From: Deltaproteobacteria bacterium
GTDB taxonomy: Bacteria; Myxococcota_A; UBA796; GCA-2862545
DNA: 64,000 nucleotides
Assembly (NCBI GenBank): GCA_006226595.1
Contig: SBGP01000095.1
Span: forward strand, 248,001 to 312,000
Direction of reading: 5' to 3'
Shown here: piece by piece, positions 1-64,000 of the stretch
Numbering within the stretch: position 1 is the first letter of the stretch
How the letters are laid out: each line of letters opens with the position of its first letter
Translations under genes and position numbers: made by a program
The notes under the pieces: generated by a model
The model's input: the letters and a program-made list of their open reading frames with translations, nothing else
What the model was told of the DNA's origin: nothing
The model's database searches: none

Positions 1-1373
<1,373 letters not shown>

Positions 1374-1463
1374 GGCGCTCTCCGTCGACCTGGGAATGCA
1401 GAGGGCGTGCCGGGCGAAAGCCGGCGTTCGTGCTTGAGGGTCTGGCGGTGCCTACAGAGTGGG

Positions 1464-1512
1464 TGTGCCGTGCTGGGACACCTGTGCCATCAGCATGACC
1501 CACCACGGCACA
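1464..1512. repeat. 9-bp inverted repeat in the gap between regulator and envelope operon
   Basis: TGTGCCGTG at 1464-1472 is matched by CACGGCACA at 1504-1512, with 31 bp between. It lies about 90 bp upstream of the NtrC-type gene start and just past the 3' end of the envelope operon, so it could be an operator or a long-loop terminator. The rest of 1374-1588 shows no gene and no clear sigma-54 site. Confidence 0.35.
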
Positions 1513-1588
1513 GTCGCCTCGCGACGCCGTGGCCCGCGCGAGAAGATCCGGATGATAACCAGGCTTTGCCGGTCACTATCGAGCCATG

Positions 1589-4105
1589 TCATCGGGCTGA
1601 CCCGGAGGGCGCCAGGTCGAGCGTGAACCCCTGTTGGATCTGCATGGCTCTTGGAGCTGGACGGGCATGAACCTGCACGTCAAGCGGGTCCGCAGCGACC
1701 GAGAGCTTGCGGACACGGTCGACGATCTCCACTTCCACCGGAAGTCCGCCCGTGTGCACGGTCATCGTCCAGTCGCCGGGCCGGATGCCCGCGAAGGTGA
1801 AGCGACCGTGGGCGTCGGTTCGGCGCAGGAGTTGTTCCGTGCCCCGGCTGAGCTCCACGAGCACCCCGGCGAGGGGTCCGTCCTCGAGATCGGGTCCCGC
1901 TCCGAGGCCGCCGCCCGCGCCACCGCGCGCGAACATGAGCGTGCCGGCGACCCGTACCGCGGGGGCGACGCCGAGCTCGATCACGGCCTCCTGGGTGTCG
2001 AGCAGGGTGAGCGGCAGCGGGGTCGGCTCGGTGGTGACCCACCCGTCGCCGAGACCGCCGAGGTCGACGTAGAGCAGCACGGCACCGAGTGGCACGCCGG
2101 TCAGTCGGAACTGCCCCTGGCGCCCGGTCACGGCGGTGCGGTCACCGGCAGCGACGAGGATGCCGGACATGCCCTCTCCGGTGCGGTGATCGACGAGTCG
2201 ACCCACGACGACGCCGACGCCCTCGGCGCGCGCGACGGGAATGCGCAGAGGCGTCGACCAGTCGAGCCGAGCGCTTCGTTGTGTGCCAGAGGCCTGCTCG
2301 GCCACGGCAACCCTGGCGTCAATGTTCCCGCGAGGCAGGCGGAGGCTGGCCACCGCTTCGATGGCGCGCGCCAGGTGCACGCCAGTCTCCACGCGACCTC
2401 CGAGGCCGACCGTCACCGGTCCGGCTTCGCTGCGCGCCGCCAGCTCCACACGCGACGCAGGGCCCGCCGCGTCGGTCGCCAGGTGCGCGAGCCCGTCGAC
2501 GCGGTGGCGCTCGGTGCCCAGCCCGAGCTGAAGGGTGGTCTCGACGCGGACCAGAGAGGTCGTCGGGTCGAGCGCGAGCCGGGCCCGGACCTCGGCCTGC
2601 TGCCCGTGCACGCGGCCGCGAGCGCGCCCCTGAGCCGTCCAGGAACGCAGCACCTGGGCATCGGCGAGCACGCGATAGGTCAGCTGGCCGTCGAGCTGCA
2701 GCCGCCGATCCGGCTGGTCCCATCGCCCCGCACCTCCCGCCGTGAGACGCGTGTCGCGCCGGGCGCCGTCGACGGTGGTCTGCGCGGTGGTGTGCAGCTG
2801 CAGGTGCGAGGCACTCGCGACCAGGGTGCCCTGCGCATGCTGCCGGACGTCTCCCGTCGAACGAAGGGCGCCGTCGATGCGCTCCGCCCGCGCCCGCCAA
2901 TGCAGCGGTCGGTCTGCCTCGTTCGCGAGCTCGACGTGCTGGGCCGCGCCGCCCTCGGCACTACCCGCGACCTGGGCCGTGGCGCGTATCACCCCGTCCT
3001 GCTCGGCGCTGGCGAGCCACCAGCTGCCCGGGCTGCGCCCGGCGGCCCCCATGGCGCCGAGACCGAGACGCCACGAGGCGTGGGTGGCCTCTGCCCGCGA
3101 GAAGGCAAGCGCCCGATGCCGTGTGCGGAGGGCGCCGACCTCGATGCTGGCGGCGTCGACCGAGACCCGCGTCCGCAGACCGGGACCGGTCTCTGGCCAC
3201 AGCCAGGGCAGAGGCGTCGCCGCCCGGCTCGAGGCGCGAAGGTCGAGGCTCCGACGGCGCAGGGCGAGCTCGCCGTCGAGGGTGCCCTCTCGCGACCGCG
3301 ACAGCGCGAGGTCGACCTTGGAGTCGGCGCTGGGTTCTCCGCGGGCGCGCAGCTGTCCGAATGCACCGAGGGTGCCCCGAGCGTGCTCGACCCCCAGGCG
3401 CGCGTGGCCGCGTAGGGAGCGCCCTCCCTCGACCGGTGCCGGCCGCGCGGAGACCACGTGGGTCGTGAGCGACACTCTCGATGCGTGGTCCCCGGACGTC
3501 GCGTGCAGGATGGCGGTGGCGGGTCCGGAGCTTCGCGGGGCCTTGGGGGCGCGCATGTGCACGGTCACCACCGCGGTGCCGCCAGGTTCGAGCGCGAGCT
3601 GCGTCGGCTCCAGACCGCACACGAGCGCTCCGCAGTCCACCCGCAGATCGAGGTCCGCTCGGCCGTTGCCTCGGTTGCCGATCTGGACGTCCACCGAGGC
3701 CGCACGACCGCCGCGACTGAGCAGGTCGGGCGTGGCGCCGGGGCGAACCTCCACGTCGAACACCTCCTCGACCTGCATCTGGAGCGAAGCCTCTGCCGCG
3801 ATGCGTCCGTCGGCCATCCGCAGGCGGTAGACGAGGGTGGCCGGGCCCGCCGGAGCGGCCCGCGTCGGCTGGACGCCGAGCATGCGCAGTGTGCCCTGCC
3901 CGGCGTCGAGGTCCACCTCGCCGAGAGGCATGACCTGGGTCCAGCCCGGCGGCAGCAGCAGTTCCTCGCTGGCCTGCGTCGCGTGGCGCGTCTCGACGCG
4001 CGCGCCGAGCTGCACCATCGTCCCGGGTACGACGAGCTCGGGGGCGGCCGTCCACTGCACTTCTGTCGCCCATGCGACCACTGCGAAGCCCCAGAACCAG
4101 AGCAT
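1589..4105 (-). CDS. large secreted beta-rich protein with two carboxypeptidase-regulatory-like domains
   Basis: An 838-residue protein with a short signal peptide (LWFWGFAVVAWATEV). Residues about 20-220 look like tandem Ig/NEW3-type beta-sandwiches (ELVVPGTMVQLGARV, DVQIGNRGNGRADLDLRV). A long middle section (about 230-630) alternates charged and aromatic strands, as in an extended beta-sheet or a barrel. Two carboxypeptidase-D regulatory/CNA-B-like units follow (VVGRLVDHRTGEGMSG near 640; VELSRGTEQLL...HGRFTFAG near 750). It starts 11 bp after the chaperone-like gene and is last in a three-gene set. By size and order it takes the place of an usher or outer-membrane platform, but I do not see a classical FimD signature, so that role is inference. 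Confidence 0.72.
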   Translation of the reverse strand: MLWFWGFAVVAWATEVQWTAAPELVVPGTMVQLGARVETRHATQASEELLLPPGWTQVMPLGEVDLDAGQGTLRMLGVQPTRAAPAGPATLVYRLRMADGRIAAEASLQMQVEEVFDVEVRPGATPDLLSRGGRAASVDVQIGNRGNGRADLDLRVDCGALVCGLEPTQLALEPGGTAVVTVHMRAPKAPRSSGPATAILHATSGDHASRVSLTTHVVSARPAPVEGGRSLRGHARLGVEHARGTLGAFGQLRARGEPSADSKVDLALSRSREGTLDGELALRRRSLDLRASSRAATPLPWLWPETGPGLRTRVSVDAASIEVGALRTRHRALAFSRAEATHASWRLGLGAMGAAGRSPGSWWLASAEQDGVIRATAQVAGSAEGGAAQHVELANEADRPLHWRARAERIDGALRSTGDVRQHAQGTLVASASHLQLHTTAQTTVDGARRDTRLTAGGAGRWDQPDRRLQLDGQLTYRVLADAQVLRSWTAQGRARGRVHGQQAEVRARLALDPTTSLVRVETTLQLGLGTERHRVDGLAHLATDAAGPASRVELAARSEAGPVTVGLGGRVETGVHLARAIEAVASLRLPRGNIDARVAVAEQASGTQRSARLDWSTPLRIPVARAEGVGVVVGRLVDHRTGEGMSGILVAAGDRTAVTGRQGQFRLTGVPLGAVLLYVDLGGLGDGWVTTEPTPLPLTLLDTQEAVIELGVAPAVRVAGTLMFARGGAGGGLGAGPDLEDGPLAGVLVELSRGTEQLLRRTDAHGRFTFAGIRPGDWTMTVHTGGLPVEVEIVDRVRKLSVAADPLDVQVHARPAPRAMQIQQGFTLDLAPSGSAR

Positions 4106-4116
4106 CAGAGCCTCGC

Positions 4117-4908
4117 TTACAGCGCGAGGGGGAGCTGCGAGCCGAACACGTGGTCCTGCCCGTCGTCCGCGATGACCCAGGCGACGTAGGTCCCGCTCGG
4201 GACCGCCGCGAGGTCGATGTGGAAGCGCGCGGAGCAGCCCGGGTAGATGCGTCGCTCTCCGGCGGTGTAGCGGCCGACGCGGTTGCCCTCGGCGTCGTAG
4301 AGCTCCGCGTAGACCTGCGGCGCCAGGCCGGCATCCCCGGTGTTGGATACGTCGACGGACAGCAAGGCTGCGCCGGCCTCCTGGTCCAGGCTGCCGGCGG
4401 TGAACTCGAGCTTGGGGTCGCGCGCGTTGCCGAGGTGCGTCACCAGCTGCACGCCCGTCCGGTACACGGTCGTGATCGCGAGGTTGCGCTCATTGCCGGC
4501 CGACTCGGGCTGGAACTGCTCGGCCATCGGCTCGACCATGAGCACGCTCCACAGGCTGCCGGTGCGGGACTCGCCCGCGGGGGTCGCGAGGGTCCAGCGC
4601 ACCTCGGCGGTGCCGCCGGCCGGAATCGTGAGCTGCTCGGGCTCGAAGCGGACGTGGCTCGCGTTCGAGCGCGGGTGCGCACCGGGCTCGGGAAACTGGT
4701 TGGACCCGTCGGCCTGAAACACGTAGTCGCGCTGATAGAGCAGCACGGAGGCCTGTTCCTCGCCGTCGTTTCGGACCTCGAAGGTTCCGCTGGCCTGCTG
4801 GCCTGGCGCGAGTCGCGCCTCGTGGACGAGCGAGCCGAGCACGAGGATGTCCGAGGCCAGGGCCGGCGACCCGAGCAGGAGGAGGAGGAAGGCGAGGGCG
4901 TGTCGCAT
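4117..4908 (-). CDS. periplasmic Ig-fold chaperone-like protein
   Basis: A 263-residue secreted protein. The chosen ATG at 4908 gives a clean signal peptide (RHALAFLLLLLGSPALA); longer readings to the right only add low-complexity sequence. The mature part reads as two beta-sandwich domains: an N-terminal one with LAPGQQASGTFEVRNDGEEQ and a C-terminal one with VDVSNTGDAGLAPQVYAELYD. This layout resembles pilus chaperones and the DUF916/DUF3324 (WxL-interacting) group. It lies between the small subunit gene and the large beta-rich protein, in keeping with escort of the subunit to the surface. The fold assignment is by pattern only. Confidence 0.72.
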   Translation of the reverse strand: MRHALAFLLLLLGSPALASDILVLGSLVHEARLAPGQQASGTFEVRNDGEEQASVLLYQRDYVFQADGSNQFPEPGAHPRSNASHVRFEPEQLTIPAGGTAEVRWTLATPAGESRTGSLWSVLMVEPMAEQFQPESAGNERNLAITTVYRTGVQLVTHLGNARDPKLEFTAGSLDQEAGAALLSVDVSNTGDAGLAPQVYAELYDAEGNRVGRYTAGERRIYPGCSARFHIDLAAVPSGTYVAWVIADDGQDHVFGSQLPLAL

Positions 4909-5093
4909 GGCGGACTCCGGGGAGAGGGTGTGCCGGCCACGTTGCAGGCGCGATGCCAGCCCGACGGGTCGCTGGATCCGCTGAAAGAGCGGGGTCGTGC
5001 GCACCGTGTCGCGCAGCGGTCCGCAGTGGAACAGTCCGGGTGGACCGTGCGACCCGTGGTGGCACACCCGCGTCGGGGCCCAGACACACGAAC

Positions 5094-5159
5094 GCGCGCT
5101 CACTCGTGCGAGTGGCGCGCTCGACGGCGAAAGGCCGGTCCCCCTGGAGTGGGACCGGC
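5094..5159 (-). terminator. two strong hairpins between subunit and chaperone genes
   Basis: Hairpin 1: GCGCGC plus CACTCG (5094-5106, one bulged T) pairs with CGAGTG plus GCGCGC (5109-5120). Hairpin 2: GCCGGTCCC (5134-5142) pairs with GGGACCGGC (5151-5159) over an 8-nt loop. Both lie just downstream of the subunit stop on the minus strand. There is no long T-tract, so partial termination or mRNA 3'-end protection that favours the subunit over the chaperone is the likely role. That role is inference. Confidence 0.6.
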
Positions 5160-5183
5160 TCTCGTTGCCAAGATGGTGACCCC

Positions 5184-5654
5184 CTACATCGCGAGGATGG
5201 TGTAGGTGATCACGTGTGCGTCGGTGCCGGCTGCGGACCCCATCGGCGCAGACGCGTCGTAGCGGAGCCCCGCGCCGCCCTGGCCCGCGTTGATGCCGGT
5301 GATGAAGTCGGCGGCGGTGGTGGACAGCGCGACCTGTCCGGCGGAGGCACCGTTGCTGGGCGCCTGGGCGGTGACGGACAGCGCGAAGCTCGGCGCTGCG
5401 TTGTCGGTCTCGACGGTGACCTTCTGGGCGGCAGCGCTGGTGTGCCGGAACTCGAGCGAGGTGCTCTCGTCGAACTCGGGCAGCACCCAGTTGGTGCCGG
5501 GGTCGAACTGGTCGAGCACGATGGAGACGTCGCCGCCCTGGATGGCGATGTCGGTGAGCTCGAGCAGCTGCACGCTGACGTTGTGGCTGGCGGAGCCGGC
5601 GGCGAAGGCGGCAGGCGCGGCGAGCAGGAAGGCGAGGGCGAGGGTCTTGCGCAT
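5184..5654 (-). CDS. small secreted pilin-like or coat-like subunit
   Basis: A 156-residue protein. The ATG at 5654 has a textbook AAGGAG ribosome site 7 nt upstream and yields a signal peptide (RKTLALAFLLAAPAAFAAG); the in-frame start at 5705 would put extra residues before it. The mature protein is Thr/Ser/Ala-rich and strand-forming, with alternating hydrophobics (SVQLLELTDIAIQGG) and an amphipathic final strand ITYTILAM, like chaperone-dependent or coat-type subunits that end in a donor or acceptor strand. It is first in an operon with the chaperone-like and large beta-rich proteins. No known family is assigned. Confidence 0.75.
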   Translation of the reverse strand: MRKTLALAFLLAAPAAFAAGSASHNVSVQLLELTDIAIQGGDVSIVLDQFDPGTNWVLPEFDESTSLEFRHTSAAAQKVTVETDNAAPSFALSVTAQAPSNGASAGQVALSTTAADFITGINAGQGGAGLRYDASAPMGSAAGTDAHVITYTILAM

Positions 5655-5723
5655 GGTGTTCTCCTTGGTGGTGGTGGCCCCGCTGTCGGAGCTGCCTGGA
5701 GACAATGCAGACCCGGTGCCAGA

Positions 5724-5744
5724 CCATGAATCCGCTGTTCATGG
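5724..5744. promoter_or_regulatory. operator-like dyad upstream of the subunit operon
   Basis: CCATGAA at 5724-5730 and TTCATGG at 5738-5744 form a perfect 7-bp dyad with a 7-bp spacer. It lies 70 bp upstream of the subunit ATG in the divergent gap to the gene at 5929. The site fits a dimeric repressor or activator, but the protein is not identified. Confidence 0.4.
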
Positions 5745-5928
5745 GGTTCCGCGGGGGCAAGCTGGCGGTCGGACCACCTGGACTGGCGCGGGGTGGGTCA
5801 CCGGCTGACCCGCCTGCGTACCGGGGTGGAACAGCTCTCGATTCGCCCATGGTCGGCGCTGAGGGGTGATCGCGCGCGCGAGGGGCTGGCACGTCCATTG
5901 CTTCTCTGGGAGACAGCAAGGAGTCCAC

Positions 5929-6177
5929 ATGCTCGTCTTCGCCTTCGTCATCGCCCTGGCCGAACCCCCTGCGGACACGTCGCGTAGCCGCGACGACATC
6001 CGCGCCGCGCTCGGCCTCGACCGCACCCCTGCGGTGGTCGACCTCGAAGCACCGCCACCGCCCGCGGCTCCAGAGCCGCCCGAGACGCGCCCAGCCGCCC
6101 CGGTGCTGCGCAAGCCCTCGGTGCCCGCGACGGATGCGCGGCTTCCGACGGCGGCGAGGGACACGAAAAAGCCGTGA
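5929..6177 (+). CDS. small secreted proline-rich protein
   Basis: An 82-residue product starting at the ATG at 5929, which has AAGGAG 7 nt upstream. The first 13 residues (LVFAFVIALAEPP) look like a minimal signal peptide. The rest is disordered and rich in Pro, Ala and Arg (APPPPAAPEPPE), ending in DTKKP. No domain is recognised. It is divergent from the subunit operon. Coding is supported by the ribosome site and the clean start rather than by homology. Confidence 0.5.
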   Translation: MLVFAFVIALAEPPADTSRSRDDIRAALGLDRTPAVVDLEAPPPPAAPEPPETRPAAPVLRKPSVPATDARLPTAARDTKKP

Positions 6178-6497
6178 CCAGCCAGGCATCCCCCCGGCCG
6201 CGGCTCGCGGCGGGCGCGATCCGCTCGTCCTCACCCTCGAGCGGCGACAGATCGGCCCGAGTACGACCAGGTTTCCAGGCGGAGAACCCAAAAAGACGCG
6301 ACAGACGGCCCGCCCCGCACCGTCGCGAGGCGCGCGGGTGCCCGCGACGGCGAATCCGGCCCGACGAACGCCATCAACCGGCGTGAAACAGCGGCGATTG
6401 ACGCTGACTTGACAAGCGCCTGAGGAATGCCAGCGCGACACTCTGCGTTCGATGCGCACCGACGGGCGGAGGCCCGCGAAACTGCCAGGGAGACCTC
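6178..6497. other. non-coding gap with one hairpin
   Basis: No convincing gene is seen. CCGCTCG (6221-6227) pairs with CGAGCGG (6238-6244) over a 10-nt loop and may end the preceding small gene. TTGACGCTGACTTGACA near 6397-6413 contains two minus-35-like hexamers upstream of the next operon, but no good minus-10 element follows. Confidence 0.4.
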
Positions 6498-7610
6498 ATG
6501 CGCCTTTCCACGGGACTCTTCGTCCTGAGTGCCCTCGTGTACACGGCTTGCGGGCCCAAGAACACCACCCTTCCGGAGGCCGTGGGCCCCACGGTGGTGG
6601 CGCCGCAGAACCTGTTCCTGCGAAGCGCCTTCGACACCGACCCCTCCGCGTACCTCGGGCGCTTCGTGCCGCAGGGCGAAGAGAACATCGACGAGACCTC
6701 GGCGATGCCGCTCACCTGCTCCAAGCACCTGACGATGAAGAAGATCGACGGCGGCGGCGTGATGTACGACGAGCTGTTCAATGCCTCGTCCCAGGCCTCC
6801 GCGAGTGTCGGCGTGCCCATGGTCGCGAGCGTCGAGGCCGGCGGCGGCCGCTCGAGCATCGTGCGCGTGAAGTACACGCTCACCGAGAAGATGGTCGCAG
6901 CCCCCGAGGACCCGGCCGCCTTCGAGTCCTGCTGCAAGCAGGCGCCCGACCAGTGCACCGAGCTGTACGTCGGTGAGTTCGTCGCCGGCACCGGCGAGGT
7001 CTACTACGAGGTCTCGAGCGGGGGCGGCGTCGACGCCAACGGCATCTCGCCCCAGGGCGTGACCGGCGACATCGAGATCAAGCACGGCGTCACCTGGAAG
7101 CGCGGCGTGCAGTTCCCGAACCCCGTGTACTTCGCGTTCAAGACCACCAAGAACCACTGGAAGGCCGACGTGGCCGCCTCCGGCTGTGGGGACTGGACGG
7201 ACGGACCGCCGAAGTCCAGCCAGGGCCACTACTTCGTCGGCATCAGCCGCTCCCACGCCGCCGAGGCCGACGCCCGCACCGAGGCGCTGACCTCGGGCCG
7301 CGAGCAGGTGGTGCGCTACCTCGCCGAGAGCATCCAGACGGGCTCGGTGCAGATCGCGAGCACCAGCGGCGCCACCGACCAGCTCACCACCTCACTCGAG
7401 TCCGAGAAGCTCCTGCACTCGGCCTCCGAGGGCGTGGCGAGCCTGGTGAAGGACGAGTCCTGGTGCGTCGAGGAGGAGGCCACCCCGGGCGGCACCCTGC
7501 GCGTCGCCAAGGTGCTCATGTTCCTGCCCAAGGAAGATGAGGCCGCCGCCGGCACCGCCGCCGTCGAGGCCCTCTCCAAGCCCGACGGGGCCGACGATGC
7601 GAGCAAGTAG
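6498..7610 (+). CDS. lipoprotein, first gene of the caspase operon
   Basis: A 370-residue protein preceded by AGGGAG. An N-terminal signal ends in ...LVYTACGPK; Cys18 is the likely lipidation site, although Tyr at -3 is unusual. The middle contains Cys pairs (ESCCKQAPDQC) and the sequence FVAGTGEVYYEVSSGGG. Near residues 250-300 a stretch of the type SRSHAAEADARTEALTSGREQVVRYLAESIQ resembles the helical part of LPP20/SIMPL-like lipoproteins that follow a curli-type fold. It overlaps the next lipoprotein gene by 14 bp, and a caspase-like gene follows. The specific function is unknown. Confidence 0.75.
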   Translation: MRLSTGLFVLSALVYTACGPKNTTLPEAVGPTVVAPQNLFLRSAFDTDPSAYLGRFVPQGEENIDETSAMPLTCSKHLTMKKIDGGGVMYDELFNASSQASASVGVPMVASVEAGGGRSSIVRVKYTLTEKMVAAPEDPAAFESCCKQAPDQCTELYVGEFVAGTGEVYYEVSSGGGVDANGISPQGVTGDIEIKHGVTWKRGVQFPNPVYFAFKTTKNHWKADVAASGCGDWTDGPPKSSQGHYFVGISRSHAAEADARTEALTSGREQVVRYLAESIQTGSVQIASTSGATDQLTTSLESEKLLHSASEGVASLVKDESWCVEEEATPGGTLRVAKVLMFLPKEDEAAAGTAAVEALSKPDGADDASK

Positions 7611-8799
7611 CTCCCTGATCGCGCTCCTCGTGCTCGGGTGCGGACCGAAGACCGCGGTGGTCGATGCCGCCGCGGTCTCCGCGCCAGTGGACATCGAGGC
7701 CGCCTGTCCCACCACCCCGCCCACCGGCTACCGCGTGGAGCGCGGGGAGGGCGCAGGTGCGAGTGCCGCGGTCGCGCTGGCCGCCGCCCGCGAGGCCGCG
7801 ACCCAGCGCCTGGTGATGGGCGCCTGCGCGGGTCTCGCCGACAGCCGCTGCGACGCCCTGCGTCGCCAGGTGAAGCCCTGGAAGGAGGGTCACTTCGACG
7901 CCTCGACCCAGAGCGCCTGTGCCTCGGTGGCGGTGGAGAAGTCCGCCCTCGACGCCATCGAGCGCGAGAAGGCGGCGCTCGATGCGGCCCTGGCCGTGTT
8001 CGCCGGCAAGGTGGCCGCGACCGGCGCATCCGTCGATCCGCGTCCCCCGCGGTGGCACACGGGCTGTCCCAGCGGTCTGGCCGGAGCCCGACTGCTGGCG
8101 CTCGTGCGCAACGCCCTGGCCGACGCCGGCGTCGCGACCACGGCGACAGGCGCCGCCCTGTGGCTGGACCTCGTGCCCGGACCCGATGCCGTGACCCTCA
8201 CCGCCAGCCTCGAAGACGGCGGCCCCATCGAGGGCTTTGCCTTCGCCCCGGACCTGCTCGGCTTCGACCCCTCCGAGACCGGCTCGTGCCGCGGAGACGG
8301 CGACCTGGGGCTGGTCGGCGGCGAGCGCCCCGGCGCCGGCGGACTGCGCGTGAGCGTGCGGCTGCCCGCCGACGACGGCGTGCTCTGCGAGGGCAAGGAG
8401 ACCGAGCCCGTAGTCGCCGTGAACCGCCCCTCTCGCGTGCAGGTGTACAGCGTGTCCCGCGACGGCCGCAGCCTGCTCGTGTGGCCGCCTCCGGGCGGCG
8501 ACGACACCGTGACCGACAGCCTCTCGCTGGGCGCGCTCACCGCCGTGGCCCAGGCAGACGGCAGCGACGAGCGCCTCGTCGCGCTGGCCGTGGACGCCCG
8601 CGAGACCTTTGCGAGCACCGCCGGCTGGCAGGGCTTCTGCGAGGTCTCCGGCGGCCTCGGTCCCGACCACTACCCCGAGGGCGCCGCCATCGGCACCGCC
8701 AGCCTCCACGTGCTCGAGGCCGGCACCGGCAGCTGCCCGGACGTGCCGGGCATCGCCGAGAAGCGCGCCGCCCTGTTCTCTCCTCCCACTTGTGAGTGA
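7597..8799 (+). CDS. LPP20-like and DUF4384-like lipoprotein
   Basis: A 400-residue protein. The ATG at 7597, inside the end of the preceding gene, gives a good lipobox (LLVLGC, Cys15 followed by GPK, as in its upstream partner). Residues about 50-90 (SAAVALAAAREAATQRLVMGAC) look like the LPP20 helix. Residues about 270-330 (RVQVYSVSRDGRSLLVWPP) resemble DUF4384, a domain often found with caspase-like peptidases. The next gene, 3 bp downstream, is a caspase-like protease, which supports this reading. A role in envelope signalling or protein sensing is inference. Confidence 0.75.
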   Translation: MRASSSLIALLVLGCGPKTAVVDAAAVSAPVDIEAACPTTPPTGYRVERGEGAGASAAVALAAAREAATQRLVMGACAGLADSRCDALRRQVKPWKEGHFDASTQSACASVAVEKSALDAIEREKAALDAALAVFAGKVAATGASVDPRPPRWHTGCPSGLAGARLLALVRNALADAGVATTATGAALWLDLVPGPDAVTLTASLEDGGPIEGFAFAPDLLGFDPSETGSCRGDGDLGLVGGERPGAGGLRVSVRLPADDGVLCEGKETEPVVAVNRPSRVQVYSVSRDGRSLLVWPPPGGDDTVTDSLSLGALTAVAQADGSDERLVALAVDARETFASTAGWQGFCEVSGGLGPDHYPEGAAIGTASLHVLEAGTGSCPDVPGIAEKRAALFSPPTCE

Positions 8800-8802
8800 T
8801 CG

Positions 8803-10536
8803 ATGATCTCCCTGCTCCTCTCCGCGGCCCTCGCGGGCGGCCTGCCCTCCCTCGACCAGCCCCTGAAGACCGGCAACACGGCCAGCGCCGACACCGCCGT
8901 CGTCATCGGCGTCGAGGACTACGCCTTCGCTCCGGACGTGCCCTACGCCGAGCGGGACGCCTCCGCGTTCTACGACCTGCTCGTGTATACGGTGGGCGTG
9001 CCCGCCTCCCGCATTCGCCTGTTCGACAAGGGCGCGTCCAAGGAGCAGATCGTCGATGCCGTGCGCACGGCGGGAAGCGACGTCGGCGCTGGCGGCACGG
9101 TGTGGATCTACTTCGCGGGCCACGGTGCCGCGGACCCGTCCACCGGCGGGCGCCTGCTGCTCGGCGACGACGTGAAGCAGGATCCGACGGCCTTCGCCGC
9201 CCGCGGGGTGGGCGTGGACGAGCTCAAGGCGCTGGCCGAGGTCAAGGGCGGCGCGGTGAACCTCGTCGTCGACGCCTGCTACTCGGGCCTGGGACGCGGC
9301 GGAGACGAGCTCATCGCCGGCAAGCGCTTCCTGGTACCCGCTTATGCCCAGGCCCCGAAGCCGGGCGTGTTCGAGTGGAACGCCGCCAGCGGGGACGAAC
9401 TCTCGGGCCCGCTGCACCCCACGCGCCACGGCGCCTTCACCTACCTCGCGGTGGGCGCCCTGCGCGGCTGGGCCGACGGGCAGCTCGACGGGCAGCGCGA
9501 CGGCAAGGTCACCGCCGAGGAAGCGCACCTCTACGTCAAGGATGCGCTCAAGACGCTGCAGATCAACGACCAGACCCCTGAGATGGCGGTGGACGGCGCC
9601 AAGTCGCGCGTGCTCGTGAAGGCCGAGGGCCTGGAGCCGGCGCCCACCCTCGACCCCCGCATGGCGGAAGGCGGCGCTCCCGACAGCGGCCCGGCCCCCT
9701 ACTCCAAGCCCAGCGGGCCGATCGAGGCCGCCGACCGGCCCCTGGTCGAGTCCCTCGTTCGCGGCGCGGTGGCCAAGTGTGTGGCCGAACACGGCGGCGG
9801 CGACCCGGTCTTCGACCGCTGGTTCGTACGCTTCAAGATCAAGCCCGGAGGCTCGCTCAAGGGCTACCTGGCGAGCAACGCGGTGTACACCGAGTCCCCG
9901 GCCATGTTCCCCACCCACACCTGCGTCCGGGAGGAGATCAAGTCCTGGAGCTGGGCGGCGACGAGCCTGGTGACCTTCAAGACCTCGATCACCCTGGAGT
10001 CCTCCGCGCCTGCGGCCGCCCCCACGCCCGCCCCGGCTCCCGCGACCTCACCGGCTCCCGCGCCCGCCTCGGCCACCAGCACCACCAGCGTGAGCAGCGG
10101 GACCACCGGCGGCACCACCACCGTCGACATGCAGGTGCCCGGTATGGGCGTGCACATGGAGGTCACCGAGAGCGGCGACGGCATCACCGTCGATCAGCTC
10201 GTGGACCCGAACTACGCCGCGCCCACCACCACCGCGAACGCAGGCCACGGCACCCCGGCGGTGGGCCCGAGCTCGGTGAAGCTGGTGCTCCGCTCGCAGG
10301 ACGGCGAGTGGATCGACCTCAAGGTCGATGGCAAGGTCGTCGGCGAGCTCCGCAACGACGACGAGCTGGTGATCACCATCTCGCCCGGTGTGCACACCCT
10401 CGAGTTCGTCGACTTCATGGGCAAGGAGCCGTATGCCCGAGGCCAGCTCTACACCCACGACCAGGCCGAGATCGTCTTCGGCGTGAAGGAGACGGCCGTC
10501 GAGGCCTACGGCGCCGCGGACTGGCGTGCCCAGTAG
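8803..10536 (+). CDS. secreted caspase-like (peptidase C14) protein
   Basis: A 577-residue protein with a short signal peptide (ISLLLSAALAGG). The caspase p20 core runs from about 30 to 200: VVIGVEDY, catalytic His107 in YFAGHG and catalytic Cys159 in DACYSG, so the Cys-His dyad is intact. Residues about 310-400 (ESLVRGAVAKCVAEHGGG...) resemble the AgmX/TonB-like C-terminal domain of Myxococcota envelope proteins. A Pro/Ala/Ser linker and a PEGA-like beta domain (WIDLKVDGKVVGELR) follow. It is last in an operon with two lipoproteins. A periplasmic protease with Arg/Lys specificity of the metacaspase/orthocaspase type is the likeliest reading; the substrate is unknown. Confidence 0.9.
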   Translation: MISLLLSAALAGGLPSLDQPLKTGNTASADTAVVIGVEDYAFAPDVPYAERDASAFYDLLVYTVGVPASRIRLFDKGASKEQIVDAVRTAGSDVGAGGTVWIYFAGHGAADPSTGGRLLLGDDVKQDPTAFAARGVGVDELKALAEVKGGAVNLVVDACYSGLGRGGDELIAGKRFLVPAYAQAPKPGVFEWNAASGDELSGPLHPTRHGAFTYLAVGALRGWADGQLDGQRDGKVTAEEAHLYVKDALKTLQINDQTPEMAVDGAKSRVLVKAEGLEPAPTLDPRMAEGGAPDSGPAPYSKPSGPIEAADRPLVESLVRGAVAKCVAEHGGGDPVFDRWFVRFKIKPGGSLKGYLASNAVYTESPAMFPTHTCVREEIKSWSWAATSLVTFKTSITLESSAPAAAPTPAPAPATSPAPAPASATSTTSVSSGTTGGTTTVDMQVPGMGVHMEVTESGDGITVDQLVDPNYAAPTTTANAGHGTPAVGPSSVKLVLRSQDGEWIDLKVDGKVVGELRNDDELVITISPGVHTLEFVDFMGKEPYARGQLYTHDQAEIVFGVKETAVEAYGAADWRAQ

Positions 10537-10572
10537 GCGGGCCGCCACGCACCGGGAAGCCTGAGCCACAAC

Positions 10573-10600
10573 GCCCCTCGCGCCGGTCGGCGGGAGGGGC
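10573..10600. terminator. strong bidirectional hairpin between convergent genes
   Basis: GCCCCTC (10573-10579) pairs with GAGGGGC (10594-10600). Inside, CGCCG (10581-10585) pairs with CGGCG (10588-10592), leaving one G-G mismatch and a 2-nt tip. It lies between the stop of the caspase-like gene and the stop of the convergent lipoprotein gene, so it can serve both. Confidence 0.7.
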
Positions 10601-10620
10601 GAAGTTCGCGTGGGTGACGA

Positions 10621-10986
10621 CTAGTAGGCGACGAGGCCCGTGTCACTGGTGTCGCAGGTGTACACGCAGGCGTTGTCGACGCAGTCCCAGCTACCGACGC
10701 AAGCGAGACGGACGAGGTCCGCGTCGTTCTCGCACTGGCGCACGTTGTTGCACTGGCCGGCGCCGGAGGGCTTGACCTCCTTGCAGGTGCCGCAGCAGTC
10801 GTTCGGGCCGTTGTACACGCGCTCGAAGCCCTCGGGGCACTCGACGGCGAAGCAGTACACGGTGGAGCAGTCGACCGGGCCGCCCTGGCGGAGGTCGGCG
10901 TCGCCGTACGTGAGGGTCGGGGCCTGCTCGGTGCCGCAGGCGGAAAGGGACAGGGCGACGAAGGCCACGGAGATGAGCTTGTGCAT
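10621..10986 (-). CDS. cysteine-rich small lipoprotein
   Basis: A 121-residue lipoprotein. The ATG at 10986 has GGAGG upstream and gives signal HKLISVAFVALSLSAC with lipidated Cys17. The mature part has many regularly spaced cysteines (CSTVYC, CPEGFERVYNGPNDCCGTC, CNNVRQC and others), which suggests a small disulfide-knotted module of the IGFBP/antistasin type. The resemblance is to cysteine pattern only. It is a single gene, convergent with the caspase operon. Confidence 0.75.
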   Translation of the reverse strand: MHKLISVAFVALSLSACGTEQAPTLTYGDADLRQGGPVDCSTVYCFAVECPEGFERVYNGPNDCCGTCKEVKPSGAGQCNNVRQCENDADLVRLACVGSWDCVDNACVYTCDTSDTGLVAY

Positions 10987-11327
10987 GGTGCATCCTCCAC
11001 AAAGGGGATTTTGGACGCGCCGGATATGCCCCCGTCGCCAAACCCGCAAGCGAAGAATTTTCGGACGAGCGACACCCGGAACGCGAGGTCCTGCGGCTGC
11101 CCGATCGAGCCGGTTTCAACGGCCATCACGCGTCGCAAGATCGTCGCGATGGGCATGCCCGACCGCCGAGTCTGCACGCGACGGGCGCCCTACGGCGTCG
11201 ACGTGAACAGACAGCTGTTCACCGCTCCCTGGGACAACACGTCGCCGTCCCACCTGACGGCACCTGCCCCGCCGTGCCGTACCACCTGCACGTCTACTGA
11301 GCGCCGTGCTTCGGCGGGGGCGCGGAC
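10987..11327. other. non-coding gap with a GTGAACA/TGTTCAC dyad
   Basis: No supported gene. The notable element is GTGAACA (11203-11209) and TGTTCAC (11216-11222), a perfect 7-bp dyad with a 6-bp spacer. Its half-site shares the TGAACA core with the 11-bp repeats at 24602-24700. It lies about 220 bp upstream of the cysteine-rich lipoprotein start. Confidence 0.4.
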
Positions 11328-11882
11328 CTACGGCAGGGCCGTGATCGCGCCTCGCAGGACGTGGCTGCCCTCGACGGCTCCCGAGGTCCACACGGTCAGG
11401 GACCACCCCTCGTCGCTCAGACCGAGCTCTGCGTCATCGATGGCGGCCCCGTCGTAGAAGGACGAGACGGCATCGAGCAGCACGGCATCGGTGACGGCGA
11501 CGCCGACCGCCGCCCAACCCAGGACGTCGCGGTGCACGGTCACGCGAAGGGTGTCGTGGTCCGTCCCGGCAATCTGGCCGTCCATCGCCGCCCACCGGTA
11601 CAGCGTGGTGAACGCCTCCGCACCCTCGTAGCAGCCGGTGTCGTCGAAGGTCGTCTCGACCCAGGGCCCGTCCCAGGTCACGGTGCCGAGGTCCGCGGAC
11701 AGTGGGCTCATGTCCACCTCGTCGAGGGGCTCGAGCTGCCAGGCGGTGCCGATCTCGTCGAGCGACACCGCGGGCCAGTCCGCTTCGTCGAGCACCGACT
11801 CGTACTGATCGCCGCACCAGTCCGTGGACATTCCGCTGCTCGTGCAGCCGGCGAGCAGGCAAGTCATCGCCATCAGGCGCAT
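11328..11882 (-). CDS. lipoprotein of unknown function
   Basis: A 184-residue protein. The ATG at 11882 gives signal RLMAMTCLLAGC with Cys12 in a canonical LAGC lipobox. The mature part is acidic and aromatic, probably beta-rich (DMSPLSADLGTVTWDGPWVETTF, GWSLTVWTSGAVEGSHVL), with two further Cys that could pair. I do not recognise a family. It is transcribed alone, leftwards, away from the phospholipase-like operon; the gap between them holds the half-site array at 12083-12130. Confidence 0.7.
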   Translation of the reverse strand: MRLMAMTCLLAGCTSSGMSTDWCGDQYESVLDEADWPAVSLDEIGTAWQLEPLDEVDMSPLSADLGTVTWDGPWVETTFDDTGCYEGAEAFTTLYRWAAMDGQIAGTDHDTLRVTVHRDVLGWAAVGVAVTDAVLLDAVSSFYDGAAIDDAELGLSDEGWSLTVWTSGAVEGSHVLRGAITALP

Positions 11883-12082
11883 CGTCGACTCCAATACGGT
11901 GCGCTCGGGCTCGCCCCGATTCGCCGAACGTGAGCTGGCACACAACCCACCTTGCCTGGCGCATGCCCAATACGCAATCGACATGCGGTTCGGGCAAATG
12001 GGGCGTGTACTCGACAGGTGACGGCTCCTTTGCGCGCCCTCTCAGGGACTTGCCAAAAGCCCATAACACCGCCTCTCATGTC

Positions 12083-12130
12083 GTTCGAGATCCGAACACC
12101 GTTCGGAATGCGAACACCGCAAAGTGTTCG
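12083..12130 (+). promoter_or_regulatory. array of GTTCG/CGAAC operator half-sites
   Basis: Two tandem 18-bp units of form GTTCG-N5-CGAAC-ACC occupy 12083-12118 (GTTCG at 12083 and 12101, CGAAC at 12093 and 12111). A further GTTCG at 12126 makes the last arm a perfect dyad, GCGAACAC (12110-12117) with GTGTTCGC (12124-12131). A short AAACACGC tandem repeat follows near 12145-12160. The array lies about 100 bp upstream of the operon at 12227 and in the gap to the divergent gene at 11882, as expected for cooperative repressor binding. The binding protein is unknown. Confidence 0.55.
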
Positions 12131-12226
12131 CGATCAGGACGGCCAAACACGCAAACACGCCAAAACATAGGGATCCACAGACTTTGGCATGAGGATTGTA
12201 AGGGAATGAATGCATCGGAGGCTCTC

Positions 12227-13168
12227 ATGACCCGCTACCTCGTTCCCGTCCTCTTCCTTCTCGGCGCTTGCGGCACCCCTGGCGATGAGTCCGACCTGTT
12301 CGGCGCTCCGCAGGCGGATCCCGATCTTCAGCTCGACAGCACGGCCACGCGGACCGCGGGTTCGCTCCTGCTCGACGAGGGCGAGGTTCTGGAGTTCTCG
12401 AGCTCCGAGACGTTCGACGGCACGGTCGAGGTTGCGGTCGAGCTCCACGGGATGCGCCTGCAGGCCAGCCGCACCGCCCACGGACTGTCGCTGCATGGCG
12501 AGGCGCTCGACGGCGGCACCGCGCTGATGACCGAGGCGGACCGCGCCGTCCTCCTCCGCCTGACTGCGGCGCTCGAGGCCGAGTTCTACCCCTCCATCGC
12601 GCACGTCACCTCCAAGGAGGAGTACCGTGCGCTCCGCCAGATGACCGCGGCCGAGGAGCAGCTGTTCAGCATGGTCGAGGGCCTGTGGTCGCAGTGGCCG
12701 AGCAGCATGCCGCTCGACTACGAGGTGGACTCCGACACCGCCGAGCGCGGCATCACCGAGCGTCACTACTACGCGGACAACGCGTACTACATCGGTGGTA
12801 GCCACGACTGCTGGGACTGCGACTGGTGGGAAGGCGACTGCACCGACTACAAGCGCATCGGCCATGAGTTCGACGGCTGCAACCACGGCAACACCGGCAC
12901 GAGCTGCTCTGGAACCCAGTTCACCCAGGACGCCGTCAACCACGACCAGTGTGTGCGCACGAGCAAGCACGGCGGCCACAGCCTCGCGAGCCTGTGGTGT
13001 GACGACCAGTTCGTCTCGTGCGTCGACGACGAGATCTCGGCCCCGAGCGCAGGGTACGATTGGCGCGGCAGCTACTACTACAACAACTGCCCCACCAGCT
13101 GGAAGGGCACGAGCGACGGATGCGACGTCCACTGCCAGTTCAAGGACCCCGACTGCCCGGCGAGCTAG
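12227..13168 (+). CDS. secreted lipoprotein with a phospholipase-A2-like Cys/His motif region
   Basis: A 313-residue lipoprotein. The ATG at 12227 follows GGAGG and gives TRYLVPVLFLLGAC, Cys15. After an acidic N-terminal half, the last 120 residues are rich in Cys, Trp and Tyr. The motif DAVNHDQC, followed by CDDQFVSCVDDE, resembles the catalytic HD-C helix and the paired second helix of secreted phospholipase A2. The next gene, a trypsin-like protease, starts within its stop codon (TAGTG), so the two are co-translated. The PLA2 link rests on motif shape and has moderate support. Confidence 0.6.
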   Translation: MTRYLVPVLFLLGACGTPGDESDLFGAPQADPDLQLDSTATRTAGSLLLDEGEVLEFSSSETFDGTVEVAVELHGMRLQASRTAHGLSLHGEALDGGTALMTEADRAVLLRLTAALEAEFYPSIAHVTSKEEYRALRQMTAAEEQLFSMVEGLWSQWPSSMPLDYEVDSDTAERGITERHYYADNAYYIGGSHDCWDCDWWEGDCTDYKRIGHEFDGCNHGNTGTSCSGTQFTQDAVNHDQCVRTSKHGGHSLASLWCDDQFVSCVDDEISAPSAGYDWRGSYYYNNCPTSWKGTSDGCDVHCQFKDPDCPAS

Positions 13169-13926
13169 TGCTCCGCACTGCGTGGCTCGCCTTGGGGCTC
13201 GCCGGATGTTCCGGCGGGCCCTCTGTCGATTCGGGGGACACGAGCGACTGCGAGCCCGCACCCCTCCAGCGCATGCGTGATGGCACCGCGACGTCCGAGT
13301 TCGAGGCGGTCGTCAGCGTGAACGAAGTGGCCAGCTCGGCGTGCGCACGAACGGGCATCACGGTGTGCACGGGGACGGTCATCGGCCCCCGCACCGTGCT
13401 CACCGCAGCCCACTGCAAGGGCACGGTACCCGTCGACGGGCTGGGCGTCGTGTTCGGCGAGCGCTCGTTGTATGGCTCCGGGCCCGTCGGGCAGGGCCTC
13501 GAAGGCATCTGGTTCCAGCCCGAGTCGCTGTCGGTGCACCCGGACTACGACCCAAGCAGCGGTGCTCACGACCTGATGCGCATGGAGTTCGCCGAGGACC
13601 TGCCCGCGACGCCGATCCCCCTGGCCATGGAGGCGGACGCCGCCTGGGTCGGCACCGAAGCCACCGTCGTCGGCTTTGGCGGAGCCGCAGACGGCGAGGC
13701 GTTCGTGAAGCAGGAAGGCACCGTGTCGATCAGCACGCTCGACGCCGAGGTGCTGCGCTACGTCCCCTCCCCATCCATGACCTGTTCGGGAGATTCCGGC
13801 GGGCCCGTGCTCGTGGGCGGCACCGGAGCGTGGCAGCTGGCGGCGGTCACCGTTCGTGGCGACACCGCGTGCGAGACCTTCGGAGAGGGGCTGCTCCTCG
13901 GACCCTACGCGGACTTCCTGCCGTGA
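13168..13926 (+). CDS. trypsin-like serine protease lipoprotein
   Basis: A 252-residue protein starting at GTG 13168, which shares a base with the preceding stop. Signal LRTAWLALGLAGC puts lipid on Cys14, followed by an S-G-D-T linker. The S1 fold is complete: His82 in LTAAHC, Asp135 in HDLM and Ser210 in CSGDSGGP. The oxyanion glycines are present. It is likely a cell-surface endopeptidase. Position between the PLA2-like lipoprotein and a membrane-anchored partner suggests activation or processing of one of these; that is inference. Confidence 0.92.
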   Translation: MLRTAWLALGLAGCSGGPSVDSGDTSDCEPAPLQRMRDGTATSEFEAVVSVNEVASSACARTGITVCTGTVIGPRTVLTAAHCKGTVPVDGLGVVFGERSLYGSGPVGQGLEGIWFQPESLSVHPDYDPSSGAHDLMRMEFAEDLPATPIPLAMEADAAWVGTEATVVGFGGAADGEAFVKQEGTVSISTLDAEVLRYVPSPSMTCSGDSGGPVLVGGTGAWQLAAVTVRGDTACETFGEGLLLGPYADFLP

Positions 13927-14531
13927 ACCGCCGCGTGGTCGCCGCCCTCTCCATGCTCGTCGGTCTCGGCCTGCTGGCGATCGGGTGGTTCTCGCAGGGT
14001 ACGCCCGAGACACCGGCGCCCTCCGCGCCGCCCCGGGTCAGCAGCCCCGCGCTGCGAGCCCAGCCCCCGCCCGACGACGACGAACCCGAACCACCAGCCG
14101 TCGAACTCGTCGACGATCGACCCGACACGGCCATTCCGCAGGGCGCCGAGTGGGGCATCCCCGCGGAGGACGCCGATGTCGCCACGCAGGAAGCCGCCGT
14201 CGACGCGCGCCTCGCCCTACCACCCGCCATCGTGCGCCTGGCGGGCGGATGGGATGGCACGATGCTCGTGCCCGGGCGCATCGCCAAGATCGAGTCGCTC
14301 CTCGGAAAGCCGGTGCCTGCCGAGACGCTCGCGGCACTCACCGAGCGACAGGCAGCACTCGCCGAGCAGTCGGCACTCACGGTGGGAACCTACCGCCTCG
14401 GCGAGATCGACGAGCGGGAAGCACTGCGACTGCTGCAGGCGCACGAGCAGAGCTTTCGCGACGAAGCCTGCGCGTCCCTCGGGCTCTCGCCTTCGGACTA
14501 CGACCAGGTCTTCGGCCTCGGCACGCTCTGA
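13923..14531 (+). CDS. membrane-anchored proline-rich protein
   Basis: A 202-residue protein starting at GTG 13923 inside the protease stop (GTGA). A single membrane segment (VVAALSMLVGLGLLAIGWF) is followed by a Pro/Asp-rich linker and an alpha-helical C-terminal half (IAKIESLLGKPVPAETLAAL, YDQVFGL). No family is recognised. Co-translation with the protease suggests an accessory or inhibitor-like role, but nothing in the sequence proves it. Its stop is 7 bp from the convergent parvulin gene. Confidence 0.7.
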   Translation: MNRRVVAALSMLVGLGLLAIGWFSQGTPETPAPSAPPRVSSPALRAQPPPDDDEPEPPAVELVDDRPDTAIPQGAEWGIPAEDADVATQEAAVDARLALPPAIVRLAGGWDGTMLVPGRIAKIESLLGKPVPAETLAALTERQAALAEQSALTVGTYRLGEIDEREALRLLQAHEQSFRDEACASLGLSPSDYDQVFGLGTL

Positions 14532-14538
14532 CCGCGCC

Positions 14539-15753
14539 TCAGTGGTCGTGCCCCTCGTGGGGATCGGGTAGCGCGTCGGCTTCCATGCCGGGCACTCCGT
14601 ACTCGCCGTCGTCGGGCATCCCCTCCTCCAACGACGGGTCGGAGCGCGGCGCGCGGTAGTCGACCGCGTGGTCGGCGGGGGCCTTGCGACGGAACAGAAG
14701 GTGGTAGCCGAACTCGGACTCGACGGGCCCCGCGACCTCGCCGAAGTGCATGGTCAGGAAGGTGTCCTCGAGCGCCTCGGGAAGCTTGCCCACTTTCCAG
14801 GTACCGAGGTCGCCACCGCGATCCGCCGCATCGTCGGAGTGCTCGCGGGCGAGGGTGCCGAACAGAGACGGATCGGCCTTGGCCTTGGCCGCCAGGTCGT
14901 CGGCCAGCGCCTTGGCCTCCGCCTTGCTGCGGCCGTTCCGCGAGGAGCTCGCACTCGAGTGACTGATCAGCAGGTGGGCCCCAGCGAGCTGAACCGCAGC
15001 GGGCTGCGGCTCGAGCCGCTGGTAGAGCTCGTAGCCAAACTGGCTGCGCACGGGTCCGCTGATTGCACCGATGGCGAGCCCATCGAGCGCGACCTCGACG
15101 GCCAGGGGCCATCGGGCGGTCTCGACCGTCCACGTGCCCATGAAGCCACCGCGCTCGGCCCCCCAGCCATCGGACTCGGCCTTGACCAGGGCTTCGAAGC
15201 CCGTGGGGTCGGCCACCGCCCGTGCATGGAGTTCCTCCGCGCGGGCCTTGGCTTCCTCCGGCGTACGCGTGACCGCCGCGGGAGCGCGGTTGGCGCCCTG
15301 CCAAGCGACGACCAGGCGGCGGCCCGAGAGCAGACTGGTGCCCAGCGGCTCGACCCGCTTCAGCACGACCACGCCGAGGTGCGCATCGAGCGGGTCGGTG
15401 AACTCCCCGACGTCGACCGAGAGGACCGGGGCGAAGTCCCGTGGCACCTGCTCCCGCGGCCAGGACTCGACGCGTCCCCCGCTCGCGACCATCGGACCAT
15501 CGCTGTACTCGGCGAGCATCTCGGGCCACGCGGTCGGATCGGCGCGCAGCTTCACCACCAGCTCGGAGGCGAGCTCGAGGGCCTGTTCGTGGGTGCGCTC
15601 CGGCTTGGTCCGGTCACCGACGTACTTCACCTCTCCCCAGTTGAGGAGAAGCATCTCCGAGGCGACACGCGCCTCGACGGGAGGGGGCTCGGTGACCTGC
15701 GGCTCGGGTGCCGTACCGCAGCCACCCAGGACCAGCGCGAGTAGGGTGAGCAT
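14539..15753 (-). CDS. lipoprotein with three parvulin-type peptidyl-prolyl isomerase domains
   Basis: A 404-residue lipoprotein (LTLLALVLGGC, Cys13) that carries three successive parvulin-like units, at about 30-135, 140-245 and 255-360. Each has the pattern of a helix with A-x-E-L/DL, then G-G-x-x-G/ES-W or GTW, then SxFGY-x-L (DRGGDLGTWKVGKLP, ESEFGYHLLFR in the third). Units one and two have lost part of the motif. The C-terminus is acidic and His-containing (HEGHDH). It is last in the cytochrome/FG-GAP operon and probably folds exported proteins on the periplasmic side of a membrane. The family call is strong; activity of each unit is not known. Confidence 0.85.
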   Translation of the reverse strand: MLTLLALVLGGCGTAPEPQVTEPPPVEARVASEMLLLNWGEVKYVGDRTKPERTHEQALELASELVVKLRADPTAWPEMLAEYSDGPMVASGGRVESWPREQVPRDFAPVLSVDVGEFTDPLDAHLGVVVLKRVEPLGTSLLSGRRLVVAWQGANRAPAAVTRTPEEAKARAEELHARAVADPTGFEALVKAESDGWGAERGGFMGTWTVETARWPLAVEVALDGLAIGAISGPVRSQFGYELYQRLEPQPAAVQLAGAHLLISHSSASSSRNGRSKAEAKALADDLAAKAKADPSLFGTLAREHSDDAADRGGDLGTWKVGKLPEALEDTFLTMHFGEVAGPVESEFGYHLLFRRKAPADHAVDYRAPRSDPSLEEGMPDDGEYGVPGMEADALPDPHEGHDH

Positions 15754-15759
15754 GCCCCG

Positions 15760-15765
15760 ATTATA
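15760..15765 (-). promoter_or_regulatory. perfect minus-10 hexamer placed for a leaderless transcript
   Basis: On the minus strand TATAAT ends 6 nt before the ATG at 15753. There is no ribosome-binding sequence between them, so transcription from this site would start at or next to the start codon. No good minus-35 element is seen. It suggests a second promoter for the parvulin gene inside the operon. Confidence 0.5.
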
Positions 15766-15772
15766 GCGGAGC

Positions 15773-17539
15773 TCAGGGACCAAAACGCACGCGCGGCGCC
15801 ACCCGAAGCGGCTGTCCGTCCCACGCGACCTCGATGCGCACGTCCTCGGGCTCGGACGGGGCCTGGAGCACGCGCTCGTAGCGCCCATCCCCGAGGTCCG
15901 ACACCGGGCCCAGCCACGTGCCACCGCTCGCATCCACGTCCACGTTCACCCCGGTTCCAAGTGGGTTCTCGCCATCATGGGGCCGCACCTCGACGCGCAG
16001 TGTGCTCGCGCCATCCGCGGGTAGCATCCTCGCCGAGAGCGTCACCACCGCAGGCTCGTCGACCTGGACACGCTCCCCGCCATCCACACGCTGAATCAAC
16101 CCGCTTGGCCAGTGCACGACGACGACGGACGGCGCATCGCCGTGCCCGACCACACGCGGCGAGCGACTCGTCATTGCCACCCCGCCACTGCCGGCGTGCT
16201 GCGTGAGGGTGCGACCCGAGGGCCACTCGAGCTCCACCCTCGCCCCCCTCCCTTCGGCTGGCGACTGGCTGCTGGTGAGGGTCACGGACCACGATGCCGT
16301 GTCCTCGTCGTTGCGCCAGGCGACGACCTCGGCGTTGTGGGTGCCGACGACGAAGTCGAGATCGCCGTCCCCGTCGAGGTCGATCGGCGCCAGGCTGCGC
16401 GCTGGCAGCGGATCGATGGGCACCTCGACGTACCCGTCGACTCCCCCGAGGAACAGCTGCGCAGGCTGGGGTCCGCGCCAGTCCTCCTCGAGCGCGCCGT
16501 TCACCACGAGCAGATCCGCCACCCCGTCGCCGCTCAGGTCGTCGAAGAACGAGCCCCACGACACGAGCAGGCAGCTGCGCAAGTCGCCGCCCGCCACACA
16601 CTCCGCCTCGTCGCGACGCACGGATCCGGCGAGGCCGAGGGTATCCGCGGCGTGCTCGTAGGCCGCGCCCTCGCGCCGCAGCGCGTGCGAGCGGCCGAAG
16701 TTCGGCAGCCACAGGTCGGTCGCTCCATCCCCGTCCAGGTCCGCTGGCAGGCCACCCATGGTGCTTCGCTGACCATCGAGTCCGCGCTGAGCCGCGACCT
16801 CGGCCCACGCGTCGCCATCCGCCACGTACAGGCGATCATGCGGCTCTCCGGGGCGATACGGGTCTCCCTGTCCGTAGTCGATCTCGCGCGTATCGGTGGC
16901 GACGAACAGCTCGCAGCGCCCGTCCTCGTCGAGGTCCGCCCAGGTCGCGGTCCAACTCTCCTCCTCGAACGCCGAGGTCGACTCGACGAACGAGCCATCG
17001 GGCTCCTGGACCAGGACGAAGTTCACCGGCCCCCACCGGGACACGTGCAGGTCCAGGCGACCGTCGTGGTCCCAGTCGATCGGCAGCAGGTCGACCGCGC
17101 CCGTGGCCGAGACGCCCGAGAGGCCCAGATCGGACGTGATCTCGACAAAGCCCTGGTCGTAGCGGAAGGCGCGCAGCCCGCTCTCTGCGGTGACCAGCTC
17201 GATCGTGCCGTCCCCATCGAGATCGGCGGCGACGAGGGCGCTGGCCGCATGCTCGGGGAGACCGCGCGCATCGCGCACGAACACGCCGTCGGCGCTTCCC
17301 CAGGCCACCTCGACAGGACGGAGCCCCGGCGCGAACACGAGGTCCTCACGCCCATCCCCGTCGAGGTCGTGGACCGCAATCGCCGTGCCCTCCAGCGCAT
17401 CGCGCGCGACCCCCTCGATGCCGCCGAGACCATGCACCGCCGTGACGTCCGCGAACCAGCTCGTGGGGGGCTCGACCTCGGTCGCACTGTCCCTGGACCC
17501 GTGGCAGCCGACCAGCACCAGGACGAGGACATGTCTCAC
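15773..17539 (-). CDS. FG-GAP repeat lipoprotein with UnbV/ASPIC C-terminus (CRTAC-like)
   Basis: A 588-residue protein from GTG 17539, overlapping the upstream stop (GTGA). Signal RHVLVLVLVGC. Seven Ca-binding-type D-x-D-x-D-G blocks mark a beta-propeller (HDLDGDGREDLVF, ADLDGDGTIELV, IDWDHDGRLDL, ADLDEDGRCELF, ADLDGDGATDLW, DDLSGDGVADLL, IDLDGDGDLDFV). A UnbV/ASPIC module follows (RVELEWPSGRTLTQHAGSGG). This is the usual order in bacterial CRTAC1-like proteins. It lies between a five-haem cytochrome and a parvulin, in keeping with an extracytoplasmic redox or surface complex. The role within that complex is inference. Confidence 0.88.
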   Translation of the reverse strand: MRHVLVLVLVGCHGSRDSATEVEPPTSWFADVTAVHGLGGIEGVARDALEGTAIAVHDLDGDGREDLVFAPGLRPVEVAWGSADGVFVRDARGLPEHAASALVAADLDGDGTIELVTAESGLRAFRYDQGFVEITSDLGLSGVSATGAVDLLPIDWDHDGRLDLHVSRWGPVNFVLVQEPDGSFVESTSAFEEESWTATWADLDEDGRCELFVATDTREIDYGQGDPYRPGEPHDRLYVADGDAWAEVAAQRGLDGQRSTMGGLPADLDGDGATDLWLPNFGRSHALRREGAAYEHAADTLGLAGSVRRDEAECVAGGDLRSCLLVSWGSFFDDLSGDGVADLLVVNGALEEDWRGPQPAQLFLGGVDGYVEVPIDPLPARSLAPIDLDGDGDLDFVVGTHNAEVVAWRNDEDTASWSVTLTSSQSPAEGRGARVELEWPSGRTLTQHAGSGGVAMTSRSPRVVGHGDAPSVVVVHWPSGLIQRVDGGERVQVDEPAVVTLSARMLPADGASTLRVEVRPHDGENPLGTGVNVDVDASGGTWLGPVSDLGDGRYERVLQAPSEPEDVRIEVAWDGQPLRVAPRVRFGP

Positions 17540-18882
17540 GGGATGACCACCGCCTCGCGGTGCTCCGCCATCGTGCGCACCTTCAGACGAGCCCGGACGT
17601 CTTCCGAGAGGGTGTACCGGGGGTCGCTCTCGAGGGCACGCAGGGTCTGGGGCAGGAACGCCCGGAAACGAACGGCCACCTCGAGGGTGTAGGCGCCCGC
17701 CGGAAGTGCTCCCCATGCGTAGGTGCGTCGTTCCGTGCTCATCGGGGCGAGGAGATGCTCCTCGGGCTCGCCGTTCGCGAGGTGCGGGAAGAGCGTGTAC
17801 TCGTCGCACATGCCAATGAGGTGGGAGCCGAACCACCACAGGTCCGGGTCCCCCAACGGGTCGAGCGCCGCGGCATCGCCAGTGCACAAGAAGGCCGCCG
17901 CGTCCGGCGTACCGTCGCGAAGGATGCCCTCCTCGTCGAGCTCTCCGCTGGCGAAGACGACTTGCTGATCGCCGTCACGGATCAGGCGGACCTCGACCCA
18001 CATGCGGCGCTCGGAGGTGCTTCCCGTGGGAACCGCATGCCCGGCAAGGTTGGTCAGCGAGACCTCTGCGGACTCGGCCCCCGCGGTGACCTGCATGGAG
18101 AGCGCGCTCTGCAGCATGGCGTCGACCAAGGCTTCCTGCCGCTCCATGTCGGGAAAGCCATCGACCAGTGACGTGTCGACACCGACAAAGGTGTGCGCGT
18201 GGATCGTCCGCTCCGGACCGCCCACCGCGGCCTGGCCCTTGCGGGCGGGCATGTGGCAGTCCTGGCACGACGCCGTGCCTCCCGCCGCGAGGTACTCGCG
18301 CCACTCGATCCCCGTGCGTTCGACGAGCAGAGGACTCGAGGCAAACGGGATTCCCACGTTGTGGCAGCCCACACAGAAGTCACCCTGGGTGTGAAGCTCG
18401 CTGTAGACCGACACATGCGCCTCGGTCGGCTCGGGATCGGCAATGGGTCCGCGTACCGTTCCGTCGGGCTGGAGGGCCAGGCGCGCGTTGCGCTCCTCGA
18501 GGACCTCGGTGACCGAGTGGCACACGTCGCAAGAGACCCCCTTCTGGGCCACGGAGGACAGCCCCTCGGTACGCTGATCCCAGCGACCCAGCGCCGCGTC
18601 GAACGCCACTGGGGTCTCGCCAGAGAGAAAGCCCGGGACGCTATGGCACTGGGTGCAGAACTGGCCTCCCTTCCCAGCAAAGTCCTCGGCCTGGGCATCC
18701 GCGAGGGTGTGGAACACGGGGTCGGTCATCGCGTAGGCGTGCATCGAGCCCTCCCAGTCGGCGACATGGTCGGGATGGCACTCACGGCACGACGCCGGAT
18801 CGCGGAACACGAGAGCGCCGTCGGTGCGAGGCTCGAGCACGGTCGGCGCCTCGACACAGGAAAGGAGCAGGAGCCAGATCAC
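17536..18882 (-). CDS. five-haem c-type cytochrome
   Basis: A 448-residue protein from GTG 18882, overlapping the preceding gene (GTGA), with lipoprotein-type signal IWLLLLSC. Five CxxCH haem sites lie in the first half: CRECH, CTQCH, CDVCH, CVGCH and CQDCH. Nearby His residues (YAMTDPVFH, HAHTF) could be distal ligands. The spacing resembles cytochrome c554/NapC-like multihaem proteins. The C-terminal half is a haem-free beta-domain (EVSLTNLAGHAVPTG, as in multihaem cytochromes with an Ig-like tail). An extracytoplasmic electron-transfer role is likely; the acceptor is unknown. Confidence 0.92.
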   Translation of the reverse strand: MIWLLLLSCVEAPTVLEPRTDGALVFRDPASCRECHPDHVADWEGSMHAYAMTDPVFHTLADAQAEDFAGKGGQFCTQCHSVPGFLSGETPVAFDAALGRWDQRTEGLSSVAQKGVSCDVCHSVTEVLEERNARLALQPDGTVRGPIADPEPTEAHVSVYSELHTQGDFCVGCHNVGIPFASSPLLVERTGIEWREYLAAGGTASCQDCHMPARKGQAAVGGPERTIHAHTFVGVDTSLVDGFPDMERQEALVDAMLQSALSMQVTAGAESAEVSLTNLAGHAVPTGSTSERRMWVEVRLIRDGDQQVVFASGELDEEGILRDGTPDAAAFLCTGDAAALDPLGDPDLWWFGSHLIGMCDEYTLFPHLANGEPEEHLLAPMSTERRTYAWGALPAGAYTLEVAVRFRAFLPQTLRALESDPRYTLSEDVRARLKVRTMAEHREAVVIP

Positions 18883-19274
18883 AGCCCCTCCTCGTCCGGC
18901 AGCTGGGCGATCCATTCCCGGATCACCTCTACAGCCTCGTCGGTGAGCTGCCACTCGGTCGGCGGCATGGCCACGCCCTGCTCCACACCCGGGCTCGTGA
19001 TCTTCGCGATCAGGAAGCTGCCATCCGGATCTCCCGGCACGACGATCGCGTCATAGGCCTCCGCGGCGAGGCCGACGGTCGGCGGCTGATCGACCATCGT
19101 CGCGAGCGTGGAGTCGAGGTCGTAGTAGTCCAGACCCTGCTGGGGCTCCGGCCGCAGATGACAGCCCGCCGATGCGCACGCAGGCTCGAGAATGAAGGCA
19201 TGCACGGACGGCGTAGTGGGTTCGAGGACACGCGGTCCGCAGCCCACGAGGAAGACGATGGAGAGACGTCGCAT
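18879..19274 (-). CDS. small lipoprotein with CX4CH motif, first gene of the cytochrome operon
   Basis: A 131-residue lipoprotein (RRLSIVFLVGC). The motif CASAGCH (CX4CH) follows a typical FILEPAC lead-in. The rest matches the small family often seen beside multihaem cytochromes in Myxococcota and Planctomycetota (GDPDGSFLIAKI, GVAMPP, VIREWI). CX4CH can bind haem in a few cytochromes, but attachment here is not proven. The next gene overlaps by 4 bp. Confidence 0.75.
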   Translation of the reverse strand: MRRLSIVFLVGCGPRVLEPTTPSVHAFILEPACASAGCHLRPEPQQGLDYYDLDSTLATMVDQPPTVGLAAEAYDAIVVPGDPDGSFLIAKITSPGVEQGVAMPPTEWQLTDEAVEVIREWIAQLPDEEGL

Positions 19275-19282
19275 TCCCGCCG

Positions 19283-19288
19283 AGTATA
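19283..19288 (-). promoter_or_regulatory. minus-10-like TATACT ahead of the cytochrome operon
   Basis: On the minus strand TATACT stands 8 nt before the ATG at 19274, with no Shine-Dalgarno sequence between. Transcription from it would give a leaderless or near-leaderless mRNA. No convincing minus-35 hexamer is present. Confidence 0.45.
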
Positions 19289-19375
19289 GGCTGACAAGGG
19301 CCGGGCTGTCTTCGTAGAATGTGTGGACCTGGGCGGCCAAACCGCCCTCGCCCCCTTCAGCATTCGCGAGATCGT

Positions 19376-19915
19376 ATGCGCGCCCTGACGAGCCTGGCCC
19401 TTGTTGCCCTGACCGGATGCTCGGGAGGCACCGACAACTGCAGCGAGCGCACCTTCGGCGGGGGTCTGCTCACGCTCGACGTCAGTGGAGACCTTGGCGG
19501 GAGCGCATCGGTCGACGGCATGACGACCAGCGCGGACGGCGCACGGCTGATCGACCCCGTCGATGACGGAGCGGAGTATCGGTTGCTGGCGTCGATCCCC
19601 GATCCTGGCTGGGCCCTGTTTCCAGAGGGCAGCTCCGCGATGGTCGAAGTGGAGATCCACCTCGGACGCGACCCGATCCGCGCTCCGGTGATTCGCGTCG
19701 AGTGGATCGGCGATGAGGATGCGCGTGCCTACGTGACCGTAAGCGACGCACCGGAGATCGCGTGGGCCGAGGTGCACGCCGGAAGCCTGACCATCTCGGA
19801 CTCGCCCTGGGAGTCGTGCACGGGGGCGACCTGCACCCCAAGCGAGCCCGTGACGACCACGGTCACCTGGGCCTTCGACGCGGAGCCCGTCGACGAGATC
19901 ATCGGCTGCGACTAG
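19376..19915 (+). CDS. lipoprotein of unknown function
   Basis: A 179-residue protein. The ATG at 19376 gives RALTSLALVALTGC with a canonical LTGC lipobox and Cys15. The mature part is beta-rich with Cys pairs (DNCSERTFGGG, SCTGATCTP, IIGCD) and DVSGDLGGSASVDGMT. No domain is recognised. It is divergent from the cytochrome operon and stands alone. Confidence 0.7.
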   Translation: MRALTSLALVALTGCSGGTDNCSERTFGGGLLTLDVSGDLGGSASVDGMTTSADGARLIDPVDDGAEYRLLASIPDPGWALFPEGSSAMVEVEIHLGRDPIRAPVIRVEWIGDEDARAYVTVSDAPEIAWAEVHAGSLTISDSPWESCTGATCTPSEPVTTTVTWAFDAEPVDEIIGCD

Positions 19916-20028
19916 GCGTCGCCGGGTCGTCCTCCAGCCTACGTCTCCAAGGTCACCTCACCGGCTCGAACAGCCTGTCCCGTTTTCATGCTGCCGTGCG
20001 CGCTTAGGCTCTCGGCCATGGAGGTCTC

Positions 20029-21102
20029 GTGCTCGACACTGCCCTGACGCTGCGGAGCGGCGTGACGCTGCCCAACCGCATCGCGCTCGCCCCCCTGACC
20101 AACACCATGTCGCAGGCCGACGGACGGGTCTCCGAGGACGACCTGCGCTTTCTCGTCGCCCGCTCGCGCGGCGGCTTCGGCCTCGTCGAGACCTGCGCGA
20201 CCTTCGTGAGTGCCGAGGGCAAGGCGTGGGCCGGGCAGCTCGGCATCAGCGACGAGGCCCACGTACCCGGGCTGACCGAGCTGGCCGCCGCCATCGAGGT
20301 GGAGGGCGGGCGCAGCATCGTCCAGCTGCATCACGCCGGCGTGAAGGCCGACCAGGCTCCTGAGAAGCTGTCCACGGTCGACGGAGACGGCGTGCGGGGC
20401 GCGACCGCTGCCGATCTGAAGCGGGTCGTCGACGACTTCGTCGCGGCCGCGGACCGCGCCGTTCGCGCCGGGTTCTCGGGCGTCGAGATCCACGGCGCCA
20501 ATGGCTACCTGTTCACCCAGTTCCTGGCTCCCAAGGACAACCCGCGAACCGATGCCTACGGCGGGTCCCTGGCGAATCGCGCCCGGCTGCTCCGCGAGGT
20601 GCTCCAGGCCGTGCGATCCGAGGTCCCCGACGACTTCGCGGTCGGCGTGCGCCTGTCGCCGGTGGACTTCTACGACCTCAAGGGCCTCGTGCTGTCCGAC
20701 AGCGTGCAGGTCGGCGAGTGGCTCGCCGAGGACGGGGCGGACTGGGTCCACCTGTCGGGCCGCGATGCCTCGGGTACGCCGCCGAAGGAGCCCGGGGCGC
20801 CGGTGATTGCCCGCGCCTTCCGCGATGCGCTGCCCAGGGAGGTCGCGGTGCTCGCGGTCGGCGGCATCTGGACCCGCGAGGATGCCGAGCGCGCCATGCA
20901 CAGCGGCGCGGACGTCGCGGTGCTCGGCAAGGCGGCCATGGCCCATGCCGACTGGCCACGCGCGTCGGCCGCTGCCGAGTTCGCGCCGGTGAAGCCGACG
21001 TGGTCGCTCGCCCACCTGAAGCAGGCGGCGCTCGGCGAGGCCTTCCTGCGCTACATCCAGGCGTTCCCGGGCATGGTCGAGGGCGGAAAGCCGCCCCGCT
21101 AG
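20029..21102 (+). CDS. NADH:flavin oxidoreductase, Old Yellow Enzyme family
   Basis: A 357-residue single-domain TIM-barrel enzyme. The GTG at 20029 follows GGAGG by 3 nt. Family marks are present: NRIALAPLT at the start, substrate-site QLHHAG, FMN-binding HGANGYLFTQFLAP, NPRTDAYGGS with NRARLLREV, and VGVRLSP. It should reduce activated alkenes or similar with NAD(P)H and FMN; the physiological substrate is unknown. A TAGGCT minus-10-like element at 20005-20010 would start the mRNA close to 20018. The 3' end is only 7 bp from the convergent nuclease gene. Confidence 0.92.
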   Translation: MLDTALTLRSGVTLPNRIALAPLTNTMSQADGRVSEDDLRFLVARSRGGFGLVETCATFVSAEGKAWAGQLGISDEAHVPGLTELAAAIEVEGGRSIVQLHHAGVKADQAPEKLSTVDGDGVRGATAADLKRVVDDFVAAADRAVRAGFSGVEIHGANGYLFTQFLAPKDNPRTDAYGGSLANRARLLREVLQAVRSEVPDDFAVGVRLSPVDFYDLKGLVLSDSVQVGEWLAEDGADWVHLSGRDASGTPPKEPGAPVIARAFRDALPREVAVLAVGGIWTREDAERAMHSGADVAVLGKAAMAHADWPRASAAAEFAPVKPTWSLAHLKQAALGEAFLRYIQAFPGMVEGGKPPR

Positions 21103-21109
21103 CCCACGC

Positions 21110-22192
21110 CTACAGGTTGCCGATGCGCTGGACGAGCTCGGGCGCGTCGACGAACGGGTTGCGGTTGCCCTGGAGGCTCTCGATCACGTCGTTGCGATCG
21201 CGCTCGCGCTGGTCCACCGGGTCCTGCGCGTGCCAGGCGCGCAGGGTCGCCTCCTCGTCCGCGCCGATGTCGCGCTCATAGCGAACCGAGAAGTAGAAGT
21301 GCGCCCGAGCGATGTCTCCGCGGCGCTCCGGCCGCACCTCGAACACCGAGGTCCCGCTCGTGTCCGTGCCTCGCTCGGATCCGCCCACGGCCCAGGGGCA
21401 TGCGCTCGCTTCGCACACCGTGTCCCGGAACTCGAGGCTGGCGCGCTGGGTGTTGGCGTCCGCGTTCGCGGGGAAGATGTGGTGCAGGTCGCCGCGCATG
21501 GGCTCGGTGTCCGCGCCCTCGCTCTGCGGCCAGCTGTGCTCCGTGTTGAACGTGCCGCCGGGAGTGCGCGTGCCGTCCGAGCGCACCTTGATCCCGGTGT
21601 AGATACCCTCGATCTCGTCGTTGAAGACCTCGAAGCCGATCCCGCCGTCGACGCCGTACATCTCGTTGCGCGCCGGCGTGTATCCGAGCCCGACGTGCGT
21701 CTCGCTCGTGTAGGTCAGCAGCGCATCCCGGAGCGCATCGTCGACGAGCCCGGCCCAGGGATCGGTATCGGTGTCCGTGTCGGCATCGGTGTCGGCGTCC
21801 GCATCGGTATCCGCGTCCGCATCGGTGTCCGCGTCCGCATCGGTGTCCGCGTCCGCATCGGTGTCGGCGTCGGCATCGGTGTCCGCGTCCGTATCGGTGT
21901 CCGCATCCGCATCGGTGTCCGCATCCGCATCGGTGTCCGCGTCCGCATCGGTGTCCGCATCCGCATCCGTGTCCGCATCCGCATCGGTGTCCGCGTCCGC
22001 ATCGGTGTCCGCGTCCGTATCGGTGTCCGCGTCCGCATCGGTGTCCGCGTCTGCGTCCGTGTCCGCGTCCGTATCGGTGTCCGTGTCCGCGTCTGCGTCG
22101 GTATCCGCGTCCGCCTCGGCGGTGTCGACGACGGTGTCCTCGGGAGACGGCGAGCAGCCGAGGAGCAGGAGGAGGAGGAGAGCGGAGCGCAT
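21110..22192 (-). CDS. lipoprotein endonuclease I with long Asp/Ala/Thr tract
   Basis: A 360-residue lipoprotein ([12 protein letters not shown], Cys13). Residues 28-145 are almost pure alternating D-A and D-T. The catalytic domain fills the C-terminal 200 residues and has the endonuclease I/EndA-like His-Me finger: [11 protein letters not shown], then [18 protein letters not shown] with the His and Asn expected at the active site. [11 protein letters not shown] and [13 protein letters not shown] follow. It likely degrades extracellular DNA while tethered to the cell surface; the acidic tract may act as a spacer or bind cations. The tract is coded by a minisatellite and can change length. Confidence 0.92.
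21761..22114 (-). repeat. minisatellite coding a poly(Asp-Ala/Asp-Thr) tract
   Basis: About 350 bp of near-perfect 6, 12 and 18-bp repeats (core GTCCGCGTCCGCATCG on the plus strand), all in frame, encode D-A-D-A-D-T units of the nuclease. Because the unit is a multiple of 3, gain or loss of copies changes tract length without shifting frame. Confidence 0.9.
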
Positions 22193-22225
22193 GGGGTCTC
22201 GACGGAGGGCTGAGGTCCCGCCAAT

Positions 22226-22450
22226 CTAGCTGGCCGCGCGCGCATCGACGACTTCGCGCTCAGCACCCGCGTCGCAACGCGGTTCGGACGCCGATCCTCG
22301 CCGAGCGAGGCTCTCCGCACGCCACCGACGCCAATAGCGCGCGCCCGCCGCCGAACCGACCGGCAGGTCGTCGAGAAACGCGAGTTCCTCGGCGGAGAGC
22401 ACCACGTCGTTCGCCGCCTGGTTCTCGTCGAAGCGGGTCTGCTCGACTAG
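22226..22450 (-). pseudogene. aldo/keto reductase C-terminal remnant
   Basis: One open minus-strand frame of 74 codons without a credible start reads FDENQAANDVVLSAEELAFLDDLP, then GARYWRRW. This matches the C-terminal helix region of aldo/keto reductases (ENxAAxDVxLSAEELAxLD, AGxRY). The rest of the enzyme is absent; the thioesterase lies immediately upstream in the same orientation. It is probably a decaying 3' end. A GTG start inside the frame would allow a short ORF, but that is less likely. Confidence 0.45.
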
Positions 22451-22890
22451 CGCGGGCGGCGAGCCGCCCAGCTGTAGGTCACGGTCGCGACCTCGGTGCC
22501 GTCGACCTCGAAGCGCACGTGCACGTCGAAGTCGGCCTTGCCCTCGGCCTCGTAGGCCGCACGCACTGCGGCGGCGTCGCCATCGAGGGTCGCCAGCGCC
22601 GTCAGATCGCCAGGCCGGGCCTTGCTGTGCGCCACGGTCGCGCCCTTGAGCGCGATGAACACGTTCGGCAGCAGATCGCCGAACAGGCCGAGCACGACGG
22701 CGCCGGTCGCCGACTCCCCGAGGGTGTAGAGGGCCCCCGCGTGCACGCTACCGATGTGGTTCTGCACCGCAGTCTCGTTGGCGAGCAACGCCGTCGCCGT
22801 GCCGGGGCCCACCTCGGTGACGGTCAGGCCCACCGTGCGGACGAAGGGAACGATGGACGCGAGCATGTCGTGGATTCGCTGGGCACTCAT
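22447..22890 (-). CDS. hotdog-fold thioesterase (PaaI/DUF4442-like)
   Basis: A 147-residue protein with AGGAG upstream of the ATG at 22890. A single hotdog fold: helix MLASIVPFVRTVGL, the central motif NHIGSVHAGALYTLGESA with the usual N-H-x-G-x-x-H-A-G pattern, then VARPGDLTALATL-like strands. Such proteins hydrolyse acyl-CoA or aryl-CoA thioesters; the substrate is not known. Short for the family but complete. The AKR remnant follows directly. Confidence 0.85.
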   Translation of the reverse strand: MSAQRIHDMLASIVPFVRTVGLTVTEVGPGTATALLANETAVQNHIGSVHAGALYTLGESATGAVVLGLFGDLLPNVFIALKGATVAHSKARPGDLTALATLDGDAAAVRAAYEAEGKADFDVHVRFEVDGTEVATVTYSWAARRPR

Positions 22891-23009
22891 GGGCACTCCT
22901 CGGCTACGCCCGGTAACCCGCGGGCGATCCAACGAGAACGCGCCCGACGAATCCACCTTCATGGCAGATCCGCGGGCGCGTCTCGATGCGCCGACACGGG
23001 CGCGATCCG

Positions 23010-23504
23010 TCAGATCAGGGAACGGAACTCGAAGACGTCGTTCTCCTGCCCACGCCAGCGCGACTCGGTGTGCGCTCCCTTCAGCTTGCGGCCGGTGAGC
23101 GCCTCGAGGGCTCCCCACACCGCGCCGAGGGTGAAGGTACACGTACGCTCGCTGCCCTGAGGCTCGCCCGCCATGCACACGGTGTCGGACACGACCACCC
23201 GGATGTTCTCGCCGTCCTCGGTGATGCCGTCGATGTTGCACAGGCGGGTGCCATCTTCACCGAGGGCCGCGCGCATCTTCGCGGCGGCGTCCTGCAGGTC
23301 CTGACCCTTGCCCGTGAGGCCGAGATCCGCGACGAGACCCTTGCCTCGCTTGCGGCCGGCGGCGATGAGCGCAACGCGGGCCGCGCGCTCGCCGAGGGCC
23401 TCCTCGACGCCGACGACGACGGCCTTGAAGCAGACGATGCTGCTGAACTCGCCCAGGTCCGGGCGTAGGGTGTTCGGGTCCACCAGAGAGGGTGCCATGG
23501 TCAT
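23010..23504 (-). CDS. V4R-like small-molecule-binding protein
   Basis: A 164-residue protein; the ATG at 23504 has AAGGAG 6 nt upstream. The N-terminal part FKAVVVGVEEALGERAARVAL, the Gly/Lys-rich GRKRGKGLV and the C-terminal pattern CTFTLGAVWGALEALTGRKLKG...ENDVFEF match the V4R fold (4-vinyl reductase/BchJ type, also found in aromatic-sensing regulators). V4R domains bind hydrophobic ligands. It is separated by only 172 bp from the MerR gene and reads in the same direction; a link to the sensor module is possible but unproven. Confidence 0.65.
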   Translation of the reverse strand: MTMAPSLVDPNTLRPDLGEFSSIVCFKAVVVGVEEALGERAARVALIAAGRKRGKGLVADLGLTGKGQDLQDAAAKMRAALGEDGTRLCNIDGITEDGENIRVVVSDTVCMAGEPQGSERTCTFTLGAVWGALEALTGRKLKGAHTESRWRGQENDVFEFRSLI

Positions 23505-23675
23505 AGGTGCTCCTTGCTCGCGCTGTGGCTGAGTGCGCAGTTCACTGTACGAGCGCTCGGACCTCACGAATATCGGGCGGAGTCGCCTCCTCGGACCAGG
23601 GCCATACCCGATCATGCGTAGGAGATTTCCTGATCCACCCATCTGTCTCAGAACGTTGCAGGTGACCCGCGGCCG

Positions 23676-24566
23676 CTAGATCGCGATGCCCTCGAAGGCG
23701 AGCACCTGTGCGAGCAGCGCCTCCATCTCGACACGGGCGCGACCGGTGCCCTCCGCGAGGCCGCGATGCAGTGCTTCGTCTTCCGAGCCCTCGACCACGC
23801 AGCGTCGGCTGTACGTCTCGAAGTCCCCAAGGGCGACGAGCAGTCGAGCCAGGTGATTCGGGCATTCGCACAGGAGATCGGGCCGAAGGTTGAGAATGCG
23901 ATCGAGCTGCTCCCGCGAGTAGCGGGGCGACGCGGCGATCCCACCGGTGCGTGTCTCGCGCACCGCGAGGTCGAAGGCCTGGACGAGCTCGTGGGCCTGG
24001 AGGGGCCCGGCCACCAGATGAAGCTCGGGGATCGCTTCGAGTCGGCGGCGCTGACTGCGCGACAGCAGCTGGAAGGTGGCGACGATCACCACGCGGTGAG
24101 CGCGCGCGAAGTCTTCGAGCACGGACACGGCGTCTGGCCGTAGCCACGCCAGCTCGACAAGGAGGAGCTCGGCGCCGGCCTGGCCCAGATCCGCGAGCGA
24201 CTCACTCGATCCGACCAGTGACCAGCGGGCCGAGGCCTCGGCCACCGCCCTACCCGCGGGATGACAGGCCGCAAAGCGGCGCATCCCGCTCCGAGGAGAC
24301 GGCAGCGGCTCGGGAGACGCGACCCCGCGATAGCGCTGGAGCGCCTCGAGATCGAGCTTCGCGAGATCCGACACGCGCGCTCCGTCGTGCACCAGCTGAG
24401 CGATCACCCTCAGGCGCTCGACGTCGACCCAGGCGTACACCCGGCGTCCGCGATCGTCCCTGGCCGGCTCGACGACGCCGTACCGACGCTCCCACGTACG
24501 CAAGGTCTCGGTGGGAACCCCCGTGGCGTGGGACACCGAACCAATCGACCACCGCTCTTCGCTCAT
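23676..24566 (-). CDS. MerR-family regulator, WERRYG type, with a conserved Cys-rich C-terminal domain
   Basis: A 296-residue protein. The ATG at 24566 has GGAGG at 5 nt and starts with SEERWSIGSVSH; the upstream ATG at 24596 lacks a ribosome site. The MerR winged helix is at about 5-70 with TLRTWERRYGVVEPARDDRGRRVY, as in CarA/CarH/LitR-type and MlrA-type proteins. A Rossmann-like segment (about 100-190, AELLLVELAWLRPDAVSVLED) replaces the cobalamin domain: no D-x-H-x-x-G B12 motif is present. The last 70 residues have CECPNHLARLLVALGDFETYS, a domain I recall as common in MerR-like proteins but cannot name. It is divergent from the Roadblock/PYP-like operon and shares its promoter region, so it is the likely regulator of it. 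Confidence 0.85.
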   Translation of the reverse strand: MSEERWSIGSVSHATGVPTETLRTWERRYGVVEPARDDRGRRVYAWVDVERLRVIAQLVHDGARVSDLAKLDLEALQRYRGVASPEPLPSPRSGMRRFAACHPAGRAVAEASARWSLVGSSESLADLGQAGAELLLVELAWLRPDAVSVLEDFARAHRVVIVATFQLLSRSQRRRLEAIPELHLVAGPLQAHELVQAFDLAVRETRTGGIAASPRYSREQLDRILNLRPDLLCECPNHLARLLVALGDFETYSRRCVVEGSEDEALHRGLAEGTGRARVEMEALLAQVLAFEGIAI

Positions 24567-24601
24567 CCTGCCTCCATCGCGACACCGCGACACCATAACC
24601 C

Positions 24602-24634
24602 GTTCAAATCCTGTTCATGGACAGTTCGTGACAG
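24602..24634 (-). promoter_or_regulatory. left array: three 11-bp TGAAC repeats facing the MerR gene
   Basis: GTTC occurs at 24602, 24613 and 24624, exactly 11 bp apart, so the minus strand reads (A)TGAAC or CGAAC in three units: TTTGAAC, CATGAAC and CACGAAC. The units lie 36-68 bp upstream of the MerR ATG. Direct repeats of 11 bp are the operator form known for CarH/LitR-type MerR proteins, which fits autoregulation. Confidence 0.65.
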
Positions 24635-24700
24635 CGCCGAACAGTAGTTGACCAGCTTGCTTGGAGAATTTGAACAATAATTGAACATCAACTGAACAGG
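24635..24700 (+). promoter_or_regulatory. right array: 11-bp TGAACA repeats facing the Roadblock/PYP-like operon
   Basis: Three strong units end in TGAACA at 24671-24676, 24682-24687 and 24693-24698. Weaker units lie in the same 11-bp phase further left: GAACA at 24639 and GACCA at 24650; the unit at 24661 does not match. The last unit abuts the GGAGG ribosome site of the gene at 24708, so binding there would also hinder translation or early transcription. Orientation is opposite to the left array. Confidence 0.65.
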
Positions 24701-24707
24701 AGGCTCT

Positions 24708-25067
24708 ATGCAACACGCCCTCGAATCGCTTCGCCACGCCTGCCCACAGGTGGTCGCTGCCGCCGTCGTCGGACTCGACGGCGAGCTGCACGCGGTGACC
24801 GCCGATCAGGACCTCGACGGCGTCGTCGGGCCGACCTACACCGCCCTCGACACGGTCGCGCAGCGCGCAGTCCAGGAGCTCGGCCGAGGCCAGCTCACGT
24901 TCTGCCTGCTCGAGGGAGCGTTCGGACGCATCGTCGTCCAGGACACCGGGGACGGGCGCGCCCTGGTGGTCGTGAGTGACGAAGGTGCCCGTCTCGGGCT
25001 GCTCCTCGACGACGTCCGCGCTGCCGCCAAGGCCATCGCAGCGGCTCCCGAGGTGGCCCATGCCTAG
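24708..25067 (+). CDS. Roadblock/LC7-domain protein
   Basis: A 119-residue protein with AGGAGG 4 nt before the ATG. One Roadblock/LC7 fold: helix HALESLRHACPQ, strand AAAVVGLDGELHAV, helix TALDTVAQRAVQELG, then paired strands LTFCLLEGAFGRIVVQD, ALVVVSDEG, and the final helix LLLDDVRAAAKAI. Such proteins form dimers that control small GTPases (MglB for MglA) or act as scaffolds. No Ras-like GTPase gene is visible in the window. The next gene starts inside its 3' end. Confidence 0.85.
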   Translation: MQHALESLRHACPQVVAAAVVGLDGELHAVTADQDLDGVVGPTYTALDTVAQRAVQELGRGQLTFCLLEGAFGRIVVQDTGDGRALVVVSDEGARLGLLLDDVRAAAKAIAAAPEVAHA

Positions 25068-26346
25068 CGTGCTCACCATGGGCCTCGGCCTCGTCGCCGT
25101 GGCGTTGACCGGCTGCTCCGCGGCCCTCGGTACGCTGTGGCAGCGCGCCGAGCGCAACCGTCGCATGCTCGCCAGCGACGTCGGGCGCCTGTCCTCGGAT
25201 CTCGAAGCCCTCTCGATCCAGATCGCCAGTCTCAACGAGCAGTCCTCCCGACTCCTGGACCAGCGCAGCGACCTGCAGGATGCCCTGCGCGCGGCTGAGG
25301 AGCGCATCGCCGCAGCCAACGCGACCTCGATTCGGGTCGAGCAGGAGCGGGAGGCGGACCGCCGGCGCATGCGCGATCTCGGCATCGCCCACGCCAACCT
25401 CCAGAAGGGATTCGCGTCCATGGAAGAGGCCCACAGTCAGGCCCAAGAGGATCTGGCTGGCGCGGAGGTCGCGCTTGAACAGGCGATGAACAGGGCGAAG
25501 GAGCACGGCGCGGTGCTCGCCTCACTCGGGGTCGAGGTCGGTCCGCGGACCGTCGACCCGCTGGAGCTCGACCGCCGCGCCCGCAGCCGCGAGGCCGTGC
25601 ACGAGCTGCTCGTCGACTGTGGGGGCACCGCCGCCGCGCTCGTGAGCACGGAAGGCCTGCCCTACGTGGGGAGTGGACAGGATGCCGGCGTCGACCGCCT
25701 GTCCGTCGTCGGCGGCTGGTTCATGGACACGATCGGCGCCTGGGAAGCCGCGCTGGACGCGCCAGCGACGCACTTCTCGCTGCTCGACCGACGCCTGTGT
25801 GCCCACTATGCGCGTCTGCCCGGGAGGCGCGGGCTGCTCGGCGTCGAGAACCTCGGCGACGCCCCGCGCTTCGCGATGAACCACGCGATGATCCGGCTCG
25901 TGGACCGACCGGGCGCGCCGACGGGCAAGCCGGCATCCCTGCCGACCTCGCTGGACCTCGACCACGCGCTCGACGAGCGGATGAGCGCGAGGCTCACGGA
26001 GTGGTCCAAACGCCGCGGTGCCCTCTCGGTCACCGTGGTCGACGAGACCGATCAGGTGCACGCCGTCAGTGCCAGCGGACGCTCCGGCACCGCCGGCAAC
26101 CTCGTGCACCGCCTGCGTCCCCTGTTCCATCGCGTCGCCCTGCACGGGCGCGCCCCCGACGACCTCGTGTGGGTCGCGCGTGCCGCGGACGGCACCTGCG
26201 TCGTCGCCCGACTCGTCGAGCCCGAGACCGATGGCGCCGTGGTGGTCGTCGTCAGTCGCAGCCTCCCGTCCGAGGAGGCCATCGACGAGCTGTGCGCCAC
26301 CGTCCGCTGGACGATGGCCCGTCCCGAACCTCGCGAAGCTTCCTAG
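25060..26346 (+). CDS. membrane-anchored coiled-coil protein with two degenerate Roadblock-like domains
   Basis: A 428-residue protein starting at ATG 25060, 8 bp inside the preceding gene. A single N-terminal hydrophobic segment (LGLVAVALTGCSAALGTLW) has both a lipobox-like LTGC and a strongly positive flank (QRAERNRR); the flank favours a cytoplasmic C-terminus. Residues about 40-150 form a coiled coil. Two alpha/beta modules follow, at about 185-305 and 325-425. Each starts with a helix, has a strand like TAAALVSTEGLPYVG or SVTVVDETDQVHAVS, and ends in VVVVVSRSLPSEEAIDEL-like strand and helix. This is the Roadblock pattern, decayed. It may hold the small Roadblock protein and the PYP-like protein at the membrane. 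Confidence 0.7.
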   Translation: MPSVLTMGLGLVAVALTGCSAALGTLWQRAERNRRMLASDVGRLSSDLEALSIQIASLNEQSSRLLDQRSDLQDALRAAEERIAAANATSIRVEQEREADRRRMRDLGIAHANLQKGFASMEEAHSQAQEDLAGAEVALEQAMNRAKEHGAVLASLGVEVGPRTVDPLELDRRARSREAVHELLVDCGGTAAALVSTEGLPYVGSGQDAGVDRLSVVGGWFMDTIGAWEAALDAPATHFSLLDRRLCAHYARLPGRRGLLGVENLGDAPRFAMNHAMIRLVDRPGAPTGKPASLPTSLDLDHALDERMSARLTEWSKRRGALSVTVVDETDQVHAVSASGRSGTAGNLVHRLRPLFHRVALHGRAPDDLVWVARAADGTCVVARLVEPETDGAVVVVVSRSLPSEEAIDELCATVRWTMARPEPREAS

Positions 26347-26354
26347 GAGTTCCC

Positions 26355-27047
26355 ATGTCTGCGCATCCCGATACGCTGCCTTCACTCGAGCTCCCCCACC
26401 TCCGTGAGCTGCTGGACGAAGCCGAGACCGAGCGCACGCGCCTCAATCGGCGGATCCGACGCATCCGCAACCTGATCAAGGCCGTCGAGAACGGGGACGA
26501 GATGCCCGATCTCGCCGAGCTGTTCGGCGACCTTCGACCATCCCCGCAGAGCCCACCGCCACCGCGGCTGGTGCTGCCCGCTCACACCGGGCCGCTGGGA
26601 CCGGCCACGATCCTCGGAGAGGGCCTGCCTCCCGGAGTCCCGAGCCCCGTGGCTCCGCCGCCGCCGGCGGGCGAGCTGAGGATGCCGAGTGTCGACGTCG
26701 GGCGCCTGGGTCGGATGACGCCCGAAGCGCTCGATGCCCTGCCCTTCGGCGTGGTTACCCTGGACAGCACCGGTCGGGTCATCGGCTACAACGACACGGA
26801 GTCCCGCCTGGCCGGGCTGCCCCGCGAAGCCGTGCTGGGTCGCAACTTCTTCGGGGACGTGGCCCCGTGCGCGGCGGTGCGCGAGTTCGAGGGTCGCTTC
26901 CGAGACTTCGCCGAGGGCCGCTCCCGGCTGAGCCTCGAGACCTTCGAGTTCGTGTTCAACTTCAAGCGTGGCGCACAGCGCGTGGTGATCATGATCTCGC
27001 CGGCGCGGCTGCGCGGGCGGTTCCACGTGTCGATGATTCGCCGCTAG
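26355..27047 (+). CDS. coiled-coil plus PAS protein closely resembling photoactive yellow protein
   Basis: A 230-residue protein with AGGAG upstream of the ATG. Residues 15-50 are a coiled coil (LLDEAETERTRLNRRIRR), then a Pro-rich linker, then a PAS domain from about 125 to 230. The PAS domain aligns to photoactive yellow protein (PYP) without gaps from LPFGVVTLD to NFFGDVAPC. Tyr145, Glu149 and Cys172 fall on PYP Tyr42, Glu46 and the p-coumarate-bearing Cys69. Thr50 is Ala153 and Arg52 is Leu155. The surrounding EFEGRF and the C-terminal strand are also PYP-like. Whether a chromophore is bound is unknown; PYP-type PAS domains without proven photochemistry also occur. It is last in the MerR-controlled operon. 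Confidence 0.82.
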   Translation: MSAHPDTLPSLELPHLRELLDEAETERTRLNRRIRRIRNLIKAVENGDEMPDLAELFGDLRPSPQSPPPPRLVLPAHTGPLGPATILGEGLPPGVPSPVAPPPPAGELRMPSVDVGRLGRMTPEALDALPFGVVTLDSTGRVIGYNDTESRLAGLPREAVLGRNFFGDVAPCAAVREFEGRFRDFAEGRSRLSLETFEFVFNFKRGAQRVVIMISPARLRGRFHVSMIRR

Positions 27048-27237
27048 GCCCGCAGCCCCTCACCGCTCACGGACCGTCCGCGGCTCCTAAACGGTGTTCG
27101 TGCGCGTGACGGACCGGATCCGCGCACCGAAGACCGGCGACCTCGATACCGACGCGATCGAGCGCGCCTGCACGGCCGAGGGTGACGACCGCGCCGCCAT
27201 CGCCCGCCACCTGCCGAGCTCGAACCCGCAGCCTGAA

Positions 27238-27432
27238 CTAGAGATCGCGAGCCACGTCCTCGGCGAAGGCCCGAGAACACGCCTCCGAGCAGAAGTACAG
27301 GTTCGATCCGTGGTTCGCATGGCCACAGGCCAGACACACCCGCTGGAGACGGGGGCTGCTCGCGTGGTGCCGCGAGAGCAGCACGGCCAGACCTTGCCGA
27401 AGGTGCGAGGAACGAGTGCGCGTGGTGTCCAT
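27238..27432 (-). CDS. 64-residue TRASH/MYM-like zinc-finger protein
   Basis: A very small protein with GGAGG 4 nt before the ATG at 27432. The C-terminal half holds CLACGHANHGSNLYFCSEAC, a C-x2-C-x11-C-x3-C pattern of the TRASH/YHS type that binds metal. The N-terminal part is basic (DTTRTRSSHLRQ). Metal sensing or a small DNA/protein-binding role is plausible; none is proven. It shares the orientation of the lipoprotein downstream of it in the map. Confidence 0.6.
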   Translation of the reverse strand: MDTTRTRSSHLRQGLAVLLSRHHASSPRLQRVCLACGHANHGSNLYFCSEACSRAFAEDVARDL

Positions 27433-27521
27433 GAGACCTCCGCAAGGAGGCTCGCACACCGAGGGACCAGAAGATGTCCGCGTCGGAGAGCCGCCATCCA
27501 GCGGGCTCCTCGCCGCATCCC

Positions 27522-27923
27522 CTACCGGCCGAACGGACGGTCCTCGATGTTCAGGATCAGGTCCCCGCCCTCGAGAGCGGTGTAGCCGAGCATGGTGAGC
27601 ATCATCTGCTCGCCGCGGACGACCTCGATCTCGAGCTCGCTGGTCTCGGTCCCGGGGCCGTTGTCGTTGGTGTACTTGGTGCCGTCGCCGCACTCGCGGG
27701 TCACGCGGAGCACGGTGTCGAAGCTCGAGCCGTCGGTCGCGAAGGTGAACGTGCCCGAGAAGGGCGCGACCCAGCCCGCGGTAACGACGTCCTCGGGGAA
27801 CAGCGTCGCGTCGAGCACGGGCTTGCCGAGGTCAGCGCCCAGGTCGTAGTCGCCGCAGGGGGCGTGCTCCGGGGCGCACGCGGTGAAGGACAGGGCGAAG
27901 ACGATGGCGACGATGGAACGCAT
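27522..27923 (-). CDS. small lipoprotein of unknown function
   Basis: A 133-residue lipoprotein with a GGAGG ribosome site and signal RSIVAIVFALSFTAC (Cys16). The mature part is a probable jelly-roll or PPC-like beta-sandwich: GWVAPFSGTFTFATDGSSFDTVLRV, then LEIEVVRGEQMMLTM, similar to bacterial pre-peptidase C-terminal domains. A single Cys pair (PEHAPCG, TRECGD) may bridge. Possibly co-transcribed with the zinc-finger gene at 27432. Confidence 0.72.
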   Translation of the reverse strand: MRSIVAIVFALSFTACAPEHAPCGDYDLGADLGKPVLDATLFPEDVVTAGWVAPFSGTFTFATDGSSFDTVLRVTRECGDGTKYTNDNGPGTETSELEIEVVRGEQMMLTMLGYTALEGGDLILNIEDRPFGR

Positions 27924-28057
27924 GAGAGACCTCCGAGGGGGTTGCCTTCCCTCTTTCGATCTTCGTGCCAGCTCTCGATCCGCTGTTTATGCGGGTCTCG
28001 ATCAGCCCACAGTGGACGAAGCGCGTCGACTGTCTACGTTCGTGGACAGTTTCCCGG

Positions 28058-28711
28058 TCAGGGAGAGGCTTCGAGCTCCTGGATCATCAGGTCCATGCGC
28101 GCCGCATTCGCGTAGTCGATGATGCTCGTCGCCAGGGGCGGCATCCGGTCGCCATCCAGCGCGTGCATGCGCTTGGAGATCGCCGAGTTCCAAGGCTCGC
28201 CGGGCGAGAGCAGCGGAATCGCCTCACCGAGCACGGCGGTCTCGCCGCACACGCCCCAGTCGGCGATGCTGCCGCCAGGCACGTAGCGATAGTCGGCAAA
28301 CCCGCCGCCACCGCCGTTCGGCCGATGGCAGGACGAGCAGTTCGCGTGCACGTAGGCCCGGCTCGCCTCCTCGTTGGTCAGCGGTCCGTCGAGCACGCTC
28401 GGCAGCCTGGGGAGGTCCGCCACCGGCGCCGACAACGGCAGGTCGAACATGCCGATGTGCGCGAGCGTCTCCATCTGGTTCGCGGTGCGACCTGTGGACG
28501 GGTAGTACCCGGGGCCATTGAGCTGCAGCATCTCCGGGCCGAGCGAGTTGTTCGCGGCCTCGGAGTGGCAGGCCGTGCACTGCGCCTGCGAGGGGTAGAG
28601 GTACTCGTATCCATCGGGCTTTGCCGGACACCCGCCCACCGAGCGTTCCCATCCGCGCCCAGCCGGCGTATCGTCGCGCCATGTCCACACCCCCTCAGGA
28701 CCCGCAGCCAC
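28058..28711 (-). pseudogene. 5'-truncated dihaem c-type cytochrome (SO2930-like)
   Basis: The frame encodes 217 residues with two haem sites, CTACH and CSSCH, within the typical sequence VWTWRDD, LGPEMLQLNGP, NQMETLAHIGMFD, KRMHALDGDRMPPLA. The region before VWTWRDD, including the signal peptide and N-terminal domain, is missing: upstream the frame enters the antisense of the plus-strand membrane protein that starts at 28681. There is no ATG, only a GTG. Without a signal peptide the haems could not be attached, so it is probably a remnant cut by the insertion or rearrangement of the neighbouring gene. Confidence 0.65.
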
Positions 28712-30171
28712 CGCGCTTCCCGAGCATGGACCACGTGTGGATCGGCGCCGTGCTCACCGCCGTCGCCTTCCGTGGGCTTGCGTGGCCCATCTCGCCGGCG
28801 GACTTCTGGTGGCAGACGGCCGTGGGTCGGTGGATCGTCGAGAACGGGGCGCTGCCCACCGCCGACACCTTCTCGTGGACGCGCCTCGGCGAGCCCTTCT
28901 TCGACCAGCCATGGCTGTCGCAGGTCGCCCTGTTCGGCCTGTGGCGGGGAGGCAGCGCCAACGGCAGCCTGCTCGCGGTGGCGGTGCTGCTCTTGCTGAC
29001 CCAGGGCCAGCTGCTCCGGCAGGCCATCCACCGCTCGGGCCACGTCCAGGCCGCCTCGGTGCTCGTGCTCTTGTCGCTGCCGGCGCAGATGACGAACTGG
29101 GAGCTGCGGTCGCAGCTGCTCGTGCTGCCGATCTTCGCGCTCGCGTTCGCCGAGCTCGACCGCTGGCGGGCCGGAGAACAGTCCACGCTGCGCACGGCCG
29201 CGGTGCTCGTGCCGTGCATGACGCTGTGGGTGAACCTCCACGGCTCCTTCCCGCTCGGACTGGTACTCGCCGCGCTGTTCGGTGCGGGACGCCTGTGGGA
29301 AGCGACCGCCGAGGTGCGATCCCGCGTGCTCGGCGAGGACCTGGCCCTCGGCCTCGCGCTGGCCCTCGCGACGTGCATCCATCCTCATGGGCCGACCGTG
29401 TGGGTCTACGTGCTCACCATGCTCGGAGACAGCGGCGTACAGCACCAGATCACCGAGTGGGCAGCCCCGACGCCGACAGACCCGGTCGGCGCGATCTTCT
29501 TCGGCACGGCGGCACTGGTCGCCGGGCTCGGTGCGCTCGCGGCGCGCGTAGGACGCGTCACGCTGTTCGAGGTCGCGGTCGTCGGCGCGTTCGGCGCCCT
29601 GGCCCTGACCAGCGTGCGGCACATCCTGTGGTTCGGCATGGTGTCGACGCCCATCGCCGCCACCTGGCTCGCCGCGGTGTGGACCCTCCCCGAGGACGAC
29701 GACCGTACCGGCTCCGTGCCTCTCAACGCCGCGATGATGGGCGTGTATGCGCTGATCGTCGGGCTCATGCTCCCGCCGGTGAAGGTGCTGCTCCCCCTGC
29801 CCGTCGACCTGCGCATGCCGGTGGACTCGGCCACCCCCGTGTCCGCCGTGCTCGCGATCCAGGCGCTTCCGGAGACGCCGAAGCGCCTGTTCCACTCCGA
29901 GGAGTCCGGCTCGTACCTCATGTACGCGGCCCCCGAGATTCCCGTGTTCATCGACGCGCGCGTCGAGCTGTACCCCGCCGAGCAGATCGCGGACTTTCAG
30001 GCGCTGAGCCGCGCCGAGAACGTGGACGAGCTGGTTGCTCGCTACCGCTTCGACGGCATGCTCCTCGACAAGGAACGCTTCGAGCCGCTGGTCGCGTGGG
30101 TGGCGGCCTCCGGGACCTGGGAGCAGCGCTACGAGGACGAGCGCTTCGCGTACTGGACGCCGATTCCATGA
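28681..30171 (+). CDS. multi-pass GT-C-like membrane protein
   Basis: A 496-residue polytopic protein with about nine to ten hydrophobic segments (AFRGLAWPISPADFWWQ, SVLVLLSLPAQMTNW, GLVLAALFGAGRL and others). The end has the conserved pattern FHSEESGSYLMYAAPEIPVFIDARVELYP, seen in large families of GT-C-like envelope proteins (Dolichol-P-mannose/PMT-like scaffold). No classical DxD is in the first loop. The next gene overlaps by 4 bp (ATGA) and belongs to the same superfamily. Donor and acceptor are unknown. Confidence 0.75.
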   Translation: MSTPPQDPQPPRFPSMDHVWIGAVLTAVAFRGLAWPISPADFWWQTAVGRWIVENGALPTADTFSWTRLGEPFFDQPWLSQVALFGLWRGGSANGSLLAVAVLLLLTQGQLLRQAIHRSGHVQAASVLVLLSLPAQMTNWELRSQLLVLPIFALAFAELDRWRAGEQSTLRTAAVLVPCMTLWVNLHGSFPLGLVLAALFGAGRLWEATAEVRSRVLGEDLALGLALALATCIHPHGPTVWVYVLTMLGDSGVQHQITEWAAPTPTDPVGAIFFGTAALVAGLGALAARVGRVTLFEVAVVGAFGALALTSVRHILWFGMVSTPIAATWLAAVWTLPEDDDRTGSVPLNAAMMGVYALIVGLMLPPVKVLLPLPVDLRMPVDSATPVSAVLAIQALPETPKRLFHSEESGSYLMYAAPEIPVFIDARVELYPAEQIADFQALSRAENVDELVARYRFDGMLLDKERFEPLVAWVAASGTWEQRYEDERFAYWTPIP

Positions 30172-31649
30172 GCGCACCGACCTCACACTTCCTCGGTCTG
30201 GCTGCCGGCACCGCCCTGGCCGCCGCCCTGCTCGTCGCCATCGGCTTCGCGTGGACCGGTGGCGCCTACTTCTCGCTCGACGACCCCTACATCCACCTGG
30301 CCTTCGCCGATCAGCTGGTGAAGGGCCACATCGGCGCGAGTCCCGAGATCCCCAGCGTCCCGGTGTCGTCCCCGGTATGGCCACTACTGCTGGTGCCCGG
30401 TTCCCTGCTCGGGCTCGGACCCGCCGGCGTGTGGCTCGTGGTCTTCGGCTGCCTGCTTCTCGCGACGCGCGCCGCCTGGGTCGCCGCAGAACGCATCGAT
30501 GCGCCCACCGTGCAGACCGCCCTGCTCTTCGTGCTCGCCGGGAACCTGGTGCCGCTCACGACCGAGGGCATGGAACACCTGCTGCAGGTCGGGCTCGCGC
30601 TGGCCGCCGCCGCCTCGGTGCTGCACCTCGACCGCGAGCGACTGCCGTGGTGGGGCCTGGCCTCGATCGCCCTGCTCCCGCTGCTGCGCTTCGAAGGCCT
30701 GGGCGTCGCCGGGCTCGTCGCCGTGTACGCCGCGTGGCGAGGCGACCGACGCGGCCTCGGTGCACTCGCCTTCGCGATCGCCGGGCTCGCCGCTTTCTGC
30801 GGCGCCGTGCACGCCTACACCGGCCACTGGCTGCCGGGGTCGGTGCTCTCGAAGCTCGACACCATCCCCGCGGCCTGGCAGACCCCCGAGCATCCATGGG
30901 TGCTCGCCCTGTGGCTCGTGGTGCTCCTGGGCCTGCTTCCCCTCGGCGGACGTCCAGACCTCGCCGCCCTCGCCAGCGCCGTGGCCCTCGGCCACCTCGT
31001 GTTCGGGCGTGCCTCGAACCACGACCGCTATGTGCCCTACGCGCTGGCCGCGGCCGCCGTGTGGCTGTGGGCGAGCTTCCACACCCCGCACGAGACGCGG
31101 GAAGCGCCCTCGCGCACGATCAAGCTCGTCGTCGCCCTGCTCCTCACGCTGGTGCACATCCCGGCGTGGGTCGCACAGCCGGTGATGATGCGGCGCACCC
31201 ACGCCTTGCACCGCACGCTGCAGCTCGTCCGCGACGCCGTCGACGCGCCCATCGGCACCCACGACATCGGCATGGCCTCCCTCGGCGCCACCCACCCGGT
31301 CGTCGACCTGCTGGGGCTGTCGAACGTGCCGGTCCTGGACGGATGGCTCGCCGGAGACCCGCTGCCCGCCATCGCCTCCGAGATGACCCGCTACGACGCG
31401 GTCCTCGCCATCGGCACGGACGGCTTCTTCGGAGAGATCCCCGAGGGCTGGACGCTGGTCGCGATGCTCGAGCCCGTCGACGGCGAGTCGGAAGAGCTCG
31501 TCACCCGGGTCGCGGTGTACGCCACCCGCGAGGACCGGGTCGCGCAGGTGCACGACGCCCTCGAGCGGGCGCCGCTCGATGGGCTGCGACGCGTCGCATT
31601 CGTCGAGGACCAGGGCCTCCCCCCCCCCGCGACTAGAAGTAGAAGGTGA
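30168..31649 (+). CDS. GT-C-family membrane glycosyltransferase-like protein
   Basis: A 493-residue multi-pass protein starting in the upstream stop (ATGA). After the first membrane segment comes FSLDDPYIHLAFADQLV, the DD-x-Y acidic pair in the first external loop that marks GT-C enzymes using lipid-linked sugars. Further segments include the repeated AAAAVW and VVALLLTLVH helices, then a soluble end. A run of ten C at 31619-31628 near the end shifts the reading: one frame ends at 31649, another at 31635. Overlaps the convergent gene by 17 bp in the first case. Envelope glycan assembly is the general role; specifics are unknown. Confidence 0.78.
   Translation: MSAPTSHFLGLAAGTALAAALLVAIGFAWTGGAYFSLDDPYIHLAFADQLVKGHIGASPEIPSVPVSSPVWPLLLVPGSLLGLGPAGVWLVVFGCLLLATRAAWVAAERIDAPTVQTALLFVLAGNLVPLTTEGMEHLLQVGLALAAAASVLHLDRERLPWWGLASIALLPLLRFEGLGVAGLVAVYAAWRGDRRGLGALAFAIAGLAAFCGAVHAYTGHWLPGSVLSKLDTIPAAWQTPEHPWVLALWLVVLLGLLPLGGRPDLAALASAVALGHLVFGRASNHDRYVPYALAAAAVWLWASFHTPHETREAPSRTIKLVVALLLTLVHIPAWVAQPVMMRRTHALHRTLQLVRDAVDAPIGTHDIGMASLGATHPVVDLLGLSNVPVLDGWLAGDPLPAIASEMTRYDAVLAIGTDGFFGEIPEGWTLVAMLEPVDGESEELVTRVAVYATREDRVAQVHDALERAPLDGLRRVAFVEDQGLPPPATRSRR
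31619..31628 (+). repeat. C10 homopolymer at the end of the glycosyltransferase-like gene
   Basis: Ten consecutive C (31619-31628) lie 20 bp before the stop. A length change by one base moves the stop from 31647-31649 to 31633-31635 and alters only the last few residues. It could be slippage-prone or a sequencing error. Confidence 0.85.
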
Positions 31650-32271
31650 AGCCCGCCTGGCCGAGCAGGTTCGACGCGCCGAGCAGGTCCACGGCCGTGG
31701 CACCGCCGGTGAACGGGTTGATCACCTGGTTGTCCGTGTCGTCCGGATCCGCGGGGACAATCGACAGGGCCAGCCCGACCTGCGTGTGGATCGAGAACCA
31801 GTTGGAGATGAACCACTCCGGACGGATCCCGACCTCGAAGGCGCCGTAGCGGTCGGCCACGTAGCCATCGACGTCCTCGATGCTCGACTGGCGGTTGATC
31901 ACGGTCACCCCGACGGGAAGCCCGAGGTTCACGTCGTCGGTGAGGGCGATGTTGATGATGCCACGCACCCCGACGGCAACCTCGGAGACCCGGGTCCGCA
32001 CCTCGACGGGCCCCGCCGCGAGCGTGCCGCTGGTGATGTTGGTCGCGAGGATGACCTGGATGCCGAACAGCTTCGAGGTCTGGTAGATCAACGACACACC
32101 CGGGACCTTCATCACGCCGAAGCCACCGGGCTCGAGCCGCCCGTCCTGAAAGTTGGATTCGGAGAAGTAGCCGAGGGTCGTGTCCGCGCCGATGCCGATG
32201 CGTCCGGTGTTGTCCTTGGCGTGCGCGCTGCCGGCGCACAACAACGCGACGAGCAGGAAGAACGTCCGCAT
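31633..32271 (-). CDS. outer-membrane beta-barrel-like protein
   Basis: A 212-residue secreted protein: signal RTFFLLVALLCAGSAHA, then alternating strands (TGRIGIGADTTLGYF, SEVAVGVRGIINIAL, WFSIHTQVGLALSIV). It ends in AGFTFYF, the C-terminal aromatic of an outer-membrane barrel recognised by BamA. Twelve or so strands would suit a small barrel of the OMP-b type. The partner at 32280 has the same ending and plan; the two genes are 8 bp apart. Confidence 0.78.
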   Translation of the reverse strand: MRTFFLLVALLCAGSAHAKDNTGRIGIGADTTLGYFSESNFQDGRLEPGGFGVMKVPGVSLIYQTSKLFGIQVILATNITSGTLAAGPVEVRTRVSEVAVGVRGIINIALTDDVNLGLPVGVTVINRQSSIEDVDGYVADRYGAFEVGIRPEWFISNWFSIHTQVGLALSIVPADPDDTDNQVINPFTGGATAVDLLGASNLLGQAGFTFYF

Positions 32272-32279
32272 GCCGCCGC

Positions 32280-32783
32280 CTAGAAGTAGAAGGTGAAGCC
32301 CGCACCGCCGACGAGGCCGGAGGTGCCGATGCGGAAGGTCGTGCCATCGACGTTCGAGCCGAGCACACCGCTGCCGTCTCCGAAGATCAGGCTCACGCCG
32401 ACCGTCGTGTGCAGCGACAGGTCGTCGGTCACGAACAGCTCCGGGCGCAGCGAGGGCGAGATGCGGAACACGCTGGCATCGACGGCAGCGAGACCGAACG
32501 CGAGCTGGCCCGTGAGGTTCACCGTGTCGCGCTCGACGAGGTTGTACAGCCCCGCCACCCCGAGGATGGCCACGGTGGTGCCCCCCCCACCGTCAGGGCT
32601 GGTCATCGCCATGCCCAGACTGCCCTGTAGACCGACCTTCTGGCTCACCCAGTAGGTGGTGTGGATGGCTGCGGCGCCGCTGATCGCCGCATCGGCGCCG
32701 ACACCGACGCGGCCGGCGACCTCCTTGGCCGAGACCGTGGTGGCGAAGCCCAGCAGGGCCAGGGACGTGAAGACGCGCGTCAT
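32280..32783 (-). CDS. outer-membrane beta-barrel-like protein, paralogue of the next gene
   Basis: A 167-residue protein. The ATG at 32783 follows GGAGG and gives signal TRVFTSLALLGFATTVSA. The mature part (GRVGVGADAAIS, VAILGVAGLYNLVERDTVNLTGQLAFGL) is built like its neighbour, ending in GAGFTFYF. It is shorter by about 45 residues. The pair likely arose by tandem duplication. Both are transcribed leftwards from a promoter region that holds the 11-bp dyad at 32832-32879. Confidence 0.78.
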   Translation of the reverse strand: MTRVFTSLALLGFATTVSAKEVAGRVGVGADAAISGAAAIHTTYWVSQKVGLQGSLGMAMTSPDGGGGTTVAILGVAGLYNLVERDTVNLTGQLAFGLAAVDASVFRISPSLRPELFVTDDLSLHTTVGVSLIFGDGSGVLGSNVDGTTFRIGTSGLVGGAGFTFYF

Positions 32784-32831
32784 TCCAACCTCCATGCACC
32801 GCCACCATACCGAAAGCGGCGTTTTCACTTC

Positions 32832-32879
32832 CACAACCGCGCGCGAGTGGGCGTCGCGGACGAGAAGTGCGCGGTTGTG
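32832..32879. promoter_or_regulatory. perfect 11-bp inverted repeat in a divergent promoter region
   Basis: CACAACCGCGC (32832-32842) and GCGCGGTTGTG (32869-32879) are exact inverse copies, 26 bp apart, in the 127-bp gap between the barrel gene (start 32783) and the Tat lipoprotein gene (start 32911). A minus-10-like TATGCT at 32885-32890 follows. Two operator half-sites for one regulator, or a looped dyad, are likely. Confidence 0.55.
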
Positions 32880-32910
32880 TGCAGTATGCTCGTCGGACCC
32901 TGGAGGATTC

Positions 32911-33270
32911 GTGGACCGTCGCTCCCTGCTCAAGCTCGGCCTCGCCGGCGTCAGCCTGCCCATGACCCTGGTCGCCTGCGACGACCTCGATCTCGACCCG
33001 CTCGACTCGGGGGACACCGCGACCAGCTGCAACACCGCGAACTCCGCGAGCGGCGACAGCGACACGCACGGGCACACGCTGACCGTGCCCGCGGCGGATC
33101 TCGCGTCGGGTCTCGGGGGTACCTACACGTCCACCGGAGGCGATCACGATCACGAAGTGACGCTTTCGGGCGACGACATGGACTTCCTCCTCGACAACTG
33201 CTCGGTGCAGGTGACCAGCGACTCCGGCGGGCATTCGCACACCTGGGAGATCTCGTTCCCGATGTTTTGA
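32911..33270 (+). CDS. Tat-exported His-rich lipoprotein
   Basis: A 119-residue protein starting at GTG 32911 after GGAGG. The leader DRRSLLKLGLAGVSLPMTLVAC has a twin-arginine motif (RRSLLK) and a lipobox (LVAC), so export is by Tat, followed by lipidation. The mature protein is Ser/Thr/Asp-rich with repeated His motifs: DTHGHTL, GGDHDHEV and GGHSHTW. Regular G-x-H-x-H pairs suggest metal (copper or zinc) binding. No known family name. Tat export suggests that it folds or binds metal before transport. Confidence 0.8.
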   Translation: MDRRSLLKLGLAGVSLPMTLVACDDLDLDPLDSGDTATSCNTANSASGDSDTHGHTLTVPAADLASGLGGTYTSTGGDHDHEVTLSGDDMDFLLDNCSVQVTSDSGGHSHTWEISFPMF

Positions 33271-33354
33271 TCGGAAGATCCTGGCTTTCAAGCGGTACAC
33301 TCTGATCTCCTCGGGCGAGTTGGGGCTCGCCAGTGCACGGGGAACGGGGGTGCC

Positions 33355-34251
33355 ATGAGCTTGTTCGCCGCCATTCGGGCGCGCGCGGCTGCGTCCGGTC
33401 AGGAACCGCAGCCACCACTGACCCTGCGCGAGGTCGCGACGGTGCAGGCTGCGCTGGGTCGACGCCTTCCGCGGGCCTACGTGCGGCTGATCACCGAGAT
33501 CGGCGACGGTGGCTTCGGACCGGGTCACGGCATGGCGAGCCTGTTCCACCGCGCGCGGAACCTCGACGGACACGGCGTGCTCACCTGGCGAGCACAGCTC
33601 GAGCCCGGATGGAATCCGGAGCTGCTTCCCCTCGTCGCCCTCGCCGACGGTCAAGCCCTGTGCATCGGGCTGCCCAGTGGTCGCATCGTGGCCTTCGATC
33701 CCCGCGAGGGGCGAGACGGCGAGACGTGGAGCGAGGCCTGCTTCGTCACCCTGGACCTCGATCTCGAGGGCCTGCTGCGCCTGTGGCTCGTGGGTGGGTC
33801 GCTCGACGACGAACTGGAGCGGGCGCGCAGCCAGGAAGCCGCTGAGGCGGCGCTCGGCGCCAACCTGCCCCTGGATCGGCCGCAGGCCGTCGTCGCCTGG
33901 TCCACCGCCGAGGAGGGCACCCTCGGCGAGGCCCTCGCCGAAGAGAACCCGGGAACCCTGATCCGTCTCGCCGGCGCCACCACGCAGGTCGAGACGGTGC
34001 GCGCCTGCATCGAGGCGCTCGGTCTACAGGGCTGGGACGAGTCGCGCTGTGGCAGCCTGCTCGCGCTCGCGACCATCGTCGACCGGTGGCCCGGAGCCCG
34101 GAACGCCTGGCTGCGCGCCCTGGCCGAGAGCGAGGACGCGACGGCCGCCGAGGGATTGATGCTCGCCGAGGCATGGGGCTGGCCCGAGGCTCGCCGACGC
34201 CCACGGACCCGGGCCTACGAGGCCCGCGAGCAGCGCTCCACCGCGTCCTAG
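33355..34251 (+). CDS. SMI1/KNR4 (SUKH)-family protein
   Basis: A 298-residue cytoplasmic protein. The first 170 residues carry the SUKH pattern: LREVATVQAALGRRLPRAYVRLITEIGDGGFGPG, then LLPLVALADGQALCIGLPSG, with W and G residues in the usual places. The C-terminal 120 residues are helical and of unknown fold. SUKH proteins are often antitoxins against contact-dependent toxins, but no toxin gene lies beside it, so immunity is only a possibility. Confidence 0.78.
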   Translation: MSLFAAIRARAAASGQEPQPPLTLREVATVQAALGRRLPRAYVRLITEIGDGGFGPGHGMASLFHRARNLDGHGVLTWRAQLEPGWNPELLPLVALADGQALCIGLPSGRIVAFDPREGRDGETWSEACFVTLDLDLEGLLRLWLVGGSLDDELERARSQEAAEAALGANLPLDRPQAVVAWSTAEEGTLGEALAEENPGTLIRLAGATTQVETVRACIEALGLQGWDESRCGSLLALATIVDRWPGARNAWLRALAESEDATAAEGLMLAEAWGWPEARRRPRTRAYEAREQRSTAS

Positions 34252-34293
34252 CCAGCACCCGCTCGACGGCGTACACGGGGCCTCGGAGGTCCC

Positions 34294-35124
34294 ATGTCCC
34301 TCGTCATCGTCACTGGCGCCTCGCGCGGCATCGGTCGCATCGTCGCGCTGCGTCTCGCCGAGCGCGGCCACACCGTCGCGTGCATGAGTCGCACCGCCGC
34401 CGAGCTCGACAGCCTGCACGCCGAGAACCCGCGCTGCCTGCCCGTGGTGGTCGACGTCACCGACCTGCCCGCCGTGCGCCGCCTCGTCGACGAGCTCCAG
34501 GCGGAACACGGGCCGTGCGCGATCCTCGTCAACAACGCCGGCTACGGGCTGCGCTCCGCGGTGGAGGACATCGATCTCGACGCGTGGCGCGCGGAGTTCG
34601 AGCTCAACCTGTTCGCGGCGACCCACCTCGCCCAGTGCGTGCTGCCCGCGATGCGCGAGGCCCGCGACGGCGTGATCGTCCAGGTCTCCAGTGTCGCGGG
34701 GCGCGTCGCCGTGCCGCTCTCCGGGGCCTACTGCGCCACCAAGTTCGCGCTCAAGGCGACGAGCGACGCGATGCGGGTCGAGGTCGCACCCTTCGGCATC
34801 CGCGTGGTGCAGATCGAGCCTGGCCCGGTGCGCACCGCCTTCGCCGCCGTCGCCGCCGACCACTCCGCCGACACGCTCGGCAGCGAGGACTCGCCCTACG
34901 CGCCGATGTACCGAGAGTTCTCCGCGAACCTGTCCAAGCTCCACAGCCAAGCCTGGCAGCCGGAGACCGTGGCCGATCGCATCCTCGCCGCGATCGACAA
35001 GGGCTCGGCGCGGGTCAGTGCCTACGGCCTGCTGCTCAAGGCCAGCGTGCAGATCTCCCACTTCTGGCCCACCCTGCACGACCGCCTCGTCGGCCAGCGC
35101 ATGGGCGTCGACAAGCTTCGCTGA
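34294..35124 (+). CDS. short-chain dehydrogenase/reductase
   Basis: A 276-residue classical SDR with GGAGG before the ATG. Cofactor motif TGASRGIG at 9-16, NNAG near 84-87, Ser in VQVSSVAG and the catalytic YCATK (Tyr and Lys). Arg rather than Asp at the end of the second strand (MSRTA) favours NADP(H). The acidic C-terminal half after EPGPVRT is typical of fatty-acid or sterol-like substrates. The next gene, 70 bp on, is an acyltransferase, so a lipid role is possible. Confidence 0.9.
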   Translation: MSLVIVTGASRGIGRIVALRLAERGHTVACMSRTAAELDSLHAENPRCLPVVVDVTDLPAVRRLVDELQAEHGPCAILVNNAGYGLRSAVEDIDLDAWRAEFELNLFAATHLAQCVLPAMREARDGVIVQVSSVAGRVAVPLSGAYCATKFALKATSDAMRVEVAPFGIRVVQIEPGPVRTAFAAVAADHSADTLGSEDSPYAPMYREFSANLSKLHSQAWQPETVADRILAAIDKGSARVSAYGLLLKASVQISHFWPTLHDRLVGQRMGVDKLR

Positions 35125-35194
35125 CACGTGCCACCGAGTGCGGCGGCTTGCGGCGAGCGCGAGCCAGCCGGATAAAAAGATCACGGAGGTCACG

Positions 35195-35911
35195 ATGATG
35201 ACGCCCGAAGAAGCGGCCGCAGTCGGGAGGTTCCGCCCGGAGCCGACCCTGCGACGGCGTCTGGGCGCGCCGATCTTCATCGGTCTGTGCCGCGTGCTCA
35301 TCGAGGGGCTCAACCACCTCGACATGGAGGGACGTGAGCACTTCGACGCCGCGCGCGCGACCGGACGCCCGCTGCTCACCCTCTCCAACCACGTGTCCCT
35401 GTTCGACGACCCGTGGCTCGTCGCGAGCTTCATGGGCCACAACTGGAAGCAGGCGCGGTGGTGCGCCACGGACGCGCTGAACTTCTTCGACACGCCGCTC
35501 AAGGCCCGGTTCTTCGGCTTCGGAAAGGGCGTGCCCATCGTGCGCGGCGCAGGTCTCGACCAGCCGGGCATGGACTTCCTGCGCGAGCGGCTACGCGCCG
35601 GCGACTGGGTCCACGTGTTCCCCGAGGGAGGTCGCTCTCGCGAGCCGGAGCACCTGCGGACGCCGCTCAAGACCGGCTTCGCACACCTGATCAAGGCGAC
35701 GCGGCCGCTGGTCGTGCTCTTCCACCACAAGGGCATGGAGAAGGTGCTGCCGATCGGGGCGAAGCTTCCGCACATCCGCCAGCACCTGTCGGTGCGCTTC
35801 AGCGAGGTCACCGACAGCGCCGACGGCCTCGCGGACCTGTCGATCGAGGAGATCACGGCGTGGGCCGAGCGTGAGCTGCTCGCGCTCGAGGCGGCACATC
35901 GCGGGCGCTAG
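35195..35911 (+). CDS. tafazzin-like PlsC-type acyltransferase
   Basis: A 238-residue protein; ATG 35195 is preceded by GGAGG. The acyltransferase blocks are clear: block I SNHVSLFDDPWL (H-x4-D as HVSLFD), block II near GKGVPIVRG, block III FPEGGRS and block IV in LIKATRPLVVLF. The sequence between blocks I and II (ARWCATDALNFFDTPLK) resembles tafazzin rather than bacterial PlsC. It likely remodels membrane phospholipids. No transmembrane segment is evident beyond the N-terminal hydrophobic stretch. Confidence 0.88.
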   Translation: MMTPEEAAAVGRFRPEPTLRRRLGAPIFIGLCRVLIEGLNHLDMEGREHFDAARATGRPLLTLSNHVSLFDDPWLVASFMGHNWKQARWCATDALNFFDTPLKARFFGFGKGVPIVRGAGLDQPGMDFLRERLRAGDWVHVFPEGGRSREPEHLRTPLKTGFAHLIKATRPLVVLFHHKGMEKVLPIGAKLPHIRQHLSVRFSEVTDSADGLADLSIEEITAWAERELLALEAAHRGR

Positions 35912-36119
35912 CCGGGCAAAGCCATCGTCTGCACATCAGGTCCACATCGCGGTCATCGACTTTCCATGCGCGTCGATGATCGGCCTGCCATCGGCATCAG
36001 CGACATGACGGGACACTCGGGGACCGCTCGGGTGTAAGCCGGCGGCCGCCCCGGGGTTACGCCTGTGTCAAGCGTCGTGTAGGGTCGAACTGGCCCGCCC
36101 CCCCGCTGTCGGACCGTCC

Positions 36120-38029
36120 ATGCCCCCCACTTCCGAAGCCCTCACCGCCGTCCGCGCCCTTATCGATCGCGGCAGTGCCCGCATGCGCAGCCGCCGCATG
36201 CTCGCTGGCGGCGTGTATGGACTGTGGGCGGGGCTGGCGCTGGCTCTGGGCCTCGCCGCGTTCACCCGCTTCGTGTGGGGACCGCCCTTCTCTGCGCTGT
36301 GGGTGATCGCGCCGCTGCCGCTGCTCGCGGTCGGTGCCGGCATCGCCATCGGCCTCGCGCTTCCCGGGCTCTCCAAGCGCGAGACCGCGCTGTACCTCGA
36401 CCGCAAGCTGGGCACCGACGAGCTGCTCGTCACCGTGCTCCACCTCTCCGAGATGGACGAGACCCCCGCCACGCTGCCGGTCCTCGACCAGGCGGCGCGC
36501 AAGATCCCGCGACTGCCCGAGCCCCGCGAGGTGATCGAGGTGCGGCCGCCGCGCCGCTCGCGCTGGCTGGCCCTGCCCGTCGTCGCGCTGATCGCGCTCA
36601 TGGCGCTGCCCCAGGCGGCCCGCTCCCAGAAGAAGGCGACGAACCCGCTGGCGAAGGAGGGCGAGCGCCTCGAAGAGAAGCTCGAAGAAGCCAAGGAGCA
36701 GGGCATCGAGCTGCCCGAGGACCTCGAGGCCGAGCTCGCCGAGCTCGCCGAGGACCTGCAGGCTGGCGAGATGGAGGAGCAGGAAGCCCTCGAGCGCATG
36801 GAGGACCTCCAAGACCAGCTCGACGAGCTCGAGGACAAGCTCGAAGAGGGCCAGGACATCCTCGATCAGCTCCAGGAGGCGGCGAAGACCCTCTCCGAGT
36901 CCGAGTCGCTGCAGGAGCTCGCCGAGGAGATCGGTGAGGCCGACATGGAGGGTGCCGCCGAGGCCGCCAAGGACCTGGCCGAGCAGCTCGCGGCCGCCTC
37001 TCCCGAGGAGCGCAAGCAGGCGGGTGAAGCCCTCGAGAAGGCCGGTGAGCAGCTGCAGAAGTCCATGTCCGAAGAGCTGAAGGACGCCGGCGAGGCGCTC
37101 GAGCGCGCCGGAGAGCAGCTCCAGGGCAAGGACGGCAAGCCCGACGGCAAGGATGCCGGCGAGAAGCAGGAAGGCCAGGAGGGCTCCGAGGGCCAGGAGG
37201 GCCAGGAGGGCCAGCAAGGCTCGGAGGGCCAGCAGCAGGGCTCGGAAGGCCAGCAGTCCGGCTCCCAGCAAGGCCAGCAGAGCGGCGAGCAGTCCGGCGA
37301 GCAGAGCGGCGAGCAGTCCGGCCAGAGCGGCGAGCAGGGCGAGGGCCAGCAGTCCGGCTCCCAGCAGGGACAGGGACAGGGTCAGCCCAACGCCCAGGAG
37401 CTCGCCGATCAGCTCGCCAAGGCCCAGTCCGCCGCCCAGCAGGCAAAGAAGGACGCGGCCGCCCTCGAGCAGAGCCAGCGCCTCAACGGGGCGCTCGAAG
37501 CGGCCGAACAGCGCATGGGCGAGGGCGACGTCGCGCAGGGCGAGTCCTCGCAGCAGGGACAGGGCGAAGGCCAGGGTCAGGGACAGGGACAGGGTCAGGG
37601 TGAGGGCGAAGGCCAGGGCCAGGGCACCGGTCTGGGACGCGCCGAGATGGAAGCCTCGGCCGCGAACGGCGCCGGCCAGGGCCACACCTGGGAGGACCAG
37701 GGCACGTTCACCGACGGGTCAGGCCACCAGATCGAGAACCGCGACAGCAACCGCACCAGCGGCCAGGAGATCGACGACTTCCAGAAGCTCTACGAGGAGC
37801 TTCGCCTCGAAGGCGCGGAGTCCCTGGTGTCCAGCGTGTCTGGACAAGTCGACGAGCAGGGCCACATCGACGAGCTCGATACCCGGCTCACCCGCGGCGA
37901 CGAGACCGCCGCCAAGCCGCTGAAGGCCCTGCCCGAGGGCTACAAGGAAGCCGCCGACCAGGCGCTGACGAACGAGCGCGTGCCGCCTGGCTACCGCGAT
38001 GCCGTGAAGAAGTACTTCGACTCGATGGA

Positions 38030-38033
<4 letters not shown>
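36120..38033 (+). CDS. large membrane protein with coiled coil and Gln/Gly-rich tract, MoxR locus
   Basis: A 637-residue protein. Three hydrophobic segments (about 30-48, 60-80 and 150-170) are followed by a long acidic coiled coil (about 175-330, RLEEKLEEAKEQG). A low-complexity tract of Gln, Gly, Glu and Ser follows (about 340-500, EGQQSGSQQGQQSGEQ). The last 130 residues (FQKLYEELRLEGAESLV...YKEAADQALTNERVPPGYRDAVKKYFDSME) form a conserved end seen in DUF4175-like members of MoxR gene clusters. It leads the operon. The MoxR gene overlaps it by 4 bp. A role in assembly or signalling with MoxR is inference. Confidence 0.75.
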
Positions 38034-39046
<1,013 letters not shown>

Positions 39047-39049
39047 GAC

Positions 39050-39913
39050 TTGGGCCTGCTCGATCCAGGGCTGCTGTCGCGGCTGTCGAACCTCACCCTG
39101 CGCTCGCGGCGGCGCGGTGCCGGCGTGCGCGTCGGCGACCGCAAGTCCATCCGCCGCGGCCAGTCCCAGGAGTTCGCCGATCACCGACCGTACGTCGCCG
39201 GTGACGACCTGCGCTTCCTCGACTGGCACCTCTACGGTCGCCTCGACACGCTGTGGGTCAAGCTCTTCGAAGAAGAAGAAGACCGCGTCGTGCAGGTGCT
39301 CCTCGATGCCTCTGCGTCCATGGAGGGCGAGAAGCTCGACTACGCGCGCAAGATCGCCGCAGCCCTCGGCTTCGTGGCCCTCTCCGGCACCGACCGGGTC
39401 ACGGTCGCCGCCCTCACCGATCAGCTCGCGACCTATGCCCCACCGCGTCGCGGTCGCGGCCAGACGCCGGCCCTGTTCCAGACGCTCGAGTCCGTCCAGC
39501 CCGGCGGTCGCACCGACCTCACCAAGGCCCTCGCCGCCTACCCGCGGCAGCGCGGCGCCGGCATCGGCCTGTTGTTCACCGACTTCCTCTACGACGAGGA
39601 CCCCGAGACCGTGATCCGCCGGCTGCTCGCGCGCGGCATGGAGCTTCACGCGTTCCAGATCCTGTCGCCGGTGGACATCCGACCCGCAGTGGACGGGGAC
39701 CTCACGCTGATCGACGCCGAGACCGGCGAGGAGATGGTGGTCACCGTCGACGACGACGTACTCGACCGCTTCGAGAAGAGCGTGCGCGCGTGGTGCGAGG
39801 TCGTCGCGAGCACCTGCGCCAAGCTCGGCGTCGGCTACAGCCGCGTCGTCACGACCATGCCCGTCGAGGACTTCGTGATGCGCGAGCTTCGCGAGTCGGG
39901 GCTCGTCTCTTGA
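39050..39913 (+). CDS. DUF58 (vWA-like) protein of the MoxR locus
   Basis: A 287-residue protein from a TTG start 3 bp after the MoxR stop. The DUF58 hallmark is present: RGQSQEFADHRPYVAGDDLRFLDWHLYGR, then a vWA-like fold with VLLDASASMEG (D-x-S-x-S metal site). It has no membrane segment. It is a routine partner of MoxR; the next gene starts within its stop (TTGA). Confidence 0.92.
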   Translation: MGLLDPGLLSRLSNLTLRSRRRGAGVRVGDRKSIRRGQSQEFADHRPYVAGDDLRFLDWHLYGRLDTLWVKLFEEEEDRVVQVLLDASASMEGEKLDYARKIAAALGFVALSGTDRVTVAALTDQLATYAPPRRGRGQTPALFQTLESVQPGGRTDLTKALAAYPRQRGAGIGLLFTDFLYDEDPETVIRRLLARGMELHAFQILSPVDIRPAVDGDLTLIDAETGEEMVVTVDDDVLDRFEKSVRAWCEVVASTCAKLGVGYSRVVTTMPVEDFVMRELRESGLVS

Positions 39914-41760
39914 GCTTCCTCGCCCCCTTCGGACTGCTGCTCGGCGCGCTGTCGGTGCCGCTCGCGGCGCTGTACTTCCTGCGCCTGCGGCGGCGGCGGG
40001 TCACGCTCCCGTCCCTGCTCCTGTGGCACCAGTTCCAGAAGTCCCAGCAGCTGGCGACGCCCTTCCAGAAGTTCCGCCGGAACCTGCTGCTCCTGCTCCA
40101 GCTGCTGCTGTTGCTCGCACTCACCCTGGCTCTCGCCCGCCCGTTCCTGCAGTCGGACGCGGCGCCGTCACAGTCCGTGGTCCTCGTGCTCGACACCTCC
40201 GCGTCGATGCTCGCCACCGACGTCGAGCCCACGCGCATCGAGGCCGCCAAGGCCCACGCTACCCAGCTCGTCGAGCGCCTGTCGAACACCGACGAGGTGA
40301 TGGTCGTCGTCGCCGGCGCCCGCACCGAGGTCCGCCAGGGCTTCACCCGCGACAAGGGCGAGGCCGAGCGCGCCATCGACGGCATCGACGCGCTGCCTGC
40401 CCAGGGATCCCTGCGCGAGGGGCTGATGCTCGCGCTGTCCATGGCCCGCAGCCGCCCCGGAGTCGAGCTGGTCGTGCTCTCGGACGGCAGCGGCGAGGAC
40501 CTGTCCACCGTGCCCACGGGCGGCGTACCCGTGCGCTACGTCCAGGTCGGGCGCAGCGCCGAGAACAGCGGCATCCTCGCCCTGGACATCCGCAAGAGCC
40601 CGGTCTCCGAGCTCGACCGGCAGCTGTTCGTGACCGTGCAGAACTTCGGTCGCAAGGAGACGGCCGGGTCCGTCGGCGTGTACCTCGACGGAAAGCTCGT
40701 CGGCATGCGCACCGAGACCCTGCCCGTGGACGAGCCCGTATCGCTGGTGTTCGAGCTCGGCGGCTCGACCAGCGGGCAGCTGCGGGTCGACCTCGAGGCG
40801 GACGGCGACCAGCTCGAGGCCGACAACGTCGCGTGGGCCGTGGTCTCCGAGAGCGCCAAGCGCAAGATCCTGCTCGTCGGCGGCGACGCGCTCACCGCGC
40901 GGGTGCTCGCCGCGGACCCCCGCGTGACCCTGTCCCTCGCCAAGCCGGGCGAGGTCGACGCCGAGAAGACCGCCGCCTTCGACGCGACCATCTTCATGGG
41001 CCCGGTGCCCCAGGGCATGGAGGGCCAGCACTACGCGGTGTTCGGCCCGCACCCGGGCTCGCCCGCGCGCTTCTCGGAAGAGGTCCGGGCGCCGGCGGTG
41101 CTCGGCTGGCGACGCACCCACCCCCTCGCCCGCTTCGTCGAGTGGGAGAGCGTGCTCCTCACCCGCGCGCACAAGGTCTCGGACGCCGGAAGCCTCGCCC
41201 CGGTCGTCGACAGCGACTACGGCCCGCTGCTGCTCGCCGGCGAGTCGAGCGGAGGTCGGGTCGTACAGCTCGCCTTCCACCCGAAGGACAGCGACATCCT
41301 GCTCCGCGTGGCGTGGCCGGTAACCGTGCTCAACACCGTCGGCTGGCTCACCGAGAACCTGCCCGGCGCCGAGGGTGCCCGCGGCATGGCGACCGGCACG
41401 CCGTTCACCCGGCGCGTGCCCGAGGGCGTGGAGGAAGGCGACGTCGTCGTCCACGGACCCGACGGCAAGATCGGCGCGAGCGTCTCCGACGGCCTGCTCC
41501 GGGTGCGCGACACCACCGCAGTCGGTGTGTACGAGGTGCGCGCCGGCGACACCACCAGCCGCTTCGCCGCGAACCTGGTGTCTCCGCGCGAGTCGCGCAT
41601 CGCCCCACGCGGCGGCCTCGGTCTCGCGGACGGTCAGGCCTCGGCGATGCCGGGGGCCGAAGGCATCGGCAAGCGCGAGATCTGGCGCGAGCTGCTGATG
41701 TTCGCCCTGCTCGTGCTCATGCTCGAGTGGTGGGCGTGGAACCGCAGGAAGGTCGCATGA
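39910..41760 (+). CDS. BatA-like membrane protein with vWA domain
   Basis: A 616-residue protein from TTG 39910. An N-terminal BatA-like membrane part (LAPFGLLLGALSVPLAALYFLRLRRRRV, then LLLLLQLLLLLALTLALARPF) is followed by a vWA domain with VLDTSASML (MIDAS D-x-S-x-S). Beta-domains come next. The C-terminal hydrophobic helix LLMFALLVLMLEWWAW anchors it again. The order N-terminal BatA domain, vWA, C-terminal anchor is usual for MoxR loci. Confidence 0.9.
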   Translation: MSFLAPFGLLLGALSVPLAALYFLRLRRRRVTLPSLLLWHQFQKSQQLATPFQKFRRNLLLLLQLLLLLALTLALARPFLQSDAAPSQSVVLVLDTSASMLATDVEPTRIEAAKAHATQLVERLSNTDEVMVVVAGARTEVRQGFTRDKGEAERAIDGIDALPAQGSLREGLMLALSMARSRPGVELVVLSDGSGEDLSTVPTGGVPVRYVQVGRSAENSGILALDIRKSPVSELDRQLFVTVQNFGRKETAGSVGVYLDGKLVGMRTETLPVDEPVSLVFELGGSTSGQLRVDLEADGDQLEADNVAWAVVSESAKRKILLVGGDALTARVLAADPRVTLSLAKPGEVDAEKTAAFDATIFMGPVPQGMEGQHYAVFGPHPGSPARFSEEVRAPAVLGWRRTHPLARFVEWESVLLTRAHKVSDAGSLAPVVDSDYGPLLLAGESSGGRVVQLAFHPKDSDILLRVAWPVTVLNTVGWLTENLPGAEGARGMATGTPFTRRVPEGVEEGDVVVHGPDGKIGASVSDGLLRVRDTTAVGVYEVRAGDTTSRFAANLVSPRESRIAPRGGLGLADGQASAMPGAEGIGKREIWRELLMFALLVLMLEWWAWNRRKVA

Positions 41761-41800
41761 TGGGCGGCCGCACGACGACCCCGTACGTCGGGGGGACGCG

Positions 41801-44623
41801 ATGAGCTTCTCCTTCGACCGCCCCGAGTTCCTGTGGGCGCTGCTCCTGCTCCTGCCCGTGCTGTGGCTGGTCCGGAACTCGAAGCGCAAGATCGGCAGCC
41901 GGCGCCTGTTCATGGCCGCCACGAGCCGTGTGCTCCTGCTCGTGCTCATCGTGTTCGCGCTCGCCGGGCTCACCCGCCATCGACCGGTCGACGCACTGGG
42001 CGTGGTGTTCGTGCTCGACCGCTCGGCGAGCGTGGGCCCCGATGGGCGCCAGCGCGCCGAGGCCTTCGTGCGCGAGGCCCTCGAGCACAAGGGCAAGGAC
42101 GACGTCGCCGGCGTGGTCGTGTTTGGCGCCGACGCGCTGCTCGAGAGCGAGCCCCGCGAGGACTTCGTGTTCGAGGGCGTCGAGAGCGTGCCCTCTCCGC
42201 ACCACACCGACGTCGAGGCCGGTCTGCGCCTGGCCACCGCGGCGCTTCCCGCCGATCGCACCCGTCGCATCGTGCTGCTCTCCGACGGCGAAGAGACCCG
42301 CGGCGATGCGGTCTCCCAGGTCCTGCTCTCCGCCGGCGAGGACCTCACCGTCTCGGTGATGCCGCTCACCGCGCGCTCCGGGCCCGAGGTGCTGCTCGAG
42401 GACCTGCTCGCCCCCGCGAAGGTCGACGAGGGCGCGAGCTACGAGGTCAAGGTCGTCGCCCGCAGCGAGCTGCCCGCGAGCGGCAAGCTGCGGCTGTACC
42501 GCAACGACGAGTACCTCGGCGAGCTTCCCGTGGACCTCGAGGGCGGCCGGGCCGAGGTGCTCTCCTTCCGGCAGGAGGCCGGCGACCCGGGCCTGTACCG
42601 CTACCGCGCGACCTTCGAGGTCAGCGGCGAGGGCCAGGACACCATCCCCCAGAACAACGAGGTCGTGTCGACGGTCCAGGTCACCGGCAAGCCCAAGGTG
42701 CTGTACGCCGAGGGCTACCCGGACCAGGCCAAGCACCTCGCCAAGGCGCTGAAGGCCGAAGGCATCGAGGTCGACGTCGTCTCCCCCGAGAACATCCCCT
42801 CGGGACCGAGCGGTCTGCGGCCCTACGCGACGGTCATCCTCTCGGACGTGCCGGCGTACATGCTGTCCCGCCGCCAGCAGGAAGCGCTGCAGTCCTACGT
42901 GCGCGACCTCGGACGCGGCCTGATCATGGTCGGCGGCGACAAGAGCTTCGGCCTCGGCGGCTACTACTCCACGCCCGTCGAAGAAGCGCTGCCCGTGCGC
43001 ATGGACATCCAGGACAAGACCCGCTTCCCGAAGCTCGCGATGGTGCTCGCCATCGACAAGAGCTGCTCGATGGGCGGCGGCGCGGGCAGCAAGCTCGGCA
43101 TGGCCAAGGAAGCCGGCATCCAGACCGCCGAGCTGCTCTCGGACCGCGATCTGCTCGGTGTGATCGGCTTCGACGGCGCGGCGAGCTGGATCGTGCCCCT
43201 GCTCGATCTGTCCAACCGCCAGCAGGTCATCGACACCATCGGCAGCCTGCGCAGCGGCGGCGGCACCGACATCCTCCCGGCGGTCGAGCGCGGCATCAAG
43301 GGCCTGCGCCAGACCGACGCCGCGCTCAAGCACCTGATCATCCTCTCGGACGGCATCACCGCGCCCGGCGGCTACCAGCAGCTGATGACGTCGGCGAACG
43401 CCAACGACCACATCACGATCAGCTCCATCGCTATCGGCGCCGACAGCGACACCCAGACCATGCGCGACTTCGCGGCCTGGGGTGGCGGCAACTTCTACCT
43501 GGTCACCGACCCCACCGCGATTCCCGCCATCTTCACGCGCGAGACGATGCTCGCGACCCGGTCGTTCCTCATGGAGGACCCCATCGTGCCGGCGATGTTC
43601 GCGCCCTCGGACCTGCTCAAGGGCATGAAGCAGTCGGACTTCGTGACCCTCGACGGCATGGTCGCCACCGAGCCCAAGCCGCGGGCGACCGTCGCGCTGG
43701 TGCACCCCGAAGACCAGAAACTGCCGGTGCTCGCCCACTGGAACTACGGCCTTGGGCGCAGCGTCGCTTTCACCTCGGACAGCAAGGCACGCTGGTCGAG
43801 CCGGTGGATCGGCACCGCCGCGTACACCCAGTTCTGGACGCAGGTCGTGCGCTGGTCCATCGGCTCCGGCATGGACGGCTCGATGAACGTGGAGGCGGAG
43901 ATCCGCGATGGCGAGCTCGTCATCGGCGTCGACGCCTACACCTCGACCGGCGAGTTCCGGAACTTCCTCGACGGCGAGGCGCGAGTCGTCGCGCCGGACC
44001 TCACGGTGCGCTCCCTCGAGCTGCGCCAGGTCGCGCCCGGCCGCTACGAGGCCGCCACCCCCATCGACCAGGACGGCAGCTGGCTCGCCGGCATCTCGCT
44101 CAAGCAGGGCGAGGTGGTGGTCGGGCAGGCGGTCGCCGAGGCGGTGCAGCCCTACTCGCCCGAGTACCGCAGCCGCGGGGGCGGCGGCGCCCGACTGCGC
44201 GAGATCGCCAAGCTCGGCGGCGGCGACGAGATCGCGACCCCGGCGGACGTGTTCGCGCGTCCCGAGGTCGCCCGCCAGGTGCCGCAGAGTCTGTGGCCGT
44301 GGCTGGTCGCGCTGGCCGGCTTCCTGCTCCTGTTCGACGTCGCCCTACGTCGCCTGGACCTCTCGTCCATGCCGAGCCTCACCCCCCAGCGCGTCACCGC
44401 CGGCAGCACCGGCAAGCTCGCCGCCCGTCCTCGCAAGGCGCCCGTGCCGCGCGCCGACCTCGGCGGGGGCCAGGGTGACGGCCCGGTCGAAGAGGTCGTC
44501 GGCGAGGTCATGATCGAGGACGAGGCGCCGGTGAAGCCCGAGCGCGACATCCCCGCCGACAGCTACGCCGGCAAGCTGCTCGCTGCGCGCAAGCGGGCGC
44601 GCAAGGACATGGGCGATGAGTGA
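41801..44623 (+). CDS. large membrane protein with two vWA domains and a glutamine-amidotransferase-like domain
   Basis: A 940-residue protein. Two N-terminal membrane segments (FLWALLLLLPVLWLV, VLLLVLIVFALAGL). The first vWA has VFVLDRSASVG at 70-80. A beta-domain follows, then a class-I-amidotransferase-like Rossmann part (KVLYAEGYPDQAKHLAKALKAEGIEV), and a second vWA with LAIDKSCSMGG and full MIDAS residues. A C-terminal helix (PWLVALAGFLLLFDVALRRL) and an acidic cytoplasmic tail complete it. This order is known in MoxR-linked proteins of Myxococcota and Planctomycetota. It probably forms the platform of the MoxR system. Confidence 0.9.
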   Translation: MSFSFDRPEFLWALLLLLPVLWLVRNSKRKIGSRRLFMAATSRVLLLVLIVFALAGLTRHRPVDALGVVFVLDRSASVGPDGRQRAEAFVREALEHKGKDDVAGVVVFGADALLESEPREDFVFEGVESVPSPHHTDVEAGLRLATAALPADRTRRIVLLSDGEETRGDAVSQVLLSAGEDLTVSVMPLTARSGPEVLLEDLLAPAKVDEGASYEVKVVARSELPASGKLRLYRNDEYLGELPVDLEGGRAEVLSFRQEAGDPGLYRYRATFEVSGEGQDTIPQNNEVVSTVQVTGKPKVLYAEGYPDQAKHLAKALKAEGIEVDVVSPENIPSGPSGLRPYATVILSDVPAYMLSRRQQEALQSYVRDLGRGLIMVGGDKSFGLGGYYSTPVEEALPVRMDIQDKTRFPKLAMVLAIDKSCSMGGGAGSKLGMAKEAGIQTAELLSDRDLLGVIGFDGAASWIVPLLDLSNRQQVIDTIGSLRSGGGTDILPAVERGIKGLRQTDAALKHLIILSDGITAPGGYQQLMTSANANDHITISSIAIGADSDTQTMRDFAAWGGGNFYLVTDPTAIPAIFTRETMLATRSFLMEDPIVPAMFAPSDLLKGMKQSDFVTLDGMVATEPKPRATVALVHPEDQKLPVLAHWNYGLGRSVAFTSDSKARWSSRWIGTAAYTQFWTQVVRWSIGSGMDGSMNVEAEIRDGELVIGVDAYTSTGEFRNFLDGEARVVAPDLTVRSLELRQVAPGRYEAATPIDQDGSWLAGISLKQGEVVVGQAVAEAVQPYSPEYRSRGGGGARLREIAKLGGGDEIATPADVFARPEVARQVPQSLWPWLVALAGFLLLFDVALRRLDLSSMPSLTPQRVTAGSTGKLAARPRKAPVPRADLGGGQGDGPVEEVVGEVMIEDEAPVKPERDIPADSYAGKLLAARKRARKDMGDE

Positions 44624-44625
44624 GG

Positions 44626-44725
44626 GCTCGGCTTTCGGCCTCGCGGGGAGCGGAAAGCGGGGGGCGGGCTCGCCCTTCGGGCTCCAGGGGAGCAGGGAGC
44701 GGGGGGCGGCCTCGCCTTCTGGGCT
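44626..44725 (+). repeat. 42-bp imperfect tandem repeat
   Basis: Two copies of a 42-bp unit (44626-44667 and 44668-44709; both end in AGCGGGGGGCGG) and the first 16 bp of a third sit directly downstream of the double-vWA gene. The unit is GC-rich and of no known function. Confidence 0.7.
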
Positions 44726-44846
44726 TCGCGCTGCCGAGCGCGATTCGGCAGTGGTTGGGCCGAGCTCGTCCCTGTCGGGCGCGGCCTTCGGCCAGGTTCA
44801 ATGCGATGCTGGCCGAAGCGCGGAGGCCCTGGTTCTTCAGGTCGCC
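44724..44846 (-). pseudogene. fragment of an S23-type four-helix-bundle protein gene
   Basis: The minus-strand frame reads GDLKNQGLRASASIALNLAE, then GRARQGRAR, then CRIALGSAK. This matches the conserved helix pair of S23/avd-like proteins (LxxQLxRAxxSIAxNxAEG..R...FxxIAxGSAxE). Only about 40 codons remain; no start or C-terminal helices are present. Similar genes sit in 23S rRNA intervening sequences and beside diversity-generating elements. It is probably a relic carried with the flanking repeats. Confidence 0.6.
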
Positions 44847-44855
44847 CGGCTCGCC

Positions 44856-44895
44856 GCACACCCGCACACCCGCACACCCGCACACCCGCACACCC
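44856..44895 (+). repeat. five tandem copies of GCACACCC
   Basis: Five exact 8-bp copies run from 44856 to 44895, then a degenerate tail of ACCCGCACC type reaches the start of the next gene at 44930. Together with the 42-bp repeats and the S23 fragment this makes a 300-bp foreign-looking patch inside an otherwise tightly packed operon. Confidence 0.85.
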
Positions 44896-44929
44896 GCTCC
44901 CTGACCACCCGCACCCCGCACCCCTGCCC

Positions 44930-46768
44930 ATGATCGCCCGCCTCACCGGTGCCATCTCCCAGGTCGCCTCCGGCGCCGTGCTCCTGCGCGACGCCTCCCG
45001 CGCCTCTCGCCGCTGGCAGACCTACGCCGTGCGCGCCGGGTTCTCCGCGGTGCTGCTCACCGTCCTCATGCTCGTCATCTGGACCGTGGTGAACGCGCCC
45101 TTCGTGGACCCGGCGAACCTGTCGTACATGGGTCGCGGCATGTTCGTCGGCTTCGCGGTGCTGCAGATCCTGCTCACCACCGTGATCGCGCCGCTCACCG
45201 TGGCCCGCGCGATCATCGAGGAGCGCGAAGAGAACACCGCCGACCTGCTGATGCTCACGCGCCTGCGCCCCGGCTCGGTACTCGGCGGCACCTTCCTCGC
45301 GCGCGTCCTCGTGCTGATGATGGTCGTCGCGGGCGCCATGCCCATCCTCGCGCTGGTCGTCACCCTCGGCGGCGTGTCCGTGGTCGAGGTGGTCAGCGTG
45401 ACCCTGCACGCGCTGATCAGCGTGGTCGTGCTCGGCGCCCTCGGCGCGTTCTTCGCGATGTTCACGCGCAGCCCGGTCCTCGCCGCCGGCGCGGCCTGGC
45501 TCTACGCCATCCCCTCGTTTCTCGCGCTGCCGCTGCTCTACGCGATGGCCGTGTTCCGACCGGACGCGCCCGCCCACGTCTCGCCGCTGTACGGCACCGC
45601 CGCTCGCGACTGGACATCTTTGCTGCCCATCCTCGTGTACCTGCCGGTCGTGCACCTCGTTTTCCGCGTGACCACGCCGGTGTTCGAGCTGCGGATGTCG
45701 CGAGCCCGCCTGTCGCGTGTGTTCACCGGCAAGGTGTGGGCCAGCCGCCTCATCCTCGTCGTGTTCATCCTCACGCTGATCTACATGTTCACCCTGCTGC
45801 CGTTCTCGATTGCGGCCTCGTGGGGCTACAACATCGGCCAGACCACGGGCAGCGGCAGCAACGTGCCCTGGCTCGTCGGCTGGGGCGGCCTGTTCGGTGT
45901 GTGGCTGTTCGCCGCCGCCGCCAACTACCTGATGACCTGGGCGTACATGCGCATCGGCATGGACATGGTCATCTCGACCGACGCGTACATCGCGCGCCCG
46001 CGCAACACCAAGGAGCGCAAGGGTCGGGTGAAGATCGGCCGCAACCCGGTGTTGTGGCGCGAGGTGAACTGGCGCAGCTTCCGGCTCGTGTTCCCCGCAC
46101 TGGCGAGCTGGGGTCTGGTGCTGATCCTGCTGTTCCAGTCGGGCATGTGGGTCATCCCGGGCGGACTGATCTTCGTCGGGACGGCGAACATGCTCGCCGC
46201 CGTGTCCCTGTCGGTGTGGATGCTCGTCGGCAACGTCGAGCGCGAGCGCCGCGAGGGCACCCTCGAAATCCTGCTCACGACCACGATGTCGTCGTGGCGC
46301 ATCCTGTGGGCCAAGGTCGCCGGGGCGATGCTGCCGACCACCCCGCTGTTCCTGCTCGGCACCCTGCTGCTCGTGCTCGGCGGCCCGCACCTCGCGCTGA
46401 TCTCGCCTCGGCACACGGCCTACTTCCTCGCGATGACCGTCGGTGCGGCGGTGTGGAGCCTGCCGCTGTGGTTCGCGGTCGTGAACAGCTCGCTGCTGCT
46501 CGCCTTGCGCCTGCCCAAGCCGCGCATGGCCCAGATCCTGGTGTTCTCGGGCCTCGGCACCTTCCTCGTCGTCCCGCCGGTGTTCCGGTGGATCGTGCGC
46601 GACCACTGGCTGCTCGCCGCACCTTTCCGGATCTTGACGCCTCCGTTGGTCCCCAAGCCGCACTGGTGGGAGTTCGCGTTGTCCATGTCCGGCATGACCT
46701 TCGTCGGCCTGTTCTGTCTGTTCTTCTCGGTGTGGCGCCTGCGCCACTGGGGGGCGGACCGTGCTTAG
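44930..46768 (+). CDS. ABC-2-type permease, first of two
   Basis: A 612-residue membrane protein. The ATG at 44930 follows the repeat patch. It contains two halves, each with the ABC-2 pattern: a cytoplasmic start (LRDASRASRRWQTYAVR; NPVLWREVNWRSFR) and the loop EEREENTADLLMLTRLRP or ERREGTLEILLTTTMSS, the IleA/GldF-like coupling helix, in front of five to six membrane helices. So it is a fused pair of ABC-2 halves in one chain. It starts an operon with a GldG-like protein, an ATPase and a second permease. Confidence 0.9.
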   Translation: MIARLTGAISQVASGAVLLRDASRASRRWQTYAVRAGFSAVLLTVLMLVIWTVVNAPFVDPANLSYMGRGMFVGFAVLQILLTTVIAPLTVARAIIEEREENTADLLMLTRLRPGSVLGGTFLARVLVLMMVVAGAMPILALVVTLGGVSVVEVVSVTLHALISVVVLGALGAFFAMFTRSPVLAAGAAWLYAIPSFLALPLLYAMAVFRPDAPAHVSPLYGTAARDWTSLLPILVYLPVVHLVFRVTTPVFELRMSRARLSRVFTGKVWASRLILVVFILTLIYMFTLLPFSIAASWGYNIGQTTGSGSNVPWLVGWGGLFGVWLFAAAANYLMTWAYMRIGMDMVISTDAYIARPRNTKERKGRVKIGRNPVLWREVNWRSFRLVFPALASWGLVLILLFQSGMWVIPGGLIFVGTANMLAAVSLSVWMLVGNVERERREGTLEILLTTTMSSWRILWAKVAGAMLPTTPLFLLGTLLLVLGGPHLALISPRHTAYFLAMTVGAAVWSLPLWFAVVNSSLLLALRLPKPRMAQILVFSGLGTFLVVPPVFRWIVRDHWLLAAPFRILTPPLVPKPHWWEFALSMSGMTFVGLFCLFFSVWRLRHWGADRA

Positions 46769-48932
46769 GCGCCTGTTCCTGATCCTCGGCGTGTTCCTCG
46801 TCCTGCCCGCGCTCGCGCAGGAGCCCGAGGAGAGCGAAGAGAACAAGCTGATCTCGGACTCGCTGACCCCGAAGAAGGGCCGACTCGCGGCGCGACTCAC
46901 CCCGTTCGCCGACGGCCTGATCCGCGAGGGCGCCTGGTCCCCCCTGCACGTGCAGCTCGCCAACGGCGGCGATGCCTTCGAGCTCACGCTGCACGCCGAG
47001 GAGATGGGCTCCGACTACAACCTGCGCAGCTTCGACCGCGTGGTCGAGATGCCCGAGGGCGGCCGCAAGGACGCGGTGCTCTACGTGCGGCCCGGGCGCA
47101 GCTCCGGCACCCGGCGACTCATGGTGCGCGGCGACGCCGAGCGCTCCGGCGCCATCGACTACCCCGTGCGCAAGCTCGGCATGGACGACGTCGGCATCGG
47201 CATCATCGGCGAGGAGAACCTCGGCATCGTCGCGATCCGCGACGCGTGGCGCTACGGCGTCCCCTCGGCCCAGCCCAAGCCGCACGCCTCGGGGCAGCGC
47301 AGCGTGCGCGCCGGCCTCGTGCCCGAGACCGCGATGCCCGACCGCGCGCTCGGGTGGTCGGCCGTCGACTGGGTCGTGTGGCCCGAGGCCGATCCCACCG
47401 CGGTGTCCGGCGAGGCCCTCGACGGCCTGCTCGGCTGGGTCGCCACCGGCGGCCACCTGTTCGTGACCGTGACCGACGGCTACGCGCGCATCCAGGGGAC
47501 GCCGCTGTCCGAGGCCCTGCCGGTCACGATCTCCGGCGTCCAGGACACCGAGGCCCTCGCCGGCGTGTTCCAGAGCCTGTCGATGGCGCCCCCGCCACCG
47601 GTCACCGTGCCGCGGGCCGTCGCCACCGCCAAGGAGGACCCGCAGCGCCACGTCGAGGTGCTCGCGACCATCGAGGGCGACCCGGCGTGGGTCATGGGCA
47701 GCTACGGCCTCGGTACCGTGCACGTGCTCACCCTCGACCTCGCGCAGGCCCCGTTCACGCAGGTCACCCAGCGCGACGCGCTGTGGCGGCGCCTGCTGTG
47801 GCTGCCGGAGCCCCTGTCCCAGCCCGCGGAGGTCATGTTCGGCACCAACCAGGGCTACTGGGACCCGACCCGCCAGAGCCCGGACTACACGCGTGAGTAC
47901 TGGGTGTCCGAGCGGCGCGACGGCGTGCTCACCGAGGATGCGGAGACCCGCATGGCCACGCTCGTCGCCATGTCGATGGTGATCACCGATCCCGGCTGCA
48001 TGCCCTACCAGGGCACGAGCCACCCGACGCTCGCCATGCACTGGACCTCGTCGGGGCAGGGCCTCGACTCGTGGACCACCGCCCTTCGCCAGGAGCTGTC
48101 GGACATCCCCGGCGTCGCTCCCCTGCCGCTGTCGTGGCTGATGGCCTTCGCGGGGCTGTACCTGCTCGTCATCGGACCCATCGACTACGGCGTGCTGCGC
48201 CTGCTCGACCGGCAGCCATGGACCTGGATCACCTTCCCGATCACCATCGCCCTGTTCTCGGGCGTGGCACTGGTCGGCACCACCCTGACCAAGGGTAGCC
48301 AGGCGGTGATGACCCGCATCGAGGTCGTCGACGCCCTTCCCGGCACGCCGTTCATGCGTGGCGAGAGCTGGTTCGGTGTGTTCGCGACGAGCAAGACCGA
48401 GGTCGGCGTGAAGTCCACCCGCGACGGCGCCCTCGTCGAGCCGCTCGGCGACGGCGGGTTCATGACCGAGGTGATCGTCGGATCCGGCGAGGCCTCGGGC
48501 GACCTCACCTACCTCGCGCAGACGTGGAGCCTCGCCTATGGCCAGACGGCGTGGGTCGACCGCGCGGATGGCGGCTACGTCGAGGTCGAGACGCTCGACA
48601 ACGGCCAGTACGCCCTCACCAGCCGCCTTCCCGTGAGCCTCGACCACGCCCGGCTCCGCTTCGACGGCCGCTCGGTGAACATCGGCGAGCTCGATCCCGA
48701 CCAGTCGGTGACCGTCGGCACCAACACCGGCTTCGGCGTCATCGATGACCGCACCCGCTTCGTGCTCGACGCCGCCGGCGACTTCTACGACGAGGCGATG
48801 GGCGGCCACCTCCACGACGGCGTGCTCGTGGGTGTGCTCGCCAAAGAGTACGACGGCCTCGAGCTCTCCGGCCTGTGGCCCCAGCGCGACGCCATCACCA
48901 TCTACCGCGTGCCCGTGAGGATCGAGAAGTGA
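46761..48932 (+). CDS. GldG-like extracytoplasmic ABC-associated protein
   Basis: A 723-residue protein from GTG 46761, overlapping the permease by 8 bp. Signal segment LRRLFLILGVFLVLPALA. A long periplasmic beta/alpha part includes WSAVDWVVWPEADPTAVSGEALDGLLGWVATGG, as in amidotransferase-like partners of gliding-type ABC systems. Two membrane helices near 470-520 (SWLMAFAGLYLLVIGPIDYGVL, WITFPITIALFSGVALVG) and a C-terminal soluble domain follow. The ATPase starts within its stop codon. Its name is by position and plan, not by strong sequence match. Confidence 0.72.
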   Translation: MLRRLFLILGVFLVLPALAQEPEESEENKLISDSLTPKKGRLAARLTPFADGLIREGAWSPLHVQLANGGDAFELTLHAEEMGSDYNLRSFDRVVEMPEGGRKDAVLYVRPGRSSGTRRLMVRGDAERSGAIDYPVRKLGMDDVGIGIIGEENLGIVAIRDAWRYGVPSAQPKPHASGQRSVRAGLVPETAMPDRALGWSAVDWVVWPEADPTAVSGEALDGLLGWVATGGHLFVTVTDGYARIQGTPLSEALPVTISGVQDTEALAGVFQSLSMAPPPPVTVPRAVATAKEDPQRHVEVLATIEGDPAWVMGSYGLGTVHVLTLDLAQAPFTQVTQRDALWRRLLWLPEPLSQPAEVMFGTNQGYWDPTRQSPDYTREYWVSERRDGVLTEDAETRMATLVAMSMVITDPGCMPYQGTSHPTLAMHWTSSGQGLDSWTTALRQELSDIPGVAPLPLSWLMAFAGLYLLVIGPIDYGVLRLLDRQPWTWITFPITIALFSGVALVGTTLTKGSQAVMTRIEVVDALPGTPFMRGESWFGVFATSKTEVGVKSTRDGALVEPLGDGGFMTEVIVGSGEASGDLTYLAQTWSLAYGQTAWVDRADGGYVEVETLDNGQYALTSRLPVSLDHARLRFDGRSVNIGELDPDQSVTVGTNTGFGVIDDRTRFVLDAAGDFYDEAMGGHLHDGVLVGVLAKEYDGLELSGLWPQRDAITIYRVPVRIEK

Positions 48933-49855
48933 TTCGCACCGTCAACCTCAAGAAGAGCTACGGCAACTTCGAGGCCCTCCAGGGCATCGACCTCGAGGTC
49001 CACGAGGGCGACCTGTTCGGGTTCATCGGCCCCAACGGCGCCGGAAAGACCACGACCATCCGCATCCTCACCACCCTGCTCGAGCCCAGCGCCGGCGAGG
49101 CCTACGTGGGCGAGCTCTCGGTGTGGGAGCACAAGCAGGAGATCCGCGGACTCATCGGCTACATGCCCGATTCCTTCGGCGTGTACCGGGACATGACGGT
49201 CACCGAGTACCTGCACTTCTTCGCGGCCGCGTACGGCATTCCCCACAAGGAGCGCGCGTCGCTGGTCGGGGGGCTGCTCGACCTCACCGACCTCACGTAC
49301 AAGGAGAACGCACTCATCGAGACGCTCTCCCGCGGCATGCAGCAGCGCCTGGGCCTCGCTCGCACCCTGGTCCACGACCCCAAGGTGCTCATCCTCGACG
49401 AGCCCGCCTCGGGCCTCGATCCGCGCGCCCGCGTCGAGATCCGCGAGATCCTCCGCGAGCTCAAGCGCATGGGCAAGACCATCCTGCTCTCGAGCCACAT
49501 CCTCTCGGAGCTCGCCGAGGTCTGCAATCGCGTCGGCATCCTCGAGCGCGGCGAGCTCGTCGCCCAGGGCAGCATCGACGAGATCATGGCCATGGCCCGC
49601 AACGACACCGAGGTGTGGCTGCGCACCACGGACGACGCCCGGGCCGCCGTGGTCCTGCGCGAGCTGTCCATCGTGCACTCCGCCGAGCTCGACGAAGAGA
49701 AGGGGCACGTGGTCGCGCACATCGACACCGACGCCGACCTGGGCGCGGTCAGCGAGCACCTGCACGGCCGGGAGATCCGCCTGCGCTACCTCGAGCGCCA
49801 GGACCCGACGCTGGAAGAGGTGTTCATGAAGCTCACGAAGGGCCTGGTGCAGTGA
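48929..49855 (+). CDS. ABC-2-type exporter ATPase
   Basis: A 308-residue ATPase from GTG 48929 (GTGA overlap). Walker A GPNGAGKTT, signature LSRGMQQRLGLAR, Walker B VLILDEPASGLDP and switch His in SSHIL are intact. A C-terminal regulatory part (about 220-308) of the DrrA/GldA type follows. Two permeases flank it. Likely substrates are lipids, polysaccharide or peptides; none is shown by the sequence. Confidence 0.95.
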   Translation: MIRTVNLKKSYGNFEALQGIDLEVHEGDLFGFIGPNGAGKTTTIRILTTLLEPSAGEAYVGELSVWEHKQEIRGLIGYMPDSFGVYRDMTVTEYLHFFAAAYGIPHKERASLVGGLLDLTDLTYKENALIETLSRGMQQRLGLARTLVHDPKVLILDEPASGLDPRARVEIREILRELKRMGKTILLSSHILSELAEVCNRVGILERGELVAQGSIDEIMAMARNDTEVWLRTTDDARAAVVLRELSIVHSAELDEEKGHVVAHIDTDADLGAVSEHLHGREIRLRYLERQDPTLEEVFMKLTKGLVQ

Positions 49856-51732
49856 GCCGCCTCGGCGCCGGAACCGCGGTCATCGCCCGAGAGGCGGTGC
49901 GCAGCTCACGGCGCTGGCAGACCTACGGGCTGCGCTTCGGCTTCGCCTCCCTCCTGTTCGCGCTCGTGCTCGCCGCGTGGACCGAGCAGATCCACACGAT
50001 CATGGACGACCCGGCCGCCGCCGCCCGCCTCGGCCACGGCCTGTTCACCCTGTACAGCGCCGCCCAGATCTTCCTCGTCGCGATCATCGCGCCCGTGGTC
50101 GTGGGCCAGGCGATCAGCGAGGAACGCGAGGACGGCACGCTGCAGCTGCTCACGCTGACGCGCCTGTCGGCCGCCGAGATCCTGTGGTCGAAGCTCACCT
50201 CTCGCCTGCTCATCCTCGGCACGCTCGTCCTGTCCAGCCTGCCCGTGCTCTCGCTCACGCTGACCTTTGGCGGCGTCGGCGTGTGGCAGGCGGTGAACGC
50301 GGTGAGCGTGACCCTGCTCATGGTCGTGCTGCTCGGCGCGGTCGGCGGCTTCGCAGCGCTGACCTCCAAGGGCGGCGTCGCCGGGCTCGTCTCCGCGGCC
50401 GGCTACACCTTCACCGTGCTCGGCGTCGGCCCGACCATGCTCTTCGTCGGCTACCGCATGTTCGACGCGAGCATGCACGGCCAGGACTGGTTCTCGCCGG
50501 CCTCCGCGTTCAACAGCAACGACCCGTCAGCGCTGCTCGTGTGGGTGGTGTACCTGCCGGCCCTGCTCGGCCTCGCCATCGCCGCGGCGCCGATCTTTCG
50601 CATGGCGACGAGCGATGACCCCGAGGAGCAGGAGTTCGGGCACCTCTCCCCGGACATCTGGCAGGTGGAGCGCTTCAAGCGCACGACCTTCGGCGTGCTC
50701 GTGGTGTGGGCGACGCTGACGCTGATCTTCGGCTTGTCGTCGAAGCTCGTGCCCGAGCCCGTGTGGACCATGTGGCGCGTGGCCCAGGCGAGCGGCCTGA
50801 CCTTCGTGCTCACCGTGGTGTGGGTGTTCGCGTTCCAGGCGCTGACCCAGCTCGTCGCGAACCTGCTGCGAGCGCGCGCCGTCGAGGTCGACCCCGAGTA
50901 CGCCTCGACCTGGAGGCGCACGACCCTCGCGTGGCGACGCCGCGTGTGGGCCAACCCGATCGCGTGGCGCGAGGTGGTCACCCGCGGGCAGGGCGCGGGA
51001 GCGGTGGCCGGACGCATGGCGGTGCCCGCGCTGCTGCTGGTCGGCTGTCCGATGCTCCTGCTCTCGGACTTCGACGACGACATGTTCGTCTTCCTCGGCC
51101 TGACGGGCCTGGTCGCCAGCCTGGCCCTCACCGGCACGGTGGTCGGCGGCTCGATGGTCAGCGAGCGCCGCGCTGGCACCCTGGAGCTGCTGGCGACGAC
51201 GACGATCTCGCCGAGCTCCGTGCTCGCGGGCAAGCTGTTCGCGACCGCGCTGCACACGCTGCCGCTGTTCGCGACTGCCTTCCTGCTCATCTTCCTCGGC
51301 GTGTTCGAGCCGTGGGAGGGCCGCTACATGTACGACCCCTACTGCCACTACACGGCGGTGGTCGCCTCGCCCCAGCAGACCGTGCTGTTCAAGGGCGCCC
51401 TGCTCGCTGCGTGGACGCCAATGGCCTGGCTGTCGATGACGGCGGCGGCCATGCTCGCGAGCACGCGGGTGCGACCGGCGAGCCTCGGCTGGGGCGGGTC
51501 CCTGGCGGCGAGTCTCGGGTGGTTCACCGTGCCCGTCATCGCGCTGGTCGCGGTGATGCAGCGCGAAGCGCAGCCGCTGGTACGGCTGTGGACGCCGTGG
51601 CTCAGCGACAGCTGGAGCACCGCGGAGTGCGCGCCGCGGGTCGAGTGGTTCTACAGCATCGGTCTACACGCCGTCATCGCCATGAGCCTGCTCGCCCTGC
51701 TCAGGCTTCGCTTCCGGGCGTGGACGACCTGA
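49852..51732 (+). CDS. ABC-2-type permease, second of two
   Basis: A 626-residue membrane protein from GTG 49852 inside the ATPase stop. Like the first permease it has two ABC-2 halves: SSRRWQTYGLRFGF at the start, EEREDGTLQLLTLTRLSA as first coupling loop, then NPIAWREVVTRG and SERRAGTLELLATTTIS in the second half. The two permeases are clearly paralogous. Its end overlaps the convergent gene by 32 bp. Confidence 0.92.
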   Translation: MSRLGAGTAVIAREAVRSSRRWQTYGLRFGFASLLFALVLAAWTEQIHTIMDDPAAAARLGHGLFTLYSAAQIFLVAIIAPVVVGQAISEEREDGTLQLLTLTRLSAAEILWSKLTSRLLILGTLVLSSLPVLSLTLTFGGVGVWQAVNAVSVTLLMVVLLGAVGGFAALTSKGGVAGLVSAAGYTFTVLGVGPTMLFVGYRMFDASMHGQDWFSPASAFNSNDPSALLVWVVYLPALLGLAIAAAPIFRMATSDDPEEQEFGHLSPDIWQVERFKRTTFGVLVVWATLTLIFGLSSKLVPEPVWTMWRVAQASGLTFVLTVVWVFAFQALTQLVANLLRARAVEVDPEYASTWRRTTLAWRRRVWANPIAWREVVTRGQGAGAVAGRMAVPALLLVGCPMLLLSDFDDDMFVFLGLTGLVASLALTGTVVGGSMVSERRAGTLELLATTTISPSSVLAGKLFATALHTLPLFATAFLLIFLGVFEPWEGRYMYDPYCHYTAVVASPQQTVLFKGALLAAWTPMAWLSMTAAAMLASTRVRPASLGWGGSLAASLGWFTVPVIALVAVMQREAQPLVRLWTPWLSDSWSTAECAPRVEWFYSIGLHAVIAMSLLALLRLRFRAWTT

Positions 51733-52366
51733 GCCGCGGCCACACGGCCACTCCGAAGAGAAGAAGCCACTGGACGCCGCGAAGCGCCGGGTGATCGACC
51801 ACGACGTCCGCAGCGAGCACGGCCCATCCGAGTGCCACGGCCGCGCGATCGCGCGATCGATCGTCGACGGCCGTCAGTCCGGCAAGCGCGGCGAGCGGCA
51901 GGCCTCCGACCACCCACGGCCCGAGCCACGTCACCACTGGCGCGACCCCCGGAAGCGGGGTGAACACGGCGGCGGCGAACCCGAGCAAGGCCGCCCCCGC
52001 CGAGGCCGGCAGGAACCACGATCCCGTCGCACGGTGCGCACGGGTGTCGGCGTCGGTCCACAGCCAGAGTCGAGAGGCGCCGCGGGCCGCGACGAAGGCC
52101 AGCGCCAGCGGCAACAGCAGCACCGTGCCGACCACCGCCGTCGCCCCGAGCTGAAGTGGCCTGATCTCGTCGAAGCTCAGCGTGCTGGTCAGGCGGTGCA
52201 GGACCGAGTGCTTGTGAAGCACCACCTCGTCGAGCAGCTCGGCAGCACGGGCATCGCTGGGGTCCGCGATGACGCGCTCGCGAAGCGGCGCCTCGGCGTC
52301 GAGGTAGCGACCGTCCGCGAGCCGCGCCTCGGCCCAGTGGTGCAGGCGGGTCGGCGGAGGACTCAG
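51701..52366 (-). CDS. TPR-like membrane protein of unknown function
   Basis: About 221 residues. The start is uncertain: the frame is open far to the right, but a CTG at 52366 overlaps the preceding stop (CTGA) just as GTGA and TTGA do elsewhere, and gives a plausible N-terminus with a TPR-like helix pair (HHWAEARLADGRYLDAEAPLRERV). A hydrophobic part with four to five helices follows (LGATAVVGTVLLLPLALAFVA). No family recognised. The CTG start is an inference; a later GTG is possible. Confidence 0.5.
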   Translation of the reverse strand: MSPPPTRLHHWAEARLADGRYLDAEAPLRERVIADPSDARAAELLDEVVLHKHSVLHRLTSTLSFDEIRPLQLGATAVVGTVLLLPLALAFVAARGASRLWLWTDADTRAHRATGSWFLPASAGAALLGFAAAVFTPLPGVAPVVTWLGPWVVGGLPLAALAGLTAVDDRSRDRAAVALGWAVLAADVVVDHPALRGVQWLLLFGVAVWPRLRSSTPGSEA

Positions 52367-53178
52367 GGCAGGCTCGCGTCCTGGCAGATCGTGCCCGTGC
52401 CCTCGTCCCAGTCGATGAGGTTGTTCAGCGTGATGCGCTGCGTCTGCTCGCCCTCGTCCTCGAAGCCGAGCATCTGCGTGTCCTTCCACAGCGCGTACAC
52501 GTGCAGCACGTCACCCTCGAAGGGCCAGTAGATCTCGAGGTGGTAGTCCTGCTCGAGGAAGTTGTTGGTGTCCGGGTTCTCGAACACCGCCGAGTCCCGC
52601 ATGTGTGCGCGGAGGATGGTCGCCGGGCCATCGGGGGTCTCGACCTCGGTGATGCGCCGCATCAGCGTCTGCGAGTTCACCGTGTACCCGGACCCGAGCA
52701 CCGAGGTCTCGTAGGTGAGGTCCCAGCCGAGTCGGTCGTTGGTGTTGGCGAGGAAGTCCTCCCGCGAGGAGAGCATCGTCCGGGTGTAGGCGTCGTAGAC
52801 CCCCGTGTACAGCTCGTCCTGGTTCTCGTAGCTGATCACCTCTTCGAGGCGCGGCATCGTGCACGTGATGCGGTCGGCGAGCAGCACGCCCGTCGCGGTG
52901 GACGGGTCGACGTCGCGACCGAAGGAAGCCACCTCCTCGGGCGTGAGGTCGGTGACCACACCCTCGAGGATGTCGCCGTCGCCGTTCGGAAAGCCGATGG
53001 TGTCGCCATCGATGGCGATGTGCAGGTTGTTGATCGCGTCGGTGAGCGCCGCGTCCTCGCCCTCGTCGAGCTGCTGCCACACGAAGTGCACCAGCCCATC
53101 GAGATCCTCGGGAGCGGGCTCGACCTTGCGGCAGGCGCCAGCGGTCAGCAGGAGTACGGGGAGCAGCGCGCGCGTCAT
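52363..53178 (-). CDS. lipoprotein of unknown function
   Basis: A 271-residue lipoprotein; the ATG at 53178 gives TRALLPVLLLTAGAC with Cys16. The mature part is acidic with alternating strands and helices (GLVHFVWQQLDEGEDAAL, YTGVYDAYTRTMLSSREDFLANT, DYHLEIYWPFEGDVLHVYALW). No domain is recognised. It seems to be transcribed with the downstream membrane protein. Confidence 0.72.
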   Translation of the reverse strand: MTRALLPVLLLTAGACRKVEPAPEDLDGLVHFVWQQLDEGEDAALTDAINNLHIAIDGDTIGFPNGDGDILEGVVTDLTPEEVASFGRDVDPSTATGVLLADRITCTMPRLEEVISYENQDELYTGVYDAYTRTMLSSREDFLANTNDRLGWDLTYETSVLGSGYTVNSQTLMRRITEVETPDGPATILRAHMRDSAVFENPDTNNFLEQDYHLEIYWPFEGDVLHVYALWKDTQMLGFEDEGEQTQRITLNNLIDWDEGTGTICQDASLP

Positions 53179-53227
53179 GGAAAACCTCGGTCTCGCCAGG
53201 GTATGTGAGCCCGGAGGCGATGCCAAG

Positions 53228-53291
53228 TTTCCACACGTCACCACGCGCCGCGATGCCGGAAGGAGCCTCGTTCTCCGGGCATTTCCACACG
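53228..53291. repeat. two TTTCCACACG copies in a divergent promoter region
   Basis: TTTCCACACG at 53228-53237 and again at 53282-53291, 54 bp apart, in the 195-bp gap between the lipoprotein (53178) and the TDP2-like gene (53374). An imperfect ATGCCGGA/TCCGGGCAT dyad lies between them. They look a little like weak DnaA boxes, but two copies do not make an origin. Confidence 0.4.
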
Positions 53292-53373
53292 AATGGCGAA
53301 GCGGCGGGGAGCGACGCGGGTTCCCCGTCGACGGGCCGGACGCGATGGGTCATGACGAGGACGGAGGGTTGCC

Positions 53374-54111
53374 ATGCAGCTGCTCACCTGGAACCTGTTC
53401 GGTCTCGAGACCGACGAGCTCGACGCACGTACCGAGGCGGCGGTGTTCACGGCGCTGCTCGGCGGGCCCCCCGAGCAGGTCTTCGCCAGCGGAGCCCCAC
53501 CACCGGCCCCTCCCGAGATCCTCTGCTTCCAGGAGGTCGTCGACCGCTCGCTGTTCGCACACCTGCGGCCTCACGTCGAGGCCGCCGGCTACCGCTGGGT
53601 GACCAGCAGCCGCGATCAGCGCGAGTACTACGAGCTCGTCGCGGTGCGCGAGCCGTTGACCCTGGTCGAGCACCACGTGCACCCCCTGCCGACCCGCCAG
53701 GGACGCGAGCTCCTCGACGTCCTCGTCGACGGCCCGGACGGTCCACTGCGCATCCTCACCGGTCACCTGGAGAGCCTGGCCTCTGGCGCAGCCCTGCGCC
53801 GCGAGCAGGTCGACGTGGTCATGGCACGGCTCGGTGGCGGGCCCGCGCTGTTCGCCGGCGACACCAACCTGCGCGAGCGCGAGGTCGATGGGCTGCCCGC
53901 CGAGGACGCGTGGGTCGCATGCGGCGAGCCCGCGGACGCCCGGTGGACCTGGCACCACGGCGAGGGACGCGCGAAGGCCCGCTACGACCGGATCTGGGGC
54001 ATCGGCGTCGCATTCGACGAGGTGAGCACGCTCGGAGCGCAGGCCCTGTTCCCAGGAGGCCCCCGGCCGAGCGATCACCTTGGCCTGGCCGCGCGCTTCA
54101 CCCGCCGCTGA
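53374..54111 (+). CDS. TDP2-like endonuclease/exonuclease/phosphatase-fold protein
   Basis: A 245-residue protein with GGAGG before the ATG. All metal-dependent phosphodiesterase motifs are present in the TDP2 form: LTWNLFGLE, CFQEVV, TGHLES, GDTNLREREV, RYDRIW and PSDHLGL. TDP2 removes 5'-tyrosyl adducts from DNA; GDTNLRxREV is a strong mark of that branch. The bacterial substrate is not known. It has no neighbour in DNA repair. Alternative: a general Mg-dependent phosphodiesterase of the same fold. Confidence 0.88.
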   Translation: MQLLTWNLFGLETDELDARTEAAVFTALLGGPPEQVFASGAPPPAPPEILCFQEVVDRSLFAHLRPHVEAAGYRWVTSSRDQREYYELVAVREPLTLVEHHVHPLPTRQGRELLDVLVDGPDGPLRILTGHLESLASGAALRREQVDVVMARLGGGPALFAGDTNLREREVDGLPAEDAWVACGEPADARWTWHHGEGRAKARYDRIWGIGVAFDEVSTLGAQALFPGGPRPSDHLGLAARFTRR

Positions 54112-54117
54112 GCGGCC

Positions 54118-54885
54118 TCAGAACCAGACCATGCCCAGCGACAGCCACACGCCCGCCGAGAAGTAGGGCGTCATCCACGCGACCTCGTGCTTCCACACGT
54201 CCCAGGAACCGGTGGGTTCGCGGCGGGTCATCGCATCGCGGATGCCGTCGGCGATCGCGAGGGTCGGCGCGCCTTTCTCCCGCTCCTCGGCGTAGCGCTT
54301 GAAGTACATGGGCACGTCGAGCACGAGCATCACGTAGGCGCCGGCGGCGGTCGCGACGAGACCGAGGCCGACGAGACCGAGGTCGACCCCGCTCACGCGC
54401 ATGACCGAGGCGCCGAACACCGCGGCGAGCAGCGCCATGAACAAGCCCCACAGCAGCTCCTCGGCCGCGTGCCAGCGATGGTCGAGGGTGACCACCGCGG
54501 TCCAGCACGCCGTCTGGGCCGCCGCGATCAGGGGTACGAAGGTCCACGCGAGGGTCTGGGCCCAGCCGAGCTCCGCGCGCCCGCCCAGCTCCCACACCCA
54601 GATCGCGCACTGCGCCGTGAACGCGAGCTCCGCGATCGTCGCCGACGAGCGGCCGAGCGCGATCGAGGACAGGGGCTCGTCGCGGAGAACGACGCGCTCG
54701 AGGTCCACGCGCGGCCAGAAGCTCCGGAAGGCGCACACGAACACGTAGACCGTGCACAGCACCAGCTGCCACCACGCGCGGTCGCTCTCGAGGGGAGCCC
54801 AGGCCGCGGTGAGCGCGAGGAGCACGATGTTCACGAGCGACACCGCCCGAAGCCCCGTCCACCAGCGCTCGGTCTGCACATCCAT
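54118..54885 (-). CDS. multi-pass membrane protein of unknown function
   Basis: A 255-residue protein with GGAGG upstream of its ATG and six or so membrane helices (VSLVNIVLLALTAAW, QLVLCTVYVFVCAF, TFVPLIAAAQTACW, GLVGLGLVATAAGAYVMLVL). Between the last two helices lies a cytoplasmic loop KRYAEEREKGAPTLAIADG. It ends ...GVWLSLGMVWF. No family is recognised. Convergent with the TDP2-like gene. Confidence 0.7.
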   Translation of the reverse strand: MDVQTERWWTGLRAVSLVNIVLLALTAAWAPLESDRAWWQLVLCTVYVFVCAFRSFWPRVDLERVVLRDEPLSSIALGRSSATIAELAFTAQCAIWVWELGGRAELGWAQTLAWTFVPLIAAAQTACWTAVVTLDHRWHAAEELLWGLFMALLAAVFGASVMRVSGVDLGLVGLGLVATAAGAYVMLVLDVPMYFKRYAEEREKGAPTLAIADGIRDAMTRREPTGSWDVWKHEVAWMTPYFSAGVWLSLGMVWF

Positions 54886-54999
54886 CGTGCCTCCCCAGAT
54901 CGCGTACCGCAGGGTCCGCCCCGCTCCTCATACACCGTTGCGTCGATCCGCCTGCGAAATCCGAGCACCGCCGCTATCCTCCCGGTCCCAGGAGACGCT

Positions 55000-56208
55000 A
55001 TGCCGACCGCCGTCGACGTCCTTCGCAGCCTTCCCGCCGATCAGCGCGACGCCGTGCGCGCCCAGATGCGCCGCGCCGTGATGCCCGAAGGAACCCTGCT
55101 CATCGAAGAGGGCGAAGAGGACGACAGCCTGATCTACGTGGAGTCCGGCAACCTGTGCGTGAAGCGCCAGGGCGTCGCCATCGACTACAGCACCAGCGGC
55201 GAGATCCTCGGCGAGATGGCGCTGTTCGGTGAGGGCGTGCGCACCGCCAGCGTGGAGGTGCTCGAGGAGACGACCCTGCTCCTGCTCGACAAGCCGGGCT
55301 TCGAGGTGCTGCGCTCCGCCGCCAACCCCTTCGCGTTCTGGCTCGAGCGCGAGGCCCTCGGTCACCTCGCCTACCGCCTGCGTCGCCTGGACAAGGTGGT
55401 CTCCGAGCTCTCGGACGGCCAGAGCAGCCCCTGGGTCAAGCCGCCCCCGAGTGTGTTCTCACGCATCAAGTCGCTGTTCTCGAAGACCGCGGTGCTCGGC
55501 CGCGAGCCCTTCCCCGTCGACGGCGCCCAGCTGCTGTACGACAGCCCGCTGTTCCAGGGCACCACATGGGGCTTCCTCGTCGAGATCGCCGAGCGACTCG
55601 AGCTTCGCGGGGTCGAGGCCGGGCACTTCCTGTGCGAGCAGGGCTCTCCGGGTGACGAGCTGTACATCGTGGCTCGCGGCGCCGTGGACGTGCTCGTCGC
55701 CACCGGCAACGCGAGCGGCGAGGTCCGCGTGCACAAGCTCGCTCAGGTCGGACCCGGCGATGCCATCGGCCTGTCCGCCCTCGCCGACGGTGCGCCGCGC
55801 TCCGCCTCGTGCGTCGCCGTCGAGCCGACGGACGTGCTCGTGCTCACCCGCGCGGTGTGGGACGAGCTGCGGGCCGCCGACAACCTGCTCGGCAGCGAAG
55901 TGCGCCAGGCTCTGATCCGCGGCTTCTCGCGCGCGTTGGGCGAGGCCGCCTCGCACGTCGTCGACCTGGAGCGCAAGCGCTCGGGCCGGCCGAAGGCCCC
56001 GGTGATGCCGCTCACGCCCGGTCCGCTCGCCGAGCGAGAGGAGGCACCGCGGGGCGAGCCGGAGCTCACCTACACCGGACCGGTGAAGGTGTTCCTCGAC
56101 CCCGAGATCGGCGTGCACAGCACCAACCCCGAGGGCGAGAAGTTCGTGTCCATCGAGCCGGAGGAGGTGCTCGCCGCCGCCGCCGCCGCCGAGCTGTCGC
56201 GCGAGTGA
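55000..56208 (+). CDS. protein with two cyclic-nucleotide-binding-like domains
   Basis: A 402-residue protein with GGAG 5 nt before the ATG and a TATCCT minus-10-like element at 54975-54980. Two CRP-like beta-barrels: residues about 8-120 (GTLLIEEGEEDDSLIYVESGNLCV, GEILGEMALFGEG) and 170-290 (GHFLCEQGSPGDELYIVARGAVDVL, VGPGDAIGLSALADGAPRSAS). The phosphate-binding-cassette Glu is seen in GEMALF but the Arg is weak, so cAMP binding is uncertain. No DNA-binding domain is present. The next gene, a symporter, overlaps by 4 bp, so it may regulate that transporter. Confidence 0.85.
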   Translation: MPTAVDVLRSLPADQRDAVRAQMRRAVMPEGTLLIEEGEEDDSLIYVESGNLCVKRQGVAIDYSTSGEILGEMALFGEGVRTASVEVLEETTLLLLDKPGFEVLRSAANPFAFWLEREALGHLAYRLRRLDKVVSELSDGQSSPWVKPPPSVFSRIKSLFSKTAVLGREPFPVDGAQLLYDSPLFQGTTWGFLVEIAERLELRGVEAGHFLCEQGSPGDELYIVARGAVDVLVATGNASGEVRVHKLAQVGPGDAIGLSALADGAPRSASCVAVEPTDVLVLTRAVWDELRAADNLLGSEVRQALIRGFSRALGEAASHVVDLERKRSGRPKAPVMPLTPGPLAEREEAPRGEPELTYTGPVKVFLDPEIGVHSTNPEGEKFVSIEPEEVLAAAAAAELSRE

Positions 56209-57470
56209 GCCGCCGCCTGCCGCTGTGGATTGGTGCCGCGCTGGTGCTCGGCGCCGCGCTCGGCCTCGGCCTCAACGCGGCCGAGCAGGCCGGAAGCGTG
56301 CCCCGCGACACCGTGCTGGCGTGGGCCAAGATCGGCGAGCGCATCGGCAAGATCTTCCTGTCGCTGCTGTCGATGGTCGTCGTGCCTCTCGTGTTCTCGA
56401 GTGTGGTGGTCGCCATCAGCAGCGTGTCCGGCAAGGTCTCGGCGACGGGCCTCGGGCTGCGGACGGTCACGTGGTACCTGTCGACCTCGGCCCTCGCCAT
56501 CGTCACCGGCCTCGTGCTCGTGAACGTGATCCAGCCAGGTGCCGGGCTCGACTACGACGCCCTGGTGCAGGCCTCGACCGCGGAGCTCGAGACCATCGGC
56601 AAGACCGTCGCCAAGGTCGAGCCCAAGGGCACGGGCGAGCTGCTGTGGGAGCTCGTCGGACGCACGGTGCCCGGCAACGTGGTCGATGCCGCGACCTCGA
56701 ACCGGCAGCTGCTGTCGCTGCTGGTGTTCGCGGTGCTCTTCGGGAGCTTCACCGCACGCGTGGGGGGCGACCACGCGCGCCGCATCCGCGAGTTCTTCGA
56801 AGCCGTGCAGGCCGTGATGCTCGCCATGACCGAGGGCATCCTGCTCCTCGCGCCGGTGGGCATCTTCGGGTACCTGTTCAGCGTGACCGCCGCGACGGGT
56901 CTGTCGCTCGCCGCGGCGCTCGGCGCCTACCTGCTCACGGTGTTCGCCGGGCTGCTGGTGCACGGCGTCATCGTGCTGCCCGCCCTGCTGTTCCTGCTCT
57001 CGGGCCGCTCTCCGGTCGCGTATGCGCGCAGCTGCAGCCGGGCGCTGATGACCGCATTCTCCACCGCCTCGTCCTCGGGCACGCTGCCGGTGACCCTCGA
57101 GTGCGTGGAGGAAGCGGGCGTCCGGCGACAGGTCGCGAGCTTCACCCTGCCCCTCGGCGCGACCGTGAACATGGACGGCACCGCACTGTACGAGGTCGTC
57201 GCCGTGCTGTTCATCGGCCAGATGTTCGGCGAGATGGCGCTCACTTCGCAGCTCATCGTCGCGTTGACCGCGCTGCTCGTCAGCGTCGGAGCCGCCGGCA
57301 TCCCGCATGCCGGACTGGTGATGATGGTCGTCATCCTCGAGGCGGTGGGTCTACCCACCGAGGCCACGCTCGTGCTGCTCGCGGTCGACCGGGTCGCCGA
57401 CATGGCGCGGACCACGGTGAACGTGTGGAGCGACGCAGTCGGCGCCGCAGTGGTCGACAGCGGCGTGTGA
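56205..57470 (+). CDS. dicarboxylate/amino acid:cation symporter (DAACS)
   Basis: A 421-residue membrane transporter from GTG 56205, inside the preceding stop. The family marks are intact: AFSTASSSGTLPVT (serine-rich re-entrant loop), LPLGATVNMDGTALYE (NMDGT motif), GAAGIPHAGLVMM and LLAVDRVADMARTTVNVWSDA (substrate-binding D/R/T/N helix). It should import C4-dicarboxylates or glutamate/aspartate with Na+ or H+. Overlap with the double cNMP-binding gene suggests coupled control. Confidence 0.94.
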   Translation: MSRRLPLWIGAALVLGAALGLGLNAAEQAGSVPRDTVLAWAKIGERIGKIFLSLLSMVVVPLVFSSVVVAISSVSGKVSATGLGLRTVTWYLSTSALAIVTGLVLVNVIQPGAGLDYDALVQASTAELETIGKTVAKVEPKGTGELLWELVGRTVPGNVVDAATSNRQLLSLLVFAVLFGSFTARVGGDHARRIREFFEAVQAVMLAMTEGILLLAPVGIFGYLFSVTAATGLSLAAALGAYLLTVFAGLLVHGVIVLPALLFLLSGRSPVAYARSCSRALMTAFSTASSSGTLPVTLECVEEAGVRRQVASFTLPLGATVNMDGTALYEVVAVLFIGQMFGEMALTSQLIVALTALLVSVGAAGIPHAGLVMMVVILEAVGLPTEATLVLLAVDRVADMARTTVNVWSDAVGAAVVDSGV

Positions 57471-57582
57471 GGCGCGCGCCTCGGCACCCCAGGACGGGTG
57501 GAGGCAGCGACGCCGTGGTGAGGGCCGACGCCGGCCGGTCCGCACGCGCTGAGCAGCGTCCGCTCGGAAGCTGAGCTGCGCC

Positions 57583-57602
57583 GGCCCGGTGACGGGCGGG
57601 CC
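57583..57602 (+). terminator. weak hairpin after the symporter gene
   Basis: GGCCCG (57583-57588) pairs with CGGGCC (57597-57602) over 8 nt, 113 bp after the symporter stop and 53 bp before the next gene. There is no T-tract. A perfect palindrome, GAGGCGCGCGCCTC (57469-57482), covers the stop itself. Either may end the transcript. Confidence 0.3.
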
Positions 57603-57655
57603 ACATCACACCTGTACGCCTTGGACCCGGGCTCCCGCGCGTTAGACTCGGCGCC

Positions 57656-58495
57656 GTGCCGTTCCCCCCCGCCATCGCCCGCGCGATCACCCGCGTGATC
57701 GGCAAGAAGTCCGTCTCCGAGCGAGCCGAGCGCCTGCACTTCCCGAATGCGGGCCACGGCTATGACCAGTTCGGCATGCACCCGGACTTCGTGGCTCTGG
57801 GCGACGCGATCGCCTCGCCGGTCTACGACCGCTACTTCCGCGTGAAGTCGTACGGCGCCGAGAACATCCCCAAGGAGGGTCCGGTCGTGCTGGCCGCGAA
57901 CCACTCCGGCACCCTGCCCTTCGACGGCATGATGCTCTGGGTCGACGTCCTGCGGAACACGGACCCGCCGCGCAACCCGCGTCCGGTCGCCGACTACTTC
58001 GTGAGCAGCCTGCCCGTCGTGAGCACGCTGTTCGCGCGGGCCGGTGTCGTCGGTGGCTCGCGCGGCAACGTGCGCGCGCTGCTCGAGTCGGGCGGCATGC
58101 TGATGATCTTCCCCGAGGGCACGCCGGGCATCGGCAAGCTCTACCGCGACCGCTACAAGCTGCAGGAGTGGCGCAAGGGCCACGCCGAGCTCGCCATTCG
58201 CCACAACGCGCCCATCGTGCCGGTCGGCATCGTCGGCGCCGAGGAGCAGATGCCGCAGATCGCGCGCATCCCCATTCCCGGCCCGGTCCCCTACCTGCCG
58301 ATCACCGCGACGCCGCTGCCCATGCCGGTTCGCTACCACGTGCACTACGGCGAGCCCATCCCCACGCACCTCGACTACGACCCCGAGGATGCCGACGATC
58401 CCGAGAAGGTGGCCGAGGCCGCTCGTCGGGTGCGCGATGCGGTGCAGGAGCTGATCCACAAGGGTCTCGACATGCGTGAAGGGGTCTTTACGTGA
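57656..58495 (+). CDS. PlsC-type lysophospholipid acyltransferase
   Basis: A 279-residue protein from GTG 57656, without a ribosome site but 7 nt after TAGACT (57643-57648), with TTGGAC 16 nt further up. Block I ANHSGTLPFDGMML (H-x5-D here, one residue longer than usual), FPEGTPGI for block III and NAPIVPVGIVGAEEQ for block IV. It is of the branch often paired with NAD-dependent epimerases. The next gene overlaps by 4 bp. Likely role: acyl transfer to a lipid or natural product; substrate unknown. Confidence 0.88.
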   Translation: MPFPPAIARAITRVIGKKSVSERAERLHFPNAGHGYDQFGMHPDFVALGDAIASPVYDRYFRVKSYGAENIPKEGPVVLAANHSGTLPFDGMMLWVDVLRNTDPPRNPRPVADYFVSSLPVVSTLFARAGVVGGSRGNVRALLESGGMLMIFPEGTPGIGKLYRDRYKLQEWRKGHAELAIRHNAPIVPVGIVGAEEQMPQIARIPIPGPVPYLPITATPLPMPVRYHVHYGEPIPTHLDYDPEDADDPEKVAEAARRVRDAVQELIHKGLDMREGVFT

Positions 58496-59457
58496 TCGGT
58501 GTGCTCGTCACCGGGGCGACCACCGCCATCGGCGAGCGCCTCGTGCGCGCCCTCGTCGCCGACACCCGCGTGCGCCACGTCATCGCCGTCGGGCGCAGCC
58601 CCGAGACCCACGCCCTGCCCTTCGCGCACGGCGACCGCCTCACCTACGTGCACGTCGACCTCGCGAAGAGCCGCCGCGTGCACGAGCTGCTCTTCGGGCT
58701 CGCGCGCGACCTCGAGATCGAGGTCGTCGTCCACCTCGACCAGCACCAGAACGCGTTCAACAAGGGCAAGCGCGTCCACCAGGAGACCGTCGAGGCGACG
58801 CGCTCGATCCTCGAGCTCTCCCACCGCCACCCGACGATTCGCCGGGTGGTGCTCAAGTCCTACGCCGAGGTCTACAAGGTCAGCCTCGAGCTGCCGGTGC
58901 TCGTCACCGAGGACCACCCGCTGAACCTCGACCCGCGCGCCCCGCAGTACATCCGGGATCGCGTCGAAGCGGATCTGACGGCCTGCTCACGCATGGGCTT
59001 CCTCGACGCCGAGGTCGTGGTCCTTCGCTGCGCCGAGGCCCTGGGGCCCGGCACCGGCTCGCAGCTGTTCTCCTTCCTCGACGCACCGCTGGCCCTGCGA
59101 CCTGCGGGCTTCGACCCGATGGTCAACGTCGCGACCATCGCCGACATCGCCGTCGCCCTCGAGCTCGCCACCCACGGCTCTGGCGAGGGCGTGTTCAACG
59201 TGCCCGGCTTCGACACGCTCCCGCTGTCCGAGTCCATCCGCAAGTGGGGCACCCCCTGCGTTCCCGCGCCAGGGCCGCTGATTCGCAACGCATATCGCCT
59301 GCGTCATGCGGTGGTGGGCGCCGGGTTCTCCTACGGCATCAACCGGCGACGCATGCACTACGGCCTCGTGCTCGCCGGAAACCGCGCTGCGGACGAGCTC
59401 GGCTACGTCCCGGAGAACCCCGTGGACTGGCCGGTGGGCGGACCGGTTCGCACCTGA
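58492..59457 (+). CDS. NAD-dependent epimerase/dehydratase-like protein
   Basis: A 321-residue extended-SDR protein, GTG at 58492 in the preceding stop (GTGA). Cofactor site TGATTAIGERLVRAL (G-x6-G form) and V-V-H-L-D. The catalytic site reads QYIRDRVEAD: Tyr is kept but the Lys of Y-x3-K is Arg. So it may be weakly active or bind substrate only. The sequence NQHQNAFNKGK and KSYAEVYKV follow the same family. Paired with the acyltransferase; function unknown. Confidence 0.8.
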   Translation: MIGVLVTGATTAIGERLVRALVADTRVRHVIAVGRSPETHALPFAHGDRLTYVHVDLAKSRRVHELLFGLARDLEIEVVVHLDQHQNAFNKGKRVHQETVEATRSILELSHRHPTIRRVVLKSYAEVYKVSLELPVLVTEDHPLNLDPRAPQYIRDRVEADLTACSRMGFLDAEVVVLRCAEALGPGTGSQLFSFLDAPLALRPAGFDPMVNVATIADIAVALELATHGSGEGVFNVPGFDTLPLSESIRKWGTPCVPAPGPLIRNAYRLRHAVVGAGFSYGINRRRMHYGLVLAGNRAADELGYVPENPVDWPVGGPVRT

Positions 59458-59519
59458 TCGACGCGCCGTCCAGGCCCTGCACCGCCCCTTCCGCCCGCGA
59501 CGCGCTAAGATGCCCGTCG

Positions 59520-60890
59520 TTGGAGGACCCCTCGACGCTGCCTAGACCGACGACCCTGCTCCGCCACCTGATGGGCGGCGCACTGGGCATCGCGATCTCC
59601 CAGGCTGCCTGGGCGGCTGGCGGTGGCGGTCACGGCCCCGCCGCCGAAGGCGAAGACCCGATGTTGCTCGTGGTCTTCGTCGTGCTCGCCGTGGGCGTGG
59701 CCTACGTGGCGACGCACACCATCGTCGAGCGCCTGCACCGTCGCTACCTGTTCGTCAGCGGCATCGAGTACATCCTGCTCGGCGTGCTCCTCGGCCCCTA
59801 CGTCCCCGGCGTACACGCGTTCGAGGACATGACCGGCCTGTCGCCGATCATCGCGCTCGGCGTCGGCTGGGTCGGCCTCGTCTACGGCATGGACCTCAAC
59901 CTGCGCGAGCTGGTCGAGGCCCGCGACAGCTCCGCGTGGCTCGGCACGATCGAGGCCGGACTCACCCTGTGCCTGGTGACCCTGTTCTCGCACGAGATCC
60001 TCGCGGGAGGCTTCCTCGGGCCGATCACCGGCGAGCAGGCGTGGATCTGCGCCGGGGTGCTCGGCTGTACCGCGGCTGCCGGCAGCAGCTCGGCCGTCGA
60101 CCTGCTCGAGCAGTACCACTCACGCCCCGACGGCCTGATTCCCACGCTGCGTCGCGCCTCGCGCGTCGGCGACCTGATCTCGATCGGCGCGTTCGGTGTG
60201 CTGTTCGCGACCTACCACCAGGGCCTGTCGAACACCCCGCGTCCGCTGGTCGCGAGCGAGTGGTTCCTGATCACCATCGTCACCGGCGCCGTGCTCGGCA
60301 TGCTGTTCACGGTGTTCCTCGGCGAGCACGAAGGCGAGGACGACAACCAGTCCTTCCTGGCCATGGTCGGCATCATCGCGCTGGCCTGCGGCGCGGCCTT
60401 CTTCCTCAACCTCACGCCGCTGCTCGTCAACCTCGTGCTCGGCGTGGTCCTCGTGAACACGAGCCGCGTGGGCGAGCAGATCCGCAACTCGCTGCAGTCG
60501 TCGAGCAAGCCGCTGACCCTGCTGCTGCTCATCTTCGCCGGCGCGAAGTGGACGCCGGTCGAGGTCATCCCGGCCGTGGGCCTGGCGCTGTCGTACCTGG
60601 CGCTGCGCACCGCCGCGAAGATCTTCAGCGCGTGGCTCGCGTCGCTTGGCCGCGACCTTCGCCGCGACCTGTTCCGTGGGCTCATGGCCCAGGGCGACGT
60701 CGCCATCGCGATGGCCCTGTCCTTCCGCCTCGTCTACGAAGGCCCCGCCGTGGACCTCGCGTACAACGCGATCCTGTTCTCGGTGGTGCTCAACGAGCTC
60801 ATCGCCCCGCGCATCCTCAACGGACTGCTCATCGACGCCGGCGAGCTTCGCCACGACGCGTGGCGGCCCGCTGGCACTGGAGAAGCCTGA
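59520..60890 (+). CDS. CPA2-like cation:proton antiporter
   Basis: About 456 residues from TTG 59520; an ATG at 59571 would give 439. The TTG stands 8 nt after TAAGAT (59506-59511) with no ribosome site between, as in other leaderless-type starts here. A signal-like first helix (GGALGIAISQAAWAAGGGG) is followed by about 12 membrane segments. The NhaA/KefB-type pattern is present (EYILLGVLLGPYVPG, CTAAAGSSSAVDLLEQ, RVGDLISIGAFGVLF). The next gene is TrkA. Exchange of K+ or Na+ for H+ is likely. Confidence 0.85.
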   Translation: MEDPSTLPRPTTLLRHLMGGALGIAISQAAWAAGGGGHGPAAEGEDPMLLVVFVVLAVGVAYVATHTIVERLHRRYLFVSGIEYILLGVLLGPYVPGVHAFEDMTGLSPIIALGVGWVGLVYGMDLNLRELVEARDSSAWLGTIEAGLTLCLVTLFSHEILAGGFLGPITGEQAWICAGVLGCTAAAGSSSAVDLLEQYHSRPDGLIPTLRRASRVGDLISIGAFGVLFATYHQGLSNTPRPLVASEWFLITIVTGAVLGMLFTVFLGEHEGEDDNQSFLAMVGIIALACGAAFFLNLTPLLVNLVLGVVLVNTSRVGEQIRNSLQSSSKPLTLLLLIFAGAKWTPVEVIPAVGLALSYLALRTAAKIFSAWLASLGRDLRRDLFRGLMAQGDVAIAMALSFRLVYEGPAVDLAYNAILFSVVLNELIAPRILNGLLIDAGELRHDAWRPAGTGEA

Positions 60891-62233
60891 TGTACGTCGT
60901 CGTGATCGGACTCGGTCAGGTCGGCCGACACGTGGTCAAGACCCTCGAGCGCTCGCGCCACGACGTGGTCGCCATCGACAACGACACCGAGAGCGTCGGG
61001 TACATCGACGAGCACCACGACGTGATGAGCCTGCAGGGCTACGGCGCGAGCTCCGATGTGCTCCGCCGGGCCGGTGCCGACCGAGCCGACCTCGTGGTCG
61101 CGTGCACCAACAACGACGAGGTCAACCTGATCGCGAGCCTCGCCGCACGCCGCATGGGCGCGAAGCGCGCCATCGCCCGCGTGCAGGGCAGCGAGTGGGC
61201 CGAGCGAGCCGAGGGCATCCGCTACGACCTGCTCGGCGTCGACGTCGTGATCAACCCGCTCGTGCTCGTCGCGCAGGAAATCGCGAAGATCGCGCGTTCC
61301 CACGGCGCACTCGAGGTCGTGGACCTGGCCAACGACCGCATCGAGCTCGTGCAGGTGCAGCTCGACGAGAACTGCCGGATGCTGCACAAGACGCTGGCCA
61401 AGCTGTCGCTGCCCAAGGACATCCTCATCGCCGCCATCGTGCGCGACGGCGACCTCGAGGTGCCCGGCGGCGCGGACGTTCTGCTGCCAGGCGACCGCAT
61501 CTACATGATCGGCAAGCAGAACCAGATGATGACCGCGGAGGACCTGTTCACCCGCGAGAGCGAGGCACGTCGCGTCGCCATCGTGGGCGGAGGCGTGGTC
61601 GGCGAGGCCCTGGCGCGCATGCTCATCGAAGACGGCGCCCACGTGATGATCATCGAGCAGGACAAGGCCCGCGCCAAGGAGCTCACCGCGTCGCTGCCCG
61701 GCGCGGAGCTGGTTCATGGCGACGGCACCGACCTCACCCAGCTCGAGGAAGAGGAGATCGGCAACTACGACCTGTTCGTCGCCGTCTCCGACGAGGACGA
61801 GGTCAACCTGATGGCCGGCCTGCTCGCAAAGCGCGCCGGCGCCCGCCGCACCGTCGCCCTGGTCCACCGCCCCGACTACTCCGAGATCTACAAGCAGCTC
61901 GGCATCGACGTGGTGCTCTCGCCGCGCGTCGTCGCCAGCGACCACATCCTCCGCTACAGCCGCGAGACCGAGCTCAAGAGCCTGACCATCCTCGAGGACG
62001 GCAAGGCCGAGGTGCTCGAGTTCATCGCCACCGCCGGCTCCCGCGGGGTGGGCGTGCCCATGCACCGCATCAACCTGCCGCGCGGCGCGCTGATCGGCGC
62101 GGTCGTGCACCGCGACCGGGTGATCATCCCGAAGGGCGACGACATCATCCACGAGGGCGACACGGTCATCCTCCTCACCAAGGCCTCCGCGCGTCCCGCG
62201 GTGGAGCGCCTGTTCAAGCAGCGCGCGCTTTGA
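60890..62233 (+). CDS. trkA: TrkA potassium-uptake regulator, double RCK
   Basis: A 447-residue protein starting in the previous stop (TGATG). Two RCK_N Rossmann units: YVVVIGLGQVGRHVVKTL...VVAIDNDTE (residue 1-) and RRVAIVGGGVVGEALARML...MIIEQDKARA (about 225-). Each has G-x-G-x-x-G and a terminal acidic residue for NAD(H). Each is followed by an RCK_C domain (VQVQLDENCRML, LEFIATAGSRGVG). This is the standard 450-residue TrkA, with NAD(H)-gated control of the TrkH channel coded next. Confidence 0.94.
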   Translation: MYVVVIGLGQVGRHVVKTLERSRHDVVAIDNDTESVGYIDEHHDVMSLQGYGASSDVLRRAGADRADLVVACTNNDEVNLIASLAARRMGAKRAIARVQGSEWAERAEGIRYDLLGVDVVINPLVLVAQEIAKIARSHGALEVVDLANDRIELVQVQLDENCRMLHKTLAKLSLPKDILIAAIVRDGDLEVPGGADVLLPGDRIYMIGKQNQMMTAEDLFTRESEARRVAIVGGGVVGEALARMLIEDGAHVMIIEQDKARAKELTASLPGAELVHGDGTDLTQLEEEEIGNYDLFVAVSDEDEVNLMAGLLAKRAGARRTVALVHRPDYSEIYKQLGIDVVLSPRVVASDHILRYSRETELKSLTILEDGKAEVLEFIATAGSRGVGVPMHRINLPRGALIGAVVHRDRVIIPKGDDIIHEGDTVILLTKASARPAVERLFKQRAL

Positions 62234-62273
62234 GGTAGGCCTGGGCCAGCGAACCACCAACTCCACGACCCAG

Positions 62274-63749
62274 ATGGTCGCCAAGCCCGTGGGCCTCGTG
62301 CTCACGGTCATGGGCGCCACTCAGGGCTTGTCGGCCGCCGTCGCGGAGATCGCGCACGTGCTCGGCAAGGAGCGCCGCCCGATCGACGAGGGCGCCGCGC
62401 TGTGGATGCTGCTGTGCATGGCCCTGACCATGGGTGCGGGGCTCGGGATGTACGCGTATGGCCGCCGGGCGCCGTCTCAGGCACTCAAGCGACGCGAGGC
62501 CACGCTGGTCGTCGCCGGGATCTGGCTCGCGATCAGCATCTTCGGAGCGCTGCCGCTGGTCGTCGACTCGGGCCTGTCCTACACCGACGCCTTCTTCGAG
62601 GCGGTGAGCGGGTTCACGACCACCGGCGCGACCATCGTCGGCAACATCGAGGGCACGCTGTCCACGCCGGTCCTCGTCTGGCGCTCGGCGATGCAGTGGC
62701 TCGGCGGCATGGGCATCGTCGTGCTCTTCGTCGCCGTGTTCCCGAACGTCGGCGTCGGCGCGAAGCACCTGTTCCAGTACGAGGCTCCGGGCCCGCCGAG
62801 TGCGGGTCTACAGCCGCGCATCGCCGAGACCTCGATGGTGCTCTGGCGCCTGTACCTGTTCTTCACGCTGGTCGAGATCGCCGTGCTCATGGCTCTCGGC
62901 ATGGACGGGTTCAACGCGCTGTGCCATTCGTTCACGACCATGAGCACCGGCGGGTTCTCGACCCTCGACAGCAGCGTCGGCGGGTTCGACAGTGCCGCGA
63001 TCGAGACCGTGATCGCCGTGTTCATGATCATCGCTGGGGTGAACTTCAGCCTGTACTACTCGGCGCTGCGGGGCCGCTCGTTCCGCCCGTTCCTCAAGTC
63101 CACCGAGTTCAAGGTCTACTTCGGGCTCGTGGTGATCACGACCGCCCTGCTCACGTGGCACATCCGCGGCGTGCACGACAACGACCTTCTCCAGGCGCTG
63201 CGCTACGCCTTCTTCATGGTCGCCACCACCATCACGAGCACGGGCTACGGCACCGATGACTACATGGCCTACCCCGGTCCAGGCCTGTTCCTGGTGCTGT
63301 TCTTGATGTTCGTCGGCGGCAGCGCCGGGTCGACGGCGGGCGGCATCAAGGTGGCGCGCGTCGCCGTGCTCACCAAGAACGCGTGGGCCCAGGTCCGCCA
63401 GGCCTTCCGCCCGAACCTGGTCCAGGTCGTGCGCTTCGACGGTCGCGCGGCCCCCGAGCGCATCCTCGCCGAGGCTGGCGCGTTCATCGTGCTGTTCTTC
63501 ATCTGCCTCGCCGCGGGCACCTTCATCGTGAGCTGGACCGACCACATTCCCGTCGAGGCCGCGTTCGGCGCGATGCTCTCCTGCTTCTCGAACATGGGCC
63601 CCGGGCCCTTCCACGTCACCGAGGCCGACAACTTCGCGGCGTACACCGACGTCGCCAAGCTCCTGTTCTCGCTCGCGATGATCCTCGGACGACTCGAGTT
63701 CTTCACCCTGCTCGCGCTGCTGGTGCCGGACTTCTGGAGGCGCGGATGA
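62274..63749 (+). CDS. trkH: TrkH potassium-uptake channel subunit
   Basis: A 491-residue channel protein. Four M-P-M units with the selectivity-filter glycines: GFTTTGAT, TMSTGGFS, TITSTGYGT and CFSNMGPG. The SAGSTAGGIKV loop is a TrkH hallmark. The gap of 40 bp to TrkA holds no obvious promoter. The next gene overlaps by 4 bp (ATGA). Uptake of K+ is driven by the TrkA-gated channel. Confidence 0.95.
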   Translation: MVAKPVGLVLTVMGATQGLSAAVAEIAHVLGKERRPIDEGAALWMLLCMALTMGAGLGMYAYGRRAPSQALKRREATLVVAGIWLAISIFGALPLVVDSGLSYTDAFFEAVSGFTTTGATIVGNIEGTLSTPVLVWRSAMQWLGGMGIVVLFVAVFPNVGVGAKHLFQYEAPGPPSAGLQPRIAETSMVLWRLYLFFTLVEIAVLMALGMDGFNALCHSFTTMSTGGFSTLDSSVGGFDSAAIETVIAVFMIIAGVNFSLYYSALRGRSFRPFLKSTEFKVYFGLVVITTALLTWHIRGVHDNDLLQALRYAFFMVATTITSTGYGTDDYMAYPGPGLFLVLFLMFVGGSAGSTAGGIKVARVAVLTKNAWAQVRQAFRPNLVQVVRFDGRAAPERILAEAGAFIVLFFICLAAGTFIVSWTDHIPVEAAFGAMLSCFSNMGPGPFHVTEADNFAAYTDVAKLLFSLAMILGRLEFFTLLALLVPDFWRRG

Positions 63750-64000
63750 GCAGCGGTCACGGCCATTCCCGCACCGACCCGCTGCGCAAGCTGGCGATCG
63801 TCGTCCTCCTCGTGGCCGGCGTCACCTGGCTGTACCGCTTCGGCGAGATCAAGCAGTCCGGCTTCGACCACACCGGCATGCTGGCCCTCGGCTTCGTCAT
63901 CCTCGGCGCCCATGCGGTCGGGGAGCTGGTCGAGGTCATCAAGCTCCCGCACATCACCGGCTACCTGATCGCCGGCATGCTGCTCGGCCCGTCCTTCGCG
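63746..64000 (+). CDS. cation:proton antiporter-like protein (5' part only)
   Basis: The first 85 codons run off the right edge. After SSGHGHSRTD the frame has two helices (KLAIVVLLVAGVTWLY, MLALGFVILGAHAVGEL), then IKLPHITGYLIAGMLLGPSF, the CPA2/KefB-like signature GYLxAGxLLGP. The start is at ATG 63746 in the TrkH stop. It would be the second antiporter of this operon. Completeness cannot be judged. Confidence 0.85.
   Translation, partial: MSSGHGHSRTDPLRKLAIVVLLVAGVTWLYRFGEIKQSGFDHTGMLALGFVILGAHAVGELVEVIKLPHITGYLIAGMLLGPSFA

Follow-up and report, generated by a model that had tools for sequence, protein, structure and literature searches.

Our results indicate that a conserved operon of Myxococcota couples a photoactive yellow protein (PYP) family gene to Roadblock genes. 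PYP, a blue-light sensor, ranks among the most thoroughly studied photoreceptors. The protein families are known, their combination is new and conserved, and this PYP-Roadblock operon is undescribed. The earlier note had already regarded the combination as such, and our literature search linking PYP with Roadblock found no relevant publication. Roadblock, MglB, and MerR are absent from the main texts of two large PYP surveys, whose supplementary tables may list Roadblock neighbors; the partners named in these main texts are kinases, chemoreceptors, and c-di-GMP enzymes (PMC9664959, PMC12826048). According to the text of one of them, the downstream partner of the first PYP was never identified (PMC9664959). 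The conserved operon offers a testable PYP signaling partner in Myxococcota, the phylum proposed for the origin of PYP. We consider it fairly probable (about 0.6) that the three genes encode a light-controlled, membrane-anchored photosensory module. For this reading we infer light sensing, the chromophore, the contacts between the proteins, a GTPase output, and repression from the observed gene content, the conserved gene order, the PYP residues, the Roadblock fold of a predicted model, the positive-inside topology, and repeat arrays.

The window, that is, the whole stretch of 64,000 nucleotides analyzed, is part of contig C1 in a Myxococcota MAG of 7.2 Mb and 117 contigs. The four adjacent genes reported previously at 23676-27047 are all present. 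A MerR-type regulator of 296 aa (23676-24566, minus strand) is divergent from three co-directional plus-strand genes, which code for a Roadblock/LC7 protein of 119 aa (24708-25067), a membrane protein of 428 aa (25060-26346), and a PYP protein of 230 aa (26355-27047). Neighbors among the three are separated by an 8 nt overlap or an 8 nt gap, an operon-like spacing.

The PAS protein of the window belongs to the PYP family. It has an N-terminal helix (residues 13-45), a disordered linker, and a PYP domain (about 117-230), in which Tyr145, Glu149, and Cys172 are equivalent to Y42, E46, and C69. All 33 of its 33 sequence matches in the PDB were PYP, PYP-derived proteins, or the PYP domain of Ppr, and the closest solved structures were the Ppr PYP domain 1mzu (1.3e-18) and PYP itself. 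The match to PYP over the chromophore segment, described earlier as free of gaps, is indeed gap-free from Y42 to C69, and Y42, N43, E46, and V66-A67-P68-C69 are kept. Tyr145, Glu149, and Cys172 were invariant among 12 aligned homologues, and the PYP pocket around Y42/E46/C69 was also conserved in each aligned operon homologue. The residues equivalent to positions 50 and 52 are Ala and Leu, which the text of one survey gives as the PYP family consensus (PMC12826048). The PYP family definition, as worded in the text of the other, combines Cys69 with Tyr42 and Glu46 and a sequence that resembles PYP more than it does other PAS domains, and both features were found in the window protein (PMC9664959). 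When the predicted model (mean pLDDT 71, PYP domain mostly 70-90) was used in a Foldseek search, the top 40 matches were all PYP or PYP-derived, and other PAS domains came only after them. Pfam returned general PAS families alone (PAS, 2.1e-8). The profile TIGR02373 (photo_yellow) matched with an E-value of 4.8e-24 and 84.8 bits, below its equivalog cut-off of 143.05 bits for H. halophila-type PYP, and the protein is not filed as an equivalog; according to the survey text, this profile detects about 20% of PYP homologues (PMC9664959). Covalent binding of p-coumarate and a photocycle are predicted from the sequence. Of the light- or redox-sensing unit proposed before, with the sensor in the PAS protein and not in the regulator, the location of the photosensor in the PAS (PYP) protein holds, and redox sensing is unsupported because all three chromophore residues are intact. 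Similar to H. halophila PYP, Ppr, and Ppd, the window protein has a PYP domain with Tyr42/Glu46/Cys69 and the same fold. It differs in the helix and linker N-terminal to this domain and in its Roadblock operon partners, whereas the known partners are histidine kinase, GGDEF/EAL, MCP, or phytochrome.

The small protein passed the 23-bit cut-off of the Pfam family Robl_LC7 (PF03259) with 26.5 bits, and its family profile matched Asgard Roadblocks, CvnB5, and, weakly, MglB. No Robl_LC7 sequence match was found by Pfam in the membrane protein. Its model, predicted from 12 sequences (pLDDT 82), contains a helix at residues 6-155, with a coiled coil to about 155, followed by two alpha-beta domains. 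In this predicted model, residues 166-285 resembled M. xanthus MglB (Z 13.2, rmsd 2.9 over 117 residues), and residues 299-421 resembled the C-terminal Roadblock domains of Rag GTPases (Z of about 9). As modeled, the membrane protein consists of two Roadblock-fold domains after a coiled coil. The former description as a membrane coiled-coil Roadblock-like protein falls short of these two modeled domains. In all membrane-protein homologues, the N-terminal hydrophobic segment has 0 Lys/Arg before and 2-6 after it, which by the positive-inside rule predicts a transmembrane helix with an N-out/C-in orientation; a cytoplasmic location is therefore expected for the coiled coil and the Roadblock domains. 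A lipoprotein reading of the LTGC motif was rejected, as LTGC is not conserved and no Lys/Arg lies ahead of the helix.

The Roadblock fold is shared with the MglA/MglB polarity system of Myxococcus and other bacterial Roadblock proteins, and MglB was the top structural match. The module differs from that system in combining a free Roadblock with a membrane-anchored coiled coil that carries two further Roadblock domains, and in the presence of a photosensor and the absence of a cognate small GTPase gene in the operon. Conservons (CvnA-D) of actinobacteria likewise contain a sensor protein and a Roadblock protein in one operon. However, theirs includes a histidine-kinase-like sensor (CvnA), CvnC, and a GTPase, none of which is present here, where only Roadblock, membrane, and PYP genes were found, with PYP as the sensor.

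The conserved unit comprises three genes (Roadblock, middle or membrane protein, and PYP), not four. In a search of 58 relatives, the PYP protein was found at 50-63% identity in G003, G015, G024, and G033, the last two each having a second copy; membrane protein homologues occurred in exactly these four genomes, always just upstream of PYP, and the same-genus genome G001 was without the membrane protein. Six further loci of the same taxonomic order have the gene order Roadblock-middle-PYP. When four candidates were scored per genome, the order-level middle protein was present in 5 of 379 genomes of the phylum, only beside PYP. Wider searches and iterated profiles extended the set to 20 loci with a Roadblock gene adjoining a PYP gene in 18 Myxococcota genomes, including Polyangiaceae and Kofleriaceae MAGs. 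Nearly all 20 loci have the order Roadblock-middle-PYP on the same strand with short gaps or overlaps; PYP precedes Roadblock at L143, the middle gene is a different one at L142 and L147, and that of L116 was read from two pieces. The middle proteins of the far and near groups matched with 96.6% profile probability over 294 columns, and the flanking genes vary between loci. In a phylogeny of 51 PYP domains, the label for Roadblock linkage needed 4 changes compared with 15.9 after shuffling, and 25 unlinked PYP rows separated on a 95/97 branch, among them H. halophila PYP, entered as an approximate sequence. A few unlinked Myxococcota PYPs fell among the Roadblock-linked ones. Only the window genome has the MerR gene next to the operon; full-length relatives of the MerR are located elsewhere. 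Consequently, the four-gene order suggested for a check in other genomes is ruled out as a conserved unit, and the three-gene order extends well beyond close relatives.

The MerR protein (MerR_1, E 3.4e-15) has a DNA-binding domain of the CarA/CarH type, for which 2jml and CarH structures were the top PDB matches. As anticipated, it is without a B12 motif: no B12-binding match was found by Pfam or among 9 family members, whereas CarH of the same genome does match. It resembles the light-dependent repressors CarH and CarA in the DNA-binding domain and in the tandem 11-bp TnnACA operator-like array, and differs from them in the missing B12-binding match and in a C-terminal domain with invariant C233, C235, H238, C256, and H267. 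This CECPxH...C...H domain has no Pfam name and is possibly a metal or cofactor site. The closest MerR relative (G013, L067:5977-8936) is followed on its own strand by genes for Bac_rhodopsin and beta-carotene dioxygenase. Relatives at L072 (G033) and L074 (G024) precede genes for methylmalonyl-CoA mutase-like subunits and a MeaB-like GTPase, as named from sequence only.

CarH operators consist of tandem 11-bp repeats nnnnTnnACAn (PMC9304148, PMC8156234). The divergent promoter region had been said to hold 11-bp repeat arrays, and both are found in the MerR/Roadblock intergenic region. Facing the operon is a CarH-type operator-like array of three perfect direct repeats, each TGAACA (24667-24699, plus strand, 12/12), a score reached by none of 300 dinucleotide shuffles; facing the MerR gene is an imperfect array, CGAACT-N5-TGAACA-N5-TGAACG (24601-24628, minus strand, 9/12). 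TnnACA-type arrays were found upstream of all seven operons of the taxonomic order, all on the plus strand, with best scores of 9-11 of 12 in the other six. A score of at least 10 was obtained in 6 of 7 operons and 2 of 186 control upstream regions (Fisher p=3e-9, a nominal value, as the related copies are not independent and operons were scored over both strands and controls over one). A perfect TnnACA triple alone has near chance frequency genome-wide. The exact pattern TGAACA-N5-TGAACA is rare, with 10 occurrences in ten genomes, compared with one for the reversed control pattern. In G013 and G028 it precedes MerR relatives, and in G001 it falls within a cluster of TspO, MerR genes, and a photolyase-like gene whose PF00875 match is below cut-off; the pairs in G020 lie near lgt-like and ftsH-like genes, with no light link seen. 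Its only copy in the window genome outside the intergenic array is within the membrane-protein coding sequence (25476-25492). Because CarH-type arrays precede all seven same-order operons, a MerR-type regulatory link is supported at the DNA level, and the arrays, as putative operators, tie the module to CarH-type regulation. No such arrays were found upstream of distant-family operons.

Taken together, the module would consist of a free Roadblock protein, a coiled-coil protein that is anchored in the membrane and bears two Roadblock domains, and a PYP with an N-terminal helix. The PYP domain would carry p-coumarate at Cys172 (C69) and respond to blue light, and its N-terminal helix may dock on the membrane protein's coiled coil. 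A light-driven change in PYP would then alter the Roadblock assembly that the membrane protein forms with the free Roadblock at the inner membrane, and this assembly might bind or regulate an MglA-like small GTPase encoded elsewhere. Within the taxonomic order, expression would be set by a CarA/CarH-type MerR acting on the TnnACA repeats; in the window genome, the divergent MerR is most likely this regulator and probably controls its own gene too. Several points speak against the module: the PYP score below the TIGR02373 cut-off, the MerR unlinked to the other operons, distant-family operons without arrays, no GTPase gene detected nearby, a better MglA clustered with its own Roadblock, and no PYP-type ligase in the window genome.

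The last point bears on an improbable alternative, namely that the PAS domain, though related to PYP, here no longer senses light via p-coumarate and responds to another ligand or to redox. Aromatic lyases with an HL signature are TAL and those with SH are HAL. No ligase of the PYP activation family (TIGR02372) was found in the window genome, which has two tandem aromatic lyases, the first with a HAL-type signature, and similar tandem lyases also occur in G001, a genome without PYP. Against this, Y42, E46, and C69 with their pocket are kept in every aligned operon homologue, and next to the operon of the distant genome G170 lie an AMP-binding ligase and an aromatic lyase whose YHL signature is TAL-type, a pair of the kinds that usually serve as chromophore enzymes. 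The missing genes are also weak evidence, because among 113 pyp operons described in the survey text TAL is found in about 5% and pCL in 32%, about a third (PMC12826048). A second PYP of G182 (L181, C1:2898294-2901760) has a TAL-type lyase some 1.8 kb away. Somewhat stronger, though still unlikely, is the reading that the PYP-Roadblock sensor works with no GTPase and that its Roadblock domains would be a dimerization and membrane scaffold relaying light to some other output, such as a motility complex or c-di-GMP enzymes. A motif scan of genes below 420 aa detected no small-GTPase gene beside the 20 operons, an EAL gene is immediately downstream in two loci, and GGDEF/EAL genes are frequent in published PYP operons according to the survey text (PMC12826048). 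However, in structure the nearest matches were to MglB and to Roadblocks of the Ragulator type, proteins that have GTPases as their targets, and MglA-like GTPases are encoded in all 12 genomes tested with an approximate MglA query. Two are in the window genome, the better match in its own cluster, which includes a Roadblock gene. The Arf model PF00025 was discarded as an MglA detector, as it gave no match in G000 although G000 has MglA-like genes. The small-GTPase or polarity link suggested from the Roadblock proteins is thus plausible for the module and has no counterpart beside the operons; a direct link is one that we infer, since no GTPase gene was detected near them and the MglA-like genes are elsewhere.

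It is also rather doubtful, though less so than the loss of p-coumarate sensing, that within the taxonomic order CarH, the B12 photoreceptor, has the operon in its regulon and that the divergent MerR is a recent neighbor without a role. Genuine CarH genes are present in carotenoid clusters of the window genome and its relatives, and the TATACA/TGTACA repeats preceding the G024 and G033 operons, where MerR is unlinked, resemble CarH operators. Nevertheless, the window array is TGAACA in all three repeats, the variant upstream of the MerR's own relatives, and the MerR gene shares the intergenic region, with an array facing it. Roadblock genes and PAS genes are common in Myxococcota. A chance neighborhood of unrelated sensory genes is contradicted by the order, strand, and short gaps or overlaps kept over 18 genomes in several families and by the clustering of Roadblock-linked PYPs on the tree, and is hardly credible.

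The membrane-anchored PYP-Roadblock module might also have a wider meaning. We regard it as possible, with rather less than an even chance, that throughout the phylum PYP controls a membrane-anchored Roadblock assembly acting on a Ras-like GTPase, possibly as an ancestral PYP signaling route. The Roadblock proteins of Myxococcota act as regulators of Ras-like GTPases and of cell polarity, and light could therefore reach motility or development by a new route; if true, this would be a light-to-small-GTPase pathway in bacteria. Elsewhere in the window, 21110-22192 codes for a secreted nuclease-like protein, judged by eye, that contains an extended tract of Asp-Ala/Thr repeats ([11 protein letters not shown]).

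Follow-up and report, generated by a model that had tools for sequence, protein, structure and literature searches.

The closest described relatives of the arrangement reported here are found among the CarH and LitR regulators. CarH operators of Thermus thermophilus, Bacillus megaterium, and myxobacteria are known from footprints to consist of tandem 11-bp direct repeats, nnnnTnnACAn, in which three perfect units and additional imperfect ones precede a light-regulated operon, and cases with divergent promoters are also on record (PMC9304148). Among the LitR proteins, PmlR2 is independent of B12, and a short LOV protein encoded adjacent to it, once activated by light, keeps it from binding DNA (PMC9758184). 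The class III LitR of Burkholderia, described for Burkholderia multivorans (J Bacteriol 2018, as cited in PMC9758184 and PMC6739363), is likewise B12-less and, as summarized in those two papers, shows a light-dependent change of absorption.

In the window (the whole 64-kb stretch of DNA that was analyzed), two arrays of 11-bp units lie between a MerR-family gene and a divergently transcribed operon. An earlier note, made from the letters alone, had placed GTTC at 24602, 24613, and 24624, GAAC at 24639, 24672, 24683, and 24694, and GACC at 24650, and the sequence confirms every one of these positions. The right array (24638..24698, plus strand) keeps one register of six places at 11 bp, with CGAACA at 24638, TGACCA at 24649, a blank at 24660 (the place at 24661, CTTGGA, does not fit), and TGAACA at 24671, 24682, and 24693; in CarH terms these are dr CGAACA, dr TGACCA, a blank, and three perfect DRs. 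Its last unit reaches the ribosome-binding site of the first operon gene, as the note had said, overlapping the AGGAGG at 24698..24703 (plus strand) that precedes the ATG at 24708. In the left array (24601..24628, minus strand) there are three 11-bp units, TGAACG (24601-24606), TGAACA (24612-24617), and CGAACT (24623-24628), which on the minus strand read CGAACT, TGAACA, TGAACG, i.e., one DR and two drs; they lie 35-62 bp ahead of the MerR start (24566). The left array, with one perfect and two imperfect units, is clearly weaker than the right one. Both have the form by which CarH-type operators are recognized, namely at least three tandem 11-bp TnnACA units or a mixture of DR and dr. The likeness to CarH operators (PMC9304148) extends to the tandem direct repeats, to TnnACA, and to the three perfect and additional imperfect units before an operon, whose control by light is established there and putative here. 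The differences are that here two separate arrays run in opposite directions, that the target is an operon of photoactive yellow protein (PYP) and roadblock genes rather than carotenoid genes, and that the adjacent regulator is without B12 motifs. We consider it probable that these arrays are CarH/LitR-type operators of the adjacent MerR, which would be an autoregulated repressor controlling the PYP-roadblock operon.

The repeats could in principle reflect chance or a structural periodicity without any regulatory role, and by itself the left array is only modestly unusual (p 0.036 for the left triple when the upstream 120 bp were shuffled by dinucleotides); for the right triple the same shuffles gave p about 0.0007. 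A scan of the 64-kb window for three successive GAAC or GTTC at an even step (8-39) gave just three runs, two of which are the arrays. Pattern searches of the 7.23-Mb genome found TGAACN6TGAACN6TGAAC once, with 0 occurrences in the reversed control; when the triple was allowed up to three mismatches, this locus was again the sole match. The pair TGAACAN5TGAACA with at most one mismatch is present seven times in the genome, four of them here, one beside another CarH-like MerR gene, and two elsewhere. The search for further TGAACA arrays that the earlier note had proposed as a check thus shows that the repeats are not scattered at random, the triple being found only here. Exact TGAACA-N5-TGAACA pairs number only three in the whole genome, and the third, at 25476-25492, falls inside the coiled-coil gene, ~790 bp further downstream than the array, where it may either serve as an auxiliary operator or be a coincidence of the coding sequence.

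We then compared the spacing of TnnACA units in 44 upstream regions, taken from full-length relatives of the MerR gene, six homologous PYP operons in the same class, and the window. Same-strand TnnACA pairs were found 17 times at 11 bp, spread over 15 regions (partly non-independent, as L077/L078 and L081/L082 are close pairs), against at most 3 at each other spacing up to 40 and a mean of 0.5 in the random-piece control. This peak across the family, together with the uniqueness of the triple in the genome, led us to reject chance periodicity, which we regard as extremely improbable; the two tandem arrays are real and non-chance. The unit is spelled TGAACA among the window's relatives, TAAACA in Burkholderiales, and TAGACA/TGGACA in Saccharospirillum, the lineage-dependent variation expected of co-evolving operators. 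In the close MerR relatives L124 and L127, TGAACA pairs spaced by 11 bp precede the MerR gene itself. The earlier proposal of a CarH/LitR-type operator is thereby supported, given that TGAACA is an instance of TnnACA, that the divergent MerR has a CarH-like DNA-binding domain, and that the 11-bp spacing is family-wide.

On the operon side, L079 is the one among the six homologous PYP operons that has no array, and the other five each have a significant 11-bp triple (p 0.0007 to 0.0087); in the homologous operons of G004, G005, and G021 no more than about 90 bp separates the 11-bp arrays from the roadblock start. That arrays are a general trait of all PYP operons was rejected, as no clear array was seen at L209, L211, L213, L214, or L215, five more distant PYP loci with a roadblock gene nearby. 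At L210 (6838-6854), TGTACATACTATGTACA lies between two divergent PYP genes and is an 11-bp TnnACA pair as well as a near palindrome.

The adjacent MerR-family regulator (296 aa; 23676..24566, minus strand; a longer start at 24596 is possible) combines a CarH-like DNA-binding domain (E 6e-11 against the CarH model and 2.3e-8 against the CarH structure 5c8d) with a C-terminus of the pattern CECPNHL...C...H. Of the two features of class I LitR/CarH (B12) proteins, it thus has the CarH-type DNA-binding domain and lacks the B12-binding domains, as it gave no B12 Pfam domain match and carries neither of the B12-binding motifs, W...EH and [E/D]xHxxG. As a positive control, three CarH-like paralogues in the same genome carry both motifs, and one or both occur in each of the CarH-like proteins that were examined from related genomes. 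The adjacent MerR was accordingly rejected as a CarH of the B12 type.

The same paralogues provide the main rival to the adjacent MerR as binder, since an unlinked B12-type CarH might act on the arrays, by itself or jointly with the adjacent MerR, with photolysis of adenosylcobalamin as the trigger. One of them (G000:C5) has TGAACA-N5-TGAATA, a nearly identical unit, near its own start (L093 around 9420-9435; G000:C5:45418-45434), and L132 and L137 have comparable sites before CarH-like genes. In addition, G020 and G021 have the operon, and G021 the array, but no full-length MerR relative was found in either; another regulator must serve where the operon and array occur without such a MerR, and both genomes have CarH-like MerRs. 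For the window, however, the divergent MerR is the parsimonious binder, as one array faces its gene and its nearest relatives have TGAACA pairs before their own genes, and we hold sole or shared control by a B12-type paralogue to be quite unlikely.

By its sequence, the adjacent MerR falls among the B12-less regulators that resemble class III LitR. The pattern CECPNHL...Y...C...H is common to it and 38 relatives, with C, E, C, P, H, Y, C, and H identical in 39 of 39, and a profile search gave a weak alignment of the middle part of the C-terminus to receiver-like domains. A full-length homologue in Burkholderia anthina (CECPRHL; 29% over 98%) lies in a cluster with genes for folE (GTP cyclohydrolase), an SDR, an FAD-oxidoreductase, and a photolyase, which resembles a light-induced cluster of Pseudomonas (PMC9758184); judging by its genus and this cluster, the B. 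anthina gene is presumably a class III LitR orthologue. The window MerR thus has what characterizes class III LitR, i.e., a CarH-like DNA-binding domain, no B12 domain, and full-length likeness to Burkholderia LitR-like proteins. Because of the missing B12 motifs, the C-terminal pattern, the Burkholderia homologue, and the description of class III LitR in the papers, we call the MerR class III LitR-like, a term that denotes resemblance in sequence. Compared with class III LitR as it is summarized in those papers, it shares the CarH-like DNA-binding domain and the absence of a B12 domain and differs in gene neighborhood, and its own light response is putative.

The genes around its relatives bear on the signal. 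In the tree, L124, L125, and L002 are nearest to the MerR by path, its own branch being long and in no well-supported group. The relative in L124 (5980-8960) adjoins a bacteriorhodopsin-like gene and a beta-carotene 15,15'-dioxygenase gene, and that in L002 (5974-7817) adjoins a bacteriorhodopsin-like gene; further neighbors of MerR relatives are peroxidase, FMN reductase, and mutase genes. In L129 (3979-10053), a MerR of another branch of the CECPNHL family lies beside methylmalonyl-CoA mutase and MeaB genes, and L131 (3356-8455) has a close relative of the L129 MerR in a similar gene layout. As relatives occur beside genes unrelated to light (e.g., methylmalonyl-CoA mutase), light is not the sole plausible signal. 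A redox or metal signal received through the C-terminal Cys/His residues would suit the peroxidase, FMN reductase, and mutase neighbors and the invariance of C233, C235, H238, Y252, C256, and H267 in 39 homologues. Against this, two of the nearest relatives adjoin rhodopsin genes, the Burkholderia homologue is in a photolyase cluster, the target here is a PYP operon, and the absorption of class III LitR is reported, in the summary given in PMC9758184, to change on illumination; a redox or metal signal therefore seems to us rather unlikely.

Each array faces one of the two divergent genes, as the earlier note had stated, with the MerR gene on the left and the operon on the right; what it had left out is that this is a roadblock-PYP photoreceptor operon. 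The first gene encodes a roadblock/LC7 protein of 119 aa (24708..25067, plus strand; Pfam PF03259, E 5.5e-6), the second a coiled-coil protein of 428 aa (25060..26346, plus strand) that overlaps the roadblock stop, and the third a PYP homologue of 230 aa (26355..27047, plus strand) with its PYP domain at residues 117-230. This gene order is kept in four related genomes (G004, G005, G020, and G021), and in more distant genomes the roadblock and PYP genes are close together. Proximity of this MerR to a PYP gene, by comparison, was seen only in this genome among the 377 searched in the phylum. Elsewhere in the window, the N-terminal half of an ORF at 21110-22192 contains an extended run of Asp-Ala-Asp-Thr repeats.

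The PYP homologue matches TIGR02373 with E 4.8e-24, its score of 84.8 being below the curated cut-off of 143.05, and PDB 1mzu with E 1.3e-18. In the alignment, its Y145, E149, and C172 correspond to Tyr42, Glu46, and the chromophore-bearing Cys69 of PYP, so that it has the residues expected of the sequence family despite the score below the TIGR02373 cut-off. Compared with the structures 1mzu (PPR) and 1nwz, it shares the PYP fold region with these three equivalents, whereas Thr50 and Arg52 are not kept, an N-terminal charged helix and linker are added, and the gene shares its operon with roadblock and coiled-coil genes. We looked beside the PYP gene for a chromophore pathway dedicated to it, in the form of a tyrosine ammonia-lyase and a PYP-type CoA ligase, the enzymes of p-coumaric acid supply, and found none. 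No TIGR02372 match exceeded the cut-off, and no tyrosine ammonia-lyase was recognized; the aromatic lyase that was inspected, one of a tandem pair, has an SH signature, which we take to be histidine-lyase-like. In L083 (9347-10620) and L084 (9691-10293), PYP is fused to an N-terminal MerR/HTH_17-type DNA-binding domain, in L083 in the form of two adjacent genes.

From these comparisons we infer which protein binds, that it represses and does not activate, and that light is the signal. Each MerR DNA-binding domain would read one 11-bp unit (TnnACA) on a single face of the DNA. On the right array the protein would obstruct the promoter and the start region of the roadblock/coiled-coil/PYP operon; on the left one it would dampen expression of its own gene. 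As in LitR/CarH proteins, the C-terminal domain, or a partner that relays the signal, would respond to light or photo-oxidative stress, whereupon the protein would leave the operators and the photoreceptor operon would be induced. No sigma-70 match above threshold overlaps the right array, which ends on the ribosome-binding site, and the geometry of repression is hence one that we infer. The absence of a strong promoter for the array to block would also suit a MerR that is an activator and switches the operon on from the right array, as classical MerR proteins do, and the family includes relatives in other gene contexts. Classical MerR activators, however, bind a palindrome between -35 and -10, not tandem 11-bp repeats. 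The array here extends to the ribosome-binding site, and the characterized proteins with this type of operator are repressors (PMC9304148, PMC9758184), which makes activation decidedly improbable.

For a B12-less repressor of this kind, PmlR2 is the nearest worked-out parallel, as it too is a B12-independent LitR-type regulator beside a separate blue-light sensor of PAS fold (PmSB-LOV), and its TnTACA half-sites are like the unit in the window (PMC9758184). It differs in belonging to class II, in its TGTACA-N12-TGTACA operator with an 18-bp step, and in using LOV rather than PYP; moreover, contact between the two proteins was shown there and would be putative here. By this parallel, light-activated PYP or a PYP-roadblock complex might contact the B12-less MerR and release the 11-bp arrays, so that PYP would control its own operon. 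The fusions of MerR-type helix-turn-helix domains to PYP in L083 and L084 indicate that such a pairing can occur, and we nevertheless rate this photoswitch as unlikely.

To our knowledge, most PYPs have no known output partner, and in the open-access literature we found no paper that connects PYP with roadblock proteins or with a regulator of the MerR/CarH type. The locus suggests a light-controlled switch in which neither part is used in the textbook way. If the repressor reading is true, it would be a compact circuit in which a B12-independent repressor of a light-responsive family controls a PYP operon through CarH-type operators. The 11-bp operator code, seen as TnnACA pairs 11 bp apart before the regulator's own gene in several lineages, would then extend from B12-dependent CarH to B12-less class III LitR-like proteins. 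If, in addition, PYP does act on the MerR, a PYP would gain an identifiable output partner, as the short LOV protein has in PmlR2.
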